Positions 1-64,000 of a stretch of 64,000 nt of DNA are shown piece after piece. The stretch comes from Sphingorhabdus sp. YGSMI21 (lineage in GTDB: Bacteria; Pseudomonadota; Alphaproteobacteria; Sphingomonadales; Sphingomonadaceae). The stretch covers positions 2,743,001 to 2,807,000 of the forward strand of contig NZ_CP022548.1 in assembly GCF_002776575.1 (NCBI RefSeq). Direction: 5' to 3'. The position numbers were made by a program, and so were the translations under genes. A model generated the notes under the pieces. It had not been told where the DNA came from, made no database searches, and saw only the letters and a list, made by a program, of their open reading frames with translations. Every line of letters starts with the position of its first letter. Position 1 is the stretch's first letter.

Positions 1-3000
1 AAAGATTCCATCGGCATCTCGGTCAATTTCGCCGGGGTCGATGCCGCGGCGACGGGTAATGGCGACAGCTCGGTGACGATCACGAATAGCGGCAACATCA
101 CGATGGGGGCCGGCAGCGCGATTTTCGCGGCAGCGGACAATGTCACGCTGACCAATACTGGTAACATTACGCATACACCCGACGGGTCCGATGTCATCCT
201 GATCGGTGGAACGGGCAGTTCGCAGATTGTCGATCTCATATTCCGTGATCACGAGATCGTGTCCGAAAGCGTCACGCCCGGCGCCGACTATGCAGTTGTG
301 CGGATTGAGGATGCGCAGTCACCTTCCCAATACACGCTCTTTTTCGACAATGTGACGGTTAGAGCCAATGAAGGGGGAATTTCGTTTGGCCGTTTGCAGG
401 ATGATTCAATCCTGTCCTTAACCGCAGTTGATCTGGTCTTGCAGCTGGGCGGAAGTCAGACCGGAGGTATTGTCGTCGAAGAATTTGGCAACAGCAGCGC
501 AGCTGAATTCATTCTCGACAGAACGGCTATCGATATAGGCTCGTCGAACACCTCGGCGATTGACATTGCAGAAATTGGAGAAAGCAGTGCTTTCACGTTC
601 AACATCAGCAATTCGGCAATTTTTGCACCCGGTGGCACCGATACGCCAGCCGTATTCCTGGGTGGACTGGGCGGGGCAAACTCGGCGATCAACGTCAACA
701 TTTTTAATACCGACTTCGTGTTCGCAGAAGCGACGGCGTTCGAAATTGCGAAGTTTGCGCAGCAAGATTCTATATCGGTCTTTACCGTCGGCGGCAATTC
801 ACTGTTCGATGTCCGTCGCGCGGACGGGTTCGGGATTGCAGTTGGCACCGCCGGTGTCGGGCCTATCGACAATTTCTCTTCGACAATAGTGATAGAAGAC
901 TCGCGCGTTTTAACATTTGGTGACCGCAGCACTGGTATCTTCGTCGACAGCAAGATGGATAGCGTTGCAAGCTCAAATTTCGGCATTCTGATCGGCGGCG
1001 TCGAGATCAACACCGATGGCGAAAGCGCACACGGAATCGAGATAATTGGTGCGCAGAATGCGGCGCTCGGGGACCGCGACAATATCGCGGCAGGCGGAGC
1101 TTTTTCGACCGTTGTCATAGATGCGACCAAAGACATTATCGCGGCGGGCCTAAATTCGGACGCTATCCGCATAACCAACCAAGACCAGATTTTTATCCGC
1201 ATTGCCGAGGGCGCTACGGTCTCGGGCGGTACAGGCGCTGGCGTGGCGATCAATCTGCTGGAGGCGTCCAACAATGACGGTTTGCTCGATGCGGTCGTGG
1301 CGGAGGCTACCGTTCTCAAAGCGCGCCTAGCCGACCGGGCGATGAACCTGATCACCAATTACATCAGCAGCACCGGTACGCAGACGCCCTCGGCGGTTGG
1401 TGGCGGAGCATCGGGCTTTGATCCGATTACAATCGATCCGTTCGATTTCTCGCTATTCGACCAGTTGATGGACGTGGACGGCGCTACGGTCGAATCCGTT
1501 ATGGGGGCAGGCGCGATTGTCAGCGCGTCTCCGCTCGCGCTGGAAACCTCGAACGGTGCGATTGTCCGTACGGGCGGCGACGATGCGCCGGTGATCTTGG
1601 CCGGCGAAGCGATTGCGCTGGTCGCCAGCGACACGACCTTCAGCAGCACGGGTGACAATTCTCCACTGTTCAGCCTCACCGAGCTCACCGCAGGCGGCGG
1701 CACCGGCTTCTATGCAGCCATGACCGACATCACCGCGACGACCACCGGCGTGAACAGCGATGCGATTGCGACGGGCGGCGGCGTGTCGGACAGCTTTGGT
1801 GTGTTGTTCTTGACCGCGAGTGACCTCGCCAATCCGAGCGTCGTTTCGACCACCGGAGATGGTTCAAGCGCGATCAGCTTCGATGCGCCTGATGGTTCGA
1901 CCTTCACCGGCGCGATCAGTCGCACTGCGGTCTCGACCACAGGCGAAAATGCAGCGGCGATCAGCCTGAAAATGGGCGACAGCAGCTCGGCGAGTCTCGA
2001 ACTGCTCGATACGCTGGTCAGCACGACCGGGAATGGTAGCGACGTGGTGCGATTGAGTACGGGTGACGCGACAGACTATACCTTCATCATCGCCGATTCC
2101 GAACTGATCAGCGAGGGCGATGACAGTGCTCTTCTGCGAGTGGCAGGTCGCGCAGGAGCCAATCTCGGAAACTTTGTGATGATTGGTGGCAGGCTGGTCA
2201 GCACCGGCAACAATTCGGGCGGAATCATTGTCGAGGGCGATCAGGCCACGGGCCAATCCTCGCACACGTTCTTTTTTGCAGAAAGCAGCATTGCGACCGA
2301 AGGTGACAATTCGGCGGGATTTCTGTTCGAGCGTATTGGAGACCCGACCGGAGGAGTGAGCATCGCAAGCTTCACGTTCGATACCGTTGATATTTTGACA
2401 AGCGGTGCAAATAGCGATGCAATGTTCACTGGTTCCGTGCTGGAAGGCAGCGTCACAAACACCACTTTTACCAATAGCCGGTTCGCAACCAGCGGTGACG
2501 ACAGCCGGGCGTTTATTGCCGAAGCGAATGGTCAAGGCAGCGTGGCATCTCTTGCAATTGCTGACAGCGATTTCAGCACCGAAGGCGCGAACAGCACGGC
2601 AATCATTGTCAACGAAGGCAGTGTTTTCAGTGCCATCGGCCCGGCAGACTCGTCGATCTCCTCCTTCAATATTAGTGAAAGCACGATCAACACGCTGGGC
2701 GATAACAGCCTCGGGATCGATGTTGCGACGCTGGCAGGCGATAACTCGACGACCGTCCTTTCGATGCAAGACAACCAGATCACGACAGCGGGCGCGAACA
2801 GCGATGCAATCAGTATCGGTTCACAGGCAGCTATTGGCCGGGAAGCCTCGCACACGGTCTCAATCGACCTCTCTACCATCGAAACATCGGGCGATAACAG
2901 TCGCGGGATACTCATCGGTTCGCTTGTCGATGGGCTCGTTGGTGCCAATGCCACAAATGGGGGCGTGACCGATGCGACGTTCTTCATCGGCGACAATGCG

Positions 3001-5235
3001 ATTGCGACGTCGGGCGCGCGCTCGCATGGTATCGAATTCGAAACGATTACCGCCGGTCTCGAAGACGGAATTCTCGATATCGTCGAAGCTGGGAGCACAA
3101 TCCAGACGCGCGGCGACAATGCCATCGGCATGCTTTTCGGGGGCGTCGAAGGCGCATTTATCGACAGCACGGCGACCGATCGGCGTCCGCAGCTGAGCAT
3201 GATGTTTGCGCCTCTTTCAATAGCCACCGAAGGCGACGGTTCGCATGGCATCCAGATCGGCGACCTTCCGGCTTTTGACGTGGCCGACAATGCTTCAGTT
3301 ACGCTAACGGTGATCACCAGCACCATCACCACCACCGGAGATGGCGCGCATAGCGTAGTGATTGGCAGCGGCTGGGGCGATGCAGATTCGGACACCAACT
3401 TCCTCGATCCCGGCTCGAACCGTTTCGCTCAGGTCACGATTGATGGCGCAATCAACGTTTCCGGTATGGGTTCGGACGGGATCGCCTCCGACAGCCTCAT
3501 CAACGATTTTGAGATCACCGAAACCGGCAGCATCACTTCCGCGGATAGCTTTGCACTGAACTTCGCTGCGGTGAGTGATGGGCAAACCGCGCTCAATCTC
3601 GGCACGATCGAAGGTGATGTGATCTTCGGTGGCGGCGATGATGTGTTCGACAACTCGGGCGTCTTCACCGGAAACATTGATATGGGCGCGGGCGCAAACG
3701 CGATCTTCGTGCGCGCGGGCGGGGTGTTTAACTCGCTCGACAACGTGCTGCTCGGCACGGGCAATGCGATCACTATTGAAGGCGATATCTCGCCAGGTGG
3801 CGTCGGTCCGATCCAGGTGACCAATATCGGCAGCGACCTGGTGTTCGCGGCGGGCTCGCAATTCCTGATCGATATAGACGGGATGGCGGCCGACACGAAT
3901 GCGGCGGGTTTCTTCCAGTCCGACCGGATCGTGGTCGATGGCGAAATCACCATCAATGGTGGCACGCTGGTGGTGGAATCGCTGACACCCAAAGGCGATT
4001 TTGACCGGCAGGCGCAGTTCCTGATCCTCGATGCGGCGGGCACTGTCACGGGCGAGTTTGCCGATTTGATGGCCGACTTACCGTTTCTTGATCTCAGCCT
4101 GACGTATAATGCGGACAGCGTGATCCTGAATGCAGGGCGTCAGGGGCCGGTGGTTCCTTTTGCGTCATTGGGCCTCACGCCCAACCAGCGCGCGGTCGGG
4201 GCCAGCCTCGACGCGCTGGAACCGAACGCAATGGGAGATCTCGACGATGTGATCGACCAGCTGATCTTCGCCAGCACCGATCAGGCGTTGACCGCTTTCG
4301 ATACGGCATCGGGTGAAATCTACGCTTCGCTGCTGGCGCAAGCTGGTAATGACGGATTGCGCCGTTCACGCGAAACTCTGGCCCGCGCGCGCAGTGCGGC
4401 CAACAGCGGTTGGGGCATCTGGGGCGGGATTGGCTCTTCGGACAGTTCGACCGATGGTGACGGCAACGGCGCGGCGGTCGACCAGAATGATTTCGGCTTC
4501 GATTTCGGGATCGACTATGTCGGCGAAGAAAACGCCTGGGCGGCGGGTCTCTCGACCGGCTGGCGCGATGGCAGTCTGGATGTACCCGGTCGCTTGAGCA
4601 CAGCGGATTATGAAACTTGGTATCTCGCCGGACATGCGCGTTACGGCACCGGGGGCCAAGGCGTCACCGTCACGGCAGCGATCGACTTTGCCGAGACCGA
4701 CGCCGGTGTCGAGCGCACGCTGACGGTCAACGGGATAAACCGCGATGCGCAGGGCAATGCCGATGTGGACACCTTCGCCGTCGGCGGCGAAGCACGATAC
4801 GGTGTGTCCATAAGCGAAGACTGGGCAATAGGCCCGGTTGTTTCGGTGATCCACACCGACAGTGACCTGTCGCTCGACAATGAAACCGGCGCGGGCAGTG
4901 TGGCCCTGAGCTCTGCCGATGCGTCCGACGGGCAGACCCGCTTCGGAGCGGGTATCTTTGCAAACTTCCAAAGCAATACCGCGGCATTCGATCTGTCGGG
5001 CCAATATGTCGAAGCGTCGTCGAACACTGTCGGGGCGCGGTTGGCCTTTGCCGATGGCGGGAATGCACCATTTACCGTTCTGGCGCCCGCAACGGACGGA
5101 TCTGGCATCCTGACATCCGCATCGGCGCGAATTGATCTGGGCTCCGGCCTTAGCCTGAGCGCTCAAGCCGATGCGCTGTTCGGCGGGGACGTAGAAGAGG
5201 TGAACGGATCGATAGTCCTTGGCTGGCGCTTCTGA
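1..5235 (+). CDS. Autotransporter (type V secretion) with long repeat passenger, 5'-truncated by the window edge
   Basis: The frame is open from base 1, so the GTG at 73 is internal and the true start lies upstream. Of 1744 visible codons, about 1470-1744 form a C-terminal autotransporter beta-barrel. It starts near GWGIWGG, has alternating amphipathic strands, and ends in the aromatic WRF expected for recognition by the outer-membrane assembly machinery. Upstream is a Gly/Asp/Ser/Thr-rich passenger, probably beta-helical. From about codon 545 to 1115 it carries some 18 imperfect copies of a motif like T-x-G-D-N-S-x-x-I, spaced roughly 25-50 residues apart. The passenger would be exported across the outer membrane; an adhesin or surface structural role is inferred from architecture only. 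Three genes follow on the same strand within 26-50 bases of one another (57-residue protein, ECF sigma factor, kinase). Confidence 0.9.
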   Translation, partial: KDSIGISVNFAGVDAAATGNGDSSVTITNSGNITMGAGSAIFAAADNVTLTNTGNITHTPDGSDVILIGGTGSSQIVDLIFRDHEIVSESVTPGADYAVVRIEDAQSPSQYTLFFDNVTVRANEGGISFGRLQDDSILSLTAVDLVLQLGGSQTGGIVVEEFGNSSAAEFILDRTAIDIGSSNTSAIDIAEIGESSAFTFNISNSAIFAPGGTDTPAVFLGGLGGANSAINVNIFNTDFVFAEATAFEIAKFAQQDSISVFTVGGNSLFDVRRADGFGIAVGTAGVGPIDNFSSTIVIEDSRVLTFGDRSTGIFVDSKMDSVASSNFGILIGGVEINTDGESAHGIEIIGAQNAALGDRDNIAAGGAFSTVVIDATKDIIAAGLNSDAIRITNQDQIFIRIAEGATVSGGTGAGVAINLLEASNNDGLLDAVVAEATVLKARLADRAMNLITNYISSTGTQTPSAVGGGASGFDPITIDPFDFSLFDQLMDVDGATVESVMGAGAIVSASPLALETSNGAIVRTGGDDAPVILAGEAIALVASDTTFSSTGDNSPLFSLTELTAGGGTGFYAAMTDITATTTGVNSDAIATGGGVSDSFGVLFLTASDLANPSVVSTTGDGSSAISFDAPDGSTFTGAISRTAVSTTGENAAAISLKMGDSSSASLELLDTLVSTTGNGSDVVRLSTGDATDYTFIIADSELISEGDDSALLRVAGRAGANLGNFVMIGGRLVSTGNNSGGIIVEGDQATGQSSHTFFFAESSIATEGDNSAGFLFERIGDPTGGVSIASFTFDTVDILTSGANSDAMFTGSVLEGSVTNTTFTNSRFATSGDDSRAFIAEANGQGSVASLAIADSDFSTEGANSTAIIVNEGSVFSAIGPADSSISSFNISESTINTLGDNSLGIDVATLAGDNSTTVLSMQDNQITTAGANSDAISIGSQAAIGREASHTVSIDLSTIETSGDNSRGILIGSLVDGLVGANATNGGVTDATFFIGDNAIATSGARSHGIEFETITAGLEDGILDIVEAGSTIQTRGDNAIGMLFGGVEGAFIDSTATDRRPQLSMMFAPLSIATEGDGSHGIQIGDLPAFDVADNASVTLTVITSTITTTGDGAHSVVIGSGWGDADSDTNFLDPGSNRFAQVTIDGAINVSGMGSDGIASDSLINDFEITETGSITSADSFALNFAAVSDGQTALNLGTIEGDVIFGGGDDVFDNSGVFTGNIDMGAGANAIFVRAGGVFNSLDNVLLGTGNAITIEGDISPGGVGPIQVTNIGSDLVFAAGSQFLIDIDGMAADTNAAGFFQSDRIVVDGEITINGGTLVVESLTPKGDFDRQAQFLILDAAGTVTGEFADLMADLPFLDLSLTYNADSVILNAGRQGPVVPFASLGLTPNQRAVGASLDALEPNAMGDLDDVIDQLIFASTDQALTAFDTASGEIYASLLAQAGNDGLRRSRETLARARSAANSGWGIWGGIGSSDSSTDGDGNGAAVDQNDFGFDFGIDYVGEENAWAAGLSTGWRDGSLDVPGRLSTADYETWYLAGHARYGTGGQGVTVTAAIDFAETDAGVERTLTVNGINRDAQGNADVDTFAVGGEARYGVSISEDWAIGPVVSVIHTDSDLSLDNETGAGSVALSSADASDGQTRFGAGIFANFQSNTAAFDLSGQYVEASSNTVGARLAFADGGNAPFTVLAPATDGSGILTSASARIDLGSGLSLSAQADALFGGDVEEVNGSIVLGWRF

Positions 5236-5261
5236 TCGGTCACGCAATCGGAGCGCCAGAC

Positions 5262-5435
5262 ATGGATCCGCTCAGCCCATTTGCCGAACGCGAAGTGCTT
5301 CAGATACTAGAGGAGGCTTTGGAACAGCCGCGAGCTGACCGCAAGCGCTGGCTGATACGAAAGCTAAAGGAGCGTGAATTGGTGGGGCAGCGGGTCGAGG
5401 ATCTGCTAGCGTTTGCCGAGCGGCGTTTGCTTTAG
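5262..5435 (+). CDS. 57-residue protein resembling the N-terminal module of the neighbouring Ser/Thr kinase
   Basis: A short gene of 57 codons starts at ATG 5262, with GGAG at 5250-5253 as a well placed ribosome site. It begins 26 bases after the autotransporter stop. The product is charged and helical, with no signal peptide or membrane segment. Its pattern ERE-x-L-xxx-E-(E/D)-AL-(E/D)-QP-xxx-R closely follows the first 50 residues of the kinase encoded at 6057. That N-terminal stretch is common in bacterial Ser/Thr kinases that pair with ECF sigma factors. It could be a regulatory decoy or docking peptide, or the remnant of a duplicated kinase gene; the sequence does not decide. Confidence 0.6.
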   Translation: MDPLSPFAEREVLQILEEALEQPRADRKRWLIRKLKERELVGQRVEDLLAFAERRLL

Positions 5436-5482
5436 TTGTGTCCAATGTGGCCATTCAAGAACTTGGAGAAAGACCAAGGCTG

Positions 5483-6055
5483 ATGCTATCCTCACCCGAA
5501 CATCGAATCGAGGGGCATTTGGATCACAGCGCGCTAATGGCCGAATGGCAATCCGGCAATGCCACTGCCGGTGATTCCGTTATTCGCGATATCCATCGCG
5601 AGTTGGAGGCAATCGCGCAGGCCAAACTGTCGCAGGAATCACGCTCCTCGCTCTCGACAGGTGATTTGATAAATGAGGCGATGATCCGGTTGTCGCGACT
5701 GGACCGGATCAAGTTTAACGGTCGCGCCCATATTCTTGCGCTGGCCTCTCGGATAATGCGGCAAATCCTAGTTGATCAAGCGCGCCGTCGTGACGCTGAC
5801 AAACGCTATCACACGCGGGTGACGTTGCAGACTAATATCGCGGAATGGCAGATGCCTGTCGAACTGCTTGCTCTGGATATGCACCTCGGCGAGTTGCGCG
5901 AGATTGATCCGCAGCGCGCAGATATCGTCGAAATGCGGTTCTTCGGCGGGATGTCTCTAACCGATATTTCGACCGTGCTGGATATCTCGGTCGCGACCGT
6001 CAAACGCCGTTGGCAGGCATCGCGTATCTGGCTGCATGACAGGCTGCGCAGCTGA
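5483..6055 (+). CDS. ECF-family RNA polymerase sigma factor (TIGR02999 / Sig-70_X6 type)
   Basis: The product of about 190 residues has a sigma region 2 in the first half (including a QILVDQARRRDADKR segment) and a region 4 helix-turn-helix near the end (MSLTDISTVLDISVATVKRR). It lacks regions 1 and 3, as ECF sigma factors do. The TIGR02999 group is commonly encoded beside Ser/Thr kinases, as here. ATG 5483 has GGAG at 5465-5468. An in-frame GTG at 5438, two bases after the upstream stop, would give 205 residues and translational coupling, so the start is uncertain. The stop TGA 6053-6055 lies one base before the kinase ATG. No classical anti-sigma factor is adjacent; the kinase may supply the control (inference). 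Confidence 0.85.
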   Translation: MLSSPEHRIEGHLDHSALMAEWQSGNATAGDSVIRDIHRELEAIAQAKLSQESRSSLSTGDLINEAMIRLSRLDRIKFNGRAHILALASRIMRQILVDQARRRDADKRYHTRVTLQTNIAEWQMPVELLALDMHLGELREIDPQRADIVEMRFFGGMSLTDISTVLDISVATVKRRWQASRIWLHDRLRS

Positions 6056-6056
6056 A

Positions 6057-8402
6057 ATGGACAGGCACGATGCTGACATAGAGCGCGAGGCTCTGGAGGC
6101 TGTCGAGGACGCGTTGGATCAACCTTCTGATCAGCGCGATAATTATGTTCGGCATTTAAGGACTTTGAGCGGCCCGGCAAAGGCACGCGCGATGGAGTTG
6201 CTGGATACCGAATCGTCGCATACCGGCGGCCTGATGACCGGCGGCGCAGCGCATTGCGATGAAGAAGACGAAGATCCGGATTTCATTGGTGGCTACCGCG
6301 TCCTGCGATTGATCGCTCGCGGTGGTATGGGCAATGTCTATCTTGCCGAGCGTGCTACCGATGATTTCGATCTCATCGTAGCGATCAAACTCATCAAGAG
6401 GCGGCTGATCACCGATGAAATGTTGGATCGGTTCCGCCGCGAAAGGCAGATACTTGCCGACCTCAACCATCCCAACATCGCCCGGCTGTTCGACGGCGGG
6501 GAGACCGGCGACAGTGTGCCCTATTTCGTCATGGAATATGTCGACGGGCATCCGCTTGATCGTTGGTTGAAGCATGCAAAACCGTCTCTCGAGACGAGAC
6601 TCGCCGTTTTCGAGCGGATTTGCAGCGCTGTGGAAGCGGCCCATCAACGCCTTGTAATTCACCGCGACCTGACACCGCCGAATGTCCTGATCGCGGATGG
6701 TGAAACGGTTAAGCTGATCGATTTCGGTATCGCCCGTCCTGACGACGAAGATGACGGATCTTCTCAACACTCGGCTTGGACGCCCGGCTTCGCGGCGCCA
6801 GAGCAAAAGGCTGGCGAAGACGTCACAACGCTATCCGACGTGTACGGTCTGGGCAAGTTGCTTGATTTGCTCATTGGCGGCGATGCTCCAGATGAATTGC
6901 ACGCGATCTCCAACAAGGCCGCGGCGGTGGATGCCAGCGCACGCTATTCCTCGGTTTCGGCGCTTGTGGAGGATGTCCGCAATTATCGAGAACTGCGACC
7001 GGTTTCGGCGATCGATGCCGGCCCGCTTTATGTCGTACGCAAATTTGTGCTGCGGCAGAAATTGGCAACCGCAGCAGTGATGATCGTGTCAGCTGCGATT
7101 TTGACGACATTGCTGCTCGTCATGCAGGCCTACCGGGAGACCGAGCTTGCCCGCGCACAAGCCGAGGCCAGTTTGACCGACACACGCGAGCTTGCCGGTA
7201 TGATGATGTTCGATGTGTTCGACGAAGTGAGCAATCGTCCTGGCAATTCGCAGGCGCGCTTGATGCTCGCGCAGAATGCGCAAAGCCATCTCGAAGCTCT
7301 AGCGAGCGACCCTGATGCATCATACGAAGCGCGGCTTGCGGCGGGACGCGGCTTCTATCGCCTCGCCGCAGCAACCGGAACAATTGGCACAAGCAACCTG
7401 GGAAATATGGCTGAGGGACTTGCCTTTTTCGAACGGTCAGAGGCAATCCTTGAGGAACTCTATCGTGAGCGGCCTACCGACGAGATCAGGCTGGCTCTTG
7501 CACGCACCCATGTAAGTCTACTTCGCGACAAAAATTTGCGATTTCTCGATTTCGAGGAGTCGCATGAGCATGGAATACGCGCGCTCCAGCTCTTGCGTGA
7601 AATCGAGATTGCCTCTGCCGCTTCTTTGGCGGAATTCGGACGAGCGCAACGCCAATTGAGTGACCTTCTGGGCTGTTGTTTGGGAAGGCCGGAGGACGGA
7701 TACAAAGCGGTGCAAATTGGAATGACAGAGATTGAAGCTGCGCCAGAGCGTTTTCGAGAGGTTCCCGCTGTGCGCAGAGCATATAATGATCTGGTCAATA
7801 TAAGCGCTGGCTACCGGATCGTATTCGACAATGATGCCGCCAGCATCGAACCATTCTCGCAAGCGTTGGAGGCGCAGCGAGCATTGGCATCTGAAACGAA
7901 TTTGCCCGTTGATCTTCATCTGGAGGCGACGATTGCAAGCAATCTAGCTCGTACGCTCTTGAGAATGGGCAGGCCGATCAAAGCAGGCCAGATTATCGAC
8001 CCGACCTATCGGCAGGCGCTTTCCGCCTTCCGAATTGATCCAGCAGACAATGATCTGCAGCGCCGTATGGCCGTTGTCAGCATTGCGAAGGCATATGCCG
8101 CAGCACAGTTGGGCCAGACTGATAAAGCGGAGCAACATGTATCTGAAGGTTTGCGTCTCTCGCGATTGAGCGCACGATCCGATGGATCGCCCGCAAGGCC
8201 ATCATTGACATTTGCGCATCGCCTGCAGGAAGCTTCCGAAGTCTACTGGGCTTCCGGTCAAATCCAAAAGTCGTGCAATTTGATGGACCAATCAATGGCT
8301 TTATATCGTCGATATGCCGACCAAAGTCAGCTCCCGATGACATCGCTACGCTACAGGCTCATCCCTATGGAGAAACGGCGCGAAAAATGTGGTGCAGCGT
8401 GA
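6057..8402 (+). CDS. Membrane-anchored Ser/Thr protein kinase with C-terminal TPR-like domain
   Basis: Taking ATG 6057 (781 residues; ATG 6036 is an in-frame alternative overlapping the sigma gene), the order is: helical N-terminal module (1-55), kinase domain (about 80-320), one membrane helix (about 337-359), and a helical TPR-like C-terminal half predicted to lie in the periplasm. Visible kinase signatures are the glycine loop ARGGMGNVY, Lys111 in VAIKLIK, catalytic HRD (202-204), metal Asn209, DFG (222-224) and APE (247-249). The usual Lys of HRDLKPxN is Thr206 (HRDLTPPN). Pairing with the ECF sigma factor suggests that it phosphorylates or gates that factor in response to an envelope signal (inference). 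Confidence 0.9.
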   Translation: MDRHDADIEREALEAVEDALDQPSDQRDNYVRHLRTLSGPAKARAMELLDTESSHTGGLMTGGAAHCDEEDEDPDFIGGYRVLRLIARGGMGNVYLAERATDDFDLIVAIKLIKRRLITDEMLDRFRRERQILADLNHPNIARLFDGGETGDSVPYFVMEYVDGHPLDRWLKHAKPSLETRLAVFERICSAVEAAHQRLVIHRDLTPPNVLIADGETVKLIDFGIARPDDEDDGSSQHSAWTPGFAAPEQKAGEDVTTLSDVYGLGKLLDLLIGGDAPDELHAISNKAAAVDASARYSSVSALVEDVRNYRELRPVSAIDAGPLYVVRKFVLRQKLATAAVMIVSAAILTTLLLVMQAYRETELARAQAEASLTDTRELAGMMMFDVFDEVSNRPGNSQARLMLAQNAQSHLEALASDPDASYEARLAAGRGFYRLAAATGTIGTSNLGNMAEGLAFFERSEAILEELYRERPTDEIRLALARTHVSLLRDKNLRFLDFEESHEHGIRALQLLREIEIASAASLAEFGRAQRQLSDLLGCCLGRPEDGYKAVQIGMTEIEAAPERFREVPAVRRAYNDLVNISAGYRIVFDNDAASIEPFSQALEAQRALASETNLPVDLHLEATIASNLARTLLRMGRPIKAGQIIDPTYRQALSAFRIDPADNDLQRRMAVVSIAKAYAAAQLGQTDKAEQHVSEGLRLSRLSARSDGSPARPSLTFAHRLQEASEVYWASGQIQKSCNLMDQSMALYRRYADQSQLPMTSLRYRLIPMEKRREKCGAA

Positions 8403-9019
8403 GGATGTCCGCTTATTGCGTGCCAATTTCCAATGATGAAGGGCCGAGTTTGGTCGGATTGGCCCTCTCCGTTAAACAATCGGGGACGTCGGTGAGAGAC
8501 TGGTTGCTGGGCATGTAGGATGCAGATCTGAGGAGAAGGGAAGAGCCTGATAGTTTGCGGACGTATCCGGAGATCAGTTGATGGTATATGCAAATGGTGA
8601 TGTTCTCCAAGACACAATAATGCCAACTGATTCTTCATCCATGGTGACAATGAAGGCCATTGCGGAATCTTTCTGTTCCTTACCGTTCTAAGTGGGAATC
8701 CCCAGTCTTGTACTTCTTATATAGTGTGGGATGATTATGCAGTCGCCTTCTCTGCCGGGGGCTTGAAAATCCTTGGCGCGCTGCAGTCAGCGGGTTCCTG
8801 AGGATTTTCTCATCTCGAGCTATCAGTGGGTCCCGTAATTTTAATTGTAACGTAGCGTCGACTTTTTGTCGTTTCGTTTTCTAATTTTTGGTTCTGAAGC
8901 GTGAAGGATCCTCACGTTTATAGCGATTTGCGCAGATAATTTGAAGCCGAGTGTGCTGTGAAACAATGGTGAGAGACAATCGCTCCACCATCCAATCTAA
9001 CTCATTGAAATTGTTAGAG
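8403..9019. other. 617-base non-coding stretch
   Basis: No convincing coding sequence lies between the kinase stop and the tRNA-Lys gene. The short open frames here have no ribosome site, no recognisable composition and no family signature. Base composition is more AT-rich than the neighbouring genes. The only structured element seen is the nested inverted repeat at 8765-8819, listed separately. A weak hairpin (TCTAAC/GTTAGA, about 8996-9018) just past the 3' end of the tRNA, read on the minus strand, could end the tRNA transcript, but it lacks a clear T-run. Confidence 0.5.
8765..8819. repeat. Nested inverted repeat (GAAAATCCT / AGGATTTTC with inner CGCTG / CAGCG)
   Basis: Outer 9-base arms at 8765-8773 and 8811-8819 are perfect inverted copies. 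Between them is a second hairpin, CGCTG-CAGT-CAGCG. The 55-base unit could form a two-part stem-loop in RNA or a cruciform in DNA. It does not end in a T-run on either strand, so it is not a standard terminator. It may be an RNA structure, a protein-binding site or the end of a decayed mobile element. Confidence 0.5.
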
Positions 9020-9095
9020 TGGTGAGCCCTGCTGGGTTCGAACCAGCGACCTACTGATTAAAAGTCAGTTGCTCTACCGACTGAGCTAAGGGCCC
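9020..9095 (-). tRNA. tRNA-Lys (anticodon TTT)
   Basis: Read on the minus strand, the 76 bases fold as a standard tRNA. The acceptor GGGCCCT pairs with AGGGCTC (one G-T pair), the D arm contains the GCTC...GAGC helix, and the anticodon arm ACTGA-CTTTTAA-TCAGT displays TTT. The T arm contains GGTTCGAAC, and the CCA end is encoded. It lies 44 bases downstream of folK in the same direction, so it may be transcribed with or just after folK. No integrase or duplicated tRNA 3' end was seen nearby. Confidence 0.97.
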
Positions 9096-9139
9096 CTCAT
9101 ATGGCCGGTGCAGTGCGCCAGCCGTTGGGAAGCGCTTCC

Positions 9140-9670
9140 CTAGGGGCGCTTTGTTTCGTGGTCAAGCCGCTTTGGCGCTTTTTTCCCCTGTTTTCTGGGT
9201 CGCCGGTTGCGGGCGTCAAGTTGCGCCATTGTCCGGCCGGTCAGGGGATCGCGCCAGTCGCCCGCGATTTCTGCGGCGGGACGCAGGACAAAGCTGCGTT
9301 CGCGCATCAGCGGATGGGGGATGACGAGGTCCGGTTCGGCGCTGGCAAAGGCGCCGCCGCTCCACAAGATGATATCCAGATCGAGCACCCGCCGGGACCA
9401 GGCCTGGCCGCGGCGACGGCCGAATTCTGATTCGATGCGCTTGAGCAGAGCCAGCAGGGCAGGGGGAGCCAGTCCCGTTTCGATGATCGCGGCGGCATTG
9501 GCATAGCTGCGCTGGGACGGACCCACCGGTCGCGAGCCGATGGTCGACGAGGTATCGAGCAGCGTCAGGCCCCGCGCGGCCAGGTGCTGCCCTGCCGCGG
9601 CTATGACGGCGCGTGGCGGTCCCAGGCGCTGGTGGCGCTGGTTCGAGCCGAGAGCGATCAGATAGAGCAT
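9140..9670 (-). CDS. folK: 2-amino-4-hydroxy-6-hydroxymethyldihydropteridine pyrophosphokinase
   Basis: This folate-pathway enzyme transfers pyrophosphate from ATP to 6-hydroxymethyl-7,8-dihydropterin. Family hallmarks are visible: the N-terminal LIALGSN, the RRxLDLDIIL metal-binding stretch (RVLDLDIIL), and the IPHPLMRERSFVLRPAAEI signature. At 176 residues it is of normal length, with a basic C-terminal tail (RKQGKKAPKR) beyond the catalytic core. It starts at ATG 9670 on the minus strand, divergent from the SodC-like gene, with tRNA-Lys 44 bases downstream. No other folate gene is in the window. Confidence 0.95.
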   Translation of the reverse strand: MLYLIALGSNQRHQRLGPPRAVIAAAGQHLAARGLTLLDTSSTIGSRPVGPSQRSYANAAAIIETGLAPPALLALLKRIESEFGRRRGQAWSRRVLDLDIILWSGGAFASAEPDLVIPHPLMRERSFVLRPAAEIAGDWRDPLTGRTMAQLDARNRRPRKQGKKAPKRLDHETKRP

Positions 9671-9786
9671 GGTGGCAATCTGGCTCCTGTGCGATGCCGG
9701 AAGGACGGGGCCGGAACAAATGGTTCCAAGCGGGCGGATCGGCTGCTATCATGAAATGAATGCAATGGAAATCAAGGAGAAGCTTC

Positions 9787-10338
9787 GTGGGTCAGCAACA
9801 TATCGGTTTGTCGGGCATGGTTTTGTTGTCGCTTGCGGCTGCCGGGTGCAGCCAGGAAGGCATATCTCCCGGCGAAGTCAGCGGCAATGTCGCGCGGGCG
9901 GAGCTGGCCGGAGCGGACGGCACGCCATATGGCGAAGTGATTGTCGCTCAGGGTGACAATGGCCTGCTCGTCAATATCCGGGCAGAAGGCATGTCGCCGG
10001 GACCGCACGGCGTGCATATCCACCAGACCGGCAAATGCGAGGGGCCCGACTTCAAATCTGCAGGGGGGCACTGGAATCCATCGGCCAAACAGCATGGCTT
10101 CGATAATCCGCAAGGCGCGCACGCGGGAGATTTCTTCAATCTGGACATTGGTGCCGACGGCACCGGTGCGCTGGAGGCGACGATATCGGGCGCCTCGCTG
10201 AGCGAAGGCGAGGACGCGTTGCTCGATGCCGATGGCGCGGCATTTGTAGTGCATGAAGGTGCCGACGACCTGAAGACCGATCCCTCCGGCGAAAGCGGCG
10301 GCCGGCTGGCTTGCGGCGTCTTTGTTGGTGGCCGCTGA
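9787..10338 (+). CDS. sodC: Cu/Zn superoxide dismutase family lipoprotein
   Basis: The protein would dismutate superoxide in the periplasm. Metal-binding histidines are visible in HGVHIHQTGKC, GGHWNP and HGAHAGD, with a C-terminal FVVHEGADD...GGRLACGV block typical of SodC. The conserved disulfide cysteines (GKC and LACG) are present. A lipobox LAAAGC near the N-terminus predicts lipid anchoring. I chose GTG 9787 because AAGGAG at 9774-9779 sits seven bases upstream. An in-frame ATG at 9760 would add a positively charged KSRR n-region but has no ribosome site, so the start is open. The gene stands alone, divergent from folK. Confidence 0.9.
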   Translation: MGQQHIGLSGMVLLSLAAAGCSQEGISPGEVSGNVARAELAGADGTPYGEVIVAQGDNGLLVNIRAEGMSPGPHGVHIHQTGKCEGPDFKSAGGHWNPSAKQHGFDNPQGAHAGDFFNLDIGADGTGALEATISGASLSEGEDALLDADGAAFVVHEGADDLKTDPSGESGGRLACGVFVGGR

Positions 10339-10374
10339 CTCCGCCTTTCTGTCAGTAAAATATAGAGTGGTTTG

Positions 10375-10839
10375 ATGAGTCAGTCTGTCCTGTTCGTATG
10401 CCTCGGCAATATTTGCCGCTCGCCGCTCGCCGAAGCGGCATTGCGGCAGGAATGTCTGCGTCTGGAACCGAATATCATCGTCGATTCTGCCGGCACCGGA
10501 GACTGGCATGTCGGGCAGCCGCCGGACGAGCGGGCGCAGGCCGTGGCGGCGCAAAATGGGGTGGATATCGGCCATTTGCGGGCGCGCCAGGTGAAAGTGT
10601 CGGATTTCCGCGATTTCGATTATATCATTGCGCTCGACAACCAGAATTTGCGCGATCTGGAGGCCCTTCGGCCGGCCAGGGCGGTTTCGCAGCTTTCGCT
10701 GCTCTTCGACCATGTCGCGGGCCGGGCGGGCGAAGATGTCGCGGATCCTTATTATGGCAGCGAACGTGATTTTGAACAGACCTGGGCAGAAGTGACCGAA
10801 GCGGCCCGCAATATCCGCCAGTGGCTGGCCGCCGGCTGA
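10375..10839 (+). CDS. Low molecular weight protein-tyrosine phosphatase
   Basis: The product is a 154-residue phosphatase of the arsenate-reductase-like fold. The catalytic loop CLGNICRS fits C-x5-R-S near the N-terminus, and the general-acid aspartate lies in VADPYYG. Its length matches the family. ATG 10375 is preferred over the in-frame TTG at 10372. It lies 36 bases after the sodC-like gene on the same strand, so the two could be co-transcribed. Family members dephosphorylate tyrosine kinases of polysaccharide export or other targets. No such kinase is adjacent, so the substrate is unknown. Confidence 0.93.
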   Translation: MSQSVLFVCLGNICRSPLAEAALRQECLRLEPNIIVDSAGTGDWHVGQPPDERAQAVAAQNGVDIGHLRARQVKVSDFRDFDYIIALDNQNLRDLEALRPARAVSQLSLLFDHVAGRAGEDVADPYYGSERDFEQTWAEVTEAARNIRQWLAAG

Positions 10840-11029
10840 GGATCCGGGCGAGGCAGCAGAATGGTTACCAGCCCGGCGCGGTAGCCCTGTGCCGCAGTGG
10901 AGCAGGGTGGGAAACGGGGTTTGGCGCCGTTTGTCGCGCGGTATAAGATATTGTCGATAATTTGCCGGCGCAATAGATGCCATCTATCGAATCCGTCGGG
11001 AATATTTTGGCGAGCCATGGCGGTTTCCC

Positions 11030-11058
11030 TTGAAATAGGCGCGTTCTTACCCGATATT
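11030..11058 (+). promoter_or_regulatory. Putative sigma-70-type promoter of the BI-1 gene
   Basis: TTGAAA (11030-11035) and GATATT (11053-11058) are separated by 17 bases, 51 bases before the start codon. A small hairpin GAGCCG/CGGCTC (about 11071-11088) lies in the predicted leader. Assigned by eye. Confidence 0.35.
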
Positions 11059-11109
11059 GAAAGCTGTAGAGCCGGTTTGTCGGCTCGCTAATTTGAGGAG
11101 TATGCAATT

Positions 11110-11844
11110 ATGGCTTGGCAAGATCCAAGAACAACCTTCGGGCAGGCCCCTGTGGGCACCGCTCCACAGACGCAGGTCGCGTTTGATGCCGGCCTGCGCA
11201 GCTACATGCTCAAAGTCTATAATTATATGGCCAGCGGCGTGTTGCTCACCGGCATTGTCGCGATGCTGTTCGCCAGCTCCGGTCTCGCGCAGGACATCAT
11301 GTTTGGCGGCGGGCCGCTGAAATGGGTGATCATGCTGTCGCCGCTTGCGATTGTTTTCGCAATGAGCTTCGGGCAGAATAAATTCTCGACCTTCACGTTG
11401 CAGGCGATGTTCTGGGGCTTTGCCGCTCTGATGGGCATGTCCATGTCGACCATCTTCCTGGTTTATACGGGCGCATCGATCGCGCAGACCTTCTTTGCCA
11501 CCGCAGCCGCCTTTCTCGGCCTGAGCCTCTATGGTTACACGACCAAGAAGGACCTGTCCGGCTGGGGCAGCTTCCTGATCATGGGCGTGGTCGGTATTCT
11601 GGTCGCGATGGTGATCAACATCTTCCTGCAGTCGTCGATGATGCAACTCGTGATCAGCGCGATTGGCGTGCTGGTTTTCTCGGGCCTCACGGCTTACGAT
11701 ACGCAGCGGATCAAGAGCATGTATGCCTATGTCGCCGGAACCGACATGGTCGGCAAGACCGTGGTCCTGAGCGCACTCAGCCTCTATCTGGACTTCATCA
11801 ACATGTTCCAGTTCCTGCTCTATTTCATGGGCGGCCGCGAATAG
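11110..11844 (+). CDS. Bax inhibitor-1 / YccA family membrane protein
   Basis: The 244-residue protein has about seven hydrophobic helices, the arrangement of the BI-1/YccA/YbhL family. The family-typical segment GLTAYDTQRIKSMY lies before the last two helices, and a further conserved stretch is ALSLYLDFINMFQFLL. Members sit in the inner membrane and act as pH-sensitive calcium leak channels or modulators of the FtsH protease. Which applies here cannot be told. Start ATG 11110 follows TGAGGAG. The gene is monocistronic: a promoter lies upstream and a strong terminator downstream. Confidence 0.93.
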   Translation: MAWQDPRTTFGQAPVGTAPQTQVAFDAGLRSYMLKVYNYMASGVLLTGIVAMLFASSGLAQDIMFGGGPLKWVIMLSPLAIVFAMSFGQNKFSTFTLQAMFWGFAALMGMSMSTIFLVYTGASIAQTFFATAAAFLGLSLYGYTTKKDLSGWGSFLIMGVVGILVAMVINIFLQSSMMQLVISAIGVLVFSGLTAYDTQRIKSMYAYVAGTDMVGKTVVLSALSLYLDFINMFQFLLYFMGGRE

Positions 11845-11873
11845 TGCCATTTGGCACAGCAATGATTATCGGG

Positions 11874-11909
11874 AAGGCCCGGCAGGAAACTGTCGGGCCT
11901 TTTCTTTTG
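11874..11909 (+). terminator. Rho-independent terminator after the BI-1 gene
   Basis: A 12-base-pair stem (AAGGCCCGGCAG / CTGTCGGGCCTT, one G-T pair) closed by a GAAA tetraloop is followed by TTTCTTTT. Confidence 0.85.
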
Positions 11910-11996
11910 GCGCTTCGTCGAGATTTGCGCGCAAATGCTGGACATTCATCAGCGTGAATCATAAGGAAACGGCAGTTGTTCCGGGAGAAGATTACA

Positions 11997-12737
11997 ATGC
12001 CGCGTTTGAAGGATATGCGTCTTATATTGGTAGCTGGCGGACTGGCTTTGCTTGCTGCCTGTCAAACGCCGCCGCCACCGCCACCGCCACCGCCCGCGCC
12101 GGTTGTCCAGCCGCAATATACGCCGCGCGCGCCGACCCCGCCCTTTGGCGCAAGCCATCTTTCGATCGTGCCGGCGCTCCGCGCCGACGGGTTGCGCGAA
12201 ACAATCAATCGCGATCTCGGACCGCTGGAAACCTTGTGGCACGTCCGCGCTGCCCTTAACGTTGCCGCGCTCAGCTGCACCGGACCGCTCTACGATCGTC
12301 TGGTTGACGATTATAATGCGTTCATCAAGAACAACAGCGCGTCGCTGCGCAACGCCAACAACGCGATCATCCGCAAATTCCAGCGCGATGTCGGCAGCGG
12401 CTACAAGACCGAGCATGACCGTCACCAGACGCAGCTCTATAATTACTGGTCCTTCTCGCCGCTGCGCCGGCCTTTCTGTGACCAGGCGGTGCAGATCAGC
12501 CAGCGCGCGATCGTCACCAAGTCGGCCGACCTCAACCTGTTCGCGGAACAGGCCTTGCCCGAACTGGAAAAGCCGTTCACCGATTTCTATCTCGCTTTCG
12601 AGGAATATGAGCGCGATCTTCAGGCCTGGCAGGTCCAATATGGCGATCCGACAGCCGTAGCCGAACAGCCGGCAATCGATCAGCCGGTTCTCGAACAACC
12701 ATTACTCGATTACGAGCAGCCGGCTCCCCGCGAGTGA
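11997..12737 (+). CDS. Proline-rich lipoprotein of unknown function
   Basis: The protein has a lipoprotein signal (MPRLKDMRLILVAGG...LALLAAC) followed directly by nine prolines in a row. A mostly helical region of about 180 residues containing two cysteines follows (ALSCTGPLYD and RRPFCDQAV). The tail is Glu/Gln/Pro-rich. GGGAGAAG just upstream fixes ATG 11997 rather than the ATG at 11976. The Cys after the lipobox predicts a lipidated envelope protein; the proline run may act as a spacer across the periplasm (inference). I recognise no named family. A bidirectional terminator separates it from the convergent GST gene. Confidence 0.75.
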   Translation: MPRLKDMRLILVAGGLALLAACQTPPPPPPPPPAPVVQPQYTPRAPTPPFGASHLSIVPALRADGLRETINRDLGPLETLWHVRAALNVAALSCTGPLYDRLVDDYNAFIKNNSASLRNANNAIIRKFQRDVGSGYKTEHDRHQTQLYNYWSFSPLRRPFCDQAVQISQRAIVTKSADLNLFAEQALPELEKPFTDFYLAFEEYERDLQAWQVQYGDPTAVAEQPAIDQPVLEQPLLDYEQPAPRE

Positions 12738-12752
12738 ATTTCCGATAGGCGA

Positions 12753-12795
12753 CAAAAAAAGGCCGGAGGGACGCCCTCTCCGGCCTCTTTCTTTG
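12753..12795. terminator. Bidirectional terminator between lipoprotein and GST genes
   Basis: Stem AGGCCGGAG (12760-12768) / CTCCGGCCT (12778-12786), preceded by a run of seven A and followed by a T-rich stretch, so it can serve both convergent genes. Confidence 0.8.
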
Positions 12796-12810
12796 CCCTT
12801 TCAAGAGCGG

Positions 12811-13428
12811 TCAGCCATTTTCGGCAATCAGCCGCTCGTCGATCGCCTTGGCCGCATTATAAGCGGCCCGATCCGTCAGCCGCGCGGCATAAGCGACAAA
12901 ACTGTCCCGAGCGGGCAGGGTGCCGAATTGGGTTCCCCAAATGACCTGCGCTCCGACATAGACGTCGGCCATGGTGAAGCGCGAACCGCAGACATAGTCA
13001 TCCGCCCGGAATTTGGCCTCCAGCACGTCGACCACGCGGTCATAATTGCCATAGCCGGCGGTCATCTCCTTGTCCTGTGCCACTTCAAAGCCGAGCGACT
13101 TGTTGGTGATCGCCGCTTCGACCGGCCCCGCCGCAAAGAACAGCCAGCGATAATAGTCGGCCCGTTCCGCTGCAGCCGGCGCGAGACCGGCGTCCGGGAA
13201 GGCTTCTGCCAGATAAGCACAGATAGCCGGGCCTTCGGTCACGACCTTGCCCTCATGCTCGATCGCCGGCACCTTGCCCATCGAATTGATCTTCAGATAA
13301 TCCTCGGCCTTCATCGACGTGCCATATTCGAGCAGCACCTGCTCATAATCCGCACCCGCTTCGTGCAACGCCCAGCGTGCAATCTGGCCGCGCGACATCG
13401 GGTTGGTATAAAAGCTGATAGTGGACAT
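12811..13428 (-). CDS. Glutathione S-transferase family protein
   Basis: This cytosolic protein of 205 residues has the thioredoxin-like N-terminal domain (start MSTISFYTNPMSRGQIARW, with the glutathione-binding KVPAIEHEG...VVTEGPAICAYLAE block) and an all-helical C-terminal domain (SRFTMADVYVGAQV). Minus-strand ATG 13428 is preceded by GAGGGAGAGA; the frame extends upstream without a better start. Family members conjugate glutathione to electrophiles, but the substrate cannot be read from sequence. It lies between a terminator and the divergent EthD-like gene, separate from the GST-containing operon at 17-20 kb. Confidence 0.88.
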   Translation of the reverse strand: MSTISFYTNPMSRGQIARWALHEAGADYEQVLLEYGTSMKAEDYLKINSMGKVPAIEHEGKVVTEGPAICAYLAEAFPDAGLAPAAAERADYYRWLFFAAGPVEAAITNKSLGFEVAQDKEMTAGYGNYDRVVDVLEAKFRADDYVCGSRFTMADVYVGAQVIWGTQFGTLPARDSFVAYAARLTDRAAYNAAKAIDERLIAENG

Positions 13429-13490
13429 GTCTCTCTCCCTCGTTTTGGATGGCCTTGTAACAGAAGGTCGCGTCACACGGGAGAGCGTCG

Positions 13491-13835
13491 ATGATCAAGC
13501 ATTTCTTTCTGATTTCGAAAAAGCCGCATGTTTCGGCAGCGGAATTCCGCGACTATTACGAGACAAGGCATGCGCCGCTGATCAAGCGGTTGCTGCCGAT
13601 GTTTGCGCATTACGAGCGCCATTATCTCGACCGGTCGCAAAGCCGGATCGATGCCACGCAGGACGATCCCGGTTTTGATGTGATCACCGAAATCCATTTT
13701 GCCAGCCAGAGCGATTATGATGCGTTTCTGGCAAGGCTGTCCGACCCAGCGGTGATCGCAGAAATCCGCGCCGACGAAGCCAATTTCCTGATCAGCGAGG
13801 CGACGCGGTCGTTGAGAATCGACAGCAGCAGCTAG
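13491..13835 (+). CDS. EthD-like dimeric alpha/beta-barrel protein
   Basis: The product is a 114-residue protein with the EthD-domain pattern: MIKHFFLISKKP at the N-terminus, the EFRDYYETRHAPL helix, and a strand/helix repeat ending FLISEATRS. Proteins of this ferredoxin-like fold form dimers and occur beside oxidoreductases and monooxygenases. Their exact chemistry is mostly unknown. ATG 13491 follows CGGGAGAG. It is divergent from the GST gene, with 62 bases between the starts, so the two may share a control region. Confidence 0.7.
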   Translation: MIKHFFLISKKPHVSAAEFRDYYETRHAPLIKRLLPMFAHYERHYLDRSQSRIDATQDDPGFDVITEIHFASQSDYDAFLARLSDPAVIAEIRADEANFLISEATRSLRIDSSS

Positions 13836-14062
13836 ATATTCGGCGACCGGACCCATATTGCAACGCGAATGGCTGATAAAAGCGGGCCTGCTGCCAGACG
13901 GTGACCCGATATTGAGACAGCAAACGCGCCGGGGGCCGGTGTTCCCATATCCTCAGCCAAGATAAGATAGGGGCCGCCGTTCCACCGGCTTTTTGCGAAC
14001 AACGCCTTGTTTTTACTATTTATCCTAATAAGGTACGTGAAAATAAGGGGCAAGTCACAGTA

Positions 14063-16885
14063 ATGAAGCAATTCTATTTGGCGCTGATCGGCGCTGTCTA
14101 TTTGATATCCGGAACAGCCGCGACCGCATCCGCCGATCTCCGTTTCGAACAGCCGGAAGCATGGGTGGAATCCGCCGATCTCGACCAGGTCCTGCGGGAA
14201 AATCCGGAGAGCGAAGCGATATTGGTGATTCTGGATTTCCAGCGCCAACTGGAACACGGCAAGGTCTCGACTTACCAGGATGTCGCCGTGCGCATCGATT
14301 CGACCAGGACCATGTCGAACATGCTGTCGCTTTTGAGCCCGAGCTGGCATCCGGATCAGGGCGATCTGATCGTCCATCGCTACGAGATTGTCCGGGGTTC
14401 CGAGATCATCGACCTGACGGGAGTCGAGAATATATTCGACGTCATTCGCCGGGAAAAAAATCTGGAGCGGCAACAGATCAACGGCATGCTGACCGCCATT
14501 TCGCAGATCGAGGATCTGCAACTGGGTGACATTGTGCGGCTGAGCTACACCGTCACCTCGGCCAATGAAGCGCTGGCCGGGCGCGTACAGGCATCAAGCG
14601 GTTTCGCTTCGGAGGATGTCAAAGTCGATTTCGTCCGTCAGCGGGTCCGCTGGCCCAACAAGATGGACGTCAAATGGCGTGGCTCCAAGGCGGAAATCGA
14701 GCCGGTGAAAACAAGCGAGGGGGGCTGGACCAATCTGGAAATCGACTATCGGTCCAGCGAACCGGATGTCGAAATTCCGAAAAATGCCCCCATGCGATTC
14801 AGGGATCGCAATCTGTTCGAGGTTGCCAGCTTTGCGTCGTGGAAGGACGTCTCGCGGGTCAACGCGGCCCTCTATCCCCGCAACGACGGCATCGTGAAGG
14901 GCGGCGCCCTGGATCAGGAAATCCGGGCTATTGCCGACCAGACCCGGGACAAGAAGCAGCGGACTGCGCTGGCGCTGCGGCTGGTTCAGGACAAAATCCG
15001 CTATCTCTATAACGGCATGGGATTCGGCAATTACAGTCCGCAGAAGCCGGAAGAGACCTGGAAACTGCGCTATGGTGACTGCAAGGCAAAGACCTATTTG
15101 CTGCTCGCGATCCTGCGCCGCCTCGACATCAAGGCCGTGCCGATGCTGGTCCACACCAGCCAGCGCGATATCGTCAAGGAGCGGCTGCCCTCATTCCAGG
15201 CGTTCAATCATATCATTGTCAAGGCAGAGATCGACGGAACCGTCTACTGGCTCGATGGCACCGGAAGCGGCACGCGTATCGACGATATGGTCAATTCTCC
15301 GACCCATCGTTACGGACTGCCAAGCGTCAGCAATGGTGCGGAGCTCGAGGAAATTCCAATCCGCCGGCCGGGTCGGCCCTATCAGTCGGTCATCGTCACC
15401 TATGACGTTTCGGCCGGCACCGATCTGCCCGCCCCCTTTGAACTGCAGGCCACGCTTCGCGACAGCGACGCGGCGGCACTGAAAGACGCCATCGCGCAAT
15501 TGTCGGAAGAGAAGGTGAAGGAACTGCGCGAGAAAACCGCGCTGGATTATGTGCTCGACGGGCTCGTCTACGAAACCAGCTTTACCTTTGATGAGGACGA
15601 GGAAACTGGATATCTTACGGCTAGGGGACTGTCCTATCTCGACTGGGATATCAAGACCGACCGGCACCGGCACGAATTGTGGAGCGTATCCGACAATTTC
15701 AAGGTCCAGAAGACCCGCGATGAAGAGGAATTGCGCAGCTTGCCGGTGAATTTGAGCTATCCGGTCTATTTCCAGTATCAGACCAATTATATCCTGCCCG
15801 ACCGATATGCCACCGCCTCGCTCGATGGCCTGGCGGAGGATAGTTCGCAAGTCGCCGGCTTCCAGTTCAGCCGCTCGGTGCACAAGAATGGCAACAGGAT
15901 TGTTTCCAAGGAAGAATATCATACCGGCCGTTGGGAATTGCCGGCGGAGGAATTCGAGACCGAACGGCGGAAACTGGCGCGCCTCAACCGGGAAAATGTG
16001 AAAATCATTCTTCCGGAAGACCGGGTGTTGCCGTGGCGGGAAGTCGAGGATTTCAAGCTTTCGGCGCAAGCTGCCATTCACCGCGAGGCGTTTGACCGGC
16101 ATGTCGCCAACGCCAAGAATGATGATGACGCTGCCTTGATCAACCGCGCCTATTTCCATCAGATCCTGGGGGAATATGACAAGGCCATTGCCGATGTCGA
16201 GAGCGCCTTGGCGATCAATTCCGATGCCGAAAATTATAAATGGCTCGGCGACCTGCAACTCGGCTCCAATCCGGCGGCTGCCATCGCCGCCTATTCCGAG
16301 GCCGTCGCCATCAAGCCGGCCTATTTCGACGCCTTGCTCGATCTGATCAGACTGCATGTGCGAATGGAGGATTTTGACAAGGCCCATGCGGTTCTGGAAC
16401 GGGCCAAGGACGCAGGCCTGACCGAAACCAGCGTCGATAGCATCCATATCGAGATATTGCAGGCCGAAGGCAAATTCGACCAGGCGCTGCAAATCATCGA
16501 CGACCTGGTCGAGGAAGAGCCCGATAATGCCAGCTATCTTGCCGATCGCTGTCTGTTGCGGGCGATGGAAAAAACCGATCTCGATATGGCGCTGGCGGAT
16601 TGCACCAATATGATCGAACTGGCCGAACGCAGCTCCTATTATCATTTCATCCGCGCCCTGGTCTATTACCAGCGCGGTGAATATCAGCTGGCGATCGACG
16701 ATCTCGGCAAATCGATCAAGGTCAGCGATCGCCGGGGCTATGTCTATCAGCTCCGGTCGCGCGCGCATCGCAAGCTGGGGCAGATCGAAGCGGCCGAAGA
16801 TGACGAAAAGACCGCGCGGTTCCGCTACAAATATGCGGGCTGGTACTGGGGCCATTTTTCGGATGACCCGCCTGCGGTACGCTGA
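14063..16885 (+). CDS. Secreted DUF3857 / transglutaminase-like protein with TPR tail
   Basis: The protein of 940 residues begins with a signal peptide (cleavage probably after ATASA). A DUF3857 domain of about 300 residues follows, then a transglutaminase-like core with the catalytic Cys in LRYGDCKAKTYLL, His in AFNHIIVKA and Asp in VYWLDGTG. A beta-rich linker and a C-terminal series of tetratricopeptide repeats (about residues 690-920) complete it. The intact Cys-His-Asp triad suggests a peptidase or transamidase acting in the periplasm or at the surface (inference). The gene stands alone, and its stop is 43 bases from the convergent DUF1428 gene. Confidence 0.88.
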   Translation: MKQFYLALIGAVYLISGTAATASADLRFEQPEAWVESADLDQVLRENPESEAILVILDFQRQLEHGKVSTYQDVAVRIDSTRTMSNMLSLLSPSWHPDQGDLIVHRYEIVRGSEIIDLTGVENIFDVIRREKNLERQQINGMLTAISQIEDLQLGDIVRLSYTVTSANEALAGRVQASSGFASEDVKVDFVRQRVRWPNKMDVKWRGSKAEIEPVKTSEGGWTNLEIDYRSSEPDVEIPKNAPMRFRDRNLFEVASFASWKDVSRVNAALYPRNDGIVKGGALDQEIRAIADQTRDKKQRTALALRLVQDKIRYLYNGMGFGNYSPQKPEETWKLRYGDCKAKTYLLLAILRRLDIKAVPMLVHTSQRDIVKERLPSFQAFNHIIVKAEIDGTVYWLDGTGSGTRIDDMVNSPTHRYGLPSVSNGAELEEIPIRRPGRPYQSVIVTYDVSAGTDLPAPFELQATLRDSDAAALKDAIAQLSEEKVKELREKTALDYVLDGLVYETSFTFDEDEETGYLTARGLSYLDWDIKTDRHRHELWSVSDNFKVQKTRDEEELRSLPVNLSYPVYFQYQTNYILPDRYATASLDGLAEDSSQVAGFQFSRSVHKNGNRIVSKEEYHTGRWELPAEEFETERRKLARLNRENVKIILPEDRVLPWREVEDFKLSAQAAIHREAFDRHVANAKNDDDAALINRAYFHQILGEYDKAIADVESALAINSDAENYKWLGDLQLGSNPAAAIAAYSEAVAIKPAYFDALLDLIRLHVRMEDFDKAHAVLERAKDAGLTETSVDSIHIEILQAEGKFDQALQIIDDLVEEEPDNASYLADRCLLRAMEKTDLDMALADCTNMIELAERSSYYHFIRALVYYQRGEYQLAIDDLGKSIKVSDRRGYVYQLRSRAHRKLGQIEAAEDDEKTARFRYKYAGWYWGHFSDDPPAVR

Positions 16886-16927
16886 CCGGCCTGATGGAGG
16901 ACTTGGCGAGATGGCCGCTCCTGCTTC

Positions 16928-17311
16928 CTAGCCATCCAGTGTGACAACCGGCTCGAAGCCGCCGAAAATCATACGTTTGCCATCGAAAGGCATCGGATTT
17001 TTTACCGGGTCCATCCGCGGATCGGCTTGTTCCGGATTTTCCATCATCGCCTCCAGTTTCGCCATGCCGGCGTCGCGGGTTGCCTTGTCCGGCCATTCGA
17101 TCCAGGACAGGACGACGCTCTCATCGTCGCTCGCTTTTACCGCCTTGCGGAAATCGGTGCTGCTGCCATCGGGTATGTCGTCGCCCCAGCATTCGACCAC
17201 TCTTGTAGCACCCATTTCGACGAACATGCTGTCGGCATTGTTGGCATGATCGATAAATTTCTGTTTGTTGGCAGTCGGGACCGCGATCACAAATCCGTCA
17301 ATATAGCTCAT
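16928..17311 (-). CDS. DUF1428 (YbaA-like) protein
   Basis: The 127-residue product matches the DUF1428 pattern: start MSYIDGFVIAVP, central ECWGDDIPDG, and the C-terminal PFDGKRMIFGGFEPVV. The family has a dimeric ferredoxin-like fold and no established reaction. It is the last gene of the minus-strand operon running from 20202 to 16928, 28 bases after a GST gene. Like the upstream members it has a GAGAGA-rich ribosome site. Its presence with VOC, GST and SRPBCC genes suggests a shared small-molecule detoxification role (inference). Confidence 0.88.
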   Translation of the reverse strand: MSYIDGFVIAVPTANKQKFIDHANNADSMFVEMGATRVVECWGDDIPDGSSTDFRKAVKASDDESVVLSWIEWPDKATRDAGMAKLEAMMENPEQADPRMDPVKNPMPFDGKRMIFGGFEPVVTLDG

Positions 17312-17339
17312 TTTTCTCTCTCCTTTGGTGAAGCCCGGG

Positions 17340-18014
17340 TCAGGCCATCTGCGGTTGGTGCCCGGCGAATGTTTCCGTCTGTGCCTTCAGGGCGCGCTGG
17401 AACGCCGGACGCTGCTCGCCGCGTTGCTGGTAGGCGGCAAGCCGGGGAAAGCCTGCCAATATGTCGGTGTGCCTCAGATTGCGGAGCACCGTCACCATCA
17501 TGATGTCCGCAATGGTAAATCGGCCGGTCAGCCAGTCTTTGTCACCGAGCGCGTCGGACAGGCTCTGCAGTCGCGCTTCGGCCAGTTCTACCGCGGCCGG
17601 ACGGGCCGCCTTGGCCCAGTCCTTGTCGGCGTGGAAAATATCATAGGAGACGATCGTGGACAGGGTCGGCTCGACGCTGTTCAGCGCCGCGATCAGCCAT
17701 GCCGTGCTGTTCCAGCGTTCCCGGCTATCGTTCGGCAGCAGCCGTTCGTCCTGTTCGCCAAGATAGAGCAGGATCGCGCCACTTTCGAACAGGCTGACAT
17801 TGCCGTCGTCAAAGGCCGGAACCTGGCCAAAGGGCTGCCACTGGCGATATTCGGCATCGCGCGGCTGCATCGCGTCGAGCAGGCTGGTGTCATAGGGACG
17901 GTCTATTTCCTCGAGTGCCCAGCGGATACGGATATCGCGGACCATGCCCTGGGCGAAATCGGGCACCCACCGGAAGGCGGAAATCCTTATATTGGGTTCG
18001 GAACTGGCGGGCAT
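17340..18014 (-). CDS. Glutathione S-transferase family protein
   Basis: This GST of 224 residues has a thioredoxin-like N-terminal domain (RISAFRWVP...FGQVPAFDDG, SLFESGAILLYLGE) and a helical C-terminal domain with the TGRFTIADIMMV capping-box helix seen in the family. It is the fifth gene of the operon, between the SRPBCC gene (118 bases upstream) and DUF1428 (28 bases downstream). The minus-strand ATG at 18014 is preceded by AAAGGAGAGA. The substrate is not deducible. Confidence 0.88.
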   Translation of the reverse strand: MPASSEPNIRISAFRWVPDFAQGMVRDIRIRWALEEIDRPYDTSLLDAMQPRDAEYRQWQPFGQVPAFDDGNVSLFESGAILLYLGEQDERLLPNDSRERWNSTAWLIAALNSVEPTLSTIVSYDIFHADKDWAKAARPAAVELAEARLQSLSDALGDKDWLTGRFTIADIMMVTVLRNLRHTDILAGFPRLAAYQQRGEQRPAFQRALKAQTETFAGHQPQMA

Positions 18015-18132
18015 TGTTCTCTCTCCTTTGAGTTAGCTAGTCATTTTCGAGCGGTGGGGAGGGGGCAGTCACCAATCCCCGCCTCCATCGGGTGAGCATG
18101 GAAATCCGGTTGAAATGGACACCGGCTGTTTC

Positions 18133-18591
18133 CTAATTCTCGCAAAGCGTGGCCAACTGGTCTGCACAGGCTTTCCAGCCTTCCTCGAAACCCATTTCCC
18201 TGTGTTGGGCTTCTGCCTCCTTTGTCCAGTGGCGTGCGGTGGCGGTGTAGCGGGTGCCGCCATTGTCCGCTTCTATCTCCCAAATCCCGATCATGAACGG
18301 GCCAGCCGGTTCGAGGTCACCGACAATCGCGTCGGTCAATGCAAAGCGCCGACCCTCTTCCCAGGCCAATACCAGACCGGGGTGGGGATGAACCTCGCCG
18401 TCGGGGCCATACATGGTGCAGTTCGACACGCCACCAGCCCGACGTTCAAGCGTTTCGAATTCCGCACGCCAGGGTTTCGGGCACCACCATTGCTCGATAT
18501 GGTTGGTCATCATATTCCAGACCTTGTCCGGTGGAGCCGCAATATGGCGGGTTATCGATAGTTCATGGTGGCTCTCTTGTGGCGCGGTCAT
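18133..18591 (-). CDS. SRPBCC (AHSA1-type) ligand-binding domain protein
   Basis: The product of 152 residues has the START/Bet v1-like AHSA1 pattern: ITRHIAAPPDKVWNMMTN, then IEQWWCPKPW, a beta sheet, and the long C-terminal helix containing GFEEGWKACADQLATL. Such proteins bind hydrophobic ligands and are frequent in operons controlled by small helix-turn-helix regulators, as here. It is the fourth gene of the operon, 15 bases after a GST gene. Its role is probably ligand binding or turnover of the same compound class handled by the adjacent GST and VOC proteins (inference). Confidence 0.88.
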   Translation of the reverse strand: MTAPQESHHELSITRHIAAPPDKVWNMMTNHIEQWWCPKPWRAEFETLERRAGGVSNCTMYGPDGEVHPHPGLVLAWEEGRRFALTDAIVGDLEPAGPFMIGIWEIEADNGGTRYTATARHWTKEAEAQHREMGFEEGWKACADQLATLCEN

Positions 18592-18606
18592 ATCCTGTCT
18601 CCTCGA

Positions 18607-19245
18607 TCAGTCGCGTTCCGGCGCTCCGCCGGGGAAAAAATGTCTGTAGGGCCGTGCCTCGTCCACCGCCCGCTTGACCGTCGGTCGTGCCAGCAGGCGG
18701 GACCGATAGGCCTTGAGCCGTTCCAGCCCATTCGGGATCGGATGCACCCAGTCGGCATAGAAAAGCGATGGCGCGGCGGCGCAATCGGCCATGGTGAACG
18801 CATCCCCGACCGCCCATTGATCGCCCAGATGCGCGTCGAGCCAGGCATAGCTTTTGTCGAGAATCGTACCGCCTTTGTCGGTTTCTGACGGATCGGCGCG
18901 CCCAAGCCGTACTTCGACCACGCGCTGCATCGCGTTCATCACATAATTGTCGAAAAACCGGTCGAACATCCGGGTTTCGACACCCGCCATCCCGTCCGGG
19001 ATCAACCTTGGTTCAGGATGGATGAGTTCCAGATATTCGATAACGGCCGTCGCTTCGAAGATGGTCCGCTCGCCGTCCGCCAGCAGCGGAAATTTTCCGG
19101 TTGGCGAACGCCGGGCGAATTCCGCACCATTGCTTTGATGGTCATCGTCGAGTTGCCGGAATTCAAAGGGGATGTCCTTCTCCCACAAGGGGATCAGCGC
19201 TTTCCATGTGTAGGAGGAGAAGGGATGACCATAAAGCTCGATCAC
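18607..19245 (-). CDS. Glutathione S-transferase family protein
   Basis: This GST of 212 residues begins MIELYGHPFSSYTWKAL. It has the GSH-site TGKFPLLADGERTIFEATAVIEYL block and the C-terminal GDAFTMADCAAAP helix. The start is GTG, and GTGA overlaps the stop of the upstream VOC gene by four bases, which implies translational coupling. The N-terminal SSYTWK resembles GSTs that use a Ser in place of the usual catalytic Tyr (inference). Confidence 0.88.
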   Translation of the reverse strand: MIELYGHPFSSYTWKALIPLWEKDIPFEFRQLDDDHQSNGAEFARRSPTGKFPLLADGERTIFEATAVIEYLELIHPEPRLIPDGMAGVETRMFDRFFDNYVMNAMQRVVEVRLGRADPSETDKGGTILDKSYAWLDAHLGDQWAVGDAFTMADCAAAPSLFYADWVHPIPNGLERLKAYRSRLLARPTVKRAVDEARPYRHFFPGGAPERD

Positions 19246-19724
19246 GAGACTTCACCCCGCACAGCCGCCTCAATCTTCGCTATGTCGATTTTCTGCATCG
19301 GCATCATCGCCTCGAACGCGCGTTTGGCGACATCGCCACCTTGCGCCATTGCCTCGGTCAGGACTCGCGGGGTGATCTGCCAGTTGATCCCCCATTTGTC
19401 CTTGCACCAGCCGCACTGGCTTTCGGTGCCGCCATTTTCGACGATCGCGTTCCAGTAGCGGTCGGTTTCTTCCTGCGTATCGGTATGGACAACAAAGGAA
19501 AAAGCCTCGCTTTGCGGAAAGGCCGGGCCGCCATTCAACCCGAGACAGGAGAGGCCCAGAACGGTAAAGTCGACCGTCAGCTCTTCACCCTTTTTGCCTC
19601 CCGGAAAATCGCCGGGTGCATGCTGGACCGCGCCGATTGCGCTATCCGGGAAAGTCGCAGCGTAAAATTCTGCTGCCGCCCTGGCGTCTTTGTCGAACCA
19701 CAGGCAGATCGTTGCCTTGGACAT
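19242..19724 (-). CDS. VOC family protein (PhnB / 3-demethylubiquinone methyltransferase-like domain)
   Basis: The product has 160 residues and the PhnB-like vicinal-oxygen-chelate pattern: MSKATICLWFDKDARAAAEFY, GLSCLGLNGGPAF, and CGWCKDKWGINWQITP. Members of this branch usually lack a proven reaction. Minus-strand ATG 19724 is set by AGGAGAG upstream; an upstream extension of the frame to 19874 is an artefact. It is the second gene in the operon and overlaps the next GST gene by four bases. Confidence 0.9.
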   Translation of the reverse strand: MSKATICLWFDKDARAAAEFYAATFPDSAIGAVQHAPGDFPGGKKGEELTVDFTVLGLSCLGLNGGPAFPQSEAFSFVVHTDTQEETDRYWNAIVENGGTESQCGWCKDKWGINWQITPRVLTEAMAQGGDVAKRAFEAMMPMQKIDIAKIEAAVRGEVS

Positions 19725-19752
19725 GATAGTTCTCCTCTCCTCCGTCCGGCCG

Positions 19753-20202
19753 TCAGGCAGCGGATTGCTCTGCCCCTTCGTCCATCGCGGCCATCGCCGC
19801 ATCCATGTCCACCCACATCGCTTCCCACACATGCCCGTCGGGATCGGCGAGATTGCGGTTGTACATCCAGCCATGGTCCTGTTCCGGATTGATATCGGCG
19901 GTGCCGCCGCTGGCTGCCGCGGATTCGTTCATCCGGTCGACCGCGTCCCGGCTGTCGCACGAAATCGCCAGCATCACTTCGCTCGACGTCGATGGCGGGA
20001 TCGGGCGGTCTGTGAAGCTGCGCCACTTGTCGTGGGTCAGCAGCATCACGTGGATCGCCTCGCTCCACACCATGCAGGCGGCGGTCTCGTCGGTGAATTG
20101 CGGATTGTTGGAAAAGCCAAGGGCCTCGTAAAAGGCCATCGAGGTGGCTAGGCTGGTAACCGGCAGATTCACAAAAATCATTCGGGTGTGTGCGGCAGTC
20201 AT
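19753..20202 (-). CDS. VOC family (glyoxalase-like) protein
   Basis: The 149-residue product has a glyoxalase-type betaalphabetabetabeta repeat: TRMIFVNLPVTSLATSMAFY, GFSNNPQF, HVMLLTHDKW, and the C-terminal DPDGHVWEAMWVD. It resembles the group annotated as lactoylglutathione lyase-like or bleomycin-resistance-like. It is the first gene of the minus-strand operon, starting at ATG 20202 behind GGGAGAGAAGG. Its start is 59 bases from that of the divergent HxlR regulator, which probably controls it. Confidence 0.9.
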   Translation of the reverse strand: MTAAHTRMIFVNLPVTSLATSMAFYEALGFSNNPQFTDETAACMVWSEAIHVMLLTHDKWRSFTDRPIPPSTSSEVMLAISCDSRDAVDRMNESAAASGGTADINPEQDHGWMYNRNLADPDGHVWEAMWVDMDAAMAAMDEGAEQSAA

Positions 20203-20284
20203 CCTTCTCTCCCTCGACTCGGAATTTGACAATCTTGCCACCTTAGTTATAAAAAACAACTATGGAGTTTGAAAAAATAACTAA
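20203..20284. promoter_or_regulatory. Divergent control region with inverted repeat overlapping the HxlR start
   Basis: Between the two divergent genes lies TTAGTTAT (20243-20250), a perfect inverted match to ATAACTAA (20277-20284). A third half-site, AACTA, is at 20258-20262. The right arm lies inside the HxlR reading frame, and the ATG at 20262 falls between the arms. The AT-rich core and symmetry make it a likely operator for the HxlR protein. Confidence 0.5.
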
Positions 20285-20972
20285 GTCGCGAAAAACAGAA
20301 CGGAAAAGATGGTATGACGACGCGTGCGGCACGGCTTTTGCGCTGGAGCTGATTGGCGAGCGTTGGGCGATCCTGATCATGCGCGAACTCATGTTCGGGC
20401 CACGCCGCTTCGGTGAATTGCGCCGCGACCTGCCGGGGTTGAGCGCCAATATCCTGACGCAGCGGCTGAACCAGCTGGAGCAGAACCGGATCCTGCGGAA
20501 ACGCAAATTGCCGCCGCCCGCGTCGGTGCAGGTCTATGAACTGACGGAATGGGGCGCCGAGGCCGAGCAACTGGTCCAGATGCTTGGCCGCTGGGCGACC
20601 CGCCATCCGGGCCATGACCCCAGTCTGCCGCTCAGCGCGGCCTCGATCATGATGTCATTCCGCACCATGTTCGCGCCGGAGCGGGCAGGGGAAATGGACG
20701 CGCGCATCGGCTTCCGGCTGGGCAGTGACGCATTTGTCGTCCATATCCACGACGGGATTCTCGATACGGCCCGCACGGAGCCGGAGGACGTAGACCTGCT
20801 GTTCGAGGGAACGCCGCCCGGGCTGGCGGCCGCGGTCTATGGCGGCGAGAAACTCCCTGATCTGGAGCAGACCGGGATATTGTCGGTGAGCGGTGACCGG
20901 CAGCTGGCGGACCGCTTCATCACGCTGTTCCCGCTACCCGAGAAATTGCCGGACTGCGGTCAGGACAAATGA
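20262..20972 (+). CDS. HxlR-family transcriptional regulator with C-terminal sensor-like domain
   Basis: The first 110 residues form the winged-helix HxlR domain: CGTAFALELIGERWAILIMRELMFGP, FGELRRDLPGLSANILTQRL, then the wing LPPPASVQVYELTEWG. About 120 more residues follow, which is longer than minimal HxlR proteins; the SCP2-like pattern in this tail could bind a lipid or hydrophobic ligand (inference). ATG 20262 has no ribosome site and the frame closes just upstream, so the mRNA may be leaderless. It is divergent from the VOC/GST/SRPBCC operon. Confidence 0.9.
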   Translation: MEFEKITKSRKTERKRWYDDACGTAFALELIGERWAILIMRELMFGPRRFGELRRDLPGLSANILTQRLNQLEQNRILRKRKLPPPASVQVYELTEWGAEAEQLVQMLGRWATRHPGHDPSLPLSAASIMMSFRTMFAPERAGEMDARIGFRLGSDAFVVHIHDGILDTARTEPEDVDLLFEGTPPGLAAAVYGGEKLPDLEQTGILSVSGDRQLADRFITLFPLPEKLPDCGQDK

Positions 20973-21000
20973 AAACGGCGTGGGATTTCCACGCCGTTTT
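20972..21000. terminator. Bidirectional terminator between the HxlR gene and clpA
   Basis: A perfect 12-base stem AAAACGGCGTGG / CCACGCCGTTTT with loop GATTT. A and T runs on both sides serve both convergent genes. Confidence 0.9.
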
Positions 21001-21038
21001 CGATATTGGTCCGGGCACGTACCCTGCGCAAGCGCGAA

Positions 21039-23357
21039 TTATTTCGCCTTGCTGTCGGCGGTTTTCTTCGCCGGCTTTTTCTTTTTCTTCGCCTTCGGGG
21101 CCGCTGCGGTGATTTCGAAGGTCAGGGCATTGTCCTTCAAATGCACCTTGACCTCGCCGCCGTTCTTGAGCTTGCCGAACAGCAGTTCCTCGGCGAGCGG
21201 CTGCTTGATCTTTTCCTGGATCAGGCGGCCCATCGGACGGGCGCCGTAGAGCTTGTCATAGCCGCGTTCGGTGAGCCATGCCTGCGCATCGTCATCCAGC
21301 GTGATATGGACATTCTGGTCGGCCAGCTGCAACTCGAGTTCAAGAATGAACTTTTCGACGACCCGCGACACCACTTCGGTCGGCAGATAGGCGAACGGAA
21401 CAATCGCATCCAGACGGTTGCGGAATTCCGGGGTGAACATTTTCTTCACCGCCTCGTCGCCGGCATCTTCCTTGGACATATTGCCGAAGCCGATGCCTTC
21501 CTTGGCCATGTCGGAGGCGCCGGCATTGGTCGTCATGATCAGCACGACATTGCGGAAATCAACCGTTTTGCCATGATGGTCGGTCAGCTTGCCGTTATCC
21601 ATCACCTGCAACAATATGTTGAACAGGTCGGGATGGGCCTTCTCGATCTCGTCGAGCAGCAGCACGCAATGCGGATTCTGGTCGATGGCATCGGTCAGCA
21701 GGCCGCCCTGATCATAGCCGACATAGCCGGGAGGCGCACCGATCAGGCGGGAAACGCTGTGGCGTTCCATATATTCGGACATGTCGAAGCGCTTGAGCGG
21801 AATGCCCATGATCGATGCCAGCTGCTTGGCGACTTCGGTCTTGCCGACGCCGGTCGGGCCGCTGAACAGATAGTTGCCGATCGGCTTTTCCGGTTCACGC
21901 AGGCCGGCACGCGACAGCTTGATCGCGCTCGACAATTTCTGGATCGCCTCGTCCTGGCCAAAGACCACGCGCTTGAGATCCTTCTCCAGATTCTCGAGCG
22001 TTTTCTTGTCGTCCTTGGACACGGATTTGGGCGGGATGCGCGCCATCGTCGCGATCACGGCCTCGATATCCTTGGTTGTGATCATTTTCTTGCGGCGCGA
22101 AGGCGGCAACAGCATCTGCATTGCGCCAACTTCGTCGATCACGTCGATCGCCTTGTCCGGAAGCTTGCGGTCGTTGATATAGCGGGTCGACAATTCGACC
22201 GCCGATTTCAGCGCATCCGGCGAATAGCGGACCTTGTGATGGTCTTCGAACGCACCGCGCAGACCGGCGAGGATCTTGATCGTATCCTCGACCGACGGCT
22301 CGTTGATGTCGATTTTCTGGAAGCGCCGCAGCAACGCGCGGTCCTTCTCGAAATGGTTGCGGAATTCCTTGTAGGTGGTTGATCCGATGCAACGAATGAC
22401 GCCGCCGGACAGTGCCGGCTTCAGCAGGTTCGAAGCATCCATCGCGCCGCCACTGGTGGCACCCGCACCGATGACGGTGTGAATTTCATCGATGAACAGG
22501 ATCGCGTCGGGCATTTTCTCCAGTTCCGAAACAACCTGCTTCAGCCGCTCTTCGAAATCGCCGCGATAACGGGTTCCGGCGAGCAGCGAGCCCATGTCGA
22601 GCGAATAGATCACGGCCGGAAGCAAGACTTCCGGCACATTGCCCTGTACGATCCGCAGCGCCAGACCCTCGGCAATCGCCGTTTTGCCGACACCGGGTTC
22701 ACCCACATAGAGCGGATTATTCTTCGAACGCCGGCACAGGATCTGCACCGTCCGGTCGACTTCCGCCTGCCGTCCGATCAGCGGATCGATCCGGCCCTCG
22801 GAGGCTTTCAGGTTCAGATTGACGGTAAACTGGTCGAGCGCCGTCTCTTTCTTGTTCTTGTCCTTCTTGTCCTCGTCGCCTTCGATGCCGGACAATTCGG
22901 CAGGCTCGGGTGTCTGGCCGCCTTTGCCGACGCCATGGCTGATGAAGCTGACCGCATCGAGCCGGCTCATGTCCTGCTGCTGCAGGAAATAGACGGCATA
23001 GCTTTCCCGCTCGGAGAAGAGTGCGACCAGCACATTGGCGCCGGTGACTTCATCTTTGCCGGAAGACTGGACATGCAGGATCGCGCGCTGGACAACGCGT
23101 TGGAATCCGGAAGTGGGGGAGGGGTCGATGGCTTTCTCGACCTTCAGCGAATCCAGTTCGCTGTCGAGATAGAGAATGACGGCATCTTCCAGTTCGCCCA
23201 GATCGACACCGCAGGCGTTCATCACCTGGGAAGCATCGCCATCGTCAACCAGTGCGAGAAGAAGATGCTCGAGAGTCGCATATTCATGATTGCGATCAGC
23301 GGCATTTTTCAGCGCCTGATGCAGGGTTTTCTCGAGCGATTCCGCGAATGATGGCAT
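21039..23357 (-). CDS. clpA: ATP-dependent Clp protease ATP-binding subunit ClpA
   Basis: This is a Hsp100 unfoldase of 772 residues that feeds substrates to ClpP. It has the N-terminal double Clp repeat (start MPSFAESLEKTLHQAL), an acidic/lysine linker, the first AAA+ module with Walker A GEPGVGKT and Walker B LFIDEIHT, and the second with SGPTGVGKT and LLLDEIEKAHPD. A lysine-rich tail ends the protein. The ClpP-docking tripeptide is in the IGFGN-type loop (EGIGFGN). Length and order match ClpA, not ClpB, because the long middle coiled coil is missing. The adaptor gene clpS, often next to clpA, is not adjacent here. Confidence 0.97.
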   Translation of the reverse strand: MPSFAESLEKTLHQALKNAADRNHEYATLEHLLLALVDDGDASQVMNACGVDLGELEDAVILYLDSELDSLKVEKAIDPSPTSGFQRVVQRAILHVQSSGKDEVTGANVLVALFSERESYAVYFLQQQDMSRLDAVSFISHGVGKGGQTPEPAELSGIEGDEDKKDKNKKETALDQFTVNLNLKASEGRIDPLIGRQAEVDRTVQILCRRSKNNPLYVGEPGVGKTAIAEGLALRIVQGNVPEVLLPAVIYSLDMGSLLAGTRYRGDFEERLKQVVSELEKMPDAILFIDEIHTVIGAGATSGGAMDASNLLKPALSGGVIRCIGSTTYKEFRNHFEKDRALLRRFQKIDINEPSVEDTIKILAGLRGAFEDHHKVRYSPDALKSAVELSTRYINDRKLPDKAIDVIDEVGAMQMLLPPSRRKKMITTKDIEAVIATMARIPPKSVSKDDKKTLENLEKDLKRVVFGQDEAIQKLSSAIKLSRAGLREPEKPIGNYLFSGPTGVGKTEVAKQLASIMGIPLKRFDMSEYMERHSVSRLIGAPPGYVGYDQGGLLTDAIDQNPHCVLLLDEIEKAHPDLFNILLQVMDNGKLTDHHGKTVDFRNVVLIMTTNAGASDMAKEGIGFGNMSKEDAGDEAVKKMFTPEFRNRLDAIVPFAYLPTEVVSRVVEKFILELELQLADQNVHITLDDDAQAWLTERGYDKLYGARPMGRLIQEKIKQPLAEELLFGKLKNGGEVKVHLKDNALTFEITAAAPKAKKKKKPAKKTADSKAK

Positions 23358-23625
23358 GTATTTTACTCCAAATTTGGGACGGTTTTGCCGCCCCGCTTGC
23401 CGAAACAGATGCTGTTCATCCGGTTCCGGGCTTTAACCAATTGCTTACATCCTAGATCGTGAGCCGCGCCCCAAAGGTCAAGGGCGCCCTGCCTCCGATC
23501 TGCAATCATCCGGCCAAAGCTGCCAGTTTTTCGTCCCTCTTCTCCTATACGGTCCAAAATGAAACGTCTGAACCCGACTATTAGTAAACAAGGTTAACAA
23601 ATGCTTTAACGAAAGCCAGCCTTTA
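23358..23625. other. 268-base gene-free stretch upstream of clpA
   Basis: No gene is supported here. It should contain the minus-strand clpA promoter. A TTAA-N8-TTAAC sequence near 23595-23611 is one base off the spacing of a CtrA site, so it is not called. Confidence 0.4.
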
Positions 23626-23823
23626 TCACTTTTTGAACAGATTTTCCGCGCTTGCGCGATGGCTCACGGCGAAGTTTTTCTTCGCTTCGCAACGGCTTAT
23701 TTCCGATTTCAGTAGGGAAATCCGTTCGTCCAGCTCGTCCACCGACAAGGGGTCCAGATCCTGTTTGACCAAAAGGGCCACCGGATCATTGGCATTGCGC
23801 GGTAAATTCTCGTCATCATCCAT
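23626..23823 (-). CDS. DUF1192 protein
   Basis: A 65-residue protein with the DUF1192 pattern: DPLSVDELDERISLLKSEI followed by a short charged coiled-coil helix ending ASAENLFKK. The family is small, alphaproteobacterial and functionally uncharacterised. Minus-strand ATG 23823 is supported by AGGAGG upstream and by the family's usual length; the longer open frame to 24096 is antisense to the quinone oxidoreductase gene and is rejected. It is divergent from that gene with 100 bases between starts. Confidence 0.85.
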   Translation of the reverse strand: MDDDENLPRNANDPVALLVKQDLDPLSVDELDERISLLKSEISRCEAKKNFAVSHRASAENLFKK

Positions 23824-23923
23824 GAATCGACATGCCTCCTGCATCGCAATGTTGACCGCCCGCGCTTTGCTGTCAATAAGGGCCGGAAATAAGGGAGGTC
23901 GCAAATTTCCTGGGGGACATTCA

Positions 23924-24934
23924 ATGCCTGTATCTGAACTGTTGCAAAAAGAGATGACCGCCATCGCGATCAGCGAACCCGGCGGACCGGAGGTCTTGAA
24001 ATCGGTGACCGTAGAGGTCCCGCAGCCCAAGGCGGGCGAAGTGTTGATCCGCGTGGCGGCTGCCGGCGTGAACCGGCCCGATGTTGTCCAGCGCATGGGA
24101 CTTTATCCGGTGCCGCCCGGCGCATCGCCGCTGCCCGGTCTCGAAGTGTCGGGAACCGTAGTCGCCCTCGGCGAGGATGTCGGGCCGGAGTGGATCGGTC
24201 GCAGAATTTGCGCGCTGACCAACGGCGGCGGCTATGCCGAATATTGCGTTGCTCCGGTGGGACAATGTCTCGACGTGCCCGACAGCCTGACCATGGAAGA
24301 AGCGGCGGCTCTGCCGGAGACCCTGTTCACCGTATGGGGCAATCTGTTCAACCGCGGCTTTGCCCGTGAAGATGAAACCGTACTGGTCCACGGTGGCACG
24401 AGCGGCATTGGCACCATGTCGATCATGCTCGGCAAGCTGTTCGGCCTGAAGGTCATCGTCACTTGCGGCAGCGACCAGAAATGCACCGCCGCCAAGCAGA
24501 TCGGGGCCGATCACGCGATCAATTACAAGAGCCAGGACTTTGTCGAGGAGATCAAGAAGATCACCGACGGGCAGGGCGTCGAAATCGTGCTCGACATGGT
24601 GGCCGGCGATTATGTTGCGCGCAATCTGCAATGTCTGAAGGAAGACGGCCGTCATGTGACCATCGCGGTACAGGGCGGGCTGCAGGCGACGATCAACATG
24701 GCCCATGTCATGATGAAACGGCTGACCCTGACCGGTTCGACGCTGCGGCCGCAGTCGGCCGAGCGCAAGGCGCTGATGGCAGATGAAATCTACCGCTATG
24801 TCTGGCCGGATGTCGAGGCGGGCAAGTTGAAGCCGGTGATGGACGAGAGCTTTCCGCTCGCCGACGCGGCCAAGGCGCACGCTCATATGGAAGCGGGCGA
24901 CCATATCGGCAAGATCGTCCTGAAGGTCGAATAG
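23924..24934 (+). CDS. NAD(P)H:quinone oxidoreductase, PIG3-like MDR family
   Basis: This zinc-free medium-chain dehydrogenase has 336 residues. The N-terminal GroES-like domain contains AAAGVNRPDVVQRMGLYPVP and PGLEVSGTV. The nucleotide-binding domain has VHGGTSGIGTMSIMLGK, a variant of the AxGxVG pattern in quinone oxidoreductases. The NRPD-xx-QR-G-YPxPPGA stretch is typical of PIG3 proteins, which reduce quinones with NADPH. Start ATG 23924 lies behind TGGGGGA; an inner ATG at 23954 is possible. The Nudix gene follows after 19 bases. Confidence 0.92.
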   Translation: MPVSELLQKEMTAIAISEPGGPEVLKSVTVEVPQPKAGEVLIRVAAAGVNRPDVVQRMGLYPVPPGASPLPGLEVSGTVVALGEDVGPEWIGRRICALTNGGGYAEYCVAPVGQCLDVPDSLTMEEAAALPETLFTVWGNLFNRGFAREDETVLVHGGTSGIGTMSIMLGKLFGLKVIVTCGSDQKCTAAKQIGADHAINYKSQDFVEEIKKITDGQGVEIVLDMVAGDYVARNLQCLKEDGRHVTIAVQGGLQATINMAHVMMKRLTLTGSTLRPQSAERKALMADEIYRYVWPDVEAGKLKPVMDESFPLADAAKAHAHMEAGDHIGKIVLKVE

Positions 24935-24953
24935 AAGCGGCAATCGGGATGAT

Positions 24954-25379
24954 ATGGGGATGACCGGCGAGCCTGACTTTCATGGCGCCAAGGTCGCCCT
25001 GTTCATCGACGATCATATCCTGGTCTATCGCCGCGACAACAGGCCGGACATTCCCTTTCCCGATATGCTCGATCTGCCTGGCGGCGGCCGCGAGAATGGC
25101 GAGAGCGGGGCGGAATGCGTCGCGCGCGAAACAAGGGAAGAATTCGGCATAAGCATCGCGGTCGACCGTTTCGAGCCGGTTCAATCCTATCCGAACTGGC
25201 GCGGCTCGGGTCATCAGGCCCTGTTCTTCGTCTGCCGCCTGTCGCGGAGGACACTGGACGACATTATATTCGGTGACGAGGGGCAGGGCTGGACCACCAT
25301 GCCGGTCACCGCATTTCTGGCGAGCGATCAGGCTGTTCCGCATCTCCAGACTCAGGTGCGATTATATCTCGATACCTGA
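24954..25379 (+). CDS. Nudix hydrolase
   Basis: The 141-residue protein contains a complete Nudix box: GGGRENGESGAECVARETRE followed by EFGI, fitting G-x5-E-x7-R-E-U-x-E-E-x-G-U. The preceding strand LFIDDHILVYRR and the PFPDMLDLPG lead-in match Nudix folds. The family hydrolyses nucleoside diphosphates linked to another moiety; the substrate cannot be predicted. The start at 24954 is in a short gap after the oxidoreductase gene, so co-transcription is likely. Confidence 0.93.
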   Translation: MGMTGEPDFHGAKVALFIDDHILVYRRDNRPDIPFPDMLDLPGGGRENGESGAECVARETREEFGISIAVDRFEPVQSYPNWRGSGHQALFFVCRLSRRTLDDIIFGDEGQGWTTMPVTAFLASDQAVPHLQTQVRLYLDT

Positions 25380-25473
25380 CTTTTCCGTCACCAAAGCTTC
25401 ATAAAAGCGGGACTTTGCTGTAACAATCCGCTGCTAGGGCCGGGCCCATGGAATAGTCTCCATGGGAGTTTTT

Positions 25474-26388
25474 ATGGCCAAATATTTCCCCCCTTTCAGC
25501 AAAGCCGATATTCCACTGCTCGATGTCGACCGCTATGAAGCGCGGCTGAAGCGTAAGCCGCGGGTGGCGGCGCGCGACCGCACCCGCTACCGGACGATCT
25601 GGATATCCGACATCCATCTCGGGACACGCGGCTGCAACGCCGACCTGCTGATCGACTTTCTCGACCATGTTGACAGCGACACGCTCTATCTCGTCGGCGA
25701 TATCATCGACGGCTGGCGGCTGAAGAAGAAATTCTTCTGGCCCGACGGTCATAATGACATCATCTGGCGGATATTGAAGCGGGCACGGCGCGGCACGCGC
25801 ATTGTCTATATTCCCGGCAATCATGACGAGATGTTCCGCCAGTTTACCGGGCTGAATTTTGGCGGTGTCGAGATCCGGCGGTCGGCGATCCACGAAACCG
25901 CCGATGGCCGCCGGCTGCTGGTGTTGCACGGCGATGAATTTGACACGGTGATGCTCGCCCACCGCTGGCTCGCGGTTATCGGCGATGCCGCCTATGTCAC
26001 CTTGATGCGGGTGAACTGGCTGGTCAACAAGATCCGCAACTGGCTGGACCTGCCGTATTGGTCGCTCTCCAAAATGGCCAAGCACAAGGTCAAGAATGCG
26101 GTCGAATTCATTGGCCGCTATGAGGAGACGGTGGCCAAGGCGGCGGAGAGTCGCGGCGTCGACGGCGTGGTCTGTGGTCATATCCACACCGCCGAGCATC
26201 GCGTGATCAAGGGTGTCGAATATTATAATGACGGCGACTGGGTCGAAGGCTGCACCGCGCTGGTCGAATGCGACGACGGCAATATGCAGATCCTGCACTG
26301 GGCCGACGAGATCAAGGCGCGCAAGGAGCGACAGGCACAGCCGGCCAAGCTGGTATCAGTTGATGGCGGCATGGACCGGGCAGCATGA
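25474..26388 (+). CDS. Metallophosphoesterase, UDP-2,3-diacylglucosamine diphosphatase (LpxH)-like
   Basis: The protein of 304 residues carries the calcineurin-like metal motifs: WISDIHLGT (D-x-H), LVGDIIDGW (G-D-x-x-D), IPGNHDE (GNHD), LVLHGDEFD and CGHIHTAEH (GHxH). It belongs to the LpxH-like group that removes UMP from UDP-diacylglucosamine or acts on related lipids. It is longer than E. coli LpxH (about 240), so true LpxH function is uncertain. ATG 25474 is chosen because GGGAG lies five bases upstream (ATG 25462 is the alternative). Its stop overlaps the next start as ATGA, coupling it to a glycosyltransferase. A shared role in an envelope lipid is inferred. Confidence 0.88.
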   Translation: MAKYFPPFSKADIPLLDVDRYEARLKRKPRVAARDRTRYRTIWISDIHLGTRGCNADLLIDFLDHVDSDTLYLVGDIIDGWRLKKKFFWPDGHNDIIWRILKRARRGTRIVYIPGNHDEMFRQFTGLNFGGVEIRRSAIHETADGRRLLVLHGDEFDTVMLAHRWLAVIGDAAYVTLMRVNWLVNKIRNWLDLPYWSLSKMAKHKVKNAVEFIGRYEETVAKAAESRGVDGVVCGHIHTAEHRVIKGVEYYNDGDWVEGCTALVECDDGNMQILHWADEIKARKERQAQPAKLVSVDGGMDRAA

Positions 26389-27449
26389 AGATCGCGCTGG
26401 TAACCGACGCCTGGCACCCCCAGGTCAATGGCGTGGTGCGGACTCTTGACACGGTGATCGGGCTGCTGCGCGAGCGCGGGCACGAGATACTGGTGATATC
26501 GCCCGACCAGTATCGCTCGGTCGCCGCGCCGAGCTATCCGGAAATCCGGCTGGCATTCGCGCGGGCCTCCACCATCGGAAAACGCATCGAGGCTTTTGGA
26601 GCGGACGCGGTTCATCTGGCGACCGAAGGGCCGCTATGCGTCCAGGCCCGCCGCTGGTGCCGCCGAAAAGGGCAGCCTTTCACAACGGCTTATCATACAC
26701 AGTTCCCGGAATATCTCGCTCGGCGCACAAGATTGTCGCCGCGTGTCTTCTGGCCCTATATCCGCTGGTTTCACCGGGGATCGGAAGCGATCATGGTCTC
26801 GACCCAAAGCGTCCGGGAGCAATTGGTCGGCGAGAGGCTGTCGCATATCCACCACTGGAGCCGCGGCGTCGATCTGGAGAATTTCCGTCCCGATGCGCCG
26901 CCTCCGCAAGATTATGCCAGGCTCGCGCGGCCAATCCAGCTCTATGTCGGCCGGGTGGCGATCGAGAAGAATATCGAGGCCTTTCTCGACAGCCAGCAGC
27001 CAGGCACCAAAGTCGTGGTCGGCGACGGTCCGGCGCTGGAAGGATTGCAGGCGCGCTATCCCCGCGTGCATTTCGCCGGCAGGAAAACGGGCCGGGAACT
27101 GGCCGGCTATTATGCCGGGGCGGACGTCTTTGTCTTTCCCAGCAAGACCGATACATTCGGACTGGTCATCATCGAGGCGCTCGCCTGCGGCACGCCGGTA
27201 GCGGCCTTTCCGGTGACCGGACCGGTCGACATATTGCCGGTGGAAAGCGGTGCCATGGATGATGATCTGGACGTCGCGATCCGCCGCGCGCTGGCAAGCG
27301 ATCCGGCAGATTGTATCGCCCTTGGTGCGCGATACAACTGGGATGCCAGTGCCAGCCAGTTTCTGGGCGGCCTGGTATTGCAGGACCGGCGTCCGGGTTG
27401 GCACATGTCCCGCAGGATCCTCGCAAAGGCAATATTTGCGCGGGTTTAG
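26385..27449 (+). CDS. GT4-family glycosyltransferase
   Basis: The 354-residue enzyme has the GT-B layout. The N-terminal acceptor domain starts MKIALVTDAWHPQVNGVVRT; the donor domain has LYVGRVAIEKNIEAFL, VVGDGPALEGL, and the E-x7-E-like signature KTDTFGLVIIEALACGTPVA. It resembles retaining enzymes that glycosylate diacylglycerol or phosphatidylinositol-type lipids. Start ATG 26385 overlaps the stop of the phosphoesterase gene, so the two are translationally coupled. A role in glycolipid synthesis is inferred. Confidence 0.9.
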   Translation: MKIALVTDAWHPQVNGVVRTLDTVIGLLRERGHEILVISPDQYRSVAAPSYPEIRLAFARASTIGKRIEAFGADAVHLATEGPLCVQARRWCRRKGQPFTTAYHTQFPEYLARRTRLSPRVFWPYIRWFHRGSEAIMVSTQSVREQLVGERLSHIHHWSRGVDLENFRPDAPPPQDYARLARPIQLYVGRVAIEKNIEAFLDSQQPGTKVVVGDGPALEGLQARYPRVHFAGRKTGRELAGYYAGADVFVFPSKTDTFGLVIIEALACGTPVAAFPVTGPVDILPVESGAMDDDLDVAIRRALASDPADCIALGARYNWDASASQFLGGLVLQDRRPGWHMSRRILAKAIFARV

Positions 27450-27498
27450 CCAAATATCTTGCCGACTCCCTCCGGATAACCTACATAGGTTCCCAACA

Positions 27499-27533
27499 GG
27501 CCGTCTCCGCAAGGGGGCGGCCCTTTATTTTTA
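27499..27533 (+). terminator. Terminator after the phosphoesterase-glycosyltransferase pair
   Basis: A 10-base stem GGCCGTCTCC-GCAA-GGGGGCGGCC with G-T pairs is followed by CTTTATTTTTA. Confidence 0.8.
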
Positions 27534-27578
27534 TAGTATCGCTGGCACATAAGCGCCAGTTATCAGAAGGATGCCATC

Positions 27579-28286
27579 ATGGCCGAACAAGCAACCCCTC
27601 TTATGCCGCATGCAACCGCAAGCTGGCTTGTGGACAATACGGCGCTCAGCTTTGACCAGATCGCCGAATTTTGCGGTATCCACATCCTCGAAGTCAACGC
27701 GATGGCGGATGATCTCGCCAGCTCCAAATATACCGGGCGCGATCCGGTCCAGGCGCACGAACTGACCCACGAGGAAATCGAGAAAGCAGAGAAGGACCCG
27801 GATTACCGCATGGTTATCCAGAAAGGTCCGGAGCAGGTACGCCGCACCAAGGGACCCCGCTATACGCCGGTTTCCAAGCGTCAGGACAAACCCGACGGTA
27901 TCGCCTGGCTGCTCCGCAACCATCCTGAAATTTCCGATGCACAGGTCGGCAAGCTGATCGGCACCACCCGGACCACGATCAGCGCAATTCGCGATCGCGA
28001 GCACTGGAATATCGCCAATATCTCGCCGAAAGATCCGGTGACCCTGGGCCTCTGCTCGCAGCGAGAGCTCGATGCCGTGGTTGCCAAGGCCGCCAAAAAG
28101 GCCGGTATCGAACCGGAAATGACCGATGACAGCAAATTGGGCGGCGACAAGCAGGCGCTGATTGCCGAATTGCACGAGGAACGCGCACAGGCGGCCCGCG
28201 ATGCGGAAGCGGCCCTGTCGGGTGAAAGTGAAGAAGAAGCGGCGCCGGTCGAGCATACCGCCGAAACGCTGTTCAAGGACCGCTGA
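27579..28286 (+). CDS. trcR: DUF1013 family regulator, TrcR-like
   Basis: The protein of 235 residues matches the alphaproteobacterial DUF1013 family, which current annotation calls the cell-cycle transcriptional regulator TrcR. Visible features are the N-terminal ATASWLVDNTALSFDQIAEFCG, the HILEVNAMADD block, and GIAWLLRNHPEISDAQVGKL followed by IGTTRTTISAIRDR, which reads as a helix-turn-helix. The C-terminal tail is acidic and alanine-rich. Start ATG 27579 follows AGAAGGATG. It stands between two terminators as a single-gene unit. The family assignment is firm; the TrcR function is from recall. Confidence 0.88.
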   Translation: MAEQATPLMPHATASWLVDNTALSFDQIAEFCGIHILEVNAMADDLASSKYTGRDPVQAHELTHEEIEKAEKDPDYRMVIQKGPEQVRRTKGPRYTPVSKRQDKPDGIAWLLRNHPEISDAQVGKLIGTTRTTISAIRDREHWNIANISPKDPVTLGLCSQRELDAVVAKAAKKAGIEPEMTDDSKLGGDKQALIAELHEERAQAARDAEAALSGESEEEAAPVEHTAETLFKDR

Positions 28287-28334
28287 GCCGCAGGCTTCCT
28301 GCCGGGACCGGCATGATAATCGAACAGGGTGATT

Positions 28335-28359
28335 GCCAGCGCGGGAGCGCTGGCTTTTT
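28335..28359 (+). terminator. Terminator after trcR
   Basis: A perfect stem GCCAGCGC-GGGA-GCGCTGGC is followed by five T. Confidence 0.9.
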
Positions 28360-28466
28360 CCGTTCATGCGGCGGTGGTCGCTGTCTGCGGCCCTATCAAT
28401 AATCGTGTTTAACTATCCGGTTAAACTGGCTTGCGCTTCTGCTGGCCATGGGTCTATGGCTGGTCC

Positions 28467-29585
28467 ATGGATGCACCCCGGAAACCGCCTGCCTATGATG
28501 CAATGCTCGCCGATCACGGCTTCGACCCGATTGAGTCGGACGGTCTGACCTATCCGCTCGGCGACTATGAACCGAAATTCGGCGAATATTTCGAGCTGAT
28601 GCCCGGCATTGGCTGGACCCGTACGCCGGTGCCCGGTCCGCTGGGCCATATCAACAACTGGATATTGGCCGACCGCCACGAAGACGGCAGCGCCGGCTTT
28701 GCGATAGCCGATACCGGATTGTTCATGCCGCAGGTGATCGACGCCTGGAAACATCTGTTCGACGAAGGCGCGCTGCACGGACAGAGCGCGACCAAGATCA
28801 TCGTCACCCATTATCATCCCGACCATGTCGGCTGCGCCGGCTGGCTGGCCAACCGGTTCAAGGCGCCCCTGCACATGAACCGGACCGAGTGGCTGCTGAC
28901 CCGGATGCTGCTCGCCGACAAGCGCGAAGGCGTGCCGCAGGAGGCGCTCGACGAGTGGCAATTTTGCGGCTGGGAACAGCATTTGATCGACGATTTCGCC
29001 AAAAAGGGCTGGGGCCGTTTCGCCCGCGCCGTTTCCGACCTGCCGATCGGCCATATCCGCATGGAAGAGGGCACCAGGCTCAAAACCGGCGACCATGAAT
29101 GGCGGGTGATGATCGGCAACGGCCATACGCCCGAACATGCCTGCCTGATCGATGACAGCGCCAAGGTGATGATCTCCGGCGACCAGATATTGCCGCGCAT
29201 CACCTCCAATATCTCGACCATGCTCAGCGAACCGACCAGCGATCCGCTCGGCGAATGGCTGGCGAGTATCGCGCATTTCCGCGCCGAACTGGACAATGAA
29301 CTGCTCGTGCTGCCCGCCCATGGCCGCCCGTTTCTCGGCGCGCACCAGCGGCTCGACGCGCTGGCCGAACGGCATAACGAGGCGCTGGACGATCTCGAGC
29401 AGGGCCTGCGCGAAAGCCCCAAGCGCGTGGTCGACAGCTTCCCCTATCTGTTCCGCCGCCCGATCACCCCCGACGTCATCGGCATGGCCAGCGGCGAGGC
29501 AATGGCAACGCTCCGGCATCTCGAATATACCGGCCGCGCCCGGCTCGAGATGAAAGACGGCACCGCCTGGTACAGCGCCGTTTGA
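28467..29585 (+). CDS. MBL-fold metallo-hydrolase
   Basis: The 372-residue protein carries the metallo-beta-lactamase-fold motif HYHPDH, with a further GNGHTPEHACL histidine, ISGDQILP aspartate and LPAHGRPF histidine as metal ligands. A C-terminal helical region ending in a winged-helix-like segment (DVIGMASGEAMATLRHLEYTG) matches the LACTB2-like group with a C-terminal DNA-binding-like domain. Substrates of this branch vary, including thioesters and glyoxalase II-like esters. ATG 28467 is preferred over 28431 because the family homology begins at MDAPRKPP. It is convergent with the MFS gene, six bases between stops. Confidence 0.87.
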   Translation: MDAPRKPPAYDAMLADHGFDPIESDGLTYPLGDYEPKFGEYFELMPGIGWTRTPVPGPLGHINNWILADRHEDGSAGFAIADTGLFMPQVIDAWKHLFDEGALHGQSATKIIVTHYHPDHVGCAGWLANRFKAPLHMNRTEWLLTRMLLADKREGVPQEALDEWQFCGWEQHLIDDFAKKGWGRFARAVSDLPIGHIRMEEGTRLKTGDHEWRVMIGNGHTPEHACLIDDSAKVMISGDQILPRITSNISTMLSEPTSDPLGEWLASIAHFRAELDNELLVLPAHGRPFLGAHQRLDALAERHNEALDDLEQGLRESPKRVVDSFPYLFRRPITPDVIGMASGEAMATLRHLEYTGRARLEMKDGTAWYSAV

Positions 29586-29591
29586 ACCGGA

Positions 29592-30875
29592 TCAGCTGAC
29601 GATAGACTTGGCATCGACCGGCGGCTCGACCTCGTCGCTGGTACAGTGCAACGCATAGCCGCGCAGGAAAATGGCCAGCGCGACCAGACAGATGATCCCG
29701 GCCAGCCCGAACGGCGCGCCGGGCAGATAATAGACGCTGCCCGCCACGGTGAAGGCGGCGAAGACGGCGGCGAACAGGGGCGGACCGACCACCGAGGCAA
29801 TGCTCTGCAGGCTGGCGACGGCACCTTGCAGCTCGCCTTGGGTCTCGTCGGACACGGCGTTGCTCATCAGGCCGTTGAGCGAAGGCTGGAACAGCCCCTG
29901 CATGGACCCGACCGGAATGGCGATGAAGATCAGCCAGGCGTGCCCCGATCCGGCCAGGACATAGAATATACAGCTGACCGCCATGCCGATCGCCCCGACC
30001 AGCGCGGAATTGCGCTCGCCGATGCGCGGCACCAGCACGCGGATCAGGAAGCCCTGGACAAATGCGGCGCCGAGACCGACCGCGGCGAAGGACAGGCCGA
30101 CATATAATTCGCTCCAGCCAAAGGCCTCGATCAGGTAGAAGGCGAATATGATCGGGAAGACGACATGCGCCGTCATCCACACGGTCAGCGCGCCGGCATA
30201 CCAGAAGACGACCTTGTTCTGGCCGCTCAGCGCTTTCAGGGCCACGAAGGCATTGGCACGGGCTAGCCGGAATGGCCGCCGCTTGTCCGCTGGCAGGCTC
30301 TCCTTGAGCAGGAAAAAGCCGAAGACCAGATTGAGCGCGGCCAGTGCACTCGCTCCGAAAAAGGGCAGGCGGGTGCCATATTCACCCAATATGCCGCCGA
30401 CCGCCGGACCGATGATGAAACCCAGTCCGAAGGCCGCGCCGATCAGGCCGAAATTCTGCGCCCGTTTTTCGGGCGGGGAAATGTCGGCGATATAGGCATA
30501 GGCGGTGCTGAAGCTGGCGCCCATGATCCCGGCGATGATCCGGGCGGCAAACAGCCACAATAGCGAGGAAGCAAATCCCATCAGCATATAGGCAATGGCA
30601 TAGCCGCCGAGCGCGCCGAGCAGCACCGGTCGCCGGCCAAAACGGTCGGACAGATTGCCGATCACCGGACCGAAGACAAATTGCATCGCCGCATAGGCAA
30701 AGGCCAGCCAGCCGGCATAGACCGCCGCATCGGAAATCGTGTCTCCGGTGATGCTGGTGATCAATTTCGGCAGGACCGGCATGATGATGCCGAAGCCCAG
30801 CATATCGATCAACACGACGAGAAAAACGAAGACCAGTGACGACCTGGCGGCGGGCAGGGGAGTGGATTCGCTCAT
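29592..30875 (-). CDS. MFS transporter, TetA-like (TCR/Tet) family
   Basis: This inner-membrane protein of 427 residues has twelve predicted helices. The family signature GNLSDRFGRRPVLL lies between helices 2 and 3, and a second G-x-x-x-D-x-x-G-R-R-like site has decayed in the C-terminal half, as usual in drug:H+ antiporters. FSTAYAYIADISPPEKRA and GLGFIIGPAVGG are typical of the TetA-like branch. Export of a toxic compound is likely; tetracycline itself is not implied. No regulator gene is adjacent. Minus-strand ATG 30875 is divergent from the acyl-CoA ligase gene. Confidence 0.9.
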   Translation of the reverse strand: MSESTPLPAARSSLVFVFLVVLIDMLGFGIIMPVLPKLITSITGDTISDAAVYAGWLAFAYAAMQFVFGPVIGNLSDRFGRRPVLLGALGGYAIAYMLMGFASSLLWLFAARIIAGIMGASFSTAYAYIADISPPEKRAQNFGLIGAAFGLGFIIGPAVGGILGEYGTRLPFFGASALAALNLVFGFFLLKESLPADKRRPFRLARANAFVALKALSGQNKVVFWYAGALTVWMTAHVVFPIIFAFYLIEAFGWSELYVGLSFAAVGLGAAFVQGFLIRVLVPRIGERNSALVGAIGMAVSCIFYVLAGSGHAWLIFIAIPVGSMQGLFQPSLNGLMSNAVSDETQGELQGAVASLQSIASVVGPPLFAAVFAAFTVAGSVYYLPGAPFGLAGIICLVALAIFLRGYALHCTSDEVEPPVDAKSIVS

Positions 30876-30966
30876 GGGCTTTTTCCCCTACACCCGGATA
30901 CACCGGAAAGGGAGCCATTTAGCCGAGCAATTTTCATTGTTAGTTCAGCCGGCATCACTTACATGA

Positions 30967-32652
30967 ATGTCAATGACTGAAACCCACTCTGACCAGACAC
31001 CGATCTGGAAATCGCACTATAATCATCCCACGCCCTGGGACCAGTTCTATCCGCCCCTGACGATGCCCGGAATGTTCTTCCGCTCCGCTGGGCGGCGCGG
31101 GGACGCGAATCTGCTCGACTTCATGGGCCGCAAATATAGCTATGGCGAAGTGGCCGCCGGCGTGGTCCGTGTCGCCAAGGGGCTGCAGGAAATGGGCGTT
31201 GGCAAGGGCGACCGGATCGGCCTGTTCCTGCCCAATGTGCCCCATTATGTCAGTGCCTATTACGGCGCGATGGCAATCGGCGCGACGGTGGTCAACTTTT
31301 CGCCGCTCTATACGGTCGAGGAGCTCAACCACCAGGTCGAAGACAGCGGTACCAAAATCCTGTTCACGCTCTCGGCCACTGCATTATTCCCGACCGCCTA
31401 TCAGGTGCTCGAGCAATCGAGTCTCGAACGGCTGGTAGTGGGCAGCATTGCCGGCGCGCTGCCGGCGGGCAAGGCGCTTTTCTATTCGCTGTTCCGTCGC
31501 AAGGAGAGCAGCCCGCAGCCCGATGATGACCGGATCACCACCTTTTCCGACCTGATCGACAATGACGGCGTCTACAAGGCGCCCAATATCCGCCCGGACA
31601 AGGATATTGCGCTGCTGCAATATACTGGCGGCACCACCGGAACGCCCAAGGGCGCGATGTGCAGCCACCAGAATCTGACCGCCAACGCGCGGCAGATCAA
31701 CAATATCGATCCTTTCATCGACGAGACCGACCGGCTGATGGGCGTGCTGCCTTTCTTCCATGTCTTCGCCAATAGCGCGGTACTCAACCGCACGGTGGCG
31801 CGGGGTGGCGAAATCGTCATGCTGCCGCGCTTTGACGCAAAGCAGACATTGAAGGCGATCACCCGGACCAAGATCACCGCCATGCCGGGCGTGCCGACCA
31901 TGTACCAGGCACTGCTGGACCATCCCGATATCGACAAAACCGATTTCTCGTCGCTCAAGGTCTGCGTCTCCGGCGGCGCGCCACTGCCGATGGAGCTGAA
32001 AACAAAATTCGAGGCGAAAACCGGCGCCAAGCTGGTCGAGGGCTATGGCCTGACCGAAAGCTGCGGCGTGGTCAGCGCCAATCCCTATGAAGGACTCAAC
32101 AAACCCGGCACGATCGGCCAGCCGGTTCCGGGAACCCTCGTCAAACTGGTCGACAAGGCCGATCCGACCAAGCCGGCTCCGGACGGCGAACCGGGGGAAT
32201 TGATCTTCTCCGGTCCGCAGGTGATGCAGGGCTACTGGAACCTCCCGGAGGAGGACGAGAATGTATTTGTCGACGGTTTCCTGAGGACCGGCGATGTCGC
32301 GACCATCGACGAGGACGGCTATATAAAGATTGTCGATCGTCTGAAGGACATGATCGCCGTCGGCGGGTTCAAGGTTTTTCCGAGCCAGGTCGAGGAAGTG
32401 CTCTACAAGCATCAAGCGGTCAAGGAAGCGCTGGTGATCGGCGTTCCCGACGCCTATCGCGGGGAAAGTCCCAAGGCCTATGTCGCGCTGGAACCGGACA
32501 GCACAGTCAGCGGAGAAGAGCTGAAAGACTGGCTGAATCCGCAGCTTGGCAAGCATGAACGGGTGGTCGGTGTCGTGATCCGTGACAGTCTGCCCAAGAC
32601 CATGATCGGCAAGCTCGATCGCAAGGCGCTACGGACCGAGGAACTGGACTAG
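30967..32652 (+). CDS. Long-chain fatty-acid--CoA ligase
   Basis: This adenylate-forming enzyme of 561 residues activates fatty acids to acyl-CoA. The AMP-binding motif YTGGTTGTPKGA, the substrate-site GYGLTESCG, the GELIFSGPQVMQGYW block, the TGDVA hinge aspartate, and the catalytic C-terminal lysine region KTMIGKLDRKAL are all present. ATG 30967 (MSMTE) and 30973 are both possible starts. The gene is divergent from an exporter and convergent with a diguanylate cyclase. The lipoxygenase gene is 1.3 kb downstream, so supply or capture of oxidised fatty acids is a possible link (inference). Confidence 0.93.
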   Translation: MSMTETHSDQTPIWKSHYNHPTPWDQFYPPLTMPGMFFRSAGRRGDANLLDFMGRKYSYGEVAAGVVRVAKGLQEMGVGKGDRIGLFLPNVPHYVSAYYGAMAIGATVVNFSPLYTVEELNHQVEDSGTKILFTLSATALFPTAYQVLEQSSLERLVVGSIAGALPAGKALFYSLFRRKESSPQPDDDRITTFSDLIDNDGVYKAPNIRPDKDIALLQYTGGTTGTPKGAMCSHQNLTANARQINNIDPFIDETDRLMGVLPFFHVFANSAVLNRTVARGGEIVMLPRFDAKQTLKAITRTKITAMPGVPTMYQALLDHPDIDKTDFSSLKVCVSGGAPLPMELKTKFEAKTGAKLVEGYGLTESCGVVSANPYEGLNKPGTIGQPVPGTLVKLVDKADPTKPAPDGEPGELIFSGPQVMQGYWNLPEEDENVFVDGFLRTGDVATIDEDGYIKIVDRLKDMIAVGGFKVFPSQVEEVLYKHQAVKEALVIGVPDAYRGESPKAYVALEPDSTVSGEELKDWLNPQLGKHERVVGVVIRDSLPKTMIGKLDRKALRTEELD

Positions 32653-32673
32653 GGTCGCCGCACCGGGCGGCGA

Positions 32674-33834
32674 TTATCCGGTCGTCGAGCGCAGTTTTTC
32701 GGCTTTTTTCGAAACGAACACCTGTGCTTTGGCGGTATAGTTCTTGACGGCGTAAAGCTGTTTGTCAGCCGCTTCGAGCAGACTGTTGGCAGTCTTCCCG
32801 TCAACCGGCCATGTCGCGATGCCGATACTTGCCCGGACCCGGATGATATGCTCCTGGACGACGCAGGGGGGAACCAGTGCGGCCAGCAGATGATCCGCGC
32901 AAGCCGTGTCCGAAATGGTCGAGTCCGGCGATAGCAATATCGCAAATTCATCGCCGCCCATCCGCGCGACAATACCGTTGTCGCCGCAGGTCTGGCGCAG
33001 GCGCTGGGCCACTTCGACGAGCAACTGGTCACCGACCGCGTGGCCGAACTCGTCATTGACCGGTTTGAACGCGTCGAGATCGAGCAGGGCGACGGTGAAT
33101 GTCCGCTCGGGATCTTCTTCTTCGATCTGGCGGGCGAGATTTTCGGCCAGTACCCGGCGGTTGAAAAGGCCGGTCAGCGGATCGGTATGCGCCAGCTCGC
33201 TCATGTCGTTCTGCAACACCAGCATGTGGATGAATTGGTCATTCTGTTGCGTGATCAGCCGGTACAGAAAGGTCGTTACCATGATCAGGCTGCCCGCCGC
33301 AGACCAGGCGAGGGGGTCACCCGACAGCAGCATGATGATCGTGATCGGCATGATACCGATGATGATGTTGAGGATGGCTGCCAGCCGGATCGTCGCCAAT
33401 GTATAGATGGTCGTCAGCGAACCCATGGCGAGGGTGAAGGGATAGAAAAGCTTCATGTCATCGGGTGCGTTGACATAGCTGAGCACGCACCAGATGCTGA
33501 CAAGACCGCAAATCGTGGCGGAGAAGAAGGTTGCCTCGGCGATGAACTGCCGCGCCAGATCGGGACTGCCCGACGCATTGCGATCCTTGATCAACGAGAT
33601 GAAGCCGATCAGGCAACAGCTGCCCATGGCGAGCGGCATCCCGTAGCGGATCCATGGCTCGGCCCCGACGCTCGAAGCGTAAAGCACGAAGGGAATGGTC
33701 AGGAACATCGCGAGGAAGAGCGCGCGCGACTGGCTCTGCAGGCGCGTGGCGCTCAATATCGCAAACTCGTCTCGGACAGCTTCCGGGATCGGCGGTATAA
33801 GGCGCTGGATAAACTGTCGAATGACTGACTGCAT
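32674..33834 (-). CDS. Membrane diguanylate cyclase (GGDEF)
   Basis: The protein of 386 residues has about six N-terminal membrane helices (residues 35-205) without a recognised sensor domain, then a GGDEF domain (about 220-375). Active-site residues are intact: MGGDEF, DPLTGLFNRR, LDLDAFKPVND. It would make cyclic di-GMP at the inner membrane. The inhibitory RxxD site five residues before GGDEF is absent (that position reads GDNG), so product inhibition through that site is not expected. No EAL partner is nearby. It is divergent from the lipoxygenase gene, with 165 bases between starts. Confidence 0.92.
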   Translation of the reverse strand: MQSVIRQFIQRLIPPIPEAVRDEFAILSATRLQSQSRALFLAMFLTIPFVLYASSVGAEPWIRYGMPLAMGSCCLIGFISLIKDRNASGSPDLARQFIAEATFFSATICGLVSIWCVLSYVNAPDDMKLFYPFTLAMGSLTTIYTLATIRLAAILNIIIGIMPITIIMLLSGDPLAWSAAGSLIMVTTFLYRLITQQNDQFIHMLVLQNDMSELAHTDPLTGLFNRRVLAENLARQIEEEDPERTFTVALLDLDAFKPVNDEFGHAVGDQLLVEVAQRLRQTCGDNGIVARMGGDEFAILLSPDSTISDTACADHLLAALVPPCVVQEHIIRVRASIGIATWPVDGKTANSLLEAADKQLYAVKNYTAKAQVFVSKKAEKLRSTTG

Positions 33835-33999
33835 CCCGCGGTGCTAACGGCTAAATGTAAACGTCGCGTTAAGGGTGCTGACCGGTGTCGCATATCAGCT
33901 TGCAAGGGGCGTGCAGCAGATCCGGAAACCCCCCGTTTACGTCAAATTAACCACGAATGTTTTACATGATCCGGTCTGAAATCCAACGGGGGGGTCATC

Positions 34000-35979
34000 A
34001 TGTCCTTTGAAAATGCAAGCTCGATCATCGCAAGCCACACTATCACGGGGGAGGCGGTGAAGCGCGGCGCCAGCGACCCCAGCCTGCCGCAGAATGACAC
34101 GCCGGAGCAGCGCGCGCAGCGCCGGGCACAGATCAATGCGACATCGACGCAATATCAGTGGACGACCGATATCGCCAGCCTGCCAGGCGTGCCCCTGGCC
34201 ACGCATGTTCCGCCCGACGACCAGCCGTCGATCGAATGGTGGTTCAAGGTGCTCGAAGTCAGCATCGCCATACTCGAGAACGTCAAGGCGGTGCTGCTGA
34301 AACCGATCTATTCCGGTCTCGACGACGCGGCGAAGACAATCATTGACGACGCGCTGGCCGATGCCGGCGAGATCAGGTCGAAGGTAGAAGCCCTGCGCGA
34401 AAAACACCGTGTGGCCAAAGCCGGCCCCGGCCTCGAAAGCAGCATCGAGGAAGCGGTACAGGGCGCGGATATCGAGGAACTGAAATCGCATGACAGCGCC
34501 CTGCGCGACATTCTCACCGTGATCATCGATGTGCTGAAGGCCGAAGAGGCCGCGCATAGCCGTTCGATCGAGGCCTATCGCGATCTGTACCAGACGCTGC
34601 CGGTGCCCGGCATCGCCTATACATTCCAGGACGATGACCTATTTGCCCGCTTGCGGGTGGCCGGACCCAATCCGATGCTATTGCAGGGCATCGACCGGAT
34701 GCCCGACAATTTCCCGGTTACGGCAGCGCAATATGCTTCCGTCATGGGGGATGATACTCTTGCCAGAGCGCTTGCCGATGGCCGGGTTTTCCTGTGTGAT
34801 TACACGGACCTGGAGGTGCTTGTTGCGGGTGTCTGGAAAGGCCATGCGAAATATGTCTATCGGCCGATGGCTTTGTTCGCCGTGCCGCCGGGCGGATCGT
34901 CGCTCAAGGTGGTCGCGATCCAGTGCGGTCAGGACAATAGCCAATATCCGGTGATGACACCCTCGGATGCCGCGTCGGAAAAATGGGGCTGGGAAATGGC
35001 GAAATTCGTCGTCCAGGTCGCCGACTGCAACTATCATGAACTGTTCGTCCATCTGGCCGGTACCCATCTGGTCAGCGAGGCCATTGCCGTGGCGACCCGG
35101 CGCAATCTCGCCAATGTCCATCCGCTCTGGTCGCTGCTGGTGCCGCATTTCGAGGGCACATTGTTCATCAACAATCTGGCGGTCGAAACGCTGATCAACA
35201 AGGGCGGCCCGATCGACGATTTCTTTGGCGGAACGATCGAATCGAGCCAGCTTGCCGCCGTCCAGGCGCGTCTGGCCTTCGATTTCTACCAGAAAATGAC
35301 GCCGGTGGATTTTGCCGCGCGGAAGGTTGCCGATCCGGCGATCCTCCCGGACTATCCCTATCGCGATGATGCCTTGCTGGTCTGGGATGCTATCCACGAC
35401 TGGGCCTCGCAATATATCAACATCTATTACAGCGATGACGAGGCGGTGACCGCTGACAGCGAACTGGCGCTCTGGGCTTCCTCGATCGCGTCTGAGGGCC
35501 ATATCGTCGGTTTCCGGCCGATTACATCGCGCGCCCAGCTGATCGACGTCTGCACAATGATCATTTTTACTGCGAGCGCCCAGCATGCCGCGGTCAATTT
35601 TCCGCAACGCACGCTGATGACCTTTGCGCCGGCGGTAACCGGCGCGGGCTGGACCGCCGCCCCGACCGATCAAACGGGCCATGACAAGGGAGAATGGGTC
35701 GAATATATGCCGCCCATGTCCTTGGGATTGCTGCAGTTATCTTCGCTCGAACTGCTGGGCTCGGTCTATTACCGCCCGCTCGGCGACTATCGCACCAACC
35801 GCTTCCCCTACAAGCCTTGGTTCCAGGATCCGGTGATCACCGACGATGAGGGGCCGCTGGCGCGGTTCCAGGCCGGATTGCGGGCCGTGGAGGCGCGGAT
35901 CATCGCGCGCAACCAGCGGCGGATGCATCCCTATGTCTATCTCCAGCCCAGCCAGATTCCGACGAGCACCAATATCTAG
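34000..35979 (+). CDS. Lipoxygenase
   Basis: This non-heme iron dioxygenase of 659 residues inserts O2 into polyunsaturated fatty acids. The full ligand set is visible: His351 and His356 in HLAGTH, His529 and Asn533 in QHAAVN, and the C-terminal isoleucine Ile659 (ending STNI), whose carboxylate binds iron. The stretch from HPLWSLLVPHFEGTLFIN onward follows plant and animal enzymes closely. There is no PLAT/LH2 domain; the first 200 residues are helical, and no signal peptide is seen, unlike the secreted Pseudomonas enzyme. Start ATG 34000 lies behind AACGGGGGGG. Lipoxygenases are rare in bacteria. Confidence 0.93.
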   Translation: MSFENASSIIASHTITGEAVKRGASDPSLPQNDTPEQRAQRRAQINATSTQYQWTTDIASLPGVPLATHVPPDDQPSIEWWFKVLEVSIAILENVKAVLLKPIYSGLDDAAKTIIDDALADAGEIRSKVEALREKHRVAKAGPGLESSIEEAVQGADIEELKSHDSALRDILTVIIDVLKAEEAAHSRSIEAYRDLYQTLPVPGIAYTFQDDDLFARLRVAGPNPMLLQGIDRMPDNFPVTAAQYASVMGDDTLARALADGRVFLCDYTDLEVLVAGVWKGHAKYVYRPMALFAVPPGGSSLKVVAIQCGQDNSQYPVMTPSDAASEKWGWEMAKFVVQVADCNYHELFVHLAGTHLVSEAIAVATRRNLANVHPLWSLLVPHFEGTLFINNLAVETLINKGGPIDDFFGGTIESSQLAAVQARLAFDFYQKMTPVDFAARKVADPAILPDYPYRDDALLVWDAIHDWASQYINIYYSDDEAVTADSELALWASSIASEGHIVGFRPITSRAQLIDVCTMIIFTASAQHAAVNFPQRTLMTFAPAVTGAGWTAAPTDQTGHDKGEWVEYMPPMSLGLLQLSSLELLGSVYYRPLGDYRTNRFPYKPWFQDPVITDDEGPLARFQAGLRAVEARIIARNQRRMHPYVYLQPSQIPTSTNI

Positions 35980-36019
35980 CTGCGGCAATTTCCAACAGGG
36001 GGGAGGCGCGCGGTCCGGA

Positions 36020-37312
36020 TCAGTCCGGGCTGCGCGCTGCCAAAATGCGCTTGTTTCGTTTCTCTACCGCCAGAAATGCCTTGAAAACGCCCAGATTCGG
36101 GTCGGTTTTGCCGCTTTTGCCCAGACTTTCAAGCTGTTCGTAGAACCAGAAAATGACCGCGAAACTGGCGACCGCCTTGACCATCTGGAAGCGCATGAGA
36201 AAGCCCAGCCAGCCGGGGAGCAGGTGCAGCCTGTCCTCGAACCGCGGCAATGCTTCCAAGTCTTCCAATAAACGTTTCGGCGCGTCGGTCATGACGCACA
36301 TCGGGCGGCCCAGGCCGATCAGGTCGGCGGCACCGCTGGAAAGCGCGGATTCCATCGCTTTGCGGGTCCGGAACCCGCCGGTCACCATCAGCGGCACCTT
36401 GACCGCATCCTGCATCGCCTTGGCAAAATCGACGAAATAGGCCTCGCGCGCCTTGGTCGACGGTGCGACATTCTGCTCCTCTTTTTCCTCGATTCCGTCG
36501 GACCCCATCAGCGCGGGCTGTTCATAGGTGCCACCGGAGATTTCCACCAGATCGACGCTGGCTTCCTCCAGCCAGCGGAGCACTTGCAAACTGTCCTCGA
36601 AATTGAACCCGCCCTTCTGGAAATCAGCGCTGTTCAGCTTCACCGAGATCGGGAAATCCGGCCCGACCGCAGCGCGGGTCTTGGCCACCACCGCCAGCAG
36701 GAACCGCGCCCGGTTTTCCAGACTGCCGCCATATGCGTCGGTTCTCTGGTTGGACCGGGGGCTCAGGAAGCTGCTGAGCAGATAGCCGTGGGCGGCGTGG
36801 ATCTGCGCGCCCGTGAAGCCGGCTGCCTGACAGGTTTTGGCGGCCAGGGCGAAGCGGTCGACCAGATCTTCAATCTCTTCAATCGTCAGCGCCACCGGCT
36901 CGCCAAACTGGCCTCCGGGCAGGCCCAGCTTGACCGCCGACGGGGCCTTGGGATGTTTGTTGACATTGCTCTGTGTCTGTCGCCCGGCGTGGCTGATCTG
37001 CGCCCAGAAATGATTGCCATTGCGCGTTGCCGCCTGTGCCCAGCTGGTGAGTGCTGCCATCATGGCGTCATCCGCCGGCCGGTCGATGACCACATTGCCC
37101 GGCCGCTCCAGATGGTCGCGGTCAACCTGGATATTGCCGCTGAGCAGCATCCCGGCGCCGCCGTCGGACCACAGGCCGTACAATCGTTCCAGTTCCCTGG
37201 TCGGCACGCCGTCCGGCGTTGCTATGCCTTCGGTCATCGCCGCCTTGGCGAGCCGGTTGGGCAGGGTGGCTCCACAGGGAAGCAACAGCGGATCGGAAAG
37301 CGACATGGTCAT
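36020..37312 (-). CDS. NADH:flavin oxidoreductase / Old Yellow Enzyme family reductase
   Basis: This FMN-dependent ene-reductase has 430 residues. Family marks are LPNRLAKAAMTEG, WAQISHAGRQT, the active-site pair in AQIHAAHGYLLSSFLSP, TDAYGGSLENRARFL, and the FMN phosphate site LMVTGGF...LIGLGRPM. The C-terminal 60 residues (FLMRFQMVKAVASFAVIFWFYEQL) form an extra hydrophobic helix not found in the basic barrel. Minus-strand ATG 37312 is used; the upstream extension to 37630 is low-complexity and rejected. Old Yellow Enzymes include plant 12-oxophytodienoate reductases, which gives a possible link to the adjacent lipoxygenase (inference). Confidence 0.92.
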   Translation of the reverse strand: MTMSLSDPLLLPCGATLPNRLAKAAMTEGIATPDGVPTRELERLYGLWSDGGAGMLLSGNIQVDRDHLERPGNVVIDRPADDAMMAALTSWAQAATRNGNHFWAQISHAGRQTQSNVNKHPKAPSAVKLGLPGGQFGEPVALTIEEIEDLVDRFALAAKTCQAAGFTGAQIHAAHGYLLSSFLSPRSNQRTDAYGGSLENRARFLLAVVAKTRAAVGPDFPISVKLNSADFQKGGFNFEDSLQVLRWLEEASVDLVEISGGTYEQPALMGSDGIEEKEEQNVAPSTKAREAYFVDFAKAMQDAVKVPLMVTGGFRTRKAMESALSSGAADLIGLGRPMCVMTDAPKRLLEDLEALPRFEDRLHLLPGWLGFLMRFQMVKAVASFAVIFWFYEQLESLGKSGKTDPNLGVFKAFLAVEKRNKRILAARSPD

Positions 37313-37361
37313 GATAGGGCCCCGGATTTGGATTGCGTTTGAAAACTGATTCTGTCCCATG

Positions 37362-37396
37362 CGGAAATATTTGGCAAGCGGAACCGCATATTTCCG
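37362..37396. promoter_or_regulatory. Inverted repeat upstream of the ene-reductase gene
   Basis: CGGAAATAT (37362-37370) and ATATTTCCG (37388-37396) are perfect 9-base arms; an inner GCGG-AA-CCGC lies between. It is 50 bases before the ene-reductase start and could be a TetR/MarR-type operator or an mRNA leader hairpin. Confidence 0.45.
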
Positions 37397-37518
37397 ACAT
37401 AATGTGGTGGAAAACCGATTATTTGGCTTTTCGAATAAATAGCGTATAGTGTTGTCGAAGGATCGTGCGGGGGCAAACTTCGACGATGGCCGGAGATGAA
37501 ATTCTGAGGGGAATGGAA

Positions 37519-37911
37519 ATGGTCGCAACAGCGTCTCGAAAATCGGTAAGCAAACATCATGCGCGTCAGGACGTGCAGCATCAGAGCGTCCGCTGGGACA
37601 AGAAGATGAGCAACAACTGCGCCGCAGCATTGCTGGTCTATACCATATTGCAGATATTCGTCGTTTTGCGCTTCATCGAGACCAAAGGCATGTCGATCGC
37701 TCCCTATTTCGGCCTGATCCTCCTCGTCGCCGTTATCATCCCCTTTTGCCGCAATTTCGAAAAGCGCTGGTCGGACATGAGCAGCAGCGGCCTGACCGAG
37801 CAAAGCCTCGCGGCAAAATTTCGCGCGGACCAGTCGCTCCTATGGCTCCTGGCTGTGGGCCTGCCGTTTCTATTCGTCGGCCTGATCGCCGGATTTGGCG
37901 CGATCCTCTGA
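37519..37911 (+). CDS. Small inner-membrane protein of unknown function
   Basis: The 130-residue protein has a basic, polar N-terminus (TASRKSVSKHHARQ), two membrane helices close together (about CAAALLVYTILQIFVVLRFI and IAPYFGLILLVAVIIPF), a charged loop, and a third helix at the C-terminus (LLWLLAVGLPFLFVGLIAGF). No family is recognised. ATG 37519 is placed by GAGGGG seven bases upstream; ATG 37513 is an alternative. It is divergent from the ene-reductase gene, with the inverted repeat at 37362-37396 between them. Confidence 0.7.
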   Translation: MVATASRKSVSKHHARQDVQHQSVRWDKKMSNNCAAALLVYTILQIFVVLRFIETKGMSIAPYFGLILLVAVIIPFCRNFEKRWSDMSSSGLTEQSLAAKFRADQSLLWLLAVGLPFLFVGLIAGFGAIL

Positions 37912-38013
37912 CAAGCGCGCTGATATAGTCAGTCGGCAAGAACCGGCGATAGTTTGCACATCATTTGACACCGGATCGTTGACCTTGCTGGGTGCCGCAC
38001 CTATGTCCAGCCT

Positions 38014-39360
38014 ATGTTGAAACCTTCCGAAGCGCAGGACCGCGCCGACGCCCTCATTTCCCAAGCCAAAAAAGCCGGCGCCGATGCCGCGGACGCGATT
38101 TACGTATGCGATGCGGCAACCCAGGTGCAGATGCGCCTCGGCAATCTGGAAGATGTCGAGCGTTCCGAAGGCGAGGAAATCGGCCTCAGGGTGTTTGTCG
38201 GCAAACGTTCGGCGACCGTATCCTCTTCCGACATGGACCCGCAGACTTTATCCGATCTGGTCGGCCGTGCCCTCGACATGGCCAAAGAGGCGCCGGAAGA
38301 CCAATATGCCGGCCTCGCGCCCGAAGAATTGCTGCTGAAAACCGAACCCCATGCGATCGAGGGTGATGACGGGCAGGACCCCGATCCCGAATTTCTGCGC
38401 GAACTGGCGCTGAAAGCGGAAGATGCCGCTCGTGCGGTCAAGGGTGTCACCAATAGCGAAGGCGGCGGCGCGAGTGCTGGCCGCAGCATTGTTGCGCTGG
38501 CCACCAGCCATGGCTTCTCCGGTGCCTATTCGACCAGCGGCTACAGCCTGTCCGCCAGCGTTATCGCCGGCGAAGGCGATGGCATGGAACGCGACTATGC
38601 CTATGACAGCGTGCGTTTTCTCGAAGATCTCGACGCGGCCGAGGATATTGGCAGGGAAGCCGGAGAACGCGCAGTTTCCAGGCTCAATCCGGTCAGCTTC
38701 AAATCGGGTGCGATGCCCGTTGTTTACGATCCTCGCGTCGGCAACAGCCTGCTCGGTCATTTCATCGGTGCCATTTCGGGCAGCGCCATCGCCCGCAAAA
38801 CCAGTTTTCTGCTCGATGCGCTCGATAGCCAGGTGTTCGACAGTTCCGTGTCGATCATCGACTGTCCGCATCGCAAGCGCGGTCTCCGCTCCAAGGCCTT
38901 TGACGGCGAGGGATTGCCCACTGCGAAAACCAGGCTGATCGACAGTGGCCGGTTGACCCAGTGGATTATGGAAAGCGCGTCCGCGCGCCAGCTTGGACTG
39001 CAACCCACCGGCCATGCATCGCGCGGCGTCGGCGGCGCGCCAGGCGTCTCCGTGACCAATCTGCATATGGGCAATGGCTCGGTCAGCAAGACGGAACTGA
39101 TCAAGGATATCAAACATGGCGTCTATATCACCGAACTGATCGGCATGGGCGTCAATCCGGTGACCGGCGATTATAGTCGCGGCGCCGGCGGTTTCCTGAT
39201 CACCGACGGCGAAATCGGGCCGCCGGTCTCCGAAATCACCATCGCCGGCAATCTCAAGGATATGTTCAAAAGCCTGATCGCCGCCGACGATCTGGAATAT
39301 CGCTATGCCGGCAATGTCCCGACATTGCGAACCGACAGCATGACCGTGGCGGGTGGCTGA
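38014..39360 (+). CDS. pmbA: TldD/PmbA family metallopeptidase subunit
   Basis: The protein of 448 residues matches PmbA (TldE). TldD/TldE form a heterodimeric zinc protease that processes peptides such as microcin precursors and degrades unfolded peptides; TldE itself lacks the metal site. Consistent with this, the HExxxH motif of TldD is absent, and the C-terminal GHASRGVGGAPGVSVTNL and GVYITELIGMGVNPVTGDYSRGA blocks are conserved. Start ATG 38014 is used. It is 85 bases upstream of the IMPase-family gene on the same strand. No tldD is in the window. Confidence 0.93.
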   Translation: MLKPSEAQDRADALISQAKKAGADAADAIYVCDAATQVQMRLGNLEDVERSEGEEIGLRVFVGKRSATVSSSDMDPQTLSDLVGRALDMAKEAPEDQYAGLAPEELLLKTEPHAIEGDDGQDPDPEFLRELALKAEDAARAVKGVTNSEGGGASAGRSIVALATSHGFSGAYSTSGYSLSASVIAGEGDGMERDYAYDSVRFLEDLDAAEDIGREAGERAVSRLNPVSFKSGAMPVVYDPRVGNSLLGHFIGAISGSAIARKTSFLLDALDSQVFDSSVSIIDCPHRKRGLRSKAFDGEGLPTAKTRLIDSGRLTQWIMESASARQLGLQPTGHASRGVGGAPGVSVTNLHMGNGSVSKTELIKDIKHGVYITELIGMGVNPVTGDYSRGAGGFLITDGEIGPPVSEITIAGNLKDMFKSLIAADDLEYRYAGNVPTLRTDSMTVAGG

Positions 39361-39445
39361 GCAAATCCGCTAGTGGCGGATCTGCAGGATCACGCCTATC
39401 GGACCAGATGCGCTGCCGCCACCCGCGCGACCAACGGAGACACTC

Positions 39446-40234
39446 TTGGCTGACATTGATTTTGACCGGGTTATCGCGATCGCCAAGGAAGGCGGGGCGC
39501 TGGCCATGCGGCACTGGGCGCTAGGCAAGAAAGAAGCCAATATCTGGGAGAAATCCCCCGGTCAGATTGTTAGCGATGCCGATCTCGCGGTTGACAGTTT
39601 CCTCCGCGCAGAGCTGGAAAAGCTGGTGCCATCCGCCGGTTGGCTTTCCGAGGAAACCCATATCGACCATAGCGGGGCCGGTGATGAATTGACCTGGGTG
39701 GTCGATCCGATTGACGGGACCAAGGATTATGTCGCGGGCAAGACCGGCTGGTGCGTATCAATTGCCCTCGTCCAGAATGATGCGCCGATATTCGGAGTGC
39801 TCGATGCGCCGGCGATGCGGGAAACCTGGGTCGCCAGGGCCGGCAGCCATACCGAGGTCAATGGCCGAAAGCTGGTCGCCAGCTTGCGGTCCCAATATGA
39901 CGGTTGCCGCATCCCCGCCGAAAGCTTGCCGCCGGACATGAAGTTCACCATTGTGCCAAAGCCGAACAGCATCGCGCTGCGCATGGCGATGGTCGCGGAT
40001 GACCGGGCCGACGTCGTCGCCTCGACGCGCTGGGGCCATGAGTGGGATATCGCCGCCGCCCATGTTATCGCCACCGAAGCAGGAGCCAGCGTCACCGATG
40101 CGCTGGGCGAACCGCTGGTCTATAACGGCACCCACGGCAAGGCGCTCGGAGTATTATGCTGTTCGCAAAACCTCTATCAGGAGGCGGTGCAGCGGATTGG
40201 CAAATATGTCACCGAAAATGGTGCCAGCCACTAA
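39446..40234 (+). CDS. Inositol monophosphatase family phosphatase (CysQ / histidinol-phosphatase-like)
   Basis: The Mg-dependent phosphatase of 262 residues has the metal motifs GWLSEET, WVVDPIDGTKDYVAG and HEWDIAAAHVIATEAGA. The family covers inositol-1-phosphatase, 3'-phosphoadenosine-5'-phosphatase (CysQ) and HisN-type histidinol phosphatase; the sequence alone does not separate these. The start is TTG 39446, with ACGGAGAC upstream and no better ATG in frame. The gene ends tail-to-tail with crtB: its TAA at 40232-40234 overlaps the crtB stop at 40231-40233, leaving no room for a terminator. Confidence 0.87.
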   Translation: MADIDFDRVIAIAKEGGALAMRHWALGKKEANIWEKSPGQIVSDADLAVDSFLRAELEKLVPSAGWLSEETHIDHSGAGDELTWVVDPIDGTKDYVAGKTGWCVSIALVQNDAPIFGVLDAPAMRETWVARAGSHTEVNGRKLVASLRSQYDGCRIPAESLPPDMKFTIVPKPNSIALRMAMVADDRADVVASTRWGHEWDIAAAHVIATEAGASVTDALGEPLVYNGTHGKALGVLCCSQNLYQEAVQRIGKYVTENGASH

Positions 40235-41166
40235 GCCAGACTGGTAATTCGGGCTCTCGTCCACAAGCCCTGGCGGTCGCGCCGGGCCGAATTGACCAGT
40301 GCCTGACCAAAAGCTTTCACGATCCAGCCCAGTTTCTTGCCTTTGCTCGTATAGATGCGGCGCTCGAGAGACGCACCGTTGCTCTGGCTGATCGCTCGGG
40401 CAATATCCCCGTAGATGCCTGCCGCGGCCAGCACCGCCCAGCGCGACCGGAACGGCAGGCTGGTTGCGCCGACGCGCGCGGACGCTTCATATTCACCGGC
40501 CAGATCGCAGAGCCGGTTCACCAGACCAACCAGTGCATCCCGGTGCGCCGAGTCCAGTATATGGTCCGGATCAATGCCGGCTTGCGCGAGCCAGTTTTTC
40601 GGCAGATAGCAGCGGCCGGCCTGCGCGTCCTCGGCCACGTCGCGGGCGATATTGGCGAGCTGGAACGCCAGTCCCAGATCGCAGGCGCGGTCCAGAACCT
40701 CTTGATCCCGAGCCGACACGCCCATCACCACCGCCATCATGCAGCCGACCGCGCCGGCGACATGATAGCAATATTGGAACAGGTCCTCTTCCGTGCCCGG
40801 CCGCCATCCGCGGGCATCCAGCGCGAAGCCGTCGATCATGTCATCGGCAAAATATTTGGGAATATGACATTCCTGCGCGACCACGCCAAAGGCGTCGAAC
40901 GGCGGATTGCCGGTCTGCTCGCCGCCATGGGCGCGGGTGGTCATCATCCGCATTGCCGCGATCGTCTTGACCGGCTTGTGCACGGTCGACATGCCGTGGC
41001 CATGGTCCTGGCCATCGGCCAGATCGTCGCAGGCACGGCACCAGTAATAGAGCAGCCACGCCCGTTCGCGGGTCTGTTTCGAAAACAGCTTCGAGGCCCG
41101 GGCAAAGGACTTCGATCCGCGCTCGATGCTGCTTCTGGCGTGCAGGACAAGATTGGCGCGATTCAT
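40231..41166 (-). CDS. crtB: Phytoene synthase
   Basis: CrtB condenses two geranylgeranyl diphosphates to phytoene, the first committed carotenoid step. Both Asp-rich motifs are present: DDLAD near residue 47 and NIARDVAED near 170. The family stretch GRCYLPKNWL follows the second. Its 311 residues are a normal length. It is the third gene of the crtY-crtI-crtB operon on the minus strand, 100 bases after crtI; that gap holds a fragment of the dispersed repeat. The geranylgeranyl diphosphate synthase gene crtE is not in the window. Confidence 0.96.
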   Translation of the reverse strand: MNRANLVLHARSSIERGSKSFARASKLFSKQTRERAWLLYYWCRACDDLADGQDHGHGMSTVHKPVKTIAAMRMMTTRAHGGEQTGNPPFDAFGVVAQECHIPKYFADDMIDGFALDARGWRPGTEEDLFQYCYHVAGAVGCMMAVVMGVSARDQEVLDRACDLGLAFQLANIARDVAEDAQAGRCYLPKNWLAQAGIDPDHILDSAHRDALVGLVNRLCDLAGEYEASARVGATSLPFRSRWAVLAAAGIYGDIARAISQSNGASLERRIYTSKGKKLGWIVKAFGQALVNSARRDRQGLWTRARITSLA

Positions 41167-41233
41167 GACGGCAACGAGGGGAGAGCCGCTGGCGCCGGGC
41201 CGGTCAAAGCGCGCCTGGTGAGGAAAAACCGTC

Positions 41234-41256
41234 TTTCGACCGGCTCAGGACGAACG
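41234..41256. repeat. Single copy of the dispersed CTGAGCC-type repeat
   Basis: The stretch TTCGACCGGCTCAGGACGAA lies in the crtI-crtB gap and matches, in reverse orientation, the unit found repeatedly near 57.1 and 62.0 kb. Confidence 0.7.
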
Positions 41257-41266
41257 GACGCGTAAT

Positions 41267-42778
41267 TCACGCCATATCCTCCAGCATCAGCTCTGCGGTC
41301 GCCTTGGCGCTGCCCACCACACCGGGAATGCCCGCGCCCGGATGGGTGCCGGCGCCGACAAAATAGAGATTGTCGATGATATCATCGCGGTTGTGCACCC
41401 GGAACCAGGCGCTCTGGGTGAGCAGGGGCTCCAGGCTGAACGCGCTGCCGAGATGGGCGTTGAGATCACTGCCGAAATCCTGCGGCGTGTAATGAAAACT
41501 GGTGACGATCCGGTCGTGGATATCGGGGATCAGGCGGTGGCCGATTTCGTCGAGAATTCGCTTCTCGTAGATCGGACCCATCTCCTCCCAGTCGATCGGC
41601 AGCTTGCCCTGATGCGGCACTGGCGCCAGGACATAGAAGGTGCTGTGCCCCTCGGGCGCCATTTCCGGATCGGTGACCGTCGGATGGTGGAGATAGAGCG
41701 AGAAGTCGCTGGGCAGCACGCCATTGTCGTAAATATCGTCGAGCAGGCCTTTGTAGCGCGGCCCGAACAGGATCATATGGTGCGGTATGCCCGGCCAGCT
41801 GCCCTTCACGCCAAAATGGACGACGAACAGCGATGGCGAATATTTTTTCTTCTGCAGCTTCGCGGTCACGGTCCTACTGCGATGTTTGTGACCGAGCAGA
41901 TCGCGATAGCTGTGCATCACATCGGCGTTCGAGGCGACCGCATCAAAGCGCTCGCTCCAGCCCGATTTGCAGGTGACGCCGGAGGCGCGGTCACCGATCG
42001 TGTCAATCTTGGTCACCGGATCGTCGAGCCGGATCACCCCGCCGATCCGTTCGAAATGCTTGACCATCGCGGTGACCAGCATATTGGTTCCGCCCTTGGC
42101 AAACCAGACGCCGCCGAGCCGTTCCAGCTTGTGGATCAGGCCGTAGATCGCGCTGGTCTTCATCGGATTGCCGCCGACCAGCAGCGACTGGAAAGACAGG
42201 AATTCGCGCAGTTTCTCGTTTTTCACAAAGCCCGAAACCTTGGAATAGACCGAGCGATAGGCCTCATATTTCATCAGCGCAGGGGCCGCCTTGATCATCG
42301 ACTTGAAATCGAGAAACGCCTTGGTGCCCAGCTTGACATAGCCTTCCTCGTACAGCCCGCCGCTATATTCGAGGAATTTCTTGTACCCCTCGACATCATC
42401 CGGCTCGATCGCCGCGATATTGGCGTAAAGCTTTTCGGGATCGTTGACATAATCGAAATTCGTGCCGTCCGGCCAGTTGAGCCGGTAGAAGGGCGATACC
42501 GGCATCAGTTCGATGTCTTTTGCCATGTCATGGCCGGTCAAATCCCATAGCTGCGAAAGACAGTCGGGATCGGTGATGACAGTCGGTCCGCCGTCAAAGA
42601 TAAAGCCTTCCTTTTCCCAATAATAAGCGCGTCCGCCCGGCTTGTCGCGGCCTTCCAATATAGTCGTCTGGATGCCGGCCGACTGCAGCCGGATGGCGAG
42701 CGCCAGGCCACCGAAGCCGGAACCGATTACGGCGGCTTTTTTGAACAATTCGCTCTGGGATTTTGCAACTTCACTCAT
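41267..42778 (-). CDS. crtI: Phytoene desaturase
   Basis: CrtI is an FAD enzyme converting phytoene to lycopene by four desaturations. The N-terminal dinucleotide site is KAAVIGSGFGGLALAIRLQS, followed by LEGRDKPGGRAYYW. The C-terminal carotenoid-desaturase signature is YFVGAGTHPGAGIPGVVGSA. Length (503) is typical. It begins 13 bases after the crtY stop and precedes crtB, so the three genes form one transcript read toward lower coordinates. The final product depends on genes outside this operon. Confidence 0.97.
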   Translation of the reverse strand: MSEVAKSQSELFKKAAVIGSGFGGLALAIRLQSAGIQTTILEGRDKPGGRAYYWEKEGFIFDGGPTVITDPDCLSQLWDLTGHDMAKDIELMPVSPFYRLNWPDGTNFDYVNDPEKLYANIAAIEPDDVEGYKKFLEYSGGLYEEGYVKLGTKAFLDFKSMIKAAPALMKYEAYRSVYSKVSGFVKNEKLREFLSFQSLLVGGNPMKTSAIYGLIHKLERLGGVWFAKGGTNMLVTAMVKHFERIGGVIRLDDPVTKIDTIGDRASGVTCKSGWSERFDAVASNADVMHSYRDLLGHKHRSRTVTAKLQKKKYSPSLFVVHFGVKGSWPGIPHHMILFGPRYKGLLDDIYDNGVLPSDFSLYLHHPTVTDPEMAPEGHSTFYVLAPVPHQGKLPIDWEEMGPIYEKRILDEIGHRLIPDIHDRIVTSFHYTPQDFGSDLNAHLGSAFSLEPLLTQSAWFRVHNRDDIIDNLYFVGAGTHPGAGIPGVVGSAKATAELMLEDMA

Positions 42779-42791
42779 CGAATAATCAAAC

Positions 42792-43964
42792 TCATCTATA
42801 TTTCAGCAAAAGCGGGATTGCGCGGGAAACGGGAATGGGCGGTTTGCCGGTCAACAGGCTGATCTGATCCATCTTGGTCGACTTTCCGGCATAGAAACGG
42901 GCGAGCAATTGCTCGTCTTTGGCATAGGTATGTTCCAGTGTCTTGTAACGTTTATCCAGGTCAGCGCCAAGAAACAGGAAGGCGCATAGCAGCCGGTAGA
43001 ATTTCCCATTTTTCCAGTGCTCCGTCGCCAGATCGCGCAGCATCTTGTCGAGAGAGCTCTGGTTGATCTCCGGCATTTCTGCAATGAGCATCGCGGTCCG
43101 GACCGCCATCGGCAGGGAGTAGCTGGTGATCGGCTGGATCAGCGCCGCCCGCGCCCCGGCACGTGCATCAAGGTCCCCGTTGGCCTTCCAGAAAGCATCA
43201 AAATCGCCGCCGTAAATGACCGGAAGCCGGCCCTTCTCCTCGCTCAGCACCGCTTCGACTTCCCATCCCCGGGCCGCGGCATATTCGGCGATCCGGCCAT
43301 GGGAAGTCGCGCTGTCGAGATCGGGCGTGTCGGCATAATAAGTGTCTTCGACAAAAACCTCGGTGTCACTGAACGGCAGGCAATAGATGAAGCGATAGCC
43401 GTCAATCTGCTTGACCGTTGCGTCCATGATCACAGGCCGTTCCAGCCCGTGGGGCTTGCCCAGCTTCAGCATCTGACCGAAAAATTTCTGCCATCCGGTC
43501 TCCAGCGCCGATATATCGCCGCCGCCGCGGACATCCAGCACGGCCTGTGCCGCAATCACGGTGTCATTGGCCAGTTTGACCCTGCCGCTTTCGACTGTCT
43601 CCGCCCGCTGCCCCGTGATCAAGGATTCCGGCGGCAATCGCTTCCGCAATTCGCTGTCGAGATTGGCCGACTCTATCGAGAAATAGCCATTGGCCAAAGT
43701 GCGGCTATATTTCGGGAAATGCACGTCATAGCTGTCCCACTGGCGCGAGATCAGCGGATCGACCAGCCAGCGATGCTCCGGCTCGATGTCGCTTTCGAAA
43801 AAGGACCAGATATGATTGCCACCGAACCGGTTATCCGCCTCGATCAGCGCGATTTTCAGCTCCGGCCGCAATTTCGCCAGAGCGAGGGCAACCAGTCCGC
43901 CCGCCAGACCGCCGCCAGCAATCGCCAGATCATATTGGAGGGAGGAGGGCGCTTTCTTCGGCAT
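42792..43964 (-). CDS. crtY: Lycopene beta-cyclase
   Basis: CrtY closes beta rings on lycopene to give beta-carotene. The protein of 390 residues has the N-terminal FAD-type fingerprint YDLAIAGGGLAGGLVALAL, followed by RFGGNHIWSFFESD, typical of the bacterial CrtY group. A second conserved block is LPFSDTEVFVEDTYYAD, and GARAALIQPITSYSLP lies near the C-terminus. It is the first gene of crtY-crtI-crtB, its start 110 bases from that of the divergent hydroxylase gene. A small palindrome lies in the shared upstream region. Confidence 0.96.
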   Translation of the reverse strand: MPKKAPSSLQYDLAIAGGGLAGGLVALALAKLRPELKIALIEADNRFGGNHIWSFFESDIEPEHRWLVDPLISRQWDSYDVHFPKYSRTLANGYFSIESANLDSELRKRLPPESLITGQRAETVESGRVKLANDTVIAAQAVLDVRGGGDISALETGWQKFFGQMLKLGKPHGLERPVIMDATVKQIDGYRFIYCLPFSDTEVFVEDTYYADTPDLDSATSHGRIAEYAAARGWEVEAVLSEEKGRLPVIYGGDFDAFWKANGDLDARAGARAALIQPITSYSLPMAVRTAMLIAEMPEINQSSLDKMLRDLATEHWKNGKFYRLLCAFLFLGADLDKRYKTLEHTYAKDEQLLARFYAGKSTKMDQISLLTGKPPIPVSRAIPLLLKYR

Positions 43965-44023
43965 TATCGTGCCTTAGCCGAAGGGGGAAGCAGGGGAAAG
44001 CCTGTCTGAAAGCCGGTAGTGAT

Positions 44024-44037
44024 GATAATCTATTATC
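44024..44037. promoter_or_regulatory. Palindrome in the crtY / hydroxylase divergent region
   Basis: GATAAT-CT-ATTATC is a perfect 6+6 palindrome 38 bases before the hydroxylase ATG and 60 before crtY. It could be an operator for both directions, or part of a -10 region; no regulator gene is adjacent. Confidence 0.35.
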
Positions 44038-44074
44038 GCTTGCTCCCAGCCGGTACGCGCCATATTCCGGTGCC

Positions 44075-44839
44075 ATGAACCATGCGCTTCCCGTGCTGAT
44101 CTCTGCCATTGCGATGACGCTCATCGTCGGCGGGCGCTATCTGCTGAGCAGCGGCTTTTTTGCCTGGCTGACGGGCCGGGTGCGGCCGGGCTATTATGGA
44201 AAACTGAAACCCCAGATCGGCCGTGAAATCCGCTGGTCGCTGCTGTCTGCTGCGATTTATGGCGTGCCCGCCGGAATCGTCGCCTGGGGCTGGCAGAACG
44301 AGGGCTGGACCAGAATCTATACCGACCCCGGCGCCTATCCACTATGGTATCTGCCGCTGTCCTTCTTTCTTTATCTGTTCCTGCACGACACATGGTTCTA
44401 CTGGACCCACCGGCTGTTCCACCGGCCGCGCTGGTTCAAGGTCGCCCATGCGGTCCACCATGACAGCCGGCCACCAACCGCCTGGGCGGCGATGAGCTTT
44501 CATCCGGTCGAAGCGATCAGCGGAGCGGTCGTCATCCCGGCTCTGGTAATCGCGATCCCGATTCACGTCGGCGTTTTGGGTTTGGTATTGCTGACCATGA
44601 CGGTTATGGGCGTATCCAATCATATGGGATGGGAAATGTTTCCGCATTGGCTGGTGCGCGGGCGATTGGGCCAGTGGCTGATCACCGCGACCCACCATGA
44701 GAAACATCATGAGGCATATCGAGGTAATTATGGGTTATATTTTCGCTTCTGGGACAGGATTTGCGGCACCGACATCGGGCTTGCGGACATCGGGAGCAGC
44801 TTTGGTGCTGCTGCTCGGGGCAAGCGCGACGGCGAGTGA
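44075..44839 (+). CDS. Sterol desaturase / fatty acid hydroxylase family membrane enzyme
   Basis: This integral-membrane di-iron enzyme of 254 residues has the eight-histidine pattern of the ERG3-like family: HDTWFYWTHRLFH, HAVHHDS and THHEKHH, set among about five membrane helices. It is not of the CrtZ type, whose motifs differ. It stands next to, and divergent from, the carotenoid operon, so ring hydroxylation of a carotenoid is possible, but lipid hydroxylation is equally likely. Its last 110 bases overlap the DUF2141 gene in another frame. The catalytic block ends with YGLYFRFWDRICGTD, so the overlapped tail (about 20 residues) is probably dispensable. Confidence 0.9.
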   Translation: MNHALPVLISAIAMTLIVGGRYLLSSGFFAWLTGRVRPGYYGKLKPQIGREIRWSLLSAAIYGVPAGIVAWGWQNEGWTRIYTDPGAYPLWYLPLSFFLYLFLHDTWFYWTHRLFHRPRWFKVAHAVHHDSRPPTAWAAMSFHPVEAISGAVVIPALVIAIPIHVGVLGLVLLTMTVMGVSNHMGWEMFPHWLVRGRLGQWLITATHHEKHHEAYRGNYGLYFRFWDRICGTDIGLADIGSSFGAAARGKRDGE

Positions 44840-45239
44840 AGCACCGGCCGCGGTCGCACCGGCCATCTCTGCCTCGATCGATCTGGAAATCAGCGGTCTC
44901 CGCTCGGAGAAAGGCAATGTGCTTGTCTGCCTGAGCGCCAATCCGAAATATTTTCCCGACTGCAGCAAGGACAAGCAGGCCCGCAAGCTCAAGGTTTCCG
45001 CCGGCAAGGCTGAGGCCATCCAGATCGCCGACGTGAAGCCGGGGACCTATGCCGTGGCGCTGGTTCATGATGAAAATGCCAATGGCAAAATGGACCTGCG
45101 GCTGTTCCTGCCGCGCGAGGGTTTCGGCTTTTCCCGCAATCCCAAAATCGGCATGGGGCCGCCGAAATTCAAATCGGCGCAATTCACCATCGGCACCGAT
45201 GACGCGCGTTATGCGGTGCGGATGAAATATATCCTGTAA
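44730..45239 (+). CDS. Exported DUF2141 protein
   Basis: The protein has a signal-like N-terminus (GAALVLLLGASATASEA) and a DUF2141 domain: GNVLVCLSANPKYFPDC, GTYAVALVHDENANGKMD, and FLPREGFGFSRNP. DUF2141 is a small beta-sandwich, often found beside carotenoid or sterol-modifying genes in alphaproteobacteria (recall, not tested). ATG 44730 is placed by GAGG at 44721-44724, inside the upstream hydroxylase gene, giving a 110-base same-strand overlap; an ATG at 44697 would overlap even more. The mature protein should be periplasmic. Confidence 0.85.
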   Translation: MGYIFASGTGFAAPTSGLRTSGAALVLLLGASATASEAPAAVAPAISASIDLEISGLRSEKGNVLVCLSANPKYFPDCSKDKQARKLKVSAGKAEAIQIADVKPGTYAVALVHDENANGKMDLRLFLPREGFGFSRNPKIGMGPPKFKSAQFTIGTDDARYAVRMKYIL

Positions 45240-45309
45240 TCGGCGGGAAATTAACCGTTACCTAGGACTCTCGCGGCATTCTGCCACGACAGGCTAGGAG
45301 TTGCGTATA

Positions 45310-46689
45310 ATGTATCAGTCCAGACAAGCGTTTTTCAACCAGAATGACGGGGGCGAACAGTCGCGCCTGTCGGAAATTCTCGGTGCCTTTTCCTACGCGC
45401 TGGATCTGACCGAGGGGCAGCCCGCCGGCCACAGTATCCGCTGTTGCTGGGTCGGCACGCAAATCGCGATGGCGCTGGGCTTGAAGGGCGACAGTTTGCG
45501 CGATGTCTATTATGCAGTGCTGCTCAAGGATCTCGGTTGCAGCAGCAACGCGGCTCGGGTCAGCGAACTGTTCGTCGGTGACGACAGGAAACTGAAACAG
45601 GGCTTCAAACTGGTCGGTTCCCGTCCCGAGGATCTGGGCGAATATCTGGCCGTCGCGGTCGGCGTCGATGCGGCAGCCGATGTACGCGAGCGGGCGCTCG
45701 GCAATCTCGCCGAAAATGGCGGTGCGATCATGACCGAAATGATGGCGACCCGTTGCGAGCGTGGGGCCGATATCGCCCGGCAATTGCGCTTTTCCGAAGA
45801 TGTTGCCGAGGCGATTTCGCATCTCGACGAACATTGGGATGGCGGCGGCCTGCCGCTTGGCATCGCCGGTTCCGATATCCATCTCGGCGGCCGCATTGCG
45901 CTCCTGGCGCAGGTTGCCGATGTTTTCTACAGCGCCAGGGGCAGGGACGCCGCGCTGGCCGAAATCCGCAATCGCGCCGGAAGCTGGCTCGACCCGCAGC
46001 TCTGCGCGCTGTTCGAGAAACTGTCCGAAGCGAGCGGCTTCTGGGACGAACTGGCGCTCGACGATCTGCCCGAACAATTATGGGCGCTTGAGCCGGCTGC
46101 CCAGGATATCGTGGTCGACGAGGATTATCTCGACGATATCAGCGCCGCCTTCGGACAGGTGATCGATGCCAAAAGCCCGTTTACCGCCGGTCACAGCAAG
46201 CGGGTCGGGCTGATCGCCGACAGGATTGCCGAAAAACTCGGGCTGGACGATCATCGCCGCCGGGTGCTGCGCCGGGCCGCAACCTTGCACGACGTCGGGA
46301 AACTGGGCGTCAGCAGCGCTATTCTGGAAAAGCCGGGCAAGCTGGATGCAGAGGAGTGGCAGGCCATGCAGGACCATGCCGAACATACGACCAATATCCT
46401 GAGCCAGATCGGCGTGATGAGCGAAATGGCCATGATCGCCGGATCGCATCACGAACGGCTCGATGGCAAAGGTTATCCGCTGGGTCTGGACGAACGCAGC
46501 ATCGCGATGGAATCGCGGATCATCACGGTTGCGGATATCTATGACGCGCTGACCGCGGACCGGCCCTATCGCGCCGCCATGCCACCGGAAAGGGCCATGG
46601 CGATATTGCAGGATGAAGTGGGCAAAGCAGTGGACGGGCAATGTTTCAGCGCGCTGCAGGCTGTCATCGAACAGGGGCTGGCGGAATAG
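45310..46689 (+). CDS. Tandem HD-domain protein, second domain HD-GYP
   Basis: The 459-residue cytosolic protein contains two related HD domains. The second (about 285-455) is complete, with HDVGKLGVSSAI and HHERLDGKGYPLGL, the HD-GYP hallmark of cyclic di-GMP phosphodiesterases. The first (about 15-240) has the same layout but a degenerate site: the HD pair reads KD (LLKDLGCSSN) and the HHExxDGxGYP block has become LDEHWDGGGLPLG. It may act as a regulatory or dimerisation half. ATG 45310 follows AGGAG at 45296-45300; the TTG at 45301 is too close to that site. It precedes a MipA-like gene by 96 bases. Confidence 0.9.
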   Translation: MYQSRQAFFNQNDGGEQSRLSEILGAFSYALDLTEGQPAGHSIRCCWVGTQIAMALGLKGDSLRDVYYAVLLKDLGCSSNAARVSELFVGDDRKLKQGFKLVGSRPEDLGEYLAVAVGVDAAADVRERALGNLAENGGAIMTEMMATRCERGADIARQLRFSEDVAEAISHLDEHWDGGGLPLGIAGSDIHLGGRIALLAQVADVFYSARGRDAALAEIRNRAGSWLDPQLCALFEKLSEASGFWDELALDDLPEQLWALEPAAQDIVVDEDYLDDISAAFGQVIDAKSPFTAGHSKRVGLIADRIAEKLGLDDHRRRVLRRAATLHDVGKLGVSSAILEKPGKLDAEEWQAMQDHAEHTTNILSQIGVMSEMAMIAGSHHERLDGKGYPLGLDERSIAMESRIITVADIYDALTADRPYRAAMPPERAMAILQDEVGKAVDGQCFSALQAVIEQGLAE

Positions 46690-46785
46690 CGACGCGTTGC
46701 CAAAAGGGATTGGCCTCCTATATCGGGAGGGAACCGTTATCCGGTCCGCGCGTTGAATCATCGCGCAACCAACAGGGAACCAGTC

Positions 46786-47652
46786 TTGAAACATTCGAAT
46801 ATCTTCCGCCATGCCGCCTTTCTCACTCTTGGGCTCGGCCTGTCTTCCCCGCTTCTGGCTCAGGACGAGCCAGCCTCGGCACCGGTTGAGAAATCGGTAT
46901 TCGACGGCGACTATCTGACCGCGGGTATCGGCGTTGCGGTCGGTTCCAGCTATGAGGGATCAGACAATTACACGGTCTCGCCCCTGCCGGTGGTGCTGGG
47001 CAGCTTCGGCGGTGTCGATTTTCAGCCGCGCGGTCCCGGTATCGCGCTGGATTTCATTCCCGATCGCGATGGCGCAAAGGTCGACTTCATCTTTGGCCCC
47101 GTGGTGCGCGCGCGCTTTGACCGGCACAATTCCATCGAAGACGAGGTGGTCAAGTCGCTCGGCAAGCTCGACTTTGCGGTCGAGGTCGGACCTTTTGCCG
47201 GCGTTCAGGTCAATCGCTTGCTCAATCCCTATGACTCGCTGACGGCGCAGGTTGATGTGCGCTGGGATGTGGCGGGTGCGCATGACGGCATGGTCGTCTT
47301 CCCCAGCCTGACCTATTTCACGCCGCTCAGCCGCGGTATTGCCACCAGCTTTTCGATCAACGCGGAATATGTCGACGATGATTATGCCGACTATTATTTC
47401 AGCATATCCCCGACCGGTTCGGCGGCCAGTGGCCTGCCGACCTTCGCGGCCGAAAGCGGCTGGAAAAATGTCGGCGCGACGATGCTGACCGCGGTCGATC
47501 TGGACGGCGACGTCACCAACGGCGGTTTCAGCATGATCTTCCTCGGCGGCTATTCCCGCATGCTCGGCGACCCGAAACGATCTCCGGTGACCTCGATCCG
47601 CGGCAGCGCCAACCAGTTTTTCGGCGCGATCGGCGTGGGATATACGTTCTAG
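46786..47652 (+). CDS. MipA/OmpV family outer-membrane protein
   Basis: The protein of 288 residues has a signal peptide (AAFLTLGLGLSSPLLAQ), then a beta-barrel with the family features LTAGIGVAVGSSYEGSDNY, GPGIALDF, and the C-terminal GAIGVGYTF, ending in Phe. The family is linked to murein synthesis scaffolding in E. coli (MipA) and to porin-like roles elsewhere. TTG 46786 is chosen because AGGGAA lies six bases upstream and the signal peptide starts there; the earlier TTG at 46753 is an alternative. A hairpin follows the gene. Confidence 0.88.
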   Translation: MKHSNIFRHAAFLTLGLGLSSPLLAQDEPASAPVEKSVFDGDYLTAGIGVAVGSSYEGSDNYTVSPLPVVLGSFGGVDFQPRGPGIALDFIPDRDGAKVDFIFGPVVRARFDRHNSIEDEVVKSLGKLDFAVEVGPFAGVQVNRLLNPYDSLTAQVDVRWDVAGAHDGMVVFPSLTYFTPLSRGIATSFSINAEYVDDDYADYYFSISPTGSAASGLPTFAAESGWKNVGATMLTAVDLDGDVTNGGFSMIFLGGYSRMLGDPKRSPVTSIRGSANQFFGAIGVGYTF

Positions 47653-47667
47653 TAGACCCGCAAACGG

Positions 47668-47689
47668 GGCGGCCCGTTGACGGGCCGCC
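47668..47689. terminator. Hairpin between convergent mipA-like and flotillin genes
   Basis: A perfect stem GGCGGCCCG-TTGA-CGGGCCGCC, without a clear T-run. It probably acts as a terminator for both genes. Confidence 0.6.
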
Positions 47690-47692
47690 TGT

Positions 47693-49489
47693 TCAATCCG
47701 CCTTCGGTTTTTCCCCGCGACCGCTTTCCGGAGCCGCTGCCTTGGCTGCGGCCGGGCCGTCATCCTTTTTGTCCGAGCGGGGCGCCGCTTTGGCCGGTTT
47801 CTCCTCCAGCGCGGTTTTGGCGGGAGCCTCAGCGGCGGATTCCTGCGTGACCTTGGTCGCCCCCGATACCAGATTTTCCAGCGAGGATCCGTCCAGGCCC
47901 AGTTCCTTCATCAGGCCATCGATGACCGGCGCCTGGGCGCGATAGGAGAGGGCGGCAGAAACCGCATCGGTTGCCAGATTGCCGCTGCTTCCATTGCCGG
48001 CTCCGCCCTTGCTGGCGACACCATTGCCGCCGCTGCCATTCTGGTTGATCCCGTCGAGCTGGACGATCTTGATCGAGTCGATTGCCTCCATCGGCTTGGC
48101 CGATTCCCGGATGACTTCTGGCAAGACCTTGAGCAAGGCCATTTTGGTCTGCAGCGAGATTTGATCGGAGGACAATATATTTGCCGCTTCGTTGATCGCA
48201 CGTTGCCCGGCCGCTTCGACCTCGAAACGCACACGTGCAGCTTCGGCGCGAAGCTTCTCCGATTCTGCTTCGCCTTCGGCATCGAGGCGCATGGCGGCGG
48301 CCCGGTTCCCGGCGGCTTCCTTTTCCGCTTCGGCCTGGACCTTCACGCCGATCGCCTGACGCTCGGCCTGCTTCGACGCCTCGATCAGTTCGATACGCTT
48401 GTCGCGGTCGGCGATTTCGGTTTCCCGTGCGCTGGTGACCTGTTCCTCGGCGGCGACGGCCTTGGCGCGGGCCGCGTCGGCTTCCGCCTTGGCCTGACTT
48501 TCCTCGCGGGACTTGTTCTGGATCGCGATCTGTTGTTCCTGACGGGCGATTTCGATCGCCTGGGTTTGGGCGATCCGCGCCTCTTCGACGGCCCGGTCGG
48601 CCTCGATCTGGCTGCTGTCGACCTGCTGTTTCGCCTTGATCTGCGCGTCCTTGGCGTCGCGGTCGCGACCAGCCTGTTCCTTGGCCACTTCCGACGCCTG
48701 GATGGCCCGGCGGACCTCGACCTCGCGTTCCTGTTCGAGCCGGGCAAATTCATTGTCCCGGCTGATTTCGAAAGAGCGCTGGTCGGCCTGCAGATTCTTT
48801 GTTTCGATCTGCACGCGGGTATCCTGCTCGATATCGTTGCGCGCTTTCTTGCGCAGTTCGATCTGCTCGGTCAGCTTGGTCAGACCCTCGGCGTCAAAGG
48901 CGTTGTTGGCGTTGAAATGTTCGATGCTGGTCTGGTCCAGCCCGGTGAGCGAGACCGATTCCAGTTCCAGGCCGTTCATCGCGAGATCGCTCGACGAGGC
49001 CTGTTGAACCTTCTGGACAAAATCGGCGCGCTGTTCGTGCAATTCATTCATCGTCATGCCCGCGGCGACCGAACGAAGCGCGTCGACGAACTTGCCCTCG
49101 ACCAGATCCTTCAGCATCTCCGGCTGCATCGTCCGCAGGCCGAGAGTCTGGGCCGCCATTGCCAGCGACTGGGCATCCTGACGAACGCGCACGTAAAATT
49201 CCGCCTTCACATCGATCCGCAATCGGTCGAGCGTGATCAGCGCGTCGACATTGTTGCGTTCAACCGCAAGTCGCACGGTGTTCATGTTCACCGGCATGGT
49301 TTCATGGAAGACCGGGAACACCATGGCGCCGCCGTTCATTACCACTTTCTCGCCGCCGAAACCGGTCCGGACGAAAGCGATCTCCTTGGATGCACGCTTG
49401 TACAGGCGGGTGAGGATCAGCGCGAAGATGAGCAAACCGACCAGGGGAGCGCCAGCATAAATTGCGATCTGGCTTACATTTTCAAGCAT
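47693..49489 (-). CDS. Flotillin-like protein (YqiK type)
   Basis: The protein of 598 residues has one N-terminal membrane helix (APLVGLLIFALILTRLY), a SPFH/band-7 domain (about 35-200), and a very long alanine/glutamate-rich coiled coil (about 200-420). The low-complexity C-terminal tail is Gly/Asn- and Lys/Ala/Pro-rich. This is the layout of YqiK/flotillin-1 proteins, which form oligomers in membrane microdomains. It is the second gene of a pair with the YqiJ-like gene, 93 bases apart. The coiled coil makes an unusually long antisense frame, which is not a gene. Confidence 0.93.
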   Translation of the reverse strand: MLENVSQIAIYAGAPLVGLLIFALILTRLYKRASKEIAFVRTGFGGEKVVMNGGAMVFPVFHETMPVNMNTVRLAVERNNVDALITLDRLRIDVKAEFYVRVRQDAQSLAMAAQTLGLRTMQPEMLKDLVEGKFVDALRSVAAGMTMNELHEQRADFVQKVQQASSSDLAMNGLELESVSLTGLDQTSIEHFNANNAFDAEGLTKLTEQIELRKKARNDIEQDTRVQIETKNLQADQRSFEISRDNEFARLEQEREVEVRRAIQASEVAKEQAGRDRDAKDAQIKAKQQVDSSQIEADRAVEEARIAQTQAIEIARQEQQIAIQNKSREESQAKAEADAARAKAVAAEEQVTSARETEIADRDKRIELIEASKQAERQAIGVKVQAEAEKEAAGNRAAAMRLDAEGEAESEKLRAEAARVRFEVEAAGQRAINEAANILSSDQISLQTKMALLKVLPEVIRESAKPMEAIDSIKIVQLDGINQNGSGGNGVASKGGAGNGSSGNLATDAVSAALSYRAQAPVIDGLMKELGLDGSSLENLVSGATKVTQESAAEAPAKTALEEKPAKAAPRSDKKDDGPAAAKAAAPESGRGEKPKAD

Positions 49490-49582
49490 ATATTCTCTCT
49501 TTCTTTCGACGATGCTCGTTGATCCGGCATCGGTTGTTCTTCTTCATCTTCTGTCCGGCCCGGCTGGATGCCGTCCGGTCTG

Positions 49583-50212
49583 TCAATTTTCGTTCAGCCA
49601 ATGGGTACCCACGGCAACGGCTTTGAAGATATCGCCCTCGCGCCGCACCAGCAGCACTTCTTCTCCAGCGACAAATATTCCGTCATCATGATCCGGTTCG
49701 ACCATCAGCGCGTGGCCGTGGCCGTGGCGGTCCCTGACCTTGGCGCGGGCCGGATAGCCGGGCTTGGCCGTGCCGATGTCGATGATGGCGCGGCGCCCGG
49801 TCAGATCGTCGATCGACACCGCTGTCGTCTCGTCCCCGGGAATGATCCTGGCCAGAGGCCTGGACAGCAGACCGGTCAGTGGCAGCGCCACAAGCAGCGC
49901 GCCGAGCCCGGCCAGAAGCGGCGGCAACAGGCCGCCGGTGAGGGAGTGGATGAACTGTTGCCCGGCATATCCGGTCAGGCCGAAGAGCATCAGGAACAGC
50001 ACCAGCAGGATCATGAACGGCAATCGCCCCCATCCGAGGAAAGAGAGCAGCCCGCCCGCGATACTGGCACCATCAACATCGGCGTCCAGATCGACATCGC
50101 TGTCGAACCCGCCAAAGCCGATTAGCTGCAAGATACCAAGGGCGACCATCAGGACCAGGGCAGCCGCGAAAACGATGTTTTCGTCTGCTAGCCAAAAGTC
50201 GATCACCGTCAT
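49583..50212 (-). CDS. YqiJ-like inner-membrane protein
   Basis: The 209-residue protein has three to four membrane helices (about 14-33, 52-80, 95-115) and a C-terminal soluble OB-fold-like domain ending EEVLLVRREGDIFKAVAV. It has the layout of YqiJ and related NfeD-like partners of flotillins. Minus-strand ATG 50212 is upstream of the flotillin gene, and the two most likely form one operon that builds a membrane microdomain complex. The acidic segment FDSDVDLDADVDGAS lies between the first two helices. Confidence 0.85.
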   Translation of the reverse strand: MTVIDFWLADENIVFAAALVLMVALGILQLIGFGGFDSDVDLDADVDGASIAGGLLSFLGWGRLPFMILLVLFLMLFGLTGYAGQQFIHSLTGGLLPPLLAGLGALLVALPLTGLLSRPLARIIPGDETTAVSIDDLTGRRAIIDIGTAKPGYPARAKVRDRHGHGHALMVEPDHDDGIFVAGEEVLLVRREGDIFKAVAVGTHWLNEN

Positions 50213-50351
50213 GCCCCCTGAATAAATTCCCTAATATGTCGAGCATTGGATAGAATATTCCGGATTCGGTCAATGTAAATCGGCCTCCATTTGCCGCTTT
50301 TGCCAATATTGCAGTGGCTCTCGACAGAAGCGAATATCGCGCCTAATATCG

Positions 50352-50458
50352 CTCCATTCCCCGGGGAGTCGTTTGACTGAGAGGGGCGCGTAACGTCGCC
50401 CGACCCGCAGAACCTGATCCGGCCCCGCTCGTGCGGGCTTACCGGCGTAGGGAGGGAG
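50352..50458 (+). ncRNA. TPP riboswitch (thi element)
   Basis: The leader contains the conserved cores of the thiamine pyrophosphate aptamer: GGGGAGTC, CTGAGAG, ACCC, GAACCTGATC and CCGGCGTAGGGA, in the right order. Extra stems GGGGCG/CGCCC-like and CCCCGC-TCGT-GCGGG fit P3a and P5. The closing P1 helix is likely formed by TCCC near 50358 and GGGA near 50450. The SD AAGGAGA (50504-50510) of the next gene can pair with TCTCC (50489-50493), and that TTTCTCC can alternatively pair with GGAGGGAG at the aptamer end, so control is probably at translation initiation. Confidence 0.93.
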
Positions 50459-50516
50459 CGGTTATTTGGGCATCCCGGATACGCTCTTTCTCCATCAGGA
50501 CAGAAGGAGAGACGCG

Positions 50517-50921
50517 ATGGGCAGTGCAGGCAATATTACCGGTTGGATCACCCTATTTTTTGGTCTTTACGGTCTCGCCGCCGGTGTCGGCGAATTTCGC
50601 AATCCCGGCTTCTGGGGACGGATGGTGCGCGAAGTGCAGGCGAGCAGCGCGCTGCAATTTCTGACCGGCTTCATCACCCTGATTCTCGGCGCGACCATCT
50701 ATCTCGTCAATCCTTTTGATCCAGGCGACTGGCTGTCGATCCTGATCAGCGTGATCGGCGGCTGGATCGTGATCGAGGGCATGCTGATCCTCGCCGTCGG
50801 CGACTGGTTCATGGATTTCGCTGCTCGCCTGATGGGCAAGGGCGGACGCGCCTGGGCGGTCCTCGCCATCATATTCGGCCTCGCGGCCGCCTTCGCCGGT
50901 TTCGTCCGGCTTCAAGTTTAA
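50517..50921 (+). CDS. Small membrane protein under TPP-riboswitch control, unknown function
   Basis: The 134-residue protein has about four membrane helices: ITGWITLFFGLYGLAAGVGE, LQFLTGFITLILGATIYLV, ISVIGGWIVIEGMLILAVG, and AVLAIIFGLAAAFAGFV. The start is ATG 50517, with AAGGAGA seven bases upstream. It sits between the TPP riboswitch and thiC, 22 bases before thiC, so it is made when thiamine is scarce. No named thiamine transporter family matches by eye. A helper for uptake of thiamine or its precursor, or of membrane assembly of the pathway, is possible (inference). Confidence 0.8.
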   Translation: MGSAGNITGWITLFFGLYGLAAGVGEFRNPGFWGRMVREVQASSALQFLTGFITLILGATIYLVNPFDPGDWLSILISVIGGWIVIEGMLILAVGDWFMDFAARLMGKGGRAWAVLAIIFGLAAAFAGFVRLQV

Positions 50922-50940
50922 CCTTCAAAGAAAGCAATAA

Positions 50941-52833
<1,893 letters not shown>

Positions 52834-52845
52834 GAAATCTCTTCC

Positions 52846-53406
52846 GTGCTAAACACGGTGTTCGGGCTTTTTTTAGGAGTTGCGATAGCTGGATTGGCTG
52901 GCGTCCTGTTCGTGGCGCGCGGTTATTCCTTAGTTCCAAAGAAGGTGAAGCTGCCTTTCGCTGATTTCGAGGCAACAAGGCTTTCGGACTTGTCTCCCAT
53001 AAAAATGTTTATGAGCTTAAGTCGCGCTGTAATTTCACCGGCGCCAGTTGCGCAGAACATGATCGATGAGAAGAAGCTATCACCATCGCCGATCTTGCTG
53101 GTACACTTGGCCTGGCATGTTGTTTCGGAAGCCTATGTCGCACAGTATTTCTCATATCCAACTGAAGATGATGTACGGTCACGTGTTGCAGATCTTGGCA
53201 CTCAAAATGTTGATTTTATCGTTTTGTTCGAGCGAGTACATAGCGCCTGCATTCGAGATGAAAAAGCTATTCAGATGGATTTTGCAGAAGAATATTTTGT
53301 AAGGGCACCATCGCTTGCGGAGAGAATTACGCAAAACGGATCCTACCATCCGGATCAGTTATATAAGTTGGCATCAGAGTTTTTGAATCAAGAAACGACT
53401 CGTTAG
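52846..53406 (+). CDS. Membrane-anchored protein of unknown function
   Basis: The product of 186 residues has one N-terminal hydrophobic helix (VFGLFLGVAIAGLAGVLFV) and then a soluble, mainly helical domain with no recognised signature. The start is GTG 52846, 12 bases after the thiC stop, and no obvious ribosome site is separate from the thiC end. The codon use and AT-richness differ from thiC and upstream genes, so the gene marks the start of the AT-richer islet running to 56.3 kb. Function unknown. Confidence 0.6.
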   Translation: MLNTVFGLFLGVAIAGLAGVLFVARGYSLVPKKVKLPFADFEATRLSDLSPIKMFMSLSRAVISPAPVAQNMIDEKKLSPSPILLVHLAWHVVSEAYVAQYFSYPTEDDVRSRVADLGTQNVDFIVLFERVHSACIRDEKAIQMDFAEEYFVRAPSLAERITQNGSYHPDQLYKLASEFLNQETTR

Positions 53407-53410
53407 ATAA

Positions 53411-53560
53411 GAAAACTTCGCATATCCGCGGCCCATTGCCGGTTGCGACTATCAATTTGTCCGCCTGATCAGCGACCGGACGCGTATCGCAAACAGCCTT
53501 CGCGCGCTGGACAACCAGCCCTGCGTCGCCACGCCAAGGGTGTCGGAAGAGGTGGAGTGA
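53411..53560 (+). pseudogene. Possible C-terminal gene remnant
   Basis: The frame from the TAA at 53408 to TGA 53558-53560 encodes 49 residues without a usable start (containing DYQFVRLISDRTRIANSLRA). It is GC-rich and reads like normal protein, unlike the AT-rich surroundings. It looks like the tail of a truncated core gene left at the edge of the islet. The parent gene is not recognised. Confidence 0.35.
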
Positions 53561-53579
53561 GGTTTATGGAATTGGAGCA

Positions 53580-53595
53580 CTGTAACCGTAATTCC
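53580..53595 (-). repeat. Inverted copy of the GGAATTACGGTGACAG motif
   Basis: Read on the minus strand the site is GGAATTACGGTTACAG, 15 of 16 bases identical to the plus-strand copy at 56213-56228. It is 102 bases before the DUF4062 start. Confidence 0.65.
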
Positions 53596-53696
53596 GGTTA
53601 GGCGTTGTCACACCCGTCGACGCAATCGCTATACATTCCCCAAATCTGAAGTTATTGTAAACATAAAATAAGTTCAAACTTGGATAAAGGTGCACA

Positions 53697-54713
53697 ATGG
53701 CAAATCCGCGTGTCTTTGTTAGCTCAACGTGTTACGACTTGAGATATATTAGGGAAAATCTTCAATATTTCATAAAAACATTGGGGTATGAACCAATTCT
53801 AAGTGAAGAGGGTAACGTTTACTACGACCCACAAATCCATGTCCAAGATGCTTGCTTAACGGAAATTCCAAACTGTCAAATGCTAGTTTTGATTATTGGT
53901 GGTCGTCACGGAAGTGACTTCAAATCTGAAAAAACATCGATTACCAATCATGAGTTTCGTGAAGCGATTAAAAACAAAATTCCAATTTTTGCTTTGGTTG
54001 AACAAGCGGTATTGGGAGATTACTATCTATATAGAGAAAATTTAAACAACGGCAGTATCAAAGAAGACTCTATAAGGTATCCAAACGCAGATAGCACTCG
54101 GATTTTCAAATTTATCGATGAAGTTCAAAGTTCAACGGTGAACAACGCACTTGTTCCATTCCGCGATTTCAATGACATCGAAAATTATCTCCGGCAACAG
54201 TGGGCTGGCATGCTTTTTAGTTTTTTAATTCAAAAAAATCAACAAGATAAGGTAGAGGGAACTCTTGATGTGCTGACCACTATAAGCAGTCGAGTAGAAA
54301 TGCTGTCGAGTCAGATTCTTAAATCAGTGGGCACTCCAATCGCGAAGATCACAGCGACACTGTATGATTTGATGCTAGAAGATGAAGGAATTCGGGATTT
54401 GGCTTTTATGGGCGCGAGGCCAAGGCCGGAGCATATTCTTAAATACGGCAGTTACCGAATTTGCTTCAAAGCGATCAAAGGAAAAGCTTTGCGAATTGAA
54501 GACGATGAGGATGAAGATGGCAATCCTTCTTACAGTGTCGGCGGCGATGGTTCTATTTCAAAAGCAAGGTTCAATAGAAACTCGAACCAGTATGAAGAGC
54601 TAAGAAAAAAAATGATCGACGTTTTGGAGGAAGGGGAAGTGCAATTGGAGCAATATCTACTTGAAGCAAGTCAAGGTTTGGATGCTCTCATAGAATTAGA
54701 AGATGAGGCCTGA
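53697..54713 (+). CDS. DUF4062 protein (TIR-like N-terminus)
   Basis: The protein of 338 residues begins with the DUF4062 pattern NPRVFVSSTCYDLRYIRENL, GYEPILSEEGNVYYDP, and LVLIIGGRHGS...SITNHEF. DUF4062 is regarded as related to TIR/SLOG-type nucleotide-handling domains and is often found in conflict or signalling systems. The C-terminal half (about 190-338) is helical and acidic, without a known effector domain. Start ATG 53697 follows AAAGGTG. The gene is strongly AT-rich compared with the rest of the window. With the flanking motif copies and the IS element just downstream it is probably acquired. A defence role is inferred, not shown. Confidence 0.88.
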   Translation: MANPRVFVSSTCYDLRYIRENLQYFIKTLGYEPILSEEGNVYYDPQIHVQDACLTEIPNCQMLVLIIGGRHGSDFKSEKTSITNHEFREAIKNKIPIFALVEQAVLGDYYLYRENLNNGSIKEDSIRYPNADSTRIFKFIDEVQSSTVNNALVPFRDFNDIENYLRQQWAGMLFSFLIQKNQQDKVEGTLDVLTTISSRVEMLSSQILKSVGTPIAKITATLYDLMLEDEGIRDLAFMGARPRPEHILKYGSYRICFKAIKGKALRIEDDEDEDGNPSYSVGGDGSISKARFNRNSNQYEELRKKMIDVLEEGEVQLEQYLLEASQGLDALIELEDEA

Positions 54714-54733
54714 TCACAATTTAGGAAATACCT

Positions 54734-54746
54734 GAGTTACGGTGAG
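54734..54746 (+). repeat. Partial GTTACGGTGA motif copy left of the IS element
   Basis: GAGTTACGGTGAG matches the core of the motif repeated at 56199-56282. It lies 21 bases after the DUF4062 stop and just before the IS insertion site. Confidence 0.5.
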
Positions 54747-54751
54747 GGGCA

Positions 54752-54759
54752 AAACAACC
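54752..54759 (+). repeat. Target site duplication, left copy
   Basis: AAACAACC immediately precedes the left end of the IS and is repeated identically at 56082-56089. Confidence 0.9.
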
Positions 54760-56081
54760 GGGAGTGTCATAAATTCCGTGTGTCGTGGGGCATAATGGGT
54801 AAAAAGGAGTCCCACTATGTCACGACGCAAAGAGCCGACGATCCCGGCAGGTTTACTGGATCAACTTTTAGCAGGCACCGATGCAGCTTCTGCGCTGGAT
54901 CAGGGAGGATTGCTGGATTCGCTGAAGAAGGCGCTCGCCGAACGGGCGCTGAATGCCGAGATGGATTATCATCTGGGCGGCGACGAACAGGCTGGTAACA
55001 GCCGCAACGGCTATGGCCGCAAGCGTGTCATCACCGATAGCAGCAAGATCGAGATCGAGGTGCCGCGCGATCGCGCTGGTAGCTTTAATCCGCAGTTGAT
55101 CGCTAAATACCAGCGCCGGTTTCCCGGTTTTGATGATAAAATTATCTCCATGTATGCGCGCGGGATGAGCACGCGGGAGATAACCGGGCATTTGCGTGAG
55201 CTATACGGCATCGACGTATCGCCTGACCTGATCTCGACCGTCACCGACGGTGTTTTGGAGGAAGTTACCGCCTGGCAGCAGCGCCCGCTTGATCCGGCCT
55301 ATCCGCTGGTATTTTTTGACGCCATTCGCGTTAAGATCCGCGATGAAGGCATGGTCCGCAGCAAAGCTATCCATATCGCTCTTGGCGTCCGCGCCGATGG
55401 CCGCAAAGAGGTTCTCGGCCTGTGGATCGAACAAAATGAAGGTGCCAAATTCTGGCTGCGGGTCATGAATGAGCTTAAAAACCGCGGCACCGAGGACATC
55501 ATGCTGGCCGTTGTTGACGGTCTCAAGGGATTTCCTGATGCGATAACAGCGGTGTTCCCTGAAGCTGTCGTCCAGACATGCATCGTCCATCTGCTACGTA
55601 ACAGCATGGATTTTGTGGCATGGAAAGATCGCAAGCCGCTGGCGGCAGCCCTCAAGGCCATTTACCGCGCTGTTGATGCCAAGGCTGCCGAGGACGCGCT
55701 GACTGCTTTTGAAGCCAGCGAATGGGGTCTGCGTTATGCCGCCATCGCCCAGAGCTGGCGGCGGGCATGGAATGAAGTTATTCCATTCTTCGCCTTTCCC
55801 GAGGCGGTACGCAAAATCATCTACACGACGAATGCTATCGAAGCCCTGAACTCAAAGCTCAGACGGGCAGTCAGGGCCAGAGGGCACTTCCCCAATGACG
55901 AGGCGGCAACGAAATTGCTCTATCTGGTCTTGAACAGATCAGAAAAAGAGTGGAGAATGCCACCACGTGAGTGGACCATGGCAAAGGCCCAGTTCGCAGT
56001 TATCTTCGGCGAACGCTTCATCAAAGCCATGGCGGCATAATGTCTAACAGCCCCACGACACACGGAATTTATGACACTCCC
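54760..56081 (+). mobile_element. Complete IS256-family insertion sequence (1322 bp)
   Basis: The element is bounded by perfect 32-bp inverted repeats (54760-54791 and 56050-56081; outermost bases GGGAGTGTCATAAATTCCGT) and flanked by 8-bp direct repeats AAACAACC. It encodes one full-length transposase. Perfect ends and an intact target duplication imply recent insertion and probable activity. It landed 46 bases after the DUF4062 stop, in a GTTACGGTGA-rich intergenic stretch. Only one copy is in the window. Confidence 0.95.
54817..56040 (+). CDS. IS256-family (mutator-type) transposase
   Basis: The transposase of 407 residues has the DDE arrangement of the IS256/Mutator family. The first Asp is in VFFDAIRVKIRD and the second in LAVVDGLKGFPDAI. 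The family box is TCIVHLLRNSM, and the catalytic Glu is in the YTTNAIEALNSKLRR signature. The N-terminal region (RNGYGRKRV, ISMYARGMSTREITGHL) matches the DNA-binding part. The ribosome site AAAAAGGAG precedes ATG 54817. It is intact, with no frameshift. Confidence 0.96.
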   Translation: MSRRKEPTIPAGLLDQLLAGTDAASALDQGGLLDSLKKALAERALNAEMDYHLGGDEQAGNSRNGYGRKRVITDSSKIEIEVPRDRAGSFNPQLIAKYQRRFPGFDDKIISMYARGMSTREITGHLRELYGIDVSPDLISTVTDGVLEEVTAWQQRPLDPAYPLVFFDAIRVKIRDEGMVRSKAIHIALGVRADGRKEVLGLWIEQNEGAKFWLRVMNELKNRGTEDIMLAVVDGLKGFPDAITAVFPEAVVQTCIVHLLRNSMDFVAWKDRKPLAAALKAIYRAVDAKAAEDALTAFEASEWGLRYAAIAQSWRRAWNEVIPFFAFPEAVRKIIYTTNAIEALNSKLRRAVRARGHFPNDEAATKLLYLVLNRSEKEWRMPPREWTMAKAQFAVIFGERFIKAMAA

Positions 56082-56089
56082 AAACAACC
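56082..56089 (+). repeat. Target site duplication, right copy
   Basis: AAACAACC immediately follows the right end of the IS, identical to 54752-54759. Confidence 0.9.
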
Positions 56090-56419
56090 CCAATCTCCAA
56101 CACCCTTTCCTACACTCCCCCACATAACCTACCGTCCGTCCCATGACAGACACCGCCAATTCCCGGCCCGCAAAATGCCGCCACCCGATCTCCTGCTTGA
56201 ATTACGGTAATAGGAATTACGGTGACAGGTGCAACAGTCCCCAACCCCCTATCAAAAGCAAAGTTACGGTGACAGTTTACTCAATGCACGAAACTTCACC
56301 CCAATATGAAATTACAATGAAAGTACGCTTTGAGTAGAATTCTAATCAACGATTGCTGATATCTCGGCCTCCCACTTCCACACCACGCAACCTTCCCCCC
56401 ACCCACGAGTAACCCCAAC
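56090..56419. other. 330-base gene-free stretch with GTTACGGTGACAG-type motifs
   Basis: No gene is supported between the IS and the lipoprotein. Three plus-strand copies of the TTACGGT(G/A) motif occur: GAATTACGGTAATAG at 56199-56213, GGAATTACGGTGACAG at 56213-56228, and AAGTTACGGTGACAGTTTAC at 56261-56280. I associate such repeats with REP-type elements mobilised by tyrosine transposases; no such transposase is seen here. Confidence 0.6.
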
Positions 56420-57010
56420 ATGAAACAAACCCTCTCCCTAATCCCCCTCGCGCTCCTGGCGGCCTGTTCATCGCAGTCCTCCCCCGATGCCGAGCCGGCG
56501 GCGGAAGAGACTGTTTCTGTGACACCCGCAACGCCGGTGGCTCCGGAGAAGGCTGCCCCCGCACCCGCTCCCGTGCCGTCGGCGAACACCCTTACGCTCG
56601 CCGGCCTGGGCGACCTCCGTATTGGCGAGGCGGTTCCCGCGGGCAGTCGCTGGGCCGAGCGCGGGGCGCAGGTTTCCGAGGGTTGTCATGTGCTGTCCTC
56701 GCCCGACTATCCTGATGCCTACGCAATCGTCGAGGGCGGCACGCTGCGGCGGATTTCGATCAGCAAGGGTTCCAGGGTCAAGCTGGCCGAGGGCATTGGT
56801 CCCGGGGCGACCGAGGCTGTGGTGAAGCAATATTTCTCCTTCAAGGCCACGCCACATAAATATGGCGATCCGCCCGCCAAATATCTGACCGCCCCCAATG
56901 CCGCCGGCGGTGCTTCTGCGCTGCGGTTCGAGATCGGCAGCGATGGTACGGTCAGTCAGATCCATGTCGGTACGATGCCGGTGCTTGGCTATGTCGAGGG
57001 CTGTGCGTAA
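56420..57010 (+). CDS. Lipoprotein of unknown function
   Basis: The product of 196 residues has a lipoprotein signal with lipobox LALLAAC at Cys16, an Ala/Pro/Glu-rich spacer (about 20-55), and a soluble domain with two cysteines (SEGCHVL and the terminal EGCA) that could form a disulfide. The domain stretch GATEAVVKQYFSFKATPHKY is conserved-looking, but no family is recognised. ATG 56420 starts a normal signal peptide (MKQTLSLIPLALLAAC). Base composition is again GC-rich, so it marks the right edge of the islet. Confidence 0.75.
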   Translation: MKQTLSLIPLALLAACSSQSSPDAEPAAEETVSVTPATPVAPEKAAPAPAPVPSANTLTLAGLGDLRIGEAVPAGSRWAERGAQVSEGCHVLSSPDYPDAYAIVEGGTLRRISISKGSRVKLAEGIGPGATEAVVKQYFSFKATPHKYGDPPAKYLTAPNAAGGASALRFEIGSDGTVSQIHVGTMPVLGYVEGCA

Positions 57011-57386
57011 CGCCGCTTCGTTATAAAGACCCGTTCGCCCTGAGCCTGTCGAGCCGAAGGCGACCGAAGGTCAACGGCAGGCGTCTGTGAGGCAGGTTGG
57101 TTCGCGCCGTCATCCTGAACTTGTTTACCTTCGGTGGCCTGCGGCTCAGGATCCCTCTCGACTACGCGCCTGCCGAACGAGGTCCTGAAACGAGTTCAGG
57201 ATGACGAGCATCCGCCCACCATCGTTCGCCCTGAGCCTGTCGAAGGACCGCCTCTATGAGGCAGGTTGATGTTCTTCCCACCTGTGCTTCGACAGGCTCA
57301 GCACGAACGGATCGGGTGCCGCGCGTTTCCCTAATCTCCACCCGAACCAAACCTCCCGCAAACCCCCACCAATCCACCAAGCCAAA
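57011..57386. repeat. Repeat cluster 1: CTGAGCCTGTCGAA-type units and a hairpin element
   Basis: The gene-free stretch holds several copies of GTTCGCCCTGAGCCTGTCGA (57031-57050 and near 57223-57245) and its inverse, near 57286-57310. It also has TGAGGCAGGTTG twice, and one hairpin element at 57109-57205 (core 57149-57191, right arm 57183-57205). The right part, 57194-57310, corresponds to 62043-62158 in cluster 2. Confidence 0.8.
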
Positions 57387-57415
57387 AAAAAGCCGCCCCA
57401 TCAGGGACGGCTTTT
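57387..57415 (-). terminator. Terminator for the csbD-like gene
   Basis: Stem AAGCCGCCCC-ATCA-GGGACGGCTT flanked by an A-run and a T-run. Read on the minus strand it follows the csbD stop by about 75 bases. Confidence 0.75.
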
Positions 57416-57490
57416 CGTTCGGCGCTGCCCGCAGCATGGGGAGAGGGACTGGGGGAGAGCGGGCAGCGCCGGGTTCAGGGAGGGGTTGGC

Positions 57491-57661
57491 CTAGACCTTG
57501 TCGCCCAGAGCGCCCTTGACGGAGCCCTTGACTTGCTGGGCCTTGCCCTTGGTTTCCTGAGCCGCGCCTTTGGCACGGGTCTCGGGATCATTGCTGTTCT
57601 GTTTGGCTTTGCCAACGGCTTCGTTCACATTGCCTTTTACTTTGTCTACGAGTTCGCCCAT
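57491..57661 (-). CDS. CsbD-family stress-associated protein
   Basis: This 56-residue gene has the CsbD pattern: MGELVDKVKGNVNEAVGKAK, then KGAAQETKGKAQQVKGSVKG. It is highly charged, lysine-rich and lacks aromatic residues. CsbD-type proteins accumulate in general stress in many bacteria; their mechanism is unknown. On the minus strand AAGGA lies eight bases before ATG 57661, which fits better than the ATG at 57667 two codons earlier. A terminator follows at 57387-57415. No EcfG-type promoter with correct spacing could be found upstream. Confidence 0.85.
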   Translation of the reverse strand: MGELVDKVKGNVNEAVGKAKQNSNDPETRAKGAAQETKGKAQQVKGSVKGALGDKV

Positions 57662-57950
57662 TTTCATGGTCCTTCTGTTTGGCCGGTTGTCCGGCCCTTG
57701 GGGGATGCAGGCGTTGTTGCCTGCACAACCTATCTATGCACGAACGGCCGGATCGTTCCCGCGGCCATCACGGGTCGGCGCTCAATCGAAACGGTCTGGC
57801 GCTATGCGGGAATTGACCGGGGAACTGACGGGTGGTGGGGCGCGTGCGTTTCACCGGGTCCTATCAAAAGCAGGTCTTTGGCCCGAGCGGTTGCGTGATA
57901 AAAACTGTCGGCAAGACGGAAAGCCGTCAGACCGAAACAGGGAGAGAGCA

Positions 57951-58397
57951 ATGAGCGCAGAAGGCAGAAGCAAACCGAAATATAATGTCCCCTTCGTCGA
58001 ACGGACGGGGCTGCGATATCTGGAGGACAGCTATGGCTATGCGCGGCTGCTGATGCCGCTGGCGGGCAACGAGAACCATGTCGGCGTGCTCTATATGGGC
58101 GCCTATACCGTGCTGGCCGAAGCGGTGGCCGCGCTGCCGGGGATTTCCTTTCTCGACACGGAACGCCACTTCCCGATCCTGAAAGATATTTATGTCGATT
58201 TTCACAGCCCCGCCGCCAGCGATGTCACCGCCGAATATCGCTTGTCGGACGAAGAGATTGAGGGCCTGCTCGCCGATCTCGAGCGCAAGGGCAGCGCCAC
58301 CTATATCGCCGAATTCCCTATGCACGATGCCGACGGCGCGCATGTCGCCACCGGCAAGGTGACGGTGAAGCTATTGTCGCACGGCTGGAAGAAATAG
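57951..58397 (+). CDS. Hotdog-fold thioesterase-like protein (YiiD C-terminal / DUF4442 group)
   Basis: The 148-residue protein has a hotdog-like layout: RTGLRYLEDSYGYARLLMPL, then NHVGVLYMGAYTVLAEAVAA (the helix normally carrying active-site residues), then strands ending HVATGKVTVKL. It resembles small thioesterases of the YiiD-C/PaaI type; the substrate is unknown. ATG 57951 is defined by GGGAGAGAG; the open frame further upstream has no ribosome site. It is convergent with a small minus-strand frame at 58404-58562. Confidence 0.8.
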   Translation: MSAEGRSKPKYNVPFVERTGLRYLEDSYGYARLLMPLAGNENHVGVLYMGAYTVLAEAVAALPGISFLDTERHFPILKDIYVDFHSPAASDVTAEYRLSDEEIEGLLADLERKGSATYIAEFPMHDADGAHVATGKVTVKLLSHGWKK

Positions 58398-58403
58398 CAG
58401 GCT

Positions 58404-58562
58404 TCAGGCGGGGAGGGCTTGGCTCTCCGGTTCCGGCGCCCGGATGGCCCGGACCGGGGCCATTGTCGCGAGGATGGCCAGCTCCAGCCAGAATATCTTC
58501 GGGTTCGCGGTCATGAAGTTCGGGAACAGAGCCGCCTGGATGGTCAAGTAGAGGTTGGTCAT
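58404..58562 (-). CDS. Possible 52-residue membrane peptide or gene fragment
   Basis: On the minus strand, ATG 58562 to TGA gives 52 residues: a hydrophobic first two thirds (TNLYLTIQAALFPNF, FWLELAILATMAPVRAI) and a polar Glu/Pro/Ala tail. It reads like the C-terminal end of a larger membrane protein. GGGGCC is the only ribosome-site-like sequence upstream. It may be a remnant or a small membrane protein. Confidence 0.35.
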   Translation of the reverse strand: MTNLYLTIQAALFPNFMTANPKIFWLELAILATMAPVRAIRAPEPESQALPA

Positions 58563-58687
58563 CGCGAGGCCCCATGACTTGCGTCATAGATGGCCGATGC
58601 TTTGACAGCCCCGTCTTATTCGTTATGGTTCTTATTTGGTCTTCGCTGCCTTGTTGCAGCGAAGACGCCAACCCGGGGGGGTGTTCA

Positions 58688-59530
58688 GTGACGAAAGAAA
58701 CCGGACAGGGTGATCCTGACGAAGCGGACGGGGGCGGTGAAAAGCCGCGTATCGACTATAAAAAGATACTCGACAGAGGCAAGACCTTGCTCGGCAGCAC
58801 CGCATGGCTGTCCTCGCTGGCCCTGATCGTGGCCGCCATCAGCCTGACCTTCCTGGTCTATAATGACAAGATTTGCGGCATCGACAGGCTCGGCAAGGAC
58901 GGGATCGACAAGATCCAGTTCCGGGCCCCCGACAGCCAGTGCAACAGTGCGCCGCTGGCACCCGATCCGGTCGATCGCGACCCGTCCCGCTTCCGCGGGG
59001 ATGGCGGCGGCATTGTCGCGCCGGTGCAGCCCGAGGTCAGCGCCCTGAGCCTGAGCCGGGAGCTGAAGCAGATCGTCGCCGAGGTGCGCGAAAGCAACGG
59101 CCTGACCGGTGACGCGCTGCTGACGACGGCGGCGCGGGCGGAGATCGAGGACCGGATCAGCGAGAACGACCTGCTGGCCGACCTGCGGGAGAAAGCCCGG
59201 CTGCGCGAGGGGTTGTTCGTCAATTATGGCACGCCGCGCAAGACCACGGTCCCCGGTGATCCGCAACCCGTCGGTTGTCAGGTCTATGCGAAGAAAAAGG
59301 ATGCCGGGAAATGGCTGGTGATCGAGGGGCCCAATGGCAACGAGATCGTGCGCTATGCCAATGACTCGCTGCCGGAAGAAATCGGCGGCCGCCCGGTGGT
59401 GACCGAAGTGCAGGTGAACGGCAAAGACGCGGTGCGGCTCAACATTGACCTGACCGGCGTCGAGGATAATTATACCGTCGTCTATGCCCGGGAAGCGAGC
59501 GAAGTGGAGCGCAACAAGCGGAAATGCTGA
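58688..59530 (+). CDS. Membrane-anchored protein of unknown function
   Basis: The 280-residue protein has an acidic cytosolic N-terminus, one membrane helix (GSTAWLSSLALIVAAISLTF), and a periplasmic region. That region includes a helical segment (LSRELKQIVAEVRESNG, RISENDLLADLREKARLREG) and a C-terminal beta-rich part ending VERNKRKC. Cysteines (NDKICG, SQCNSA, VGCQVY, and the terminal Cys) may form disulfides. GTG 58688 is chosen, with a G-run upstream; the longer frame to 58574 lacks a ribosome site. No family is recognised. Confidence 0.7.
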   Translation: MTKETGQGDPDEADGGGEKPRIDYKKILDRGKTLLGSTAWLSSLALIVAAISLTFLVYNDKICGIDRLGKDGIDKIQFRAPDSQCNSAPLAPDPVDRDPSRFRGDGGGIVAPVQPEVSALSLSRELKQIVAEVRESNGLTGDALLTTAARAEIEDRISENDLLADLREKARLREGLFVNYGTPRKTTVPGDPQPVGCQVYAKKKDAGKWLVIEGPNGNEIVRYANDSLPEEIGGRPVVTEVQVNGKDAVRLNIDLTGVEDNYTVVYAREASEVERNKRKC

Positions 59531-59560
59531 AGCGCTGACGGGCGGGGCGCAGCGGCGGGC

Positions 59561-59980
59561 CTACCAGCCCAGCGCCAGCGCCATCCGGTTCCACAGGTTG
59601 ATCATGGCAATGGCGAGCGCCAGTTCCGCCTGCTCTTCCGTGTCGAAAATCCGGGTCACAGCCTCGGGTGCTGCCGTCGCTTCGGGTAGCCTCGTCAGTG
59701 CCTCCGCCCACAGCAACGCCGCGCTTTCGCGCTCGCTGAACCGACCGCTGGCCTGCCAGTCGGCAAGCGCGTCGATCCGTTCCGTTGTTTCCCCGCAAGC
59801 CCGCAGCGCCGCCTTGTGCCGGCTGATGCAATAATGGCAGCCATTGATCTGCGACACGCGCAGCCGCACCAGTTCGAGCAGCGCCATTCCCAGTGACGAG
59901 CCATCGAGGGTCTTTTCGCAGGACAACAATTGGCCCAGCGCCGTCTCCGCCACGCCGCCGGCCAGCAGGCCGCCGCTCAT
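59561..59980 (-). CDS. Carboxymuconolactone decarboxylase / AhpD-like protein
   Basis: The 139-residue protein has the AhpD-like core: LLELVRLRVSQINGCHYCIS with the CxxC redox pair, then RHKAALRACGETTERIDAL and a C-terminal helix with LWNRMALALGW. The family reduces alkyl hydroperoxides or handles lactones, and many members are uncharacterised. It is the second gene of the operon after the SnoaL-like gene; ATGA overlaps by four bases. Both lie under the MarR-type operators at 60470-60508. Confidence 0.92.
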   Translation of the reverse strand: MSGGLLAGGVAETALGQLLSCEKTLDGSSLGMALLELVRLRVSQINGCHYCISRHKAALRACGETTERIDALADWQASGRFSERESAALLWAEALTRLPEATAAPEAVTRIFDTEEQAELALAIAMINLWNRMALALGW

Positions 59981-60432
59981 GCCGCGTTCCGGAAGGGCAG
60001 GGCGTCGAGCGCCGCGATCCCCGGTCCGCCGATCTGCTGCATCAGCGAGGCGAGATCGTAGAAAAATTCCTCCGCCACCATCAGCCCGTCGCGGAAGTGC
60101 ACGAACACGGTGAACGGCTGCTCGATCTGCCTGCCGCTCGGCGCGATGCCCAGAAATTCGCCGATATGCGTGCCCCGCCAGACCGCCTGCGCGACATAGA
60201 CATCATCGCCCTGCCAGAAGCTGATCTGCCCCGCCGCGCGCTCCACGGTCACGTCAAAGGCCTGCCAATGCTGCCGGTAATGCGCCTCCGCCCCGGCATG
60301 GCCGGTCCAGGTCTGCTGCGTCGCATGGTCGTAAAATTCGCAATCCGGGTGTAGAGTCGCCAGCGTCCCCGCCAGATCATGGTCATTCTCGGCCGCCAGA
60401 TGGCGCCCCAGCATCGGCAAATTCCTGCTCAT
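59977..60432 (-). CDS. SnoaL-like (NTF2-superfamily) protein
   Basis: The 151-residue protein has a cone-shaped NTF2-like pattern: LGRHLAAENDHDLAGTLATL, HPDCEFYD, TGHAGAEAHYRQHWQAFDV, and the C-terminal HFRDGLMVAEEFFYDLASLM. SnoaL-type members are polyketide cyclases or ester-isomerising enzymes; small ones often stand in stress operons with unknown ligand. Minus-strand ATG 60432 is behind AGGAGAATG. It is the first gene of the operon with the AhpD-like gene and probably repressed by the divergent MarR protein. Confidence 0.85.
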   Translation of the reverse strand: MSRNLPMLGRHLAAENDHDLAGTLATLHPDCEFYDHATQQTWTGHAGAEAHYRQHWQAFDVTVERAAGQISFWQGDDVYVAQAVWRGTHIGEFLGIAPSGRQIEQPFTVFVHFRDGLMVAEEFFYDLASLMQQIGGPGIAALDALPFRNAA

Positions 60433-60469
60433 ATCATTCTCCTCTTGCGTGACCGGCTCATCGCTATAT

Positions 60470-60515
60470 TATCAGAGCCCTGATATATAATCATCAGAAC
60501 ACTGATGAATGTCAA
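60470..60515 (-). promoter_or_regulatory. Promoter of the SnoaL-AhpD operon with two MarR-type operators
   Basis: On the minus strand TTGACA (60510-60515) is followed after about 18 bases by ATTATA. Two palindromes are present: TCATCAG-AACA-CTGATGA (60491-60508), lying between the -35 and -10 hexamers, and TATCAG-AGCC-CTGATA (60470-60485). Their centres are 22 bases apart, two helical turns, so they sit on the same face of the DNA. The region also precedes the marR-type gene at 60534, so autoregulation is likely. Confidence 0.75.
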
Positions 60516-60533
60516 GCCGGGAAAGGTAGCACC

Positions 60534-61001
60534 ATGGACAGTTCCGAAATTCCCGCGATAGGCGAGGGCAAGCGCGGCACCGACGGGCATATCGCCTATC
60601 TGCTGCGCCAGGCCTCGGCAGCGGTGCGGCAGCGGCTGGAGCAGGGCTTTGCCGCGCACCATATCACGCTGCCGCAATTCACCCTGCTGACCATGCTCAA
60701 GGCCTATCCCGGCCAGTCGGGCGCGGAGCTGGCGCGGCTCGCCATGCTGACGCCGCAGACGGTCAATGTGATCACCGCCAATCTGCTCAAGCGCGGCGCG
60801 ATTGTGCGGGTCCGCTCGGGGGAAGACAAAAGAATCTTCGCGCTCAGCCTGACCGAACAGGGCGCCCGCGATCTCTCCGCATGCCGCGCTATTGCCGATA
60901 CCGTCGAGCGGCAATTGCTGGCCGGCACCAGCGCCGCCGACGAAGCGGTGATCCGCCGCTGGCTGGTGTCGGTGGCCCTGGCCGGAGACGGACAGGAATA
61001 G
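60534..61001 (+). CDS. MarR-family transcriptional regulator
   Basis: The protein of 155 residues has the MarR winged helix: GHIAYLLRQASAAVRQRLEQ, the recognition region GAELARLAMLTPQTVNVITAN, and the wing RVRSGEDKRIFALSLTEQG. MarR proteins bind palindromes as dimers and release them on ligand binding or oxidation. No cysteine is in the recognition part, but one lies in the dimerisation helix (SACRAIADT). ATG 60534 follows GGGAAAGG. It is divergent from the SnoaL-AhpD operon it probably represses. Confidence 0.92.
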   Translation: MDSSEIPAIGEGKRGTDGHIAYLLRQASAAVRQRLEQGFAAHHITLPQFTLLTMLKAYPGQSGAELARLAMLTPQTVNVITANLLKRGAIVRVRSGEDKRIFALSLTEQGARDLSACRAIADTVERQLLAGTSAADEAVIRRWLVSVALAGDGQE

Positions 61002-61069
61002 CGGGCGTTGACCGCTTTTTAACCATCCCCGCCTATCCTGGCAGCGGTCACAGACAGCGGGAGAGGCAA

Positions 61070-61936
61070 ATGGCTTTGGTCAGCCAGCCATTCAGCGATG
61101 ATATGCTGGACGCGCTTGCCGCGGCCTATCCGCTTGCGCCGCGCCATTTGCAGCACCGGATCGCCGACCATCCGCTGCTCGAGCTCGACGCGCTGGCCGC
61201 GCTCGCGCGCCGCCTGCGCCCGGAATCTATCGAATTCAACGCCGCCACCGACCTGCCGCTCGGCATAAGCAACGACGAGACGCCCTATACCGGCCTCGAC
61301 GTGCATGAGACGATCGACAGAATCGAAAGCTGCGGCTCCTGGGTGTTGCTCAAAACCATCGAGCAGGACCCGGCCTATGCGCAATTGATGAGCGATGTGC
61401 TGGGCGCGATCGAACCGGTGGTGGAGCCGCGCACCGGCAAGATGATGCGGCTCGAGGGCTTTATCTTCATCTCCTCGCCGCGCGCTGTGACGCCGCTGCA
61501 TTTTGACCCGGACTATAACATCCTGTTCCAGGCGCGTGGCAGCAAGACGATGACCTTCTTCCCGCCCGGCGACCGGGAAATGATCAGCGACCGCTTTTTC
61601 GAGCAATATTTCAACGGCGGCCCGCGCAACCTGCCATGGCGGGAAGAATGGGCCGAGCGCGGCCAGCCGATATCCGTCACCCCCGGCGAGGGCATCTATG
61701 TGCCGATCCTCGGCCCGCACTGGGTCAAGGTGCATGACGAGGTCTCGGTCTCGCTATCGCTGACCTGGCGCAGCGAATGGAGCTTCCACCACGCCGACGC
61801 CTGCCGCTTCAACAGCCGCCTGCGCAAACTCGGCCTGCGCCCGTCGTCACCGCGTATCTACCCCGCGGACAACCGCCTCAAAAGCTACAGCCAGCGCGCC
61901 CTGGTGCGCGCGGAACGGATGCTGGGGCGCGGGTAG
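61070..61936 (+). CDS. Cupin-like (JmjC-type) domain protein
   Basis: The 288-residue protein has the JmjC/cupin pattern: the metal site HFDPDYN (H-x-D) after GFIFISSPRAVTPL, and a second histidine in LGPHWVKVHDEVSVSLSL. These are the iron ligands of 2-oxoglutarate oxygenases of this fold; a lysine or asparagine to bind 2-oxoglutarate cannot be assigned with confidence. ATG 61070 is chosen, with GGGAGAGG upstream; the longer frame to 60881 overlaps the marR-type gene. Enzymes of this kind hydroxylate proteins or small molecules, but the substrate is unknown. Confidence 0.85.
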   Translation: MALVSQPFSDDMLDALAAAYPLAPRHLQHRIADHPLLELDALAALARRLRPESIEFNAATDLPLGISNDETPYTGLDVHETIDRIESCGSWVLLKTIEQDPAYAQLMSDVLGAIEPVVEPRTGKMMRLEGFIFISSPRAVTPLHFDPDYNILFQARGSKTMTFFPPGDREMISDRFFEQYFNGGPRNLPWREEWAERGQPISVTPGEGIYVPILGPHWVKVHDEVSVSLSLTWRSEWSFHHADACRFNSRLRKLGLRPSSPRIYPADNRLKSYSQRALVRAERMLGRG

Positions 61937-61969
61937 GGGAGAGGCGCGTTGCCGGGGAGGCACGTTCGG

Positions 61970-62240
61970 TTCGCATCGTCATCCTGAACTCGTTTCAGGA
62001 CCTCGTCCGGCAGGCGCGCAATCGAGAGGGATCCTGAAACCAGTTCAGGATGACGAGCGTCCACCCCCTCCGTTCGTCCTGAGCCTGTCGAAGGACCGCG
62101 TCTATGAGGCAGGTTGGTGTTCTCCCCACCCATGCTTCGACAAGCTCAGCACGAACGGAGTGATTGAGGCACGAACAGGGCGCGTCCACCCACCCCCGTT
62201 CGTCCTGAGCCTGTCGAAGGACCCGGCACGAACAGCACTC
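61970..62240. repeat. Repeat cluster 2: hairpin element plus CTGAGCCTGTCGAA-type units
   Basis: The stretch after the cupin gene holds a hairpin element (arms 61978-62000 and 62032-62054, 22 of 23 bases matched) with core 61992-62034. Next are CGTTCGTCCTGAGCCTGTCG units (near 62071 and 62200) and an inverted unit near 62133-62158. The segment 62043-62158 is the counterpart of 57194-57310 in cluster 1. Its last unit (62195-62221) lies just before the GFA gene. Confidence 0.85.
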
Positions 62241-62246
62241 GAGTAT

Positions 62247-62690
62247 CTATTCCCCCTCCGCCTCGATCATCGCAAACAGCTCCGTCCCGGTCAGCATCTC
62301 GCTATCCCCGGCAAAGCTGTAATAAGCCGGCTTCTCGTCGATAAACACCTGCCGCCGGAGCGCCAGGTCGGCCTTGTCGGTCGCGTCGTCGAACAGCCCG
62401 GCGCAGACCATATGCTCGCCCGAACCCTTCAGGCGATAGAAGAGATGCGAGCCGCAATCCCCGCAAAAGGCCCGCTCCGCCCATTCCGACGAGCTGTAGA
62501 CGGTCATCCGCTCCGCCCCGCCGATCACCACATCCGTCCCGCAATCAATCTCGACAAACGGCCCGCCACCCCAGCGCCGGCACATCCGGCAATGACAGGC
62601 ATCGACATGGCTGGCGGCCTGTGTCGCGGTGATGGTGATGGCGCCGCAGAGGCAGTGGCCCTGGCGTTGGGTTGTTTGGGGGGTGGTCAT
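62247..62690 (-). CDS. GFA family protein (glutathione-dependent formaldehyde-activating-like)
   Basis: The 147-residue zinc protein has the GFA pattern: GHCLCGAITITA, HVDACHCRMCRRWGGGPF and FCGDCGSHLFYRL, giving the cysteine clusters C-x-C, C-x-C-x-x-C and C-x-x-C. Members resemble glutathione-dependent formaldehyde-activating enzyme, but most have no proven activity. Minus-strand ATG 62690 is behind AGGAGGCCCC. Cluster 2 repeats lie at its 3' end and an AT-rich islet upstream of it. Confidence 0.9.
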   Translation of the reverse strand: MTTPQTTQRQGHCLCGAITITATQAASHVDACHCRMCRRWGGGPFVEIDCGTDVVIGGAERMTVYSSSEWAERAFCGDCGSHLFYRLKGSGEHMVCAGLFDDATDKADLALRRQVFIDEKPAYYSFAGDSEMLTGTELFAMIEAEGE

Positions 62691-62829
62691 GATGGGGCCT
62701 CCTGTTGTGGTGGATGGGGGTAATCGGATTTTGACAGTACATTAATCATCGTATAGCACTAGGAATTGAATTAGCGATTAGACAAGAATCGTTGCTACTT
62801 CTATGCGCTTAAATTGATGGGGACGGGAC

Positions 62830-63216
62830 ATGGCCACAGTTTATAATATGACGCAGCAAGAACAATTCAATGAGCAGGGCCATGACGGCAATTCAGAAAA
62901 GCAGCAACTTGATGAATTGATTGAATTGGTGAGTAAACTATTGCCAGTTACGTCTGTCCAATATCCAAAGCTAGACAACGAGGACGGTGAGCCAGTAGCA
63001 AATTTTTGTGTCCGCCACTCGGCTCTTCATTTTACAAAAACTGCGGGGCAATTGGCCGCTATTGCCGAGGCGATGGATCATGGGGCAGTAATGAACCAAT
63101 CTGATCTTACCAAAGTCGCTGTTAACAGTTTGATAAATTCGTGCAAACTAGCATCTGAAATCGGAATATCTTCTAGTGATCTAATTCAAGGTATTAATCA
63201 GAAATTCGGTCGATAA
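62830..63216 (+). CDS. Hypothetical protein in AT-rich islet
   Basis: The 128-residue protein is polar and helical, with a Gln/Asn-rich start (MTQQEQFNEQGHDGN) followed by helices (LDELIELVSKLLPV, AGQLAAIAEAMDHGAV). Start ATG 62830 follows GGGGACGGGAC. The low GC of 62.75-64.0 kb contrasts with the GFA gene. It is convergent with the next gene, sharing 23 bases at the 3' ends. No family is recognised. Confidence 0.65.
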   Translation: MATVYNMTQQEQFNEQGHDGNSEKQQLDELIELVSKLLPVTSVQYPKLDNEDGEPVANFCVRHSALHFTKTAGQLAAIAEAMDHGAVMNQSDLTKVAVNSLINSCKLASEIGISSSDLIQGINQKFGR

Positions 63217-63826
63217 TTTTTTTTGGGACCACAAATGTCGTTTTCGCGGCGCTTTCTTGATCTGGCTCGTGTCCTAACAGTCTTTTAGTTCGTTCAAAGG
63301 ACACGCGCCAATGATTCCATAGGTGTTTGTCGGACATTCCTTTCATGTCCAAATCTGCCAAGTGGATTATTCCCTCAGGCGTTTCTTTAAAATTCCAAGC
63401 ATATAATGGTCTAGGCTTTACCCTGATCGTGATTTCTGTTCTCGGAGATTGCCGGGTGACGGGTAAGTATTCAAATGGACCAAATCCCGTTACCCAAGAT
63501 GTCAACTCGTTTACTCTAGCACGAAATTGAAACCCATAATTATCATTCGATTCAAATCGATTTTCAAGATACACGGAGTCACATTTTTCAAGGTTTTCAA
63601 TTAGTTCTTTGAGATTCTGGTCTTGGTCAACGTCAGGAAATAACAAAGATAACGTGGTGATTTCTTCGCTTCGTATCGCGCTTTTGATGTGTTTGTCGAT
63701 GCTTACCGGATCGACATCAGACTTTATCTGTGTCCAACCGTATTTTGCCATATCTTTCGCTGCGGTCGCAGCAAAAGCACATCCCGATCCGTTGCTTCGA
63801 AAAAACTTCCTTTGTTCGCTAGGCAC
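63194..63826 (-). CDS. Hypothetical protein in AT-rich islet
   Basis: The 210-residue protein has no signal peptide or membrane helix and no recognised domain. It starts at GTG 63826 on the minus strand. Notable stretches are SDVDPVSIDKHIKSAIRSEE, LFPDVDQDQNLKELIENLEK, VTRQSPRTEITIRVKPRPLY and a C-terminal KTTFVVPKKIIDRISD. Base composition is AT-rich like its neighbour. The 3' end overlaps the convergent gene by 23 bases. Function unknown. Confidence 0.6.
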   Translation of the reverse strand: MPSEQRKFFRSNGSGCAFAATAAKDMAKYGWTQIKSDVDPVSIDKHIKSAIRSEEITTLSLLFPDVDQDQNLKELIENLEKCDSVYLENRFESNDNYGFQFRARVNELTSWVTGFGPFEYLPVTRQSPRTEITIRVKPRPLYAWNFKETPEGIIHLADLDMKGMSDKHLWNHWRVSFERTKRLLGHEPDQESAAKTTFVVPKKIIDRISD

Positions 63827-63966
63827 GAAATGTTTTCCCCGATATACTTTTCTCTAGTGTAGTGTAGTAGAGAAGATCGTGAACTCAACCCTGTTGTTAA
63901 AAATGTTGGTATTGTAATGCTTAACACTGAAATGACAGCGAGATTTTATGGAGCGCATGGACTAAT

Positions 63967-64000
63967 ATGACAAGCATTCCCAACACCACATTTGCGGATA
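63967..64000 (+). CDS. Possible start of a gene running off the window
   Basis: From ATG 63967 the frame is open to the window end (MTSIPNTTFAD). GGAGCGC lies upstream at a long distance. Too short to judge. Confidence 0.25.
   Translation, partial: MTSIPNTTFAD

Follow-up and report, generated by a model that had tools for sequence, protein, structure and literature searches.

The lipoxygenase and cyclase genes at the locus

The window analysed here, a stretch of 64,000 nucleotides from Sphingorhabdus sp. YGSMI21, carries a lipoxygenase gene and, diverging from it, a gene for a predicted membrane diguanylate cyclase (Table 1). The lipoxygenase open reading frame matched the Pfam model PF00305 with 213.7 bits (E 6.4e-63, curated cut-off 23.6), and its five iron ligands, His351, His356, His529, Asn533 and Ile659, lie exactly where the preliminary description had placed them. 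They align with residues 377, 382, 555, 559 and 685 of the Pseudomonas aeruginosa lipoxygenase (PA-LOX or LoxA; structures 4g32 and 5ir5). Among 56 aligned lipoxygenase rows, the three ligand histidines are invariant, the asparagine and the C-terminal isoleucine are retained in 55, and alanine occupies the stereo-control (Coffa) position in all, Ala394 in the window protein. The meaning of this position, and exceptions to the rule, are set out in an excerpt of PMC6612559. The structure model has the lipoxygenase fold, superposing on PA-LOX at 1.6 Å over 616 residues, nearly the whole length, with 44% sequence identity. Compared with six relatives, dN/dS is 0.06-0.14, indicating purifying selection on the gene. 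From its sequence, we conclude that the frame is a true bacterial lipoxygenase gene of an established type, ordinary as regards the enzyme it encodes.

Table 1 Features of the lipoxygenase-cyclase locus, numbered from the first nucleotide of the window
Feature	Position	Strand	Remarks
Acyl-CoA ligase gene (FadD-like), left flank	30967..32652	+	Genus core gene, outside the proposed module
Membrane diguanylate cyclase gene, 386 aa	32674..33834	-	N-terminal helical membrane domain and GGDEF domain; GGDEF motif intact
Shared divergent intergenic region, 165 bp	33835..33999		Divergent arrangement in 33/33 loci
CtrA-like site by the cyclase start	33858..33872	-	TTAA-N7-TTTA (minus-strand sequence)
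CtrA-like site upstream of the lipoxygenase	33936..33950	+	TTTA-N7-TTAA; 49 bp to the ATG
Lipoxygenase CDS	34000..35979	+	659 aa, ATG start, intact; no signal peptide or PLAT match
Codons of iron ligands His351 and His356 (HLAGTH)	35050..35067	+	Residue read-out, alignment
Codon of Ala394, stereo-control (Coffa) position	35179..35181	+	Alignment with PA-LOX Ala420
Codons of iron ligands His529 and Asn533	35584..35598	+	Residue read-out, alignment
Codon of C-terminal iron ligand Ile659	35974..35976	+	Residue read-out, alignment
Old-yellow-enzyme-type oxidoreductase gene, right flank	36020..37630	-	Outside the proposed module; true start probably later than in the longest ORF

The cyclase matched PF00990 with 141.8 bits, and the GG[D/E]EF motif is intact in all 36 aligned cyclase rows. 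By eye, the window protein has no RxxD inhibition site. Its structure model (mean pLDDT 85.0, pTM 0.60) combines membrane helices with a GGDEF domain; the best whole-length fold match is P. aeruginosa ImcA (TM 0.65-0.67, rmsd 5-6 Å, 22-23% identity), a six-helix membrane diguanylate cyclase to which we liken it by fold. In an excerpt of PMC10904736, its authors describe six membrane-spanning segments for ImcA. From domain and motif, the neighbour is predicted to be a diguanylate cyclase that synthesizes c-di-GMP. About 9 kb from the pair, the window also encodes an HD-domain protein (45301-46689; PF13487, HD_5), possibly a c-di-GMP phosphodiesterase of the HD-GYP type. Elsewhere in the window lie consecutive carotenoid genes crtB, crtI and crtY (40231-43964) with a fatty-acid-hydroxylase-family gene at 44075-44839, an ordinary TPP riboswitch (50352-50470) upstream of thiC (50944-52833), and a gene for a DUF4062 protein followed by a Mutator-family transposase gene (53697-56040).

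Cellular location and relatives of the lipoxygenase

The absence of a signal peptide, reported in the preliminary description, was confirmed: only 10 codons separate the upstream in-frame stop from the lipoxygenase ATG, with no strongly hydrophobic stretch among them, and therefore a longer start cannot supply a signal peptide. Signals were called by a simple rule of our own, a hydrophobic stretch after a basic residue, in place of a dedicated signal-peptide program. By this rule, a signal is absent from 118 of the 120 nearest relatives of the window lipoxygenase, and the two exceptions resemble an internal stretch and a wrong start. The signal-less state is thus a trait of the sphingomonad clade and not a peculiarity of this gene. 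Under the same rule, the 120 nearest relatives of PA-LOX, some of them short or truncated rows, comprise 81 with an RR-type signal, 4 with an R-type signal and 35 with none. PA-LOX itself has an RR-type signal and, according to an excerpt of the 2024 review PMC11011848, is periplasmic or secreted, whereas the window enzyme, which has no signal, is predicted to be cytoplasmic. The lack of a PLAT domain was likewise borne out, since no PLAT model matched the open reading frame, but it does not set the protein apart. PA-LOX also has no PLAT domain, and the model of the window protein can be aligned with PA-LOX over nearly its full length, the N-terminal part included.

In a quick tree of lipoxygenase rows, none of them eukaryotic, the window lipoxygenase falls in a sphingomonad group, sister to the PA-LOX clade of Pseudomonas, Burkholderia, Variovorax and Rhodococcus (SH-aLRT 99). 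Bit scores against PA-LOX (546) and human ALOX15B (208) make the nearest solved relatives bacterial, and the G+C content around the gene is even; a recent transfer from a eukaryote is therefore unsupported, on a tree without eukaryotic rows. That lipoxygenases are rare in bacteria at large agrees with our samples, in which 4 of 398 genomes of the phylum and 3 of 385 of the class carry one, the window genome being included in both. This rarity does not extend to the genus, where the family is common (13 of 32 genomes).

Among characterized enzymes, an arachidonate 9S-lipoxygenase of Sphingopyxis macrogoltabida (Kim et al. 2022) is already published and is mentioned in an excerpt of PMC10487465. 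Like the window protein it is a sphingomonad lipoxygenase. Ten Sphingopyxis-named proteins occur among the 120 relatives listed, nine of them 57-58% identical to the window protein and the tenth, from a MAG, 82%; the simple rule called no signal in any of the ten. The lipoxygenase of Enhygromyxa salina (8x8f) comes from a myxobacterium, of another phylum-level group than the window organism.

Several lipoxygenase loci deserve mention in their own right. A second, divergent type of sphingomonad lipoxygenase (31-32% identity), with an RR-type signal and no cyclase alongside, was found at L075 (genome G007, contig C45) and L076/L138 (genome G162); G007 has both types. Two tandem lipoxygenase genes lie at L129 (genome G1124, contig C36), in another family of the same class. 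At L029/L077 (genome G331), an in-frame TAG interrupts the lipoxygenase gene, which is possibly in the process of loss, while the cyclase gene still adjoins it. On a Rhodococcus qingshengii plasmid (L050), the lipoxygenase gene lies immediately 3' of an acyl-ACP thioesterase-domain gene, a neighbour that may hint at a supply of free fatty acids.

Conservation and joint gain or loss of the divergent pair

A GGDEF gene lies divergently adjacent to the lipoxygenase gene in all 33 signal-less sphingomonad loci, with 122-241 bp between the BLAST hits. These loci represent one per genome with a signal-less lipoxygenase, 13 from the genus and 20 from elsewhere; the remaining family genome, G162, has a Tat-type lipoxygenase only and stands outside the set. 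By contrast, the divergent GGDEF neighbour was found in none of 10 other lipoxygenase loci, namely 5 plasmid records (of 8 matches), 2 Tat-type sphingomonad paralogues and 3 genomes of other families. The plasmid record examined for PA-LOX has no cyclase alongside, unlike the window. One of the ten, L078 (genome G770; lipoxygenase 30% identical), has a partial GGDEF match convergently downstream. Clustering of the flanking genes resolved 9 separate gene contexts among 32 pair loci, the short contig L003 being omitted. Within the genus most flanking genes are conserved too, whereas outside it none of ten other window genes tested remains beside the pair.

Within the genus, presence and absence of the two genes coincide. 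With orthology set at 500 bits or more, a cyclase orthologue (61-100% identity) was found in all 13 lipoxygenase-positive genomes and in none of the 19 negative ones, where the best match reached at most 186 bits and several matches, of up to 41% identity, covered the GGDEF domain alone. The 32 genus genomes include 7 that are less than 90% complete and 1 further genome with 7% contamination. The FadD region was read in six negative genomes. In three of these (G011, G012 and G015, which are 89, 82 and 67% complete), only 57-181 bp of a single contig separate FadD from the old yellow enzyme gene, and the lipoxygenase and cyclase genes are both absent from between them, leaving an empty site; in the other three, no old yellow enzyme gene was found within the fetched FadD stretch. 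Joint absence and the three empty sites therefore indicate that lipoxygenase and cyclase were gained or lost together, as a piece of about 3.3 kb.

The empty sites also bear on the flanking genes. Acyl-CoA ligases and old yellow enzymes are both families of the plant jasmonate pathway, and together with the lipoxygenase the two flanking genes could be read as a jasmonate-like oxylipin cluster, with the old yellow enzyme in the place of a 12-oxophytodienoate reductase. Indeed, both flank the pair in 12 of the 13 genus loci, with some 3 kb of additional sequence next to FadD in L005. Against this, FadD is present in 31 of the 32 genus genomes by a strict cut-off, whatever their lipoxygenase status; neither flanking gene lies beside the lipoxygenase in L011, L012 or L061, and their retention beside it was looked for in other genera and not found. 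The empty sites reveal both as background genes outside the proposed module, and we accordingly reject a single jasmonate-like pathway, which we regard as scarcely credible.

Beyond the genus, the relation between the two genes is one-sided. A search with the cyclase membrane domain (residues 1-205) matched 59 of 397 family genomes, among them all 23 with a signal-less lipoxygenase (E 1.6e-32 or better); the other 36 have no signal-less lipoxygenase, and many of their matches are weak. In the 12 strongest of the latter genomes, the solo cyclases stand in varied contexts, next to housekeeping genes, genes for other enzymes and unknowns. No other oxygenase was found beside them among 20 neighbouring ORFs scanned, 6 of which have no Pfam match. 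In the cyclase tree, which has several long branches, solo and paired rows are interleaved with 7 changes, as would fit a lipoxygenase lost more than once. The cyclase thus accompanies each of the signal-less sphingomonad lipoxygenases seen, and the converse is false.

These observations weigh on another account of the arrangement, a frozen accident in which two unrelated genes, bound by overlapping promoters, travelled together on a short segment, by inheritance or by transfer. Both control sites do lie inside the one 165-bp region, and the pair was gained or lost as a single piece of about 3.3 kb. Yet the solo cyclases show that the genes can be separated, the cyclase is missing from none of the 33 loci, and both genes are under purifying selection, so that we consider such an accident quite improbable. 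In the open-licence literature, we found no description of a lipoxygenase paired with a diguanylate cyclase. We conclude that the finding here is the gene pair and not the enzyme itself: what is unusual is the conserved cyclase partner, the shared control region and the empty sites, on all three of which the preliminary description was silent.

Shared control region and proposed function

Each of the two CtrA-like sites in the window departs from the consensus TTAA-N7-TTAA by one mismatch. Excerpts of PMC6180460 and PMC11264516 give this consensus for CtrA, with working sites one base off and activating sites near -35, and an excerpt of PMC2877005 reports the CckA-ChpT-CtrA relay as conserved in Sphingomonadales. 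Across the 33 intergenic regions (about 6 kb between hits), 48 one-mismatch sites were counted, where mononucleotide shuffles predict 2.4. All but one of the 33 regions contain such a site, and the other non-coding DNA of the loci (43 kb) holds 6. Alignment of 12 intergenic regions of the genus revealed two conserved blocks, GTAAA-N6-GTTAA on the cyclase side and TTTAC-N6-TTAAC on the lipoxygenase side, one region (L010) deviating from the latter. Only in the genus of the window does the site on the lipoxygenase side occur regularly (12 of 13 loci). Of the 12 solo cyclases, 8 are likewise preceded by a CtrA-like site, at most 220 bp away, so that the site on the cyclase side may be part of that gene's own promoter and no more.

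Over the whole genome, exact matches to TTAA-N7-TTAAC number 7, fewer than the 33 of the reversed control, and TTTAC-N6-TTAACC occurs 5 times versus 2 for its control. One exact match precedes, by 113 bp, a gene for a sigma-54 activator, whose match to the FlbD model (272 bits) is below the cut-off of 750; the other genes near exact sites are mixed. The exact pattern is not over-represented, and in this genome it is a weak marker of known CtrA targets. A scan for promoters and terminators was uninformative, with 1 promoter-like site against a shuffle mean of 1.6 and 3 terminator-like sites against 2.2. From the sites in the shared region, we regard CtrA as one candidate regulator of both genes, which it would control by binding between them.

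We hold it somewhat probable that the lipoxygenase and the divergent membrane cyclase form a two-gene module for lipid oxidation and c-di-GMP, run as one co-regulated programme. The shared 165-bp region with its CtrA-like sites leads us to infer that both genes belong to one motility or surface-attachment programme. One half of this module would be a PA-LOX-like lipoxygenase with non-heme iron, located in the cytoplasm and most likely adding O2 to polyunsaturated fatty acids to yield an S-hydroperoxide, a product predicted from the complete set of ligands, the fold shared with PA-LOX and the alanine at the stereo-control position. It would handle fatty acids that enter the cell, with algae or other hosts as possible sources, and the other half would convert the state of the lipids into a c-di-GMP output. 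The window genome has nine FA_desaturase-family matches (L151-L159), none of them shown to make polyunsaturated fatty acids, and the substrate could thus also be home-made.

Both genes could instead serve the same surface lifestyle under common control and act separately, the enzyme detoxifying, modifying or helping to degrade exogenous polyunsaturated fatty acids and sending no lipid signal to the cyclase. The shared control region with its CtrA-like sites is consistent with this account, as are the existence of same-type cyclases without a lipoxygenase and a cytoplasmic location, which fits intracellular lipid handling. Joint presence and absence in the genus and the retention of the pair in 9 contexts suggest more than co-regulation, however, and FadD and the old yellow enzyme gene have not been retained beside the pair outside the genus. 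We therefore view separate action as possible but on the doubtful side.

A stronger form of the module hypothesis is a lipid-to-c-di-GMP switch, in which the cytoplasmic lipoxygenase would act as the sensor and the membrane cyclase would be controlled either by the oxylipin so formed or by the iron enzyme itself when loaded with lipid. We put this forward tentatively, as rather unlikely. A precedent for control of a cyclase by a partner exists: according to an excerpt of PMC10904736, ImcA is inhibited by direct contact with its partner IsmP, and iron relieves the inhibition. IsmP, a GGDEF-EAL protein of the membrane, detects iron via a CHASE4 domain, whereas the partner of the window cyclase is a lipoxygenase; the analogy illustrates such control and is not evidence that a lipoxygenase exerts it. 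Bacterial oxylipins have likewise been tied to surface life in P. aeruginosa, where they promote biofilm, with c-di-GMP named in the discussion (excerpt of PMC5155153). Those oxylipins come from diol synthase activity and not from a lipoxygenase, and the excerpt mentions no cyclase gene pair. More generally, experimental data on bacterial lipoxygenases are scarce, and a role of oxylipins in multicellular structures is unconfirmed, as stated in an excerpt of PMC11011848. Our search of the open-licence literature found no lipoxygenase tied to second-messenger signalling. If the switch is real, it would be, to our knowledge, the first case of a lipoxygenase connected to a bacterial second messenger, and sphingomonads would use it to attach to algae and other surfaces, or to depart from them, depending on which polyunsaturated fatty acids they encounter.

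Returning to the two-gene module, a cytoplasmic lipoxygenase kept beside one type of cyclase suggests a testable function, connecting oxidised lipids with attachment or motility. The occurrence of positive and negative genomes in one genus (13 of 32 positive), together with the empty sites, offers ready-made comparisons. The recurrence of the pair across a bacterial family hints that surface attachment and oxidised lipids may be connected.
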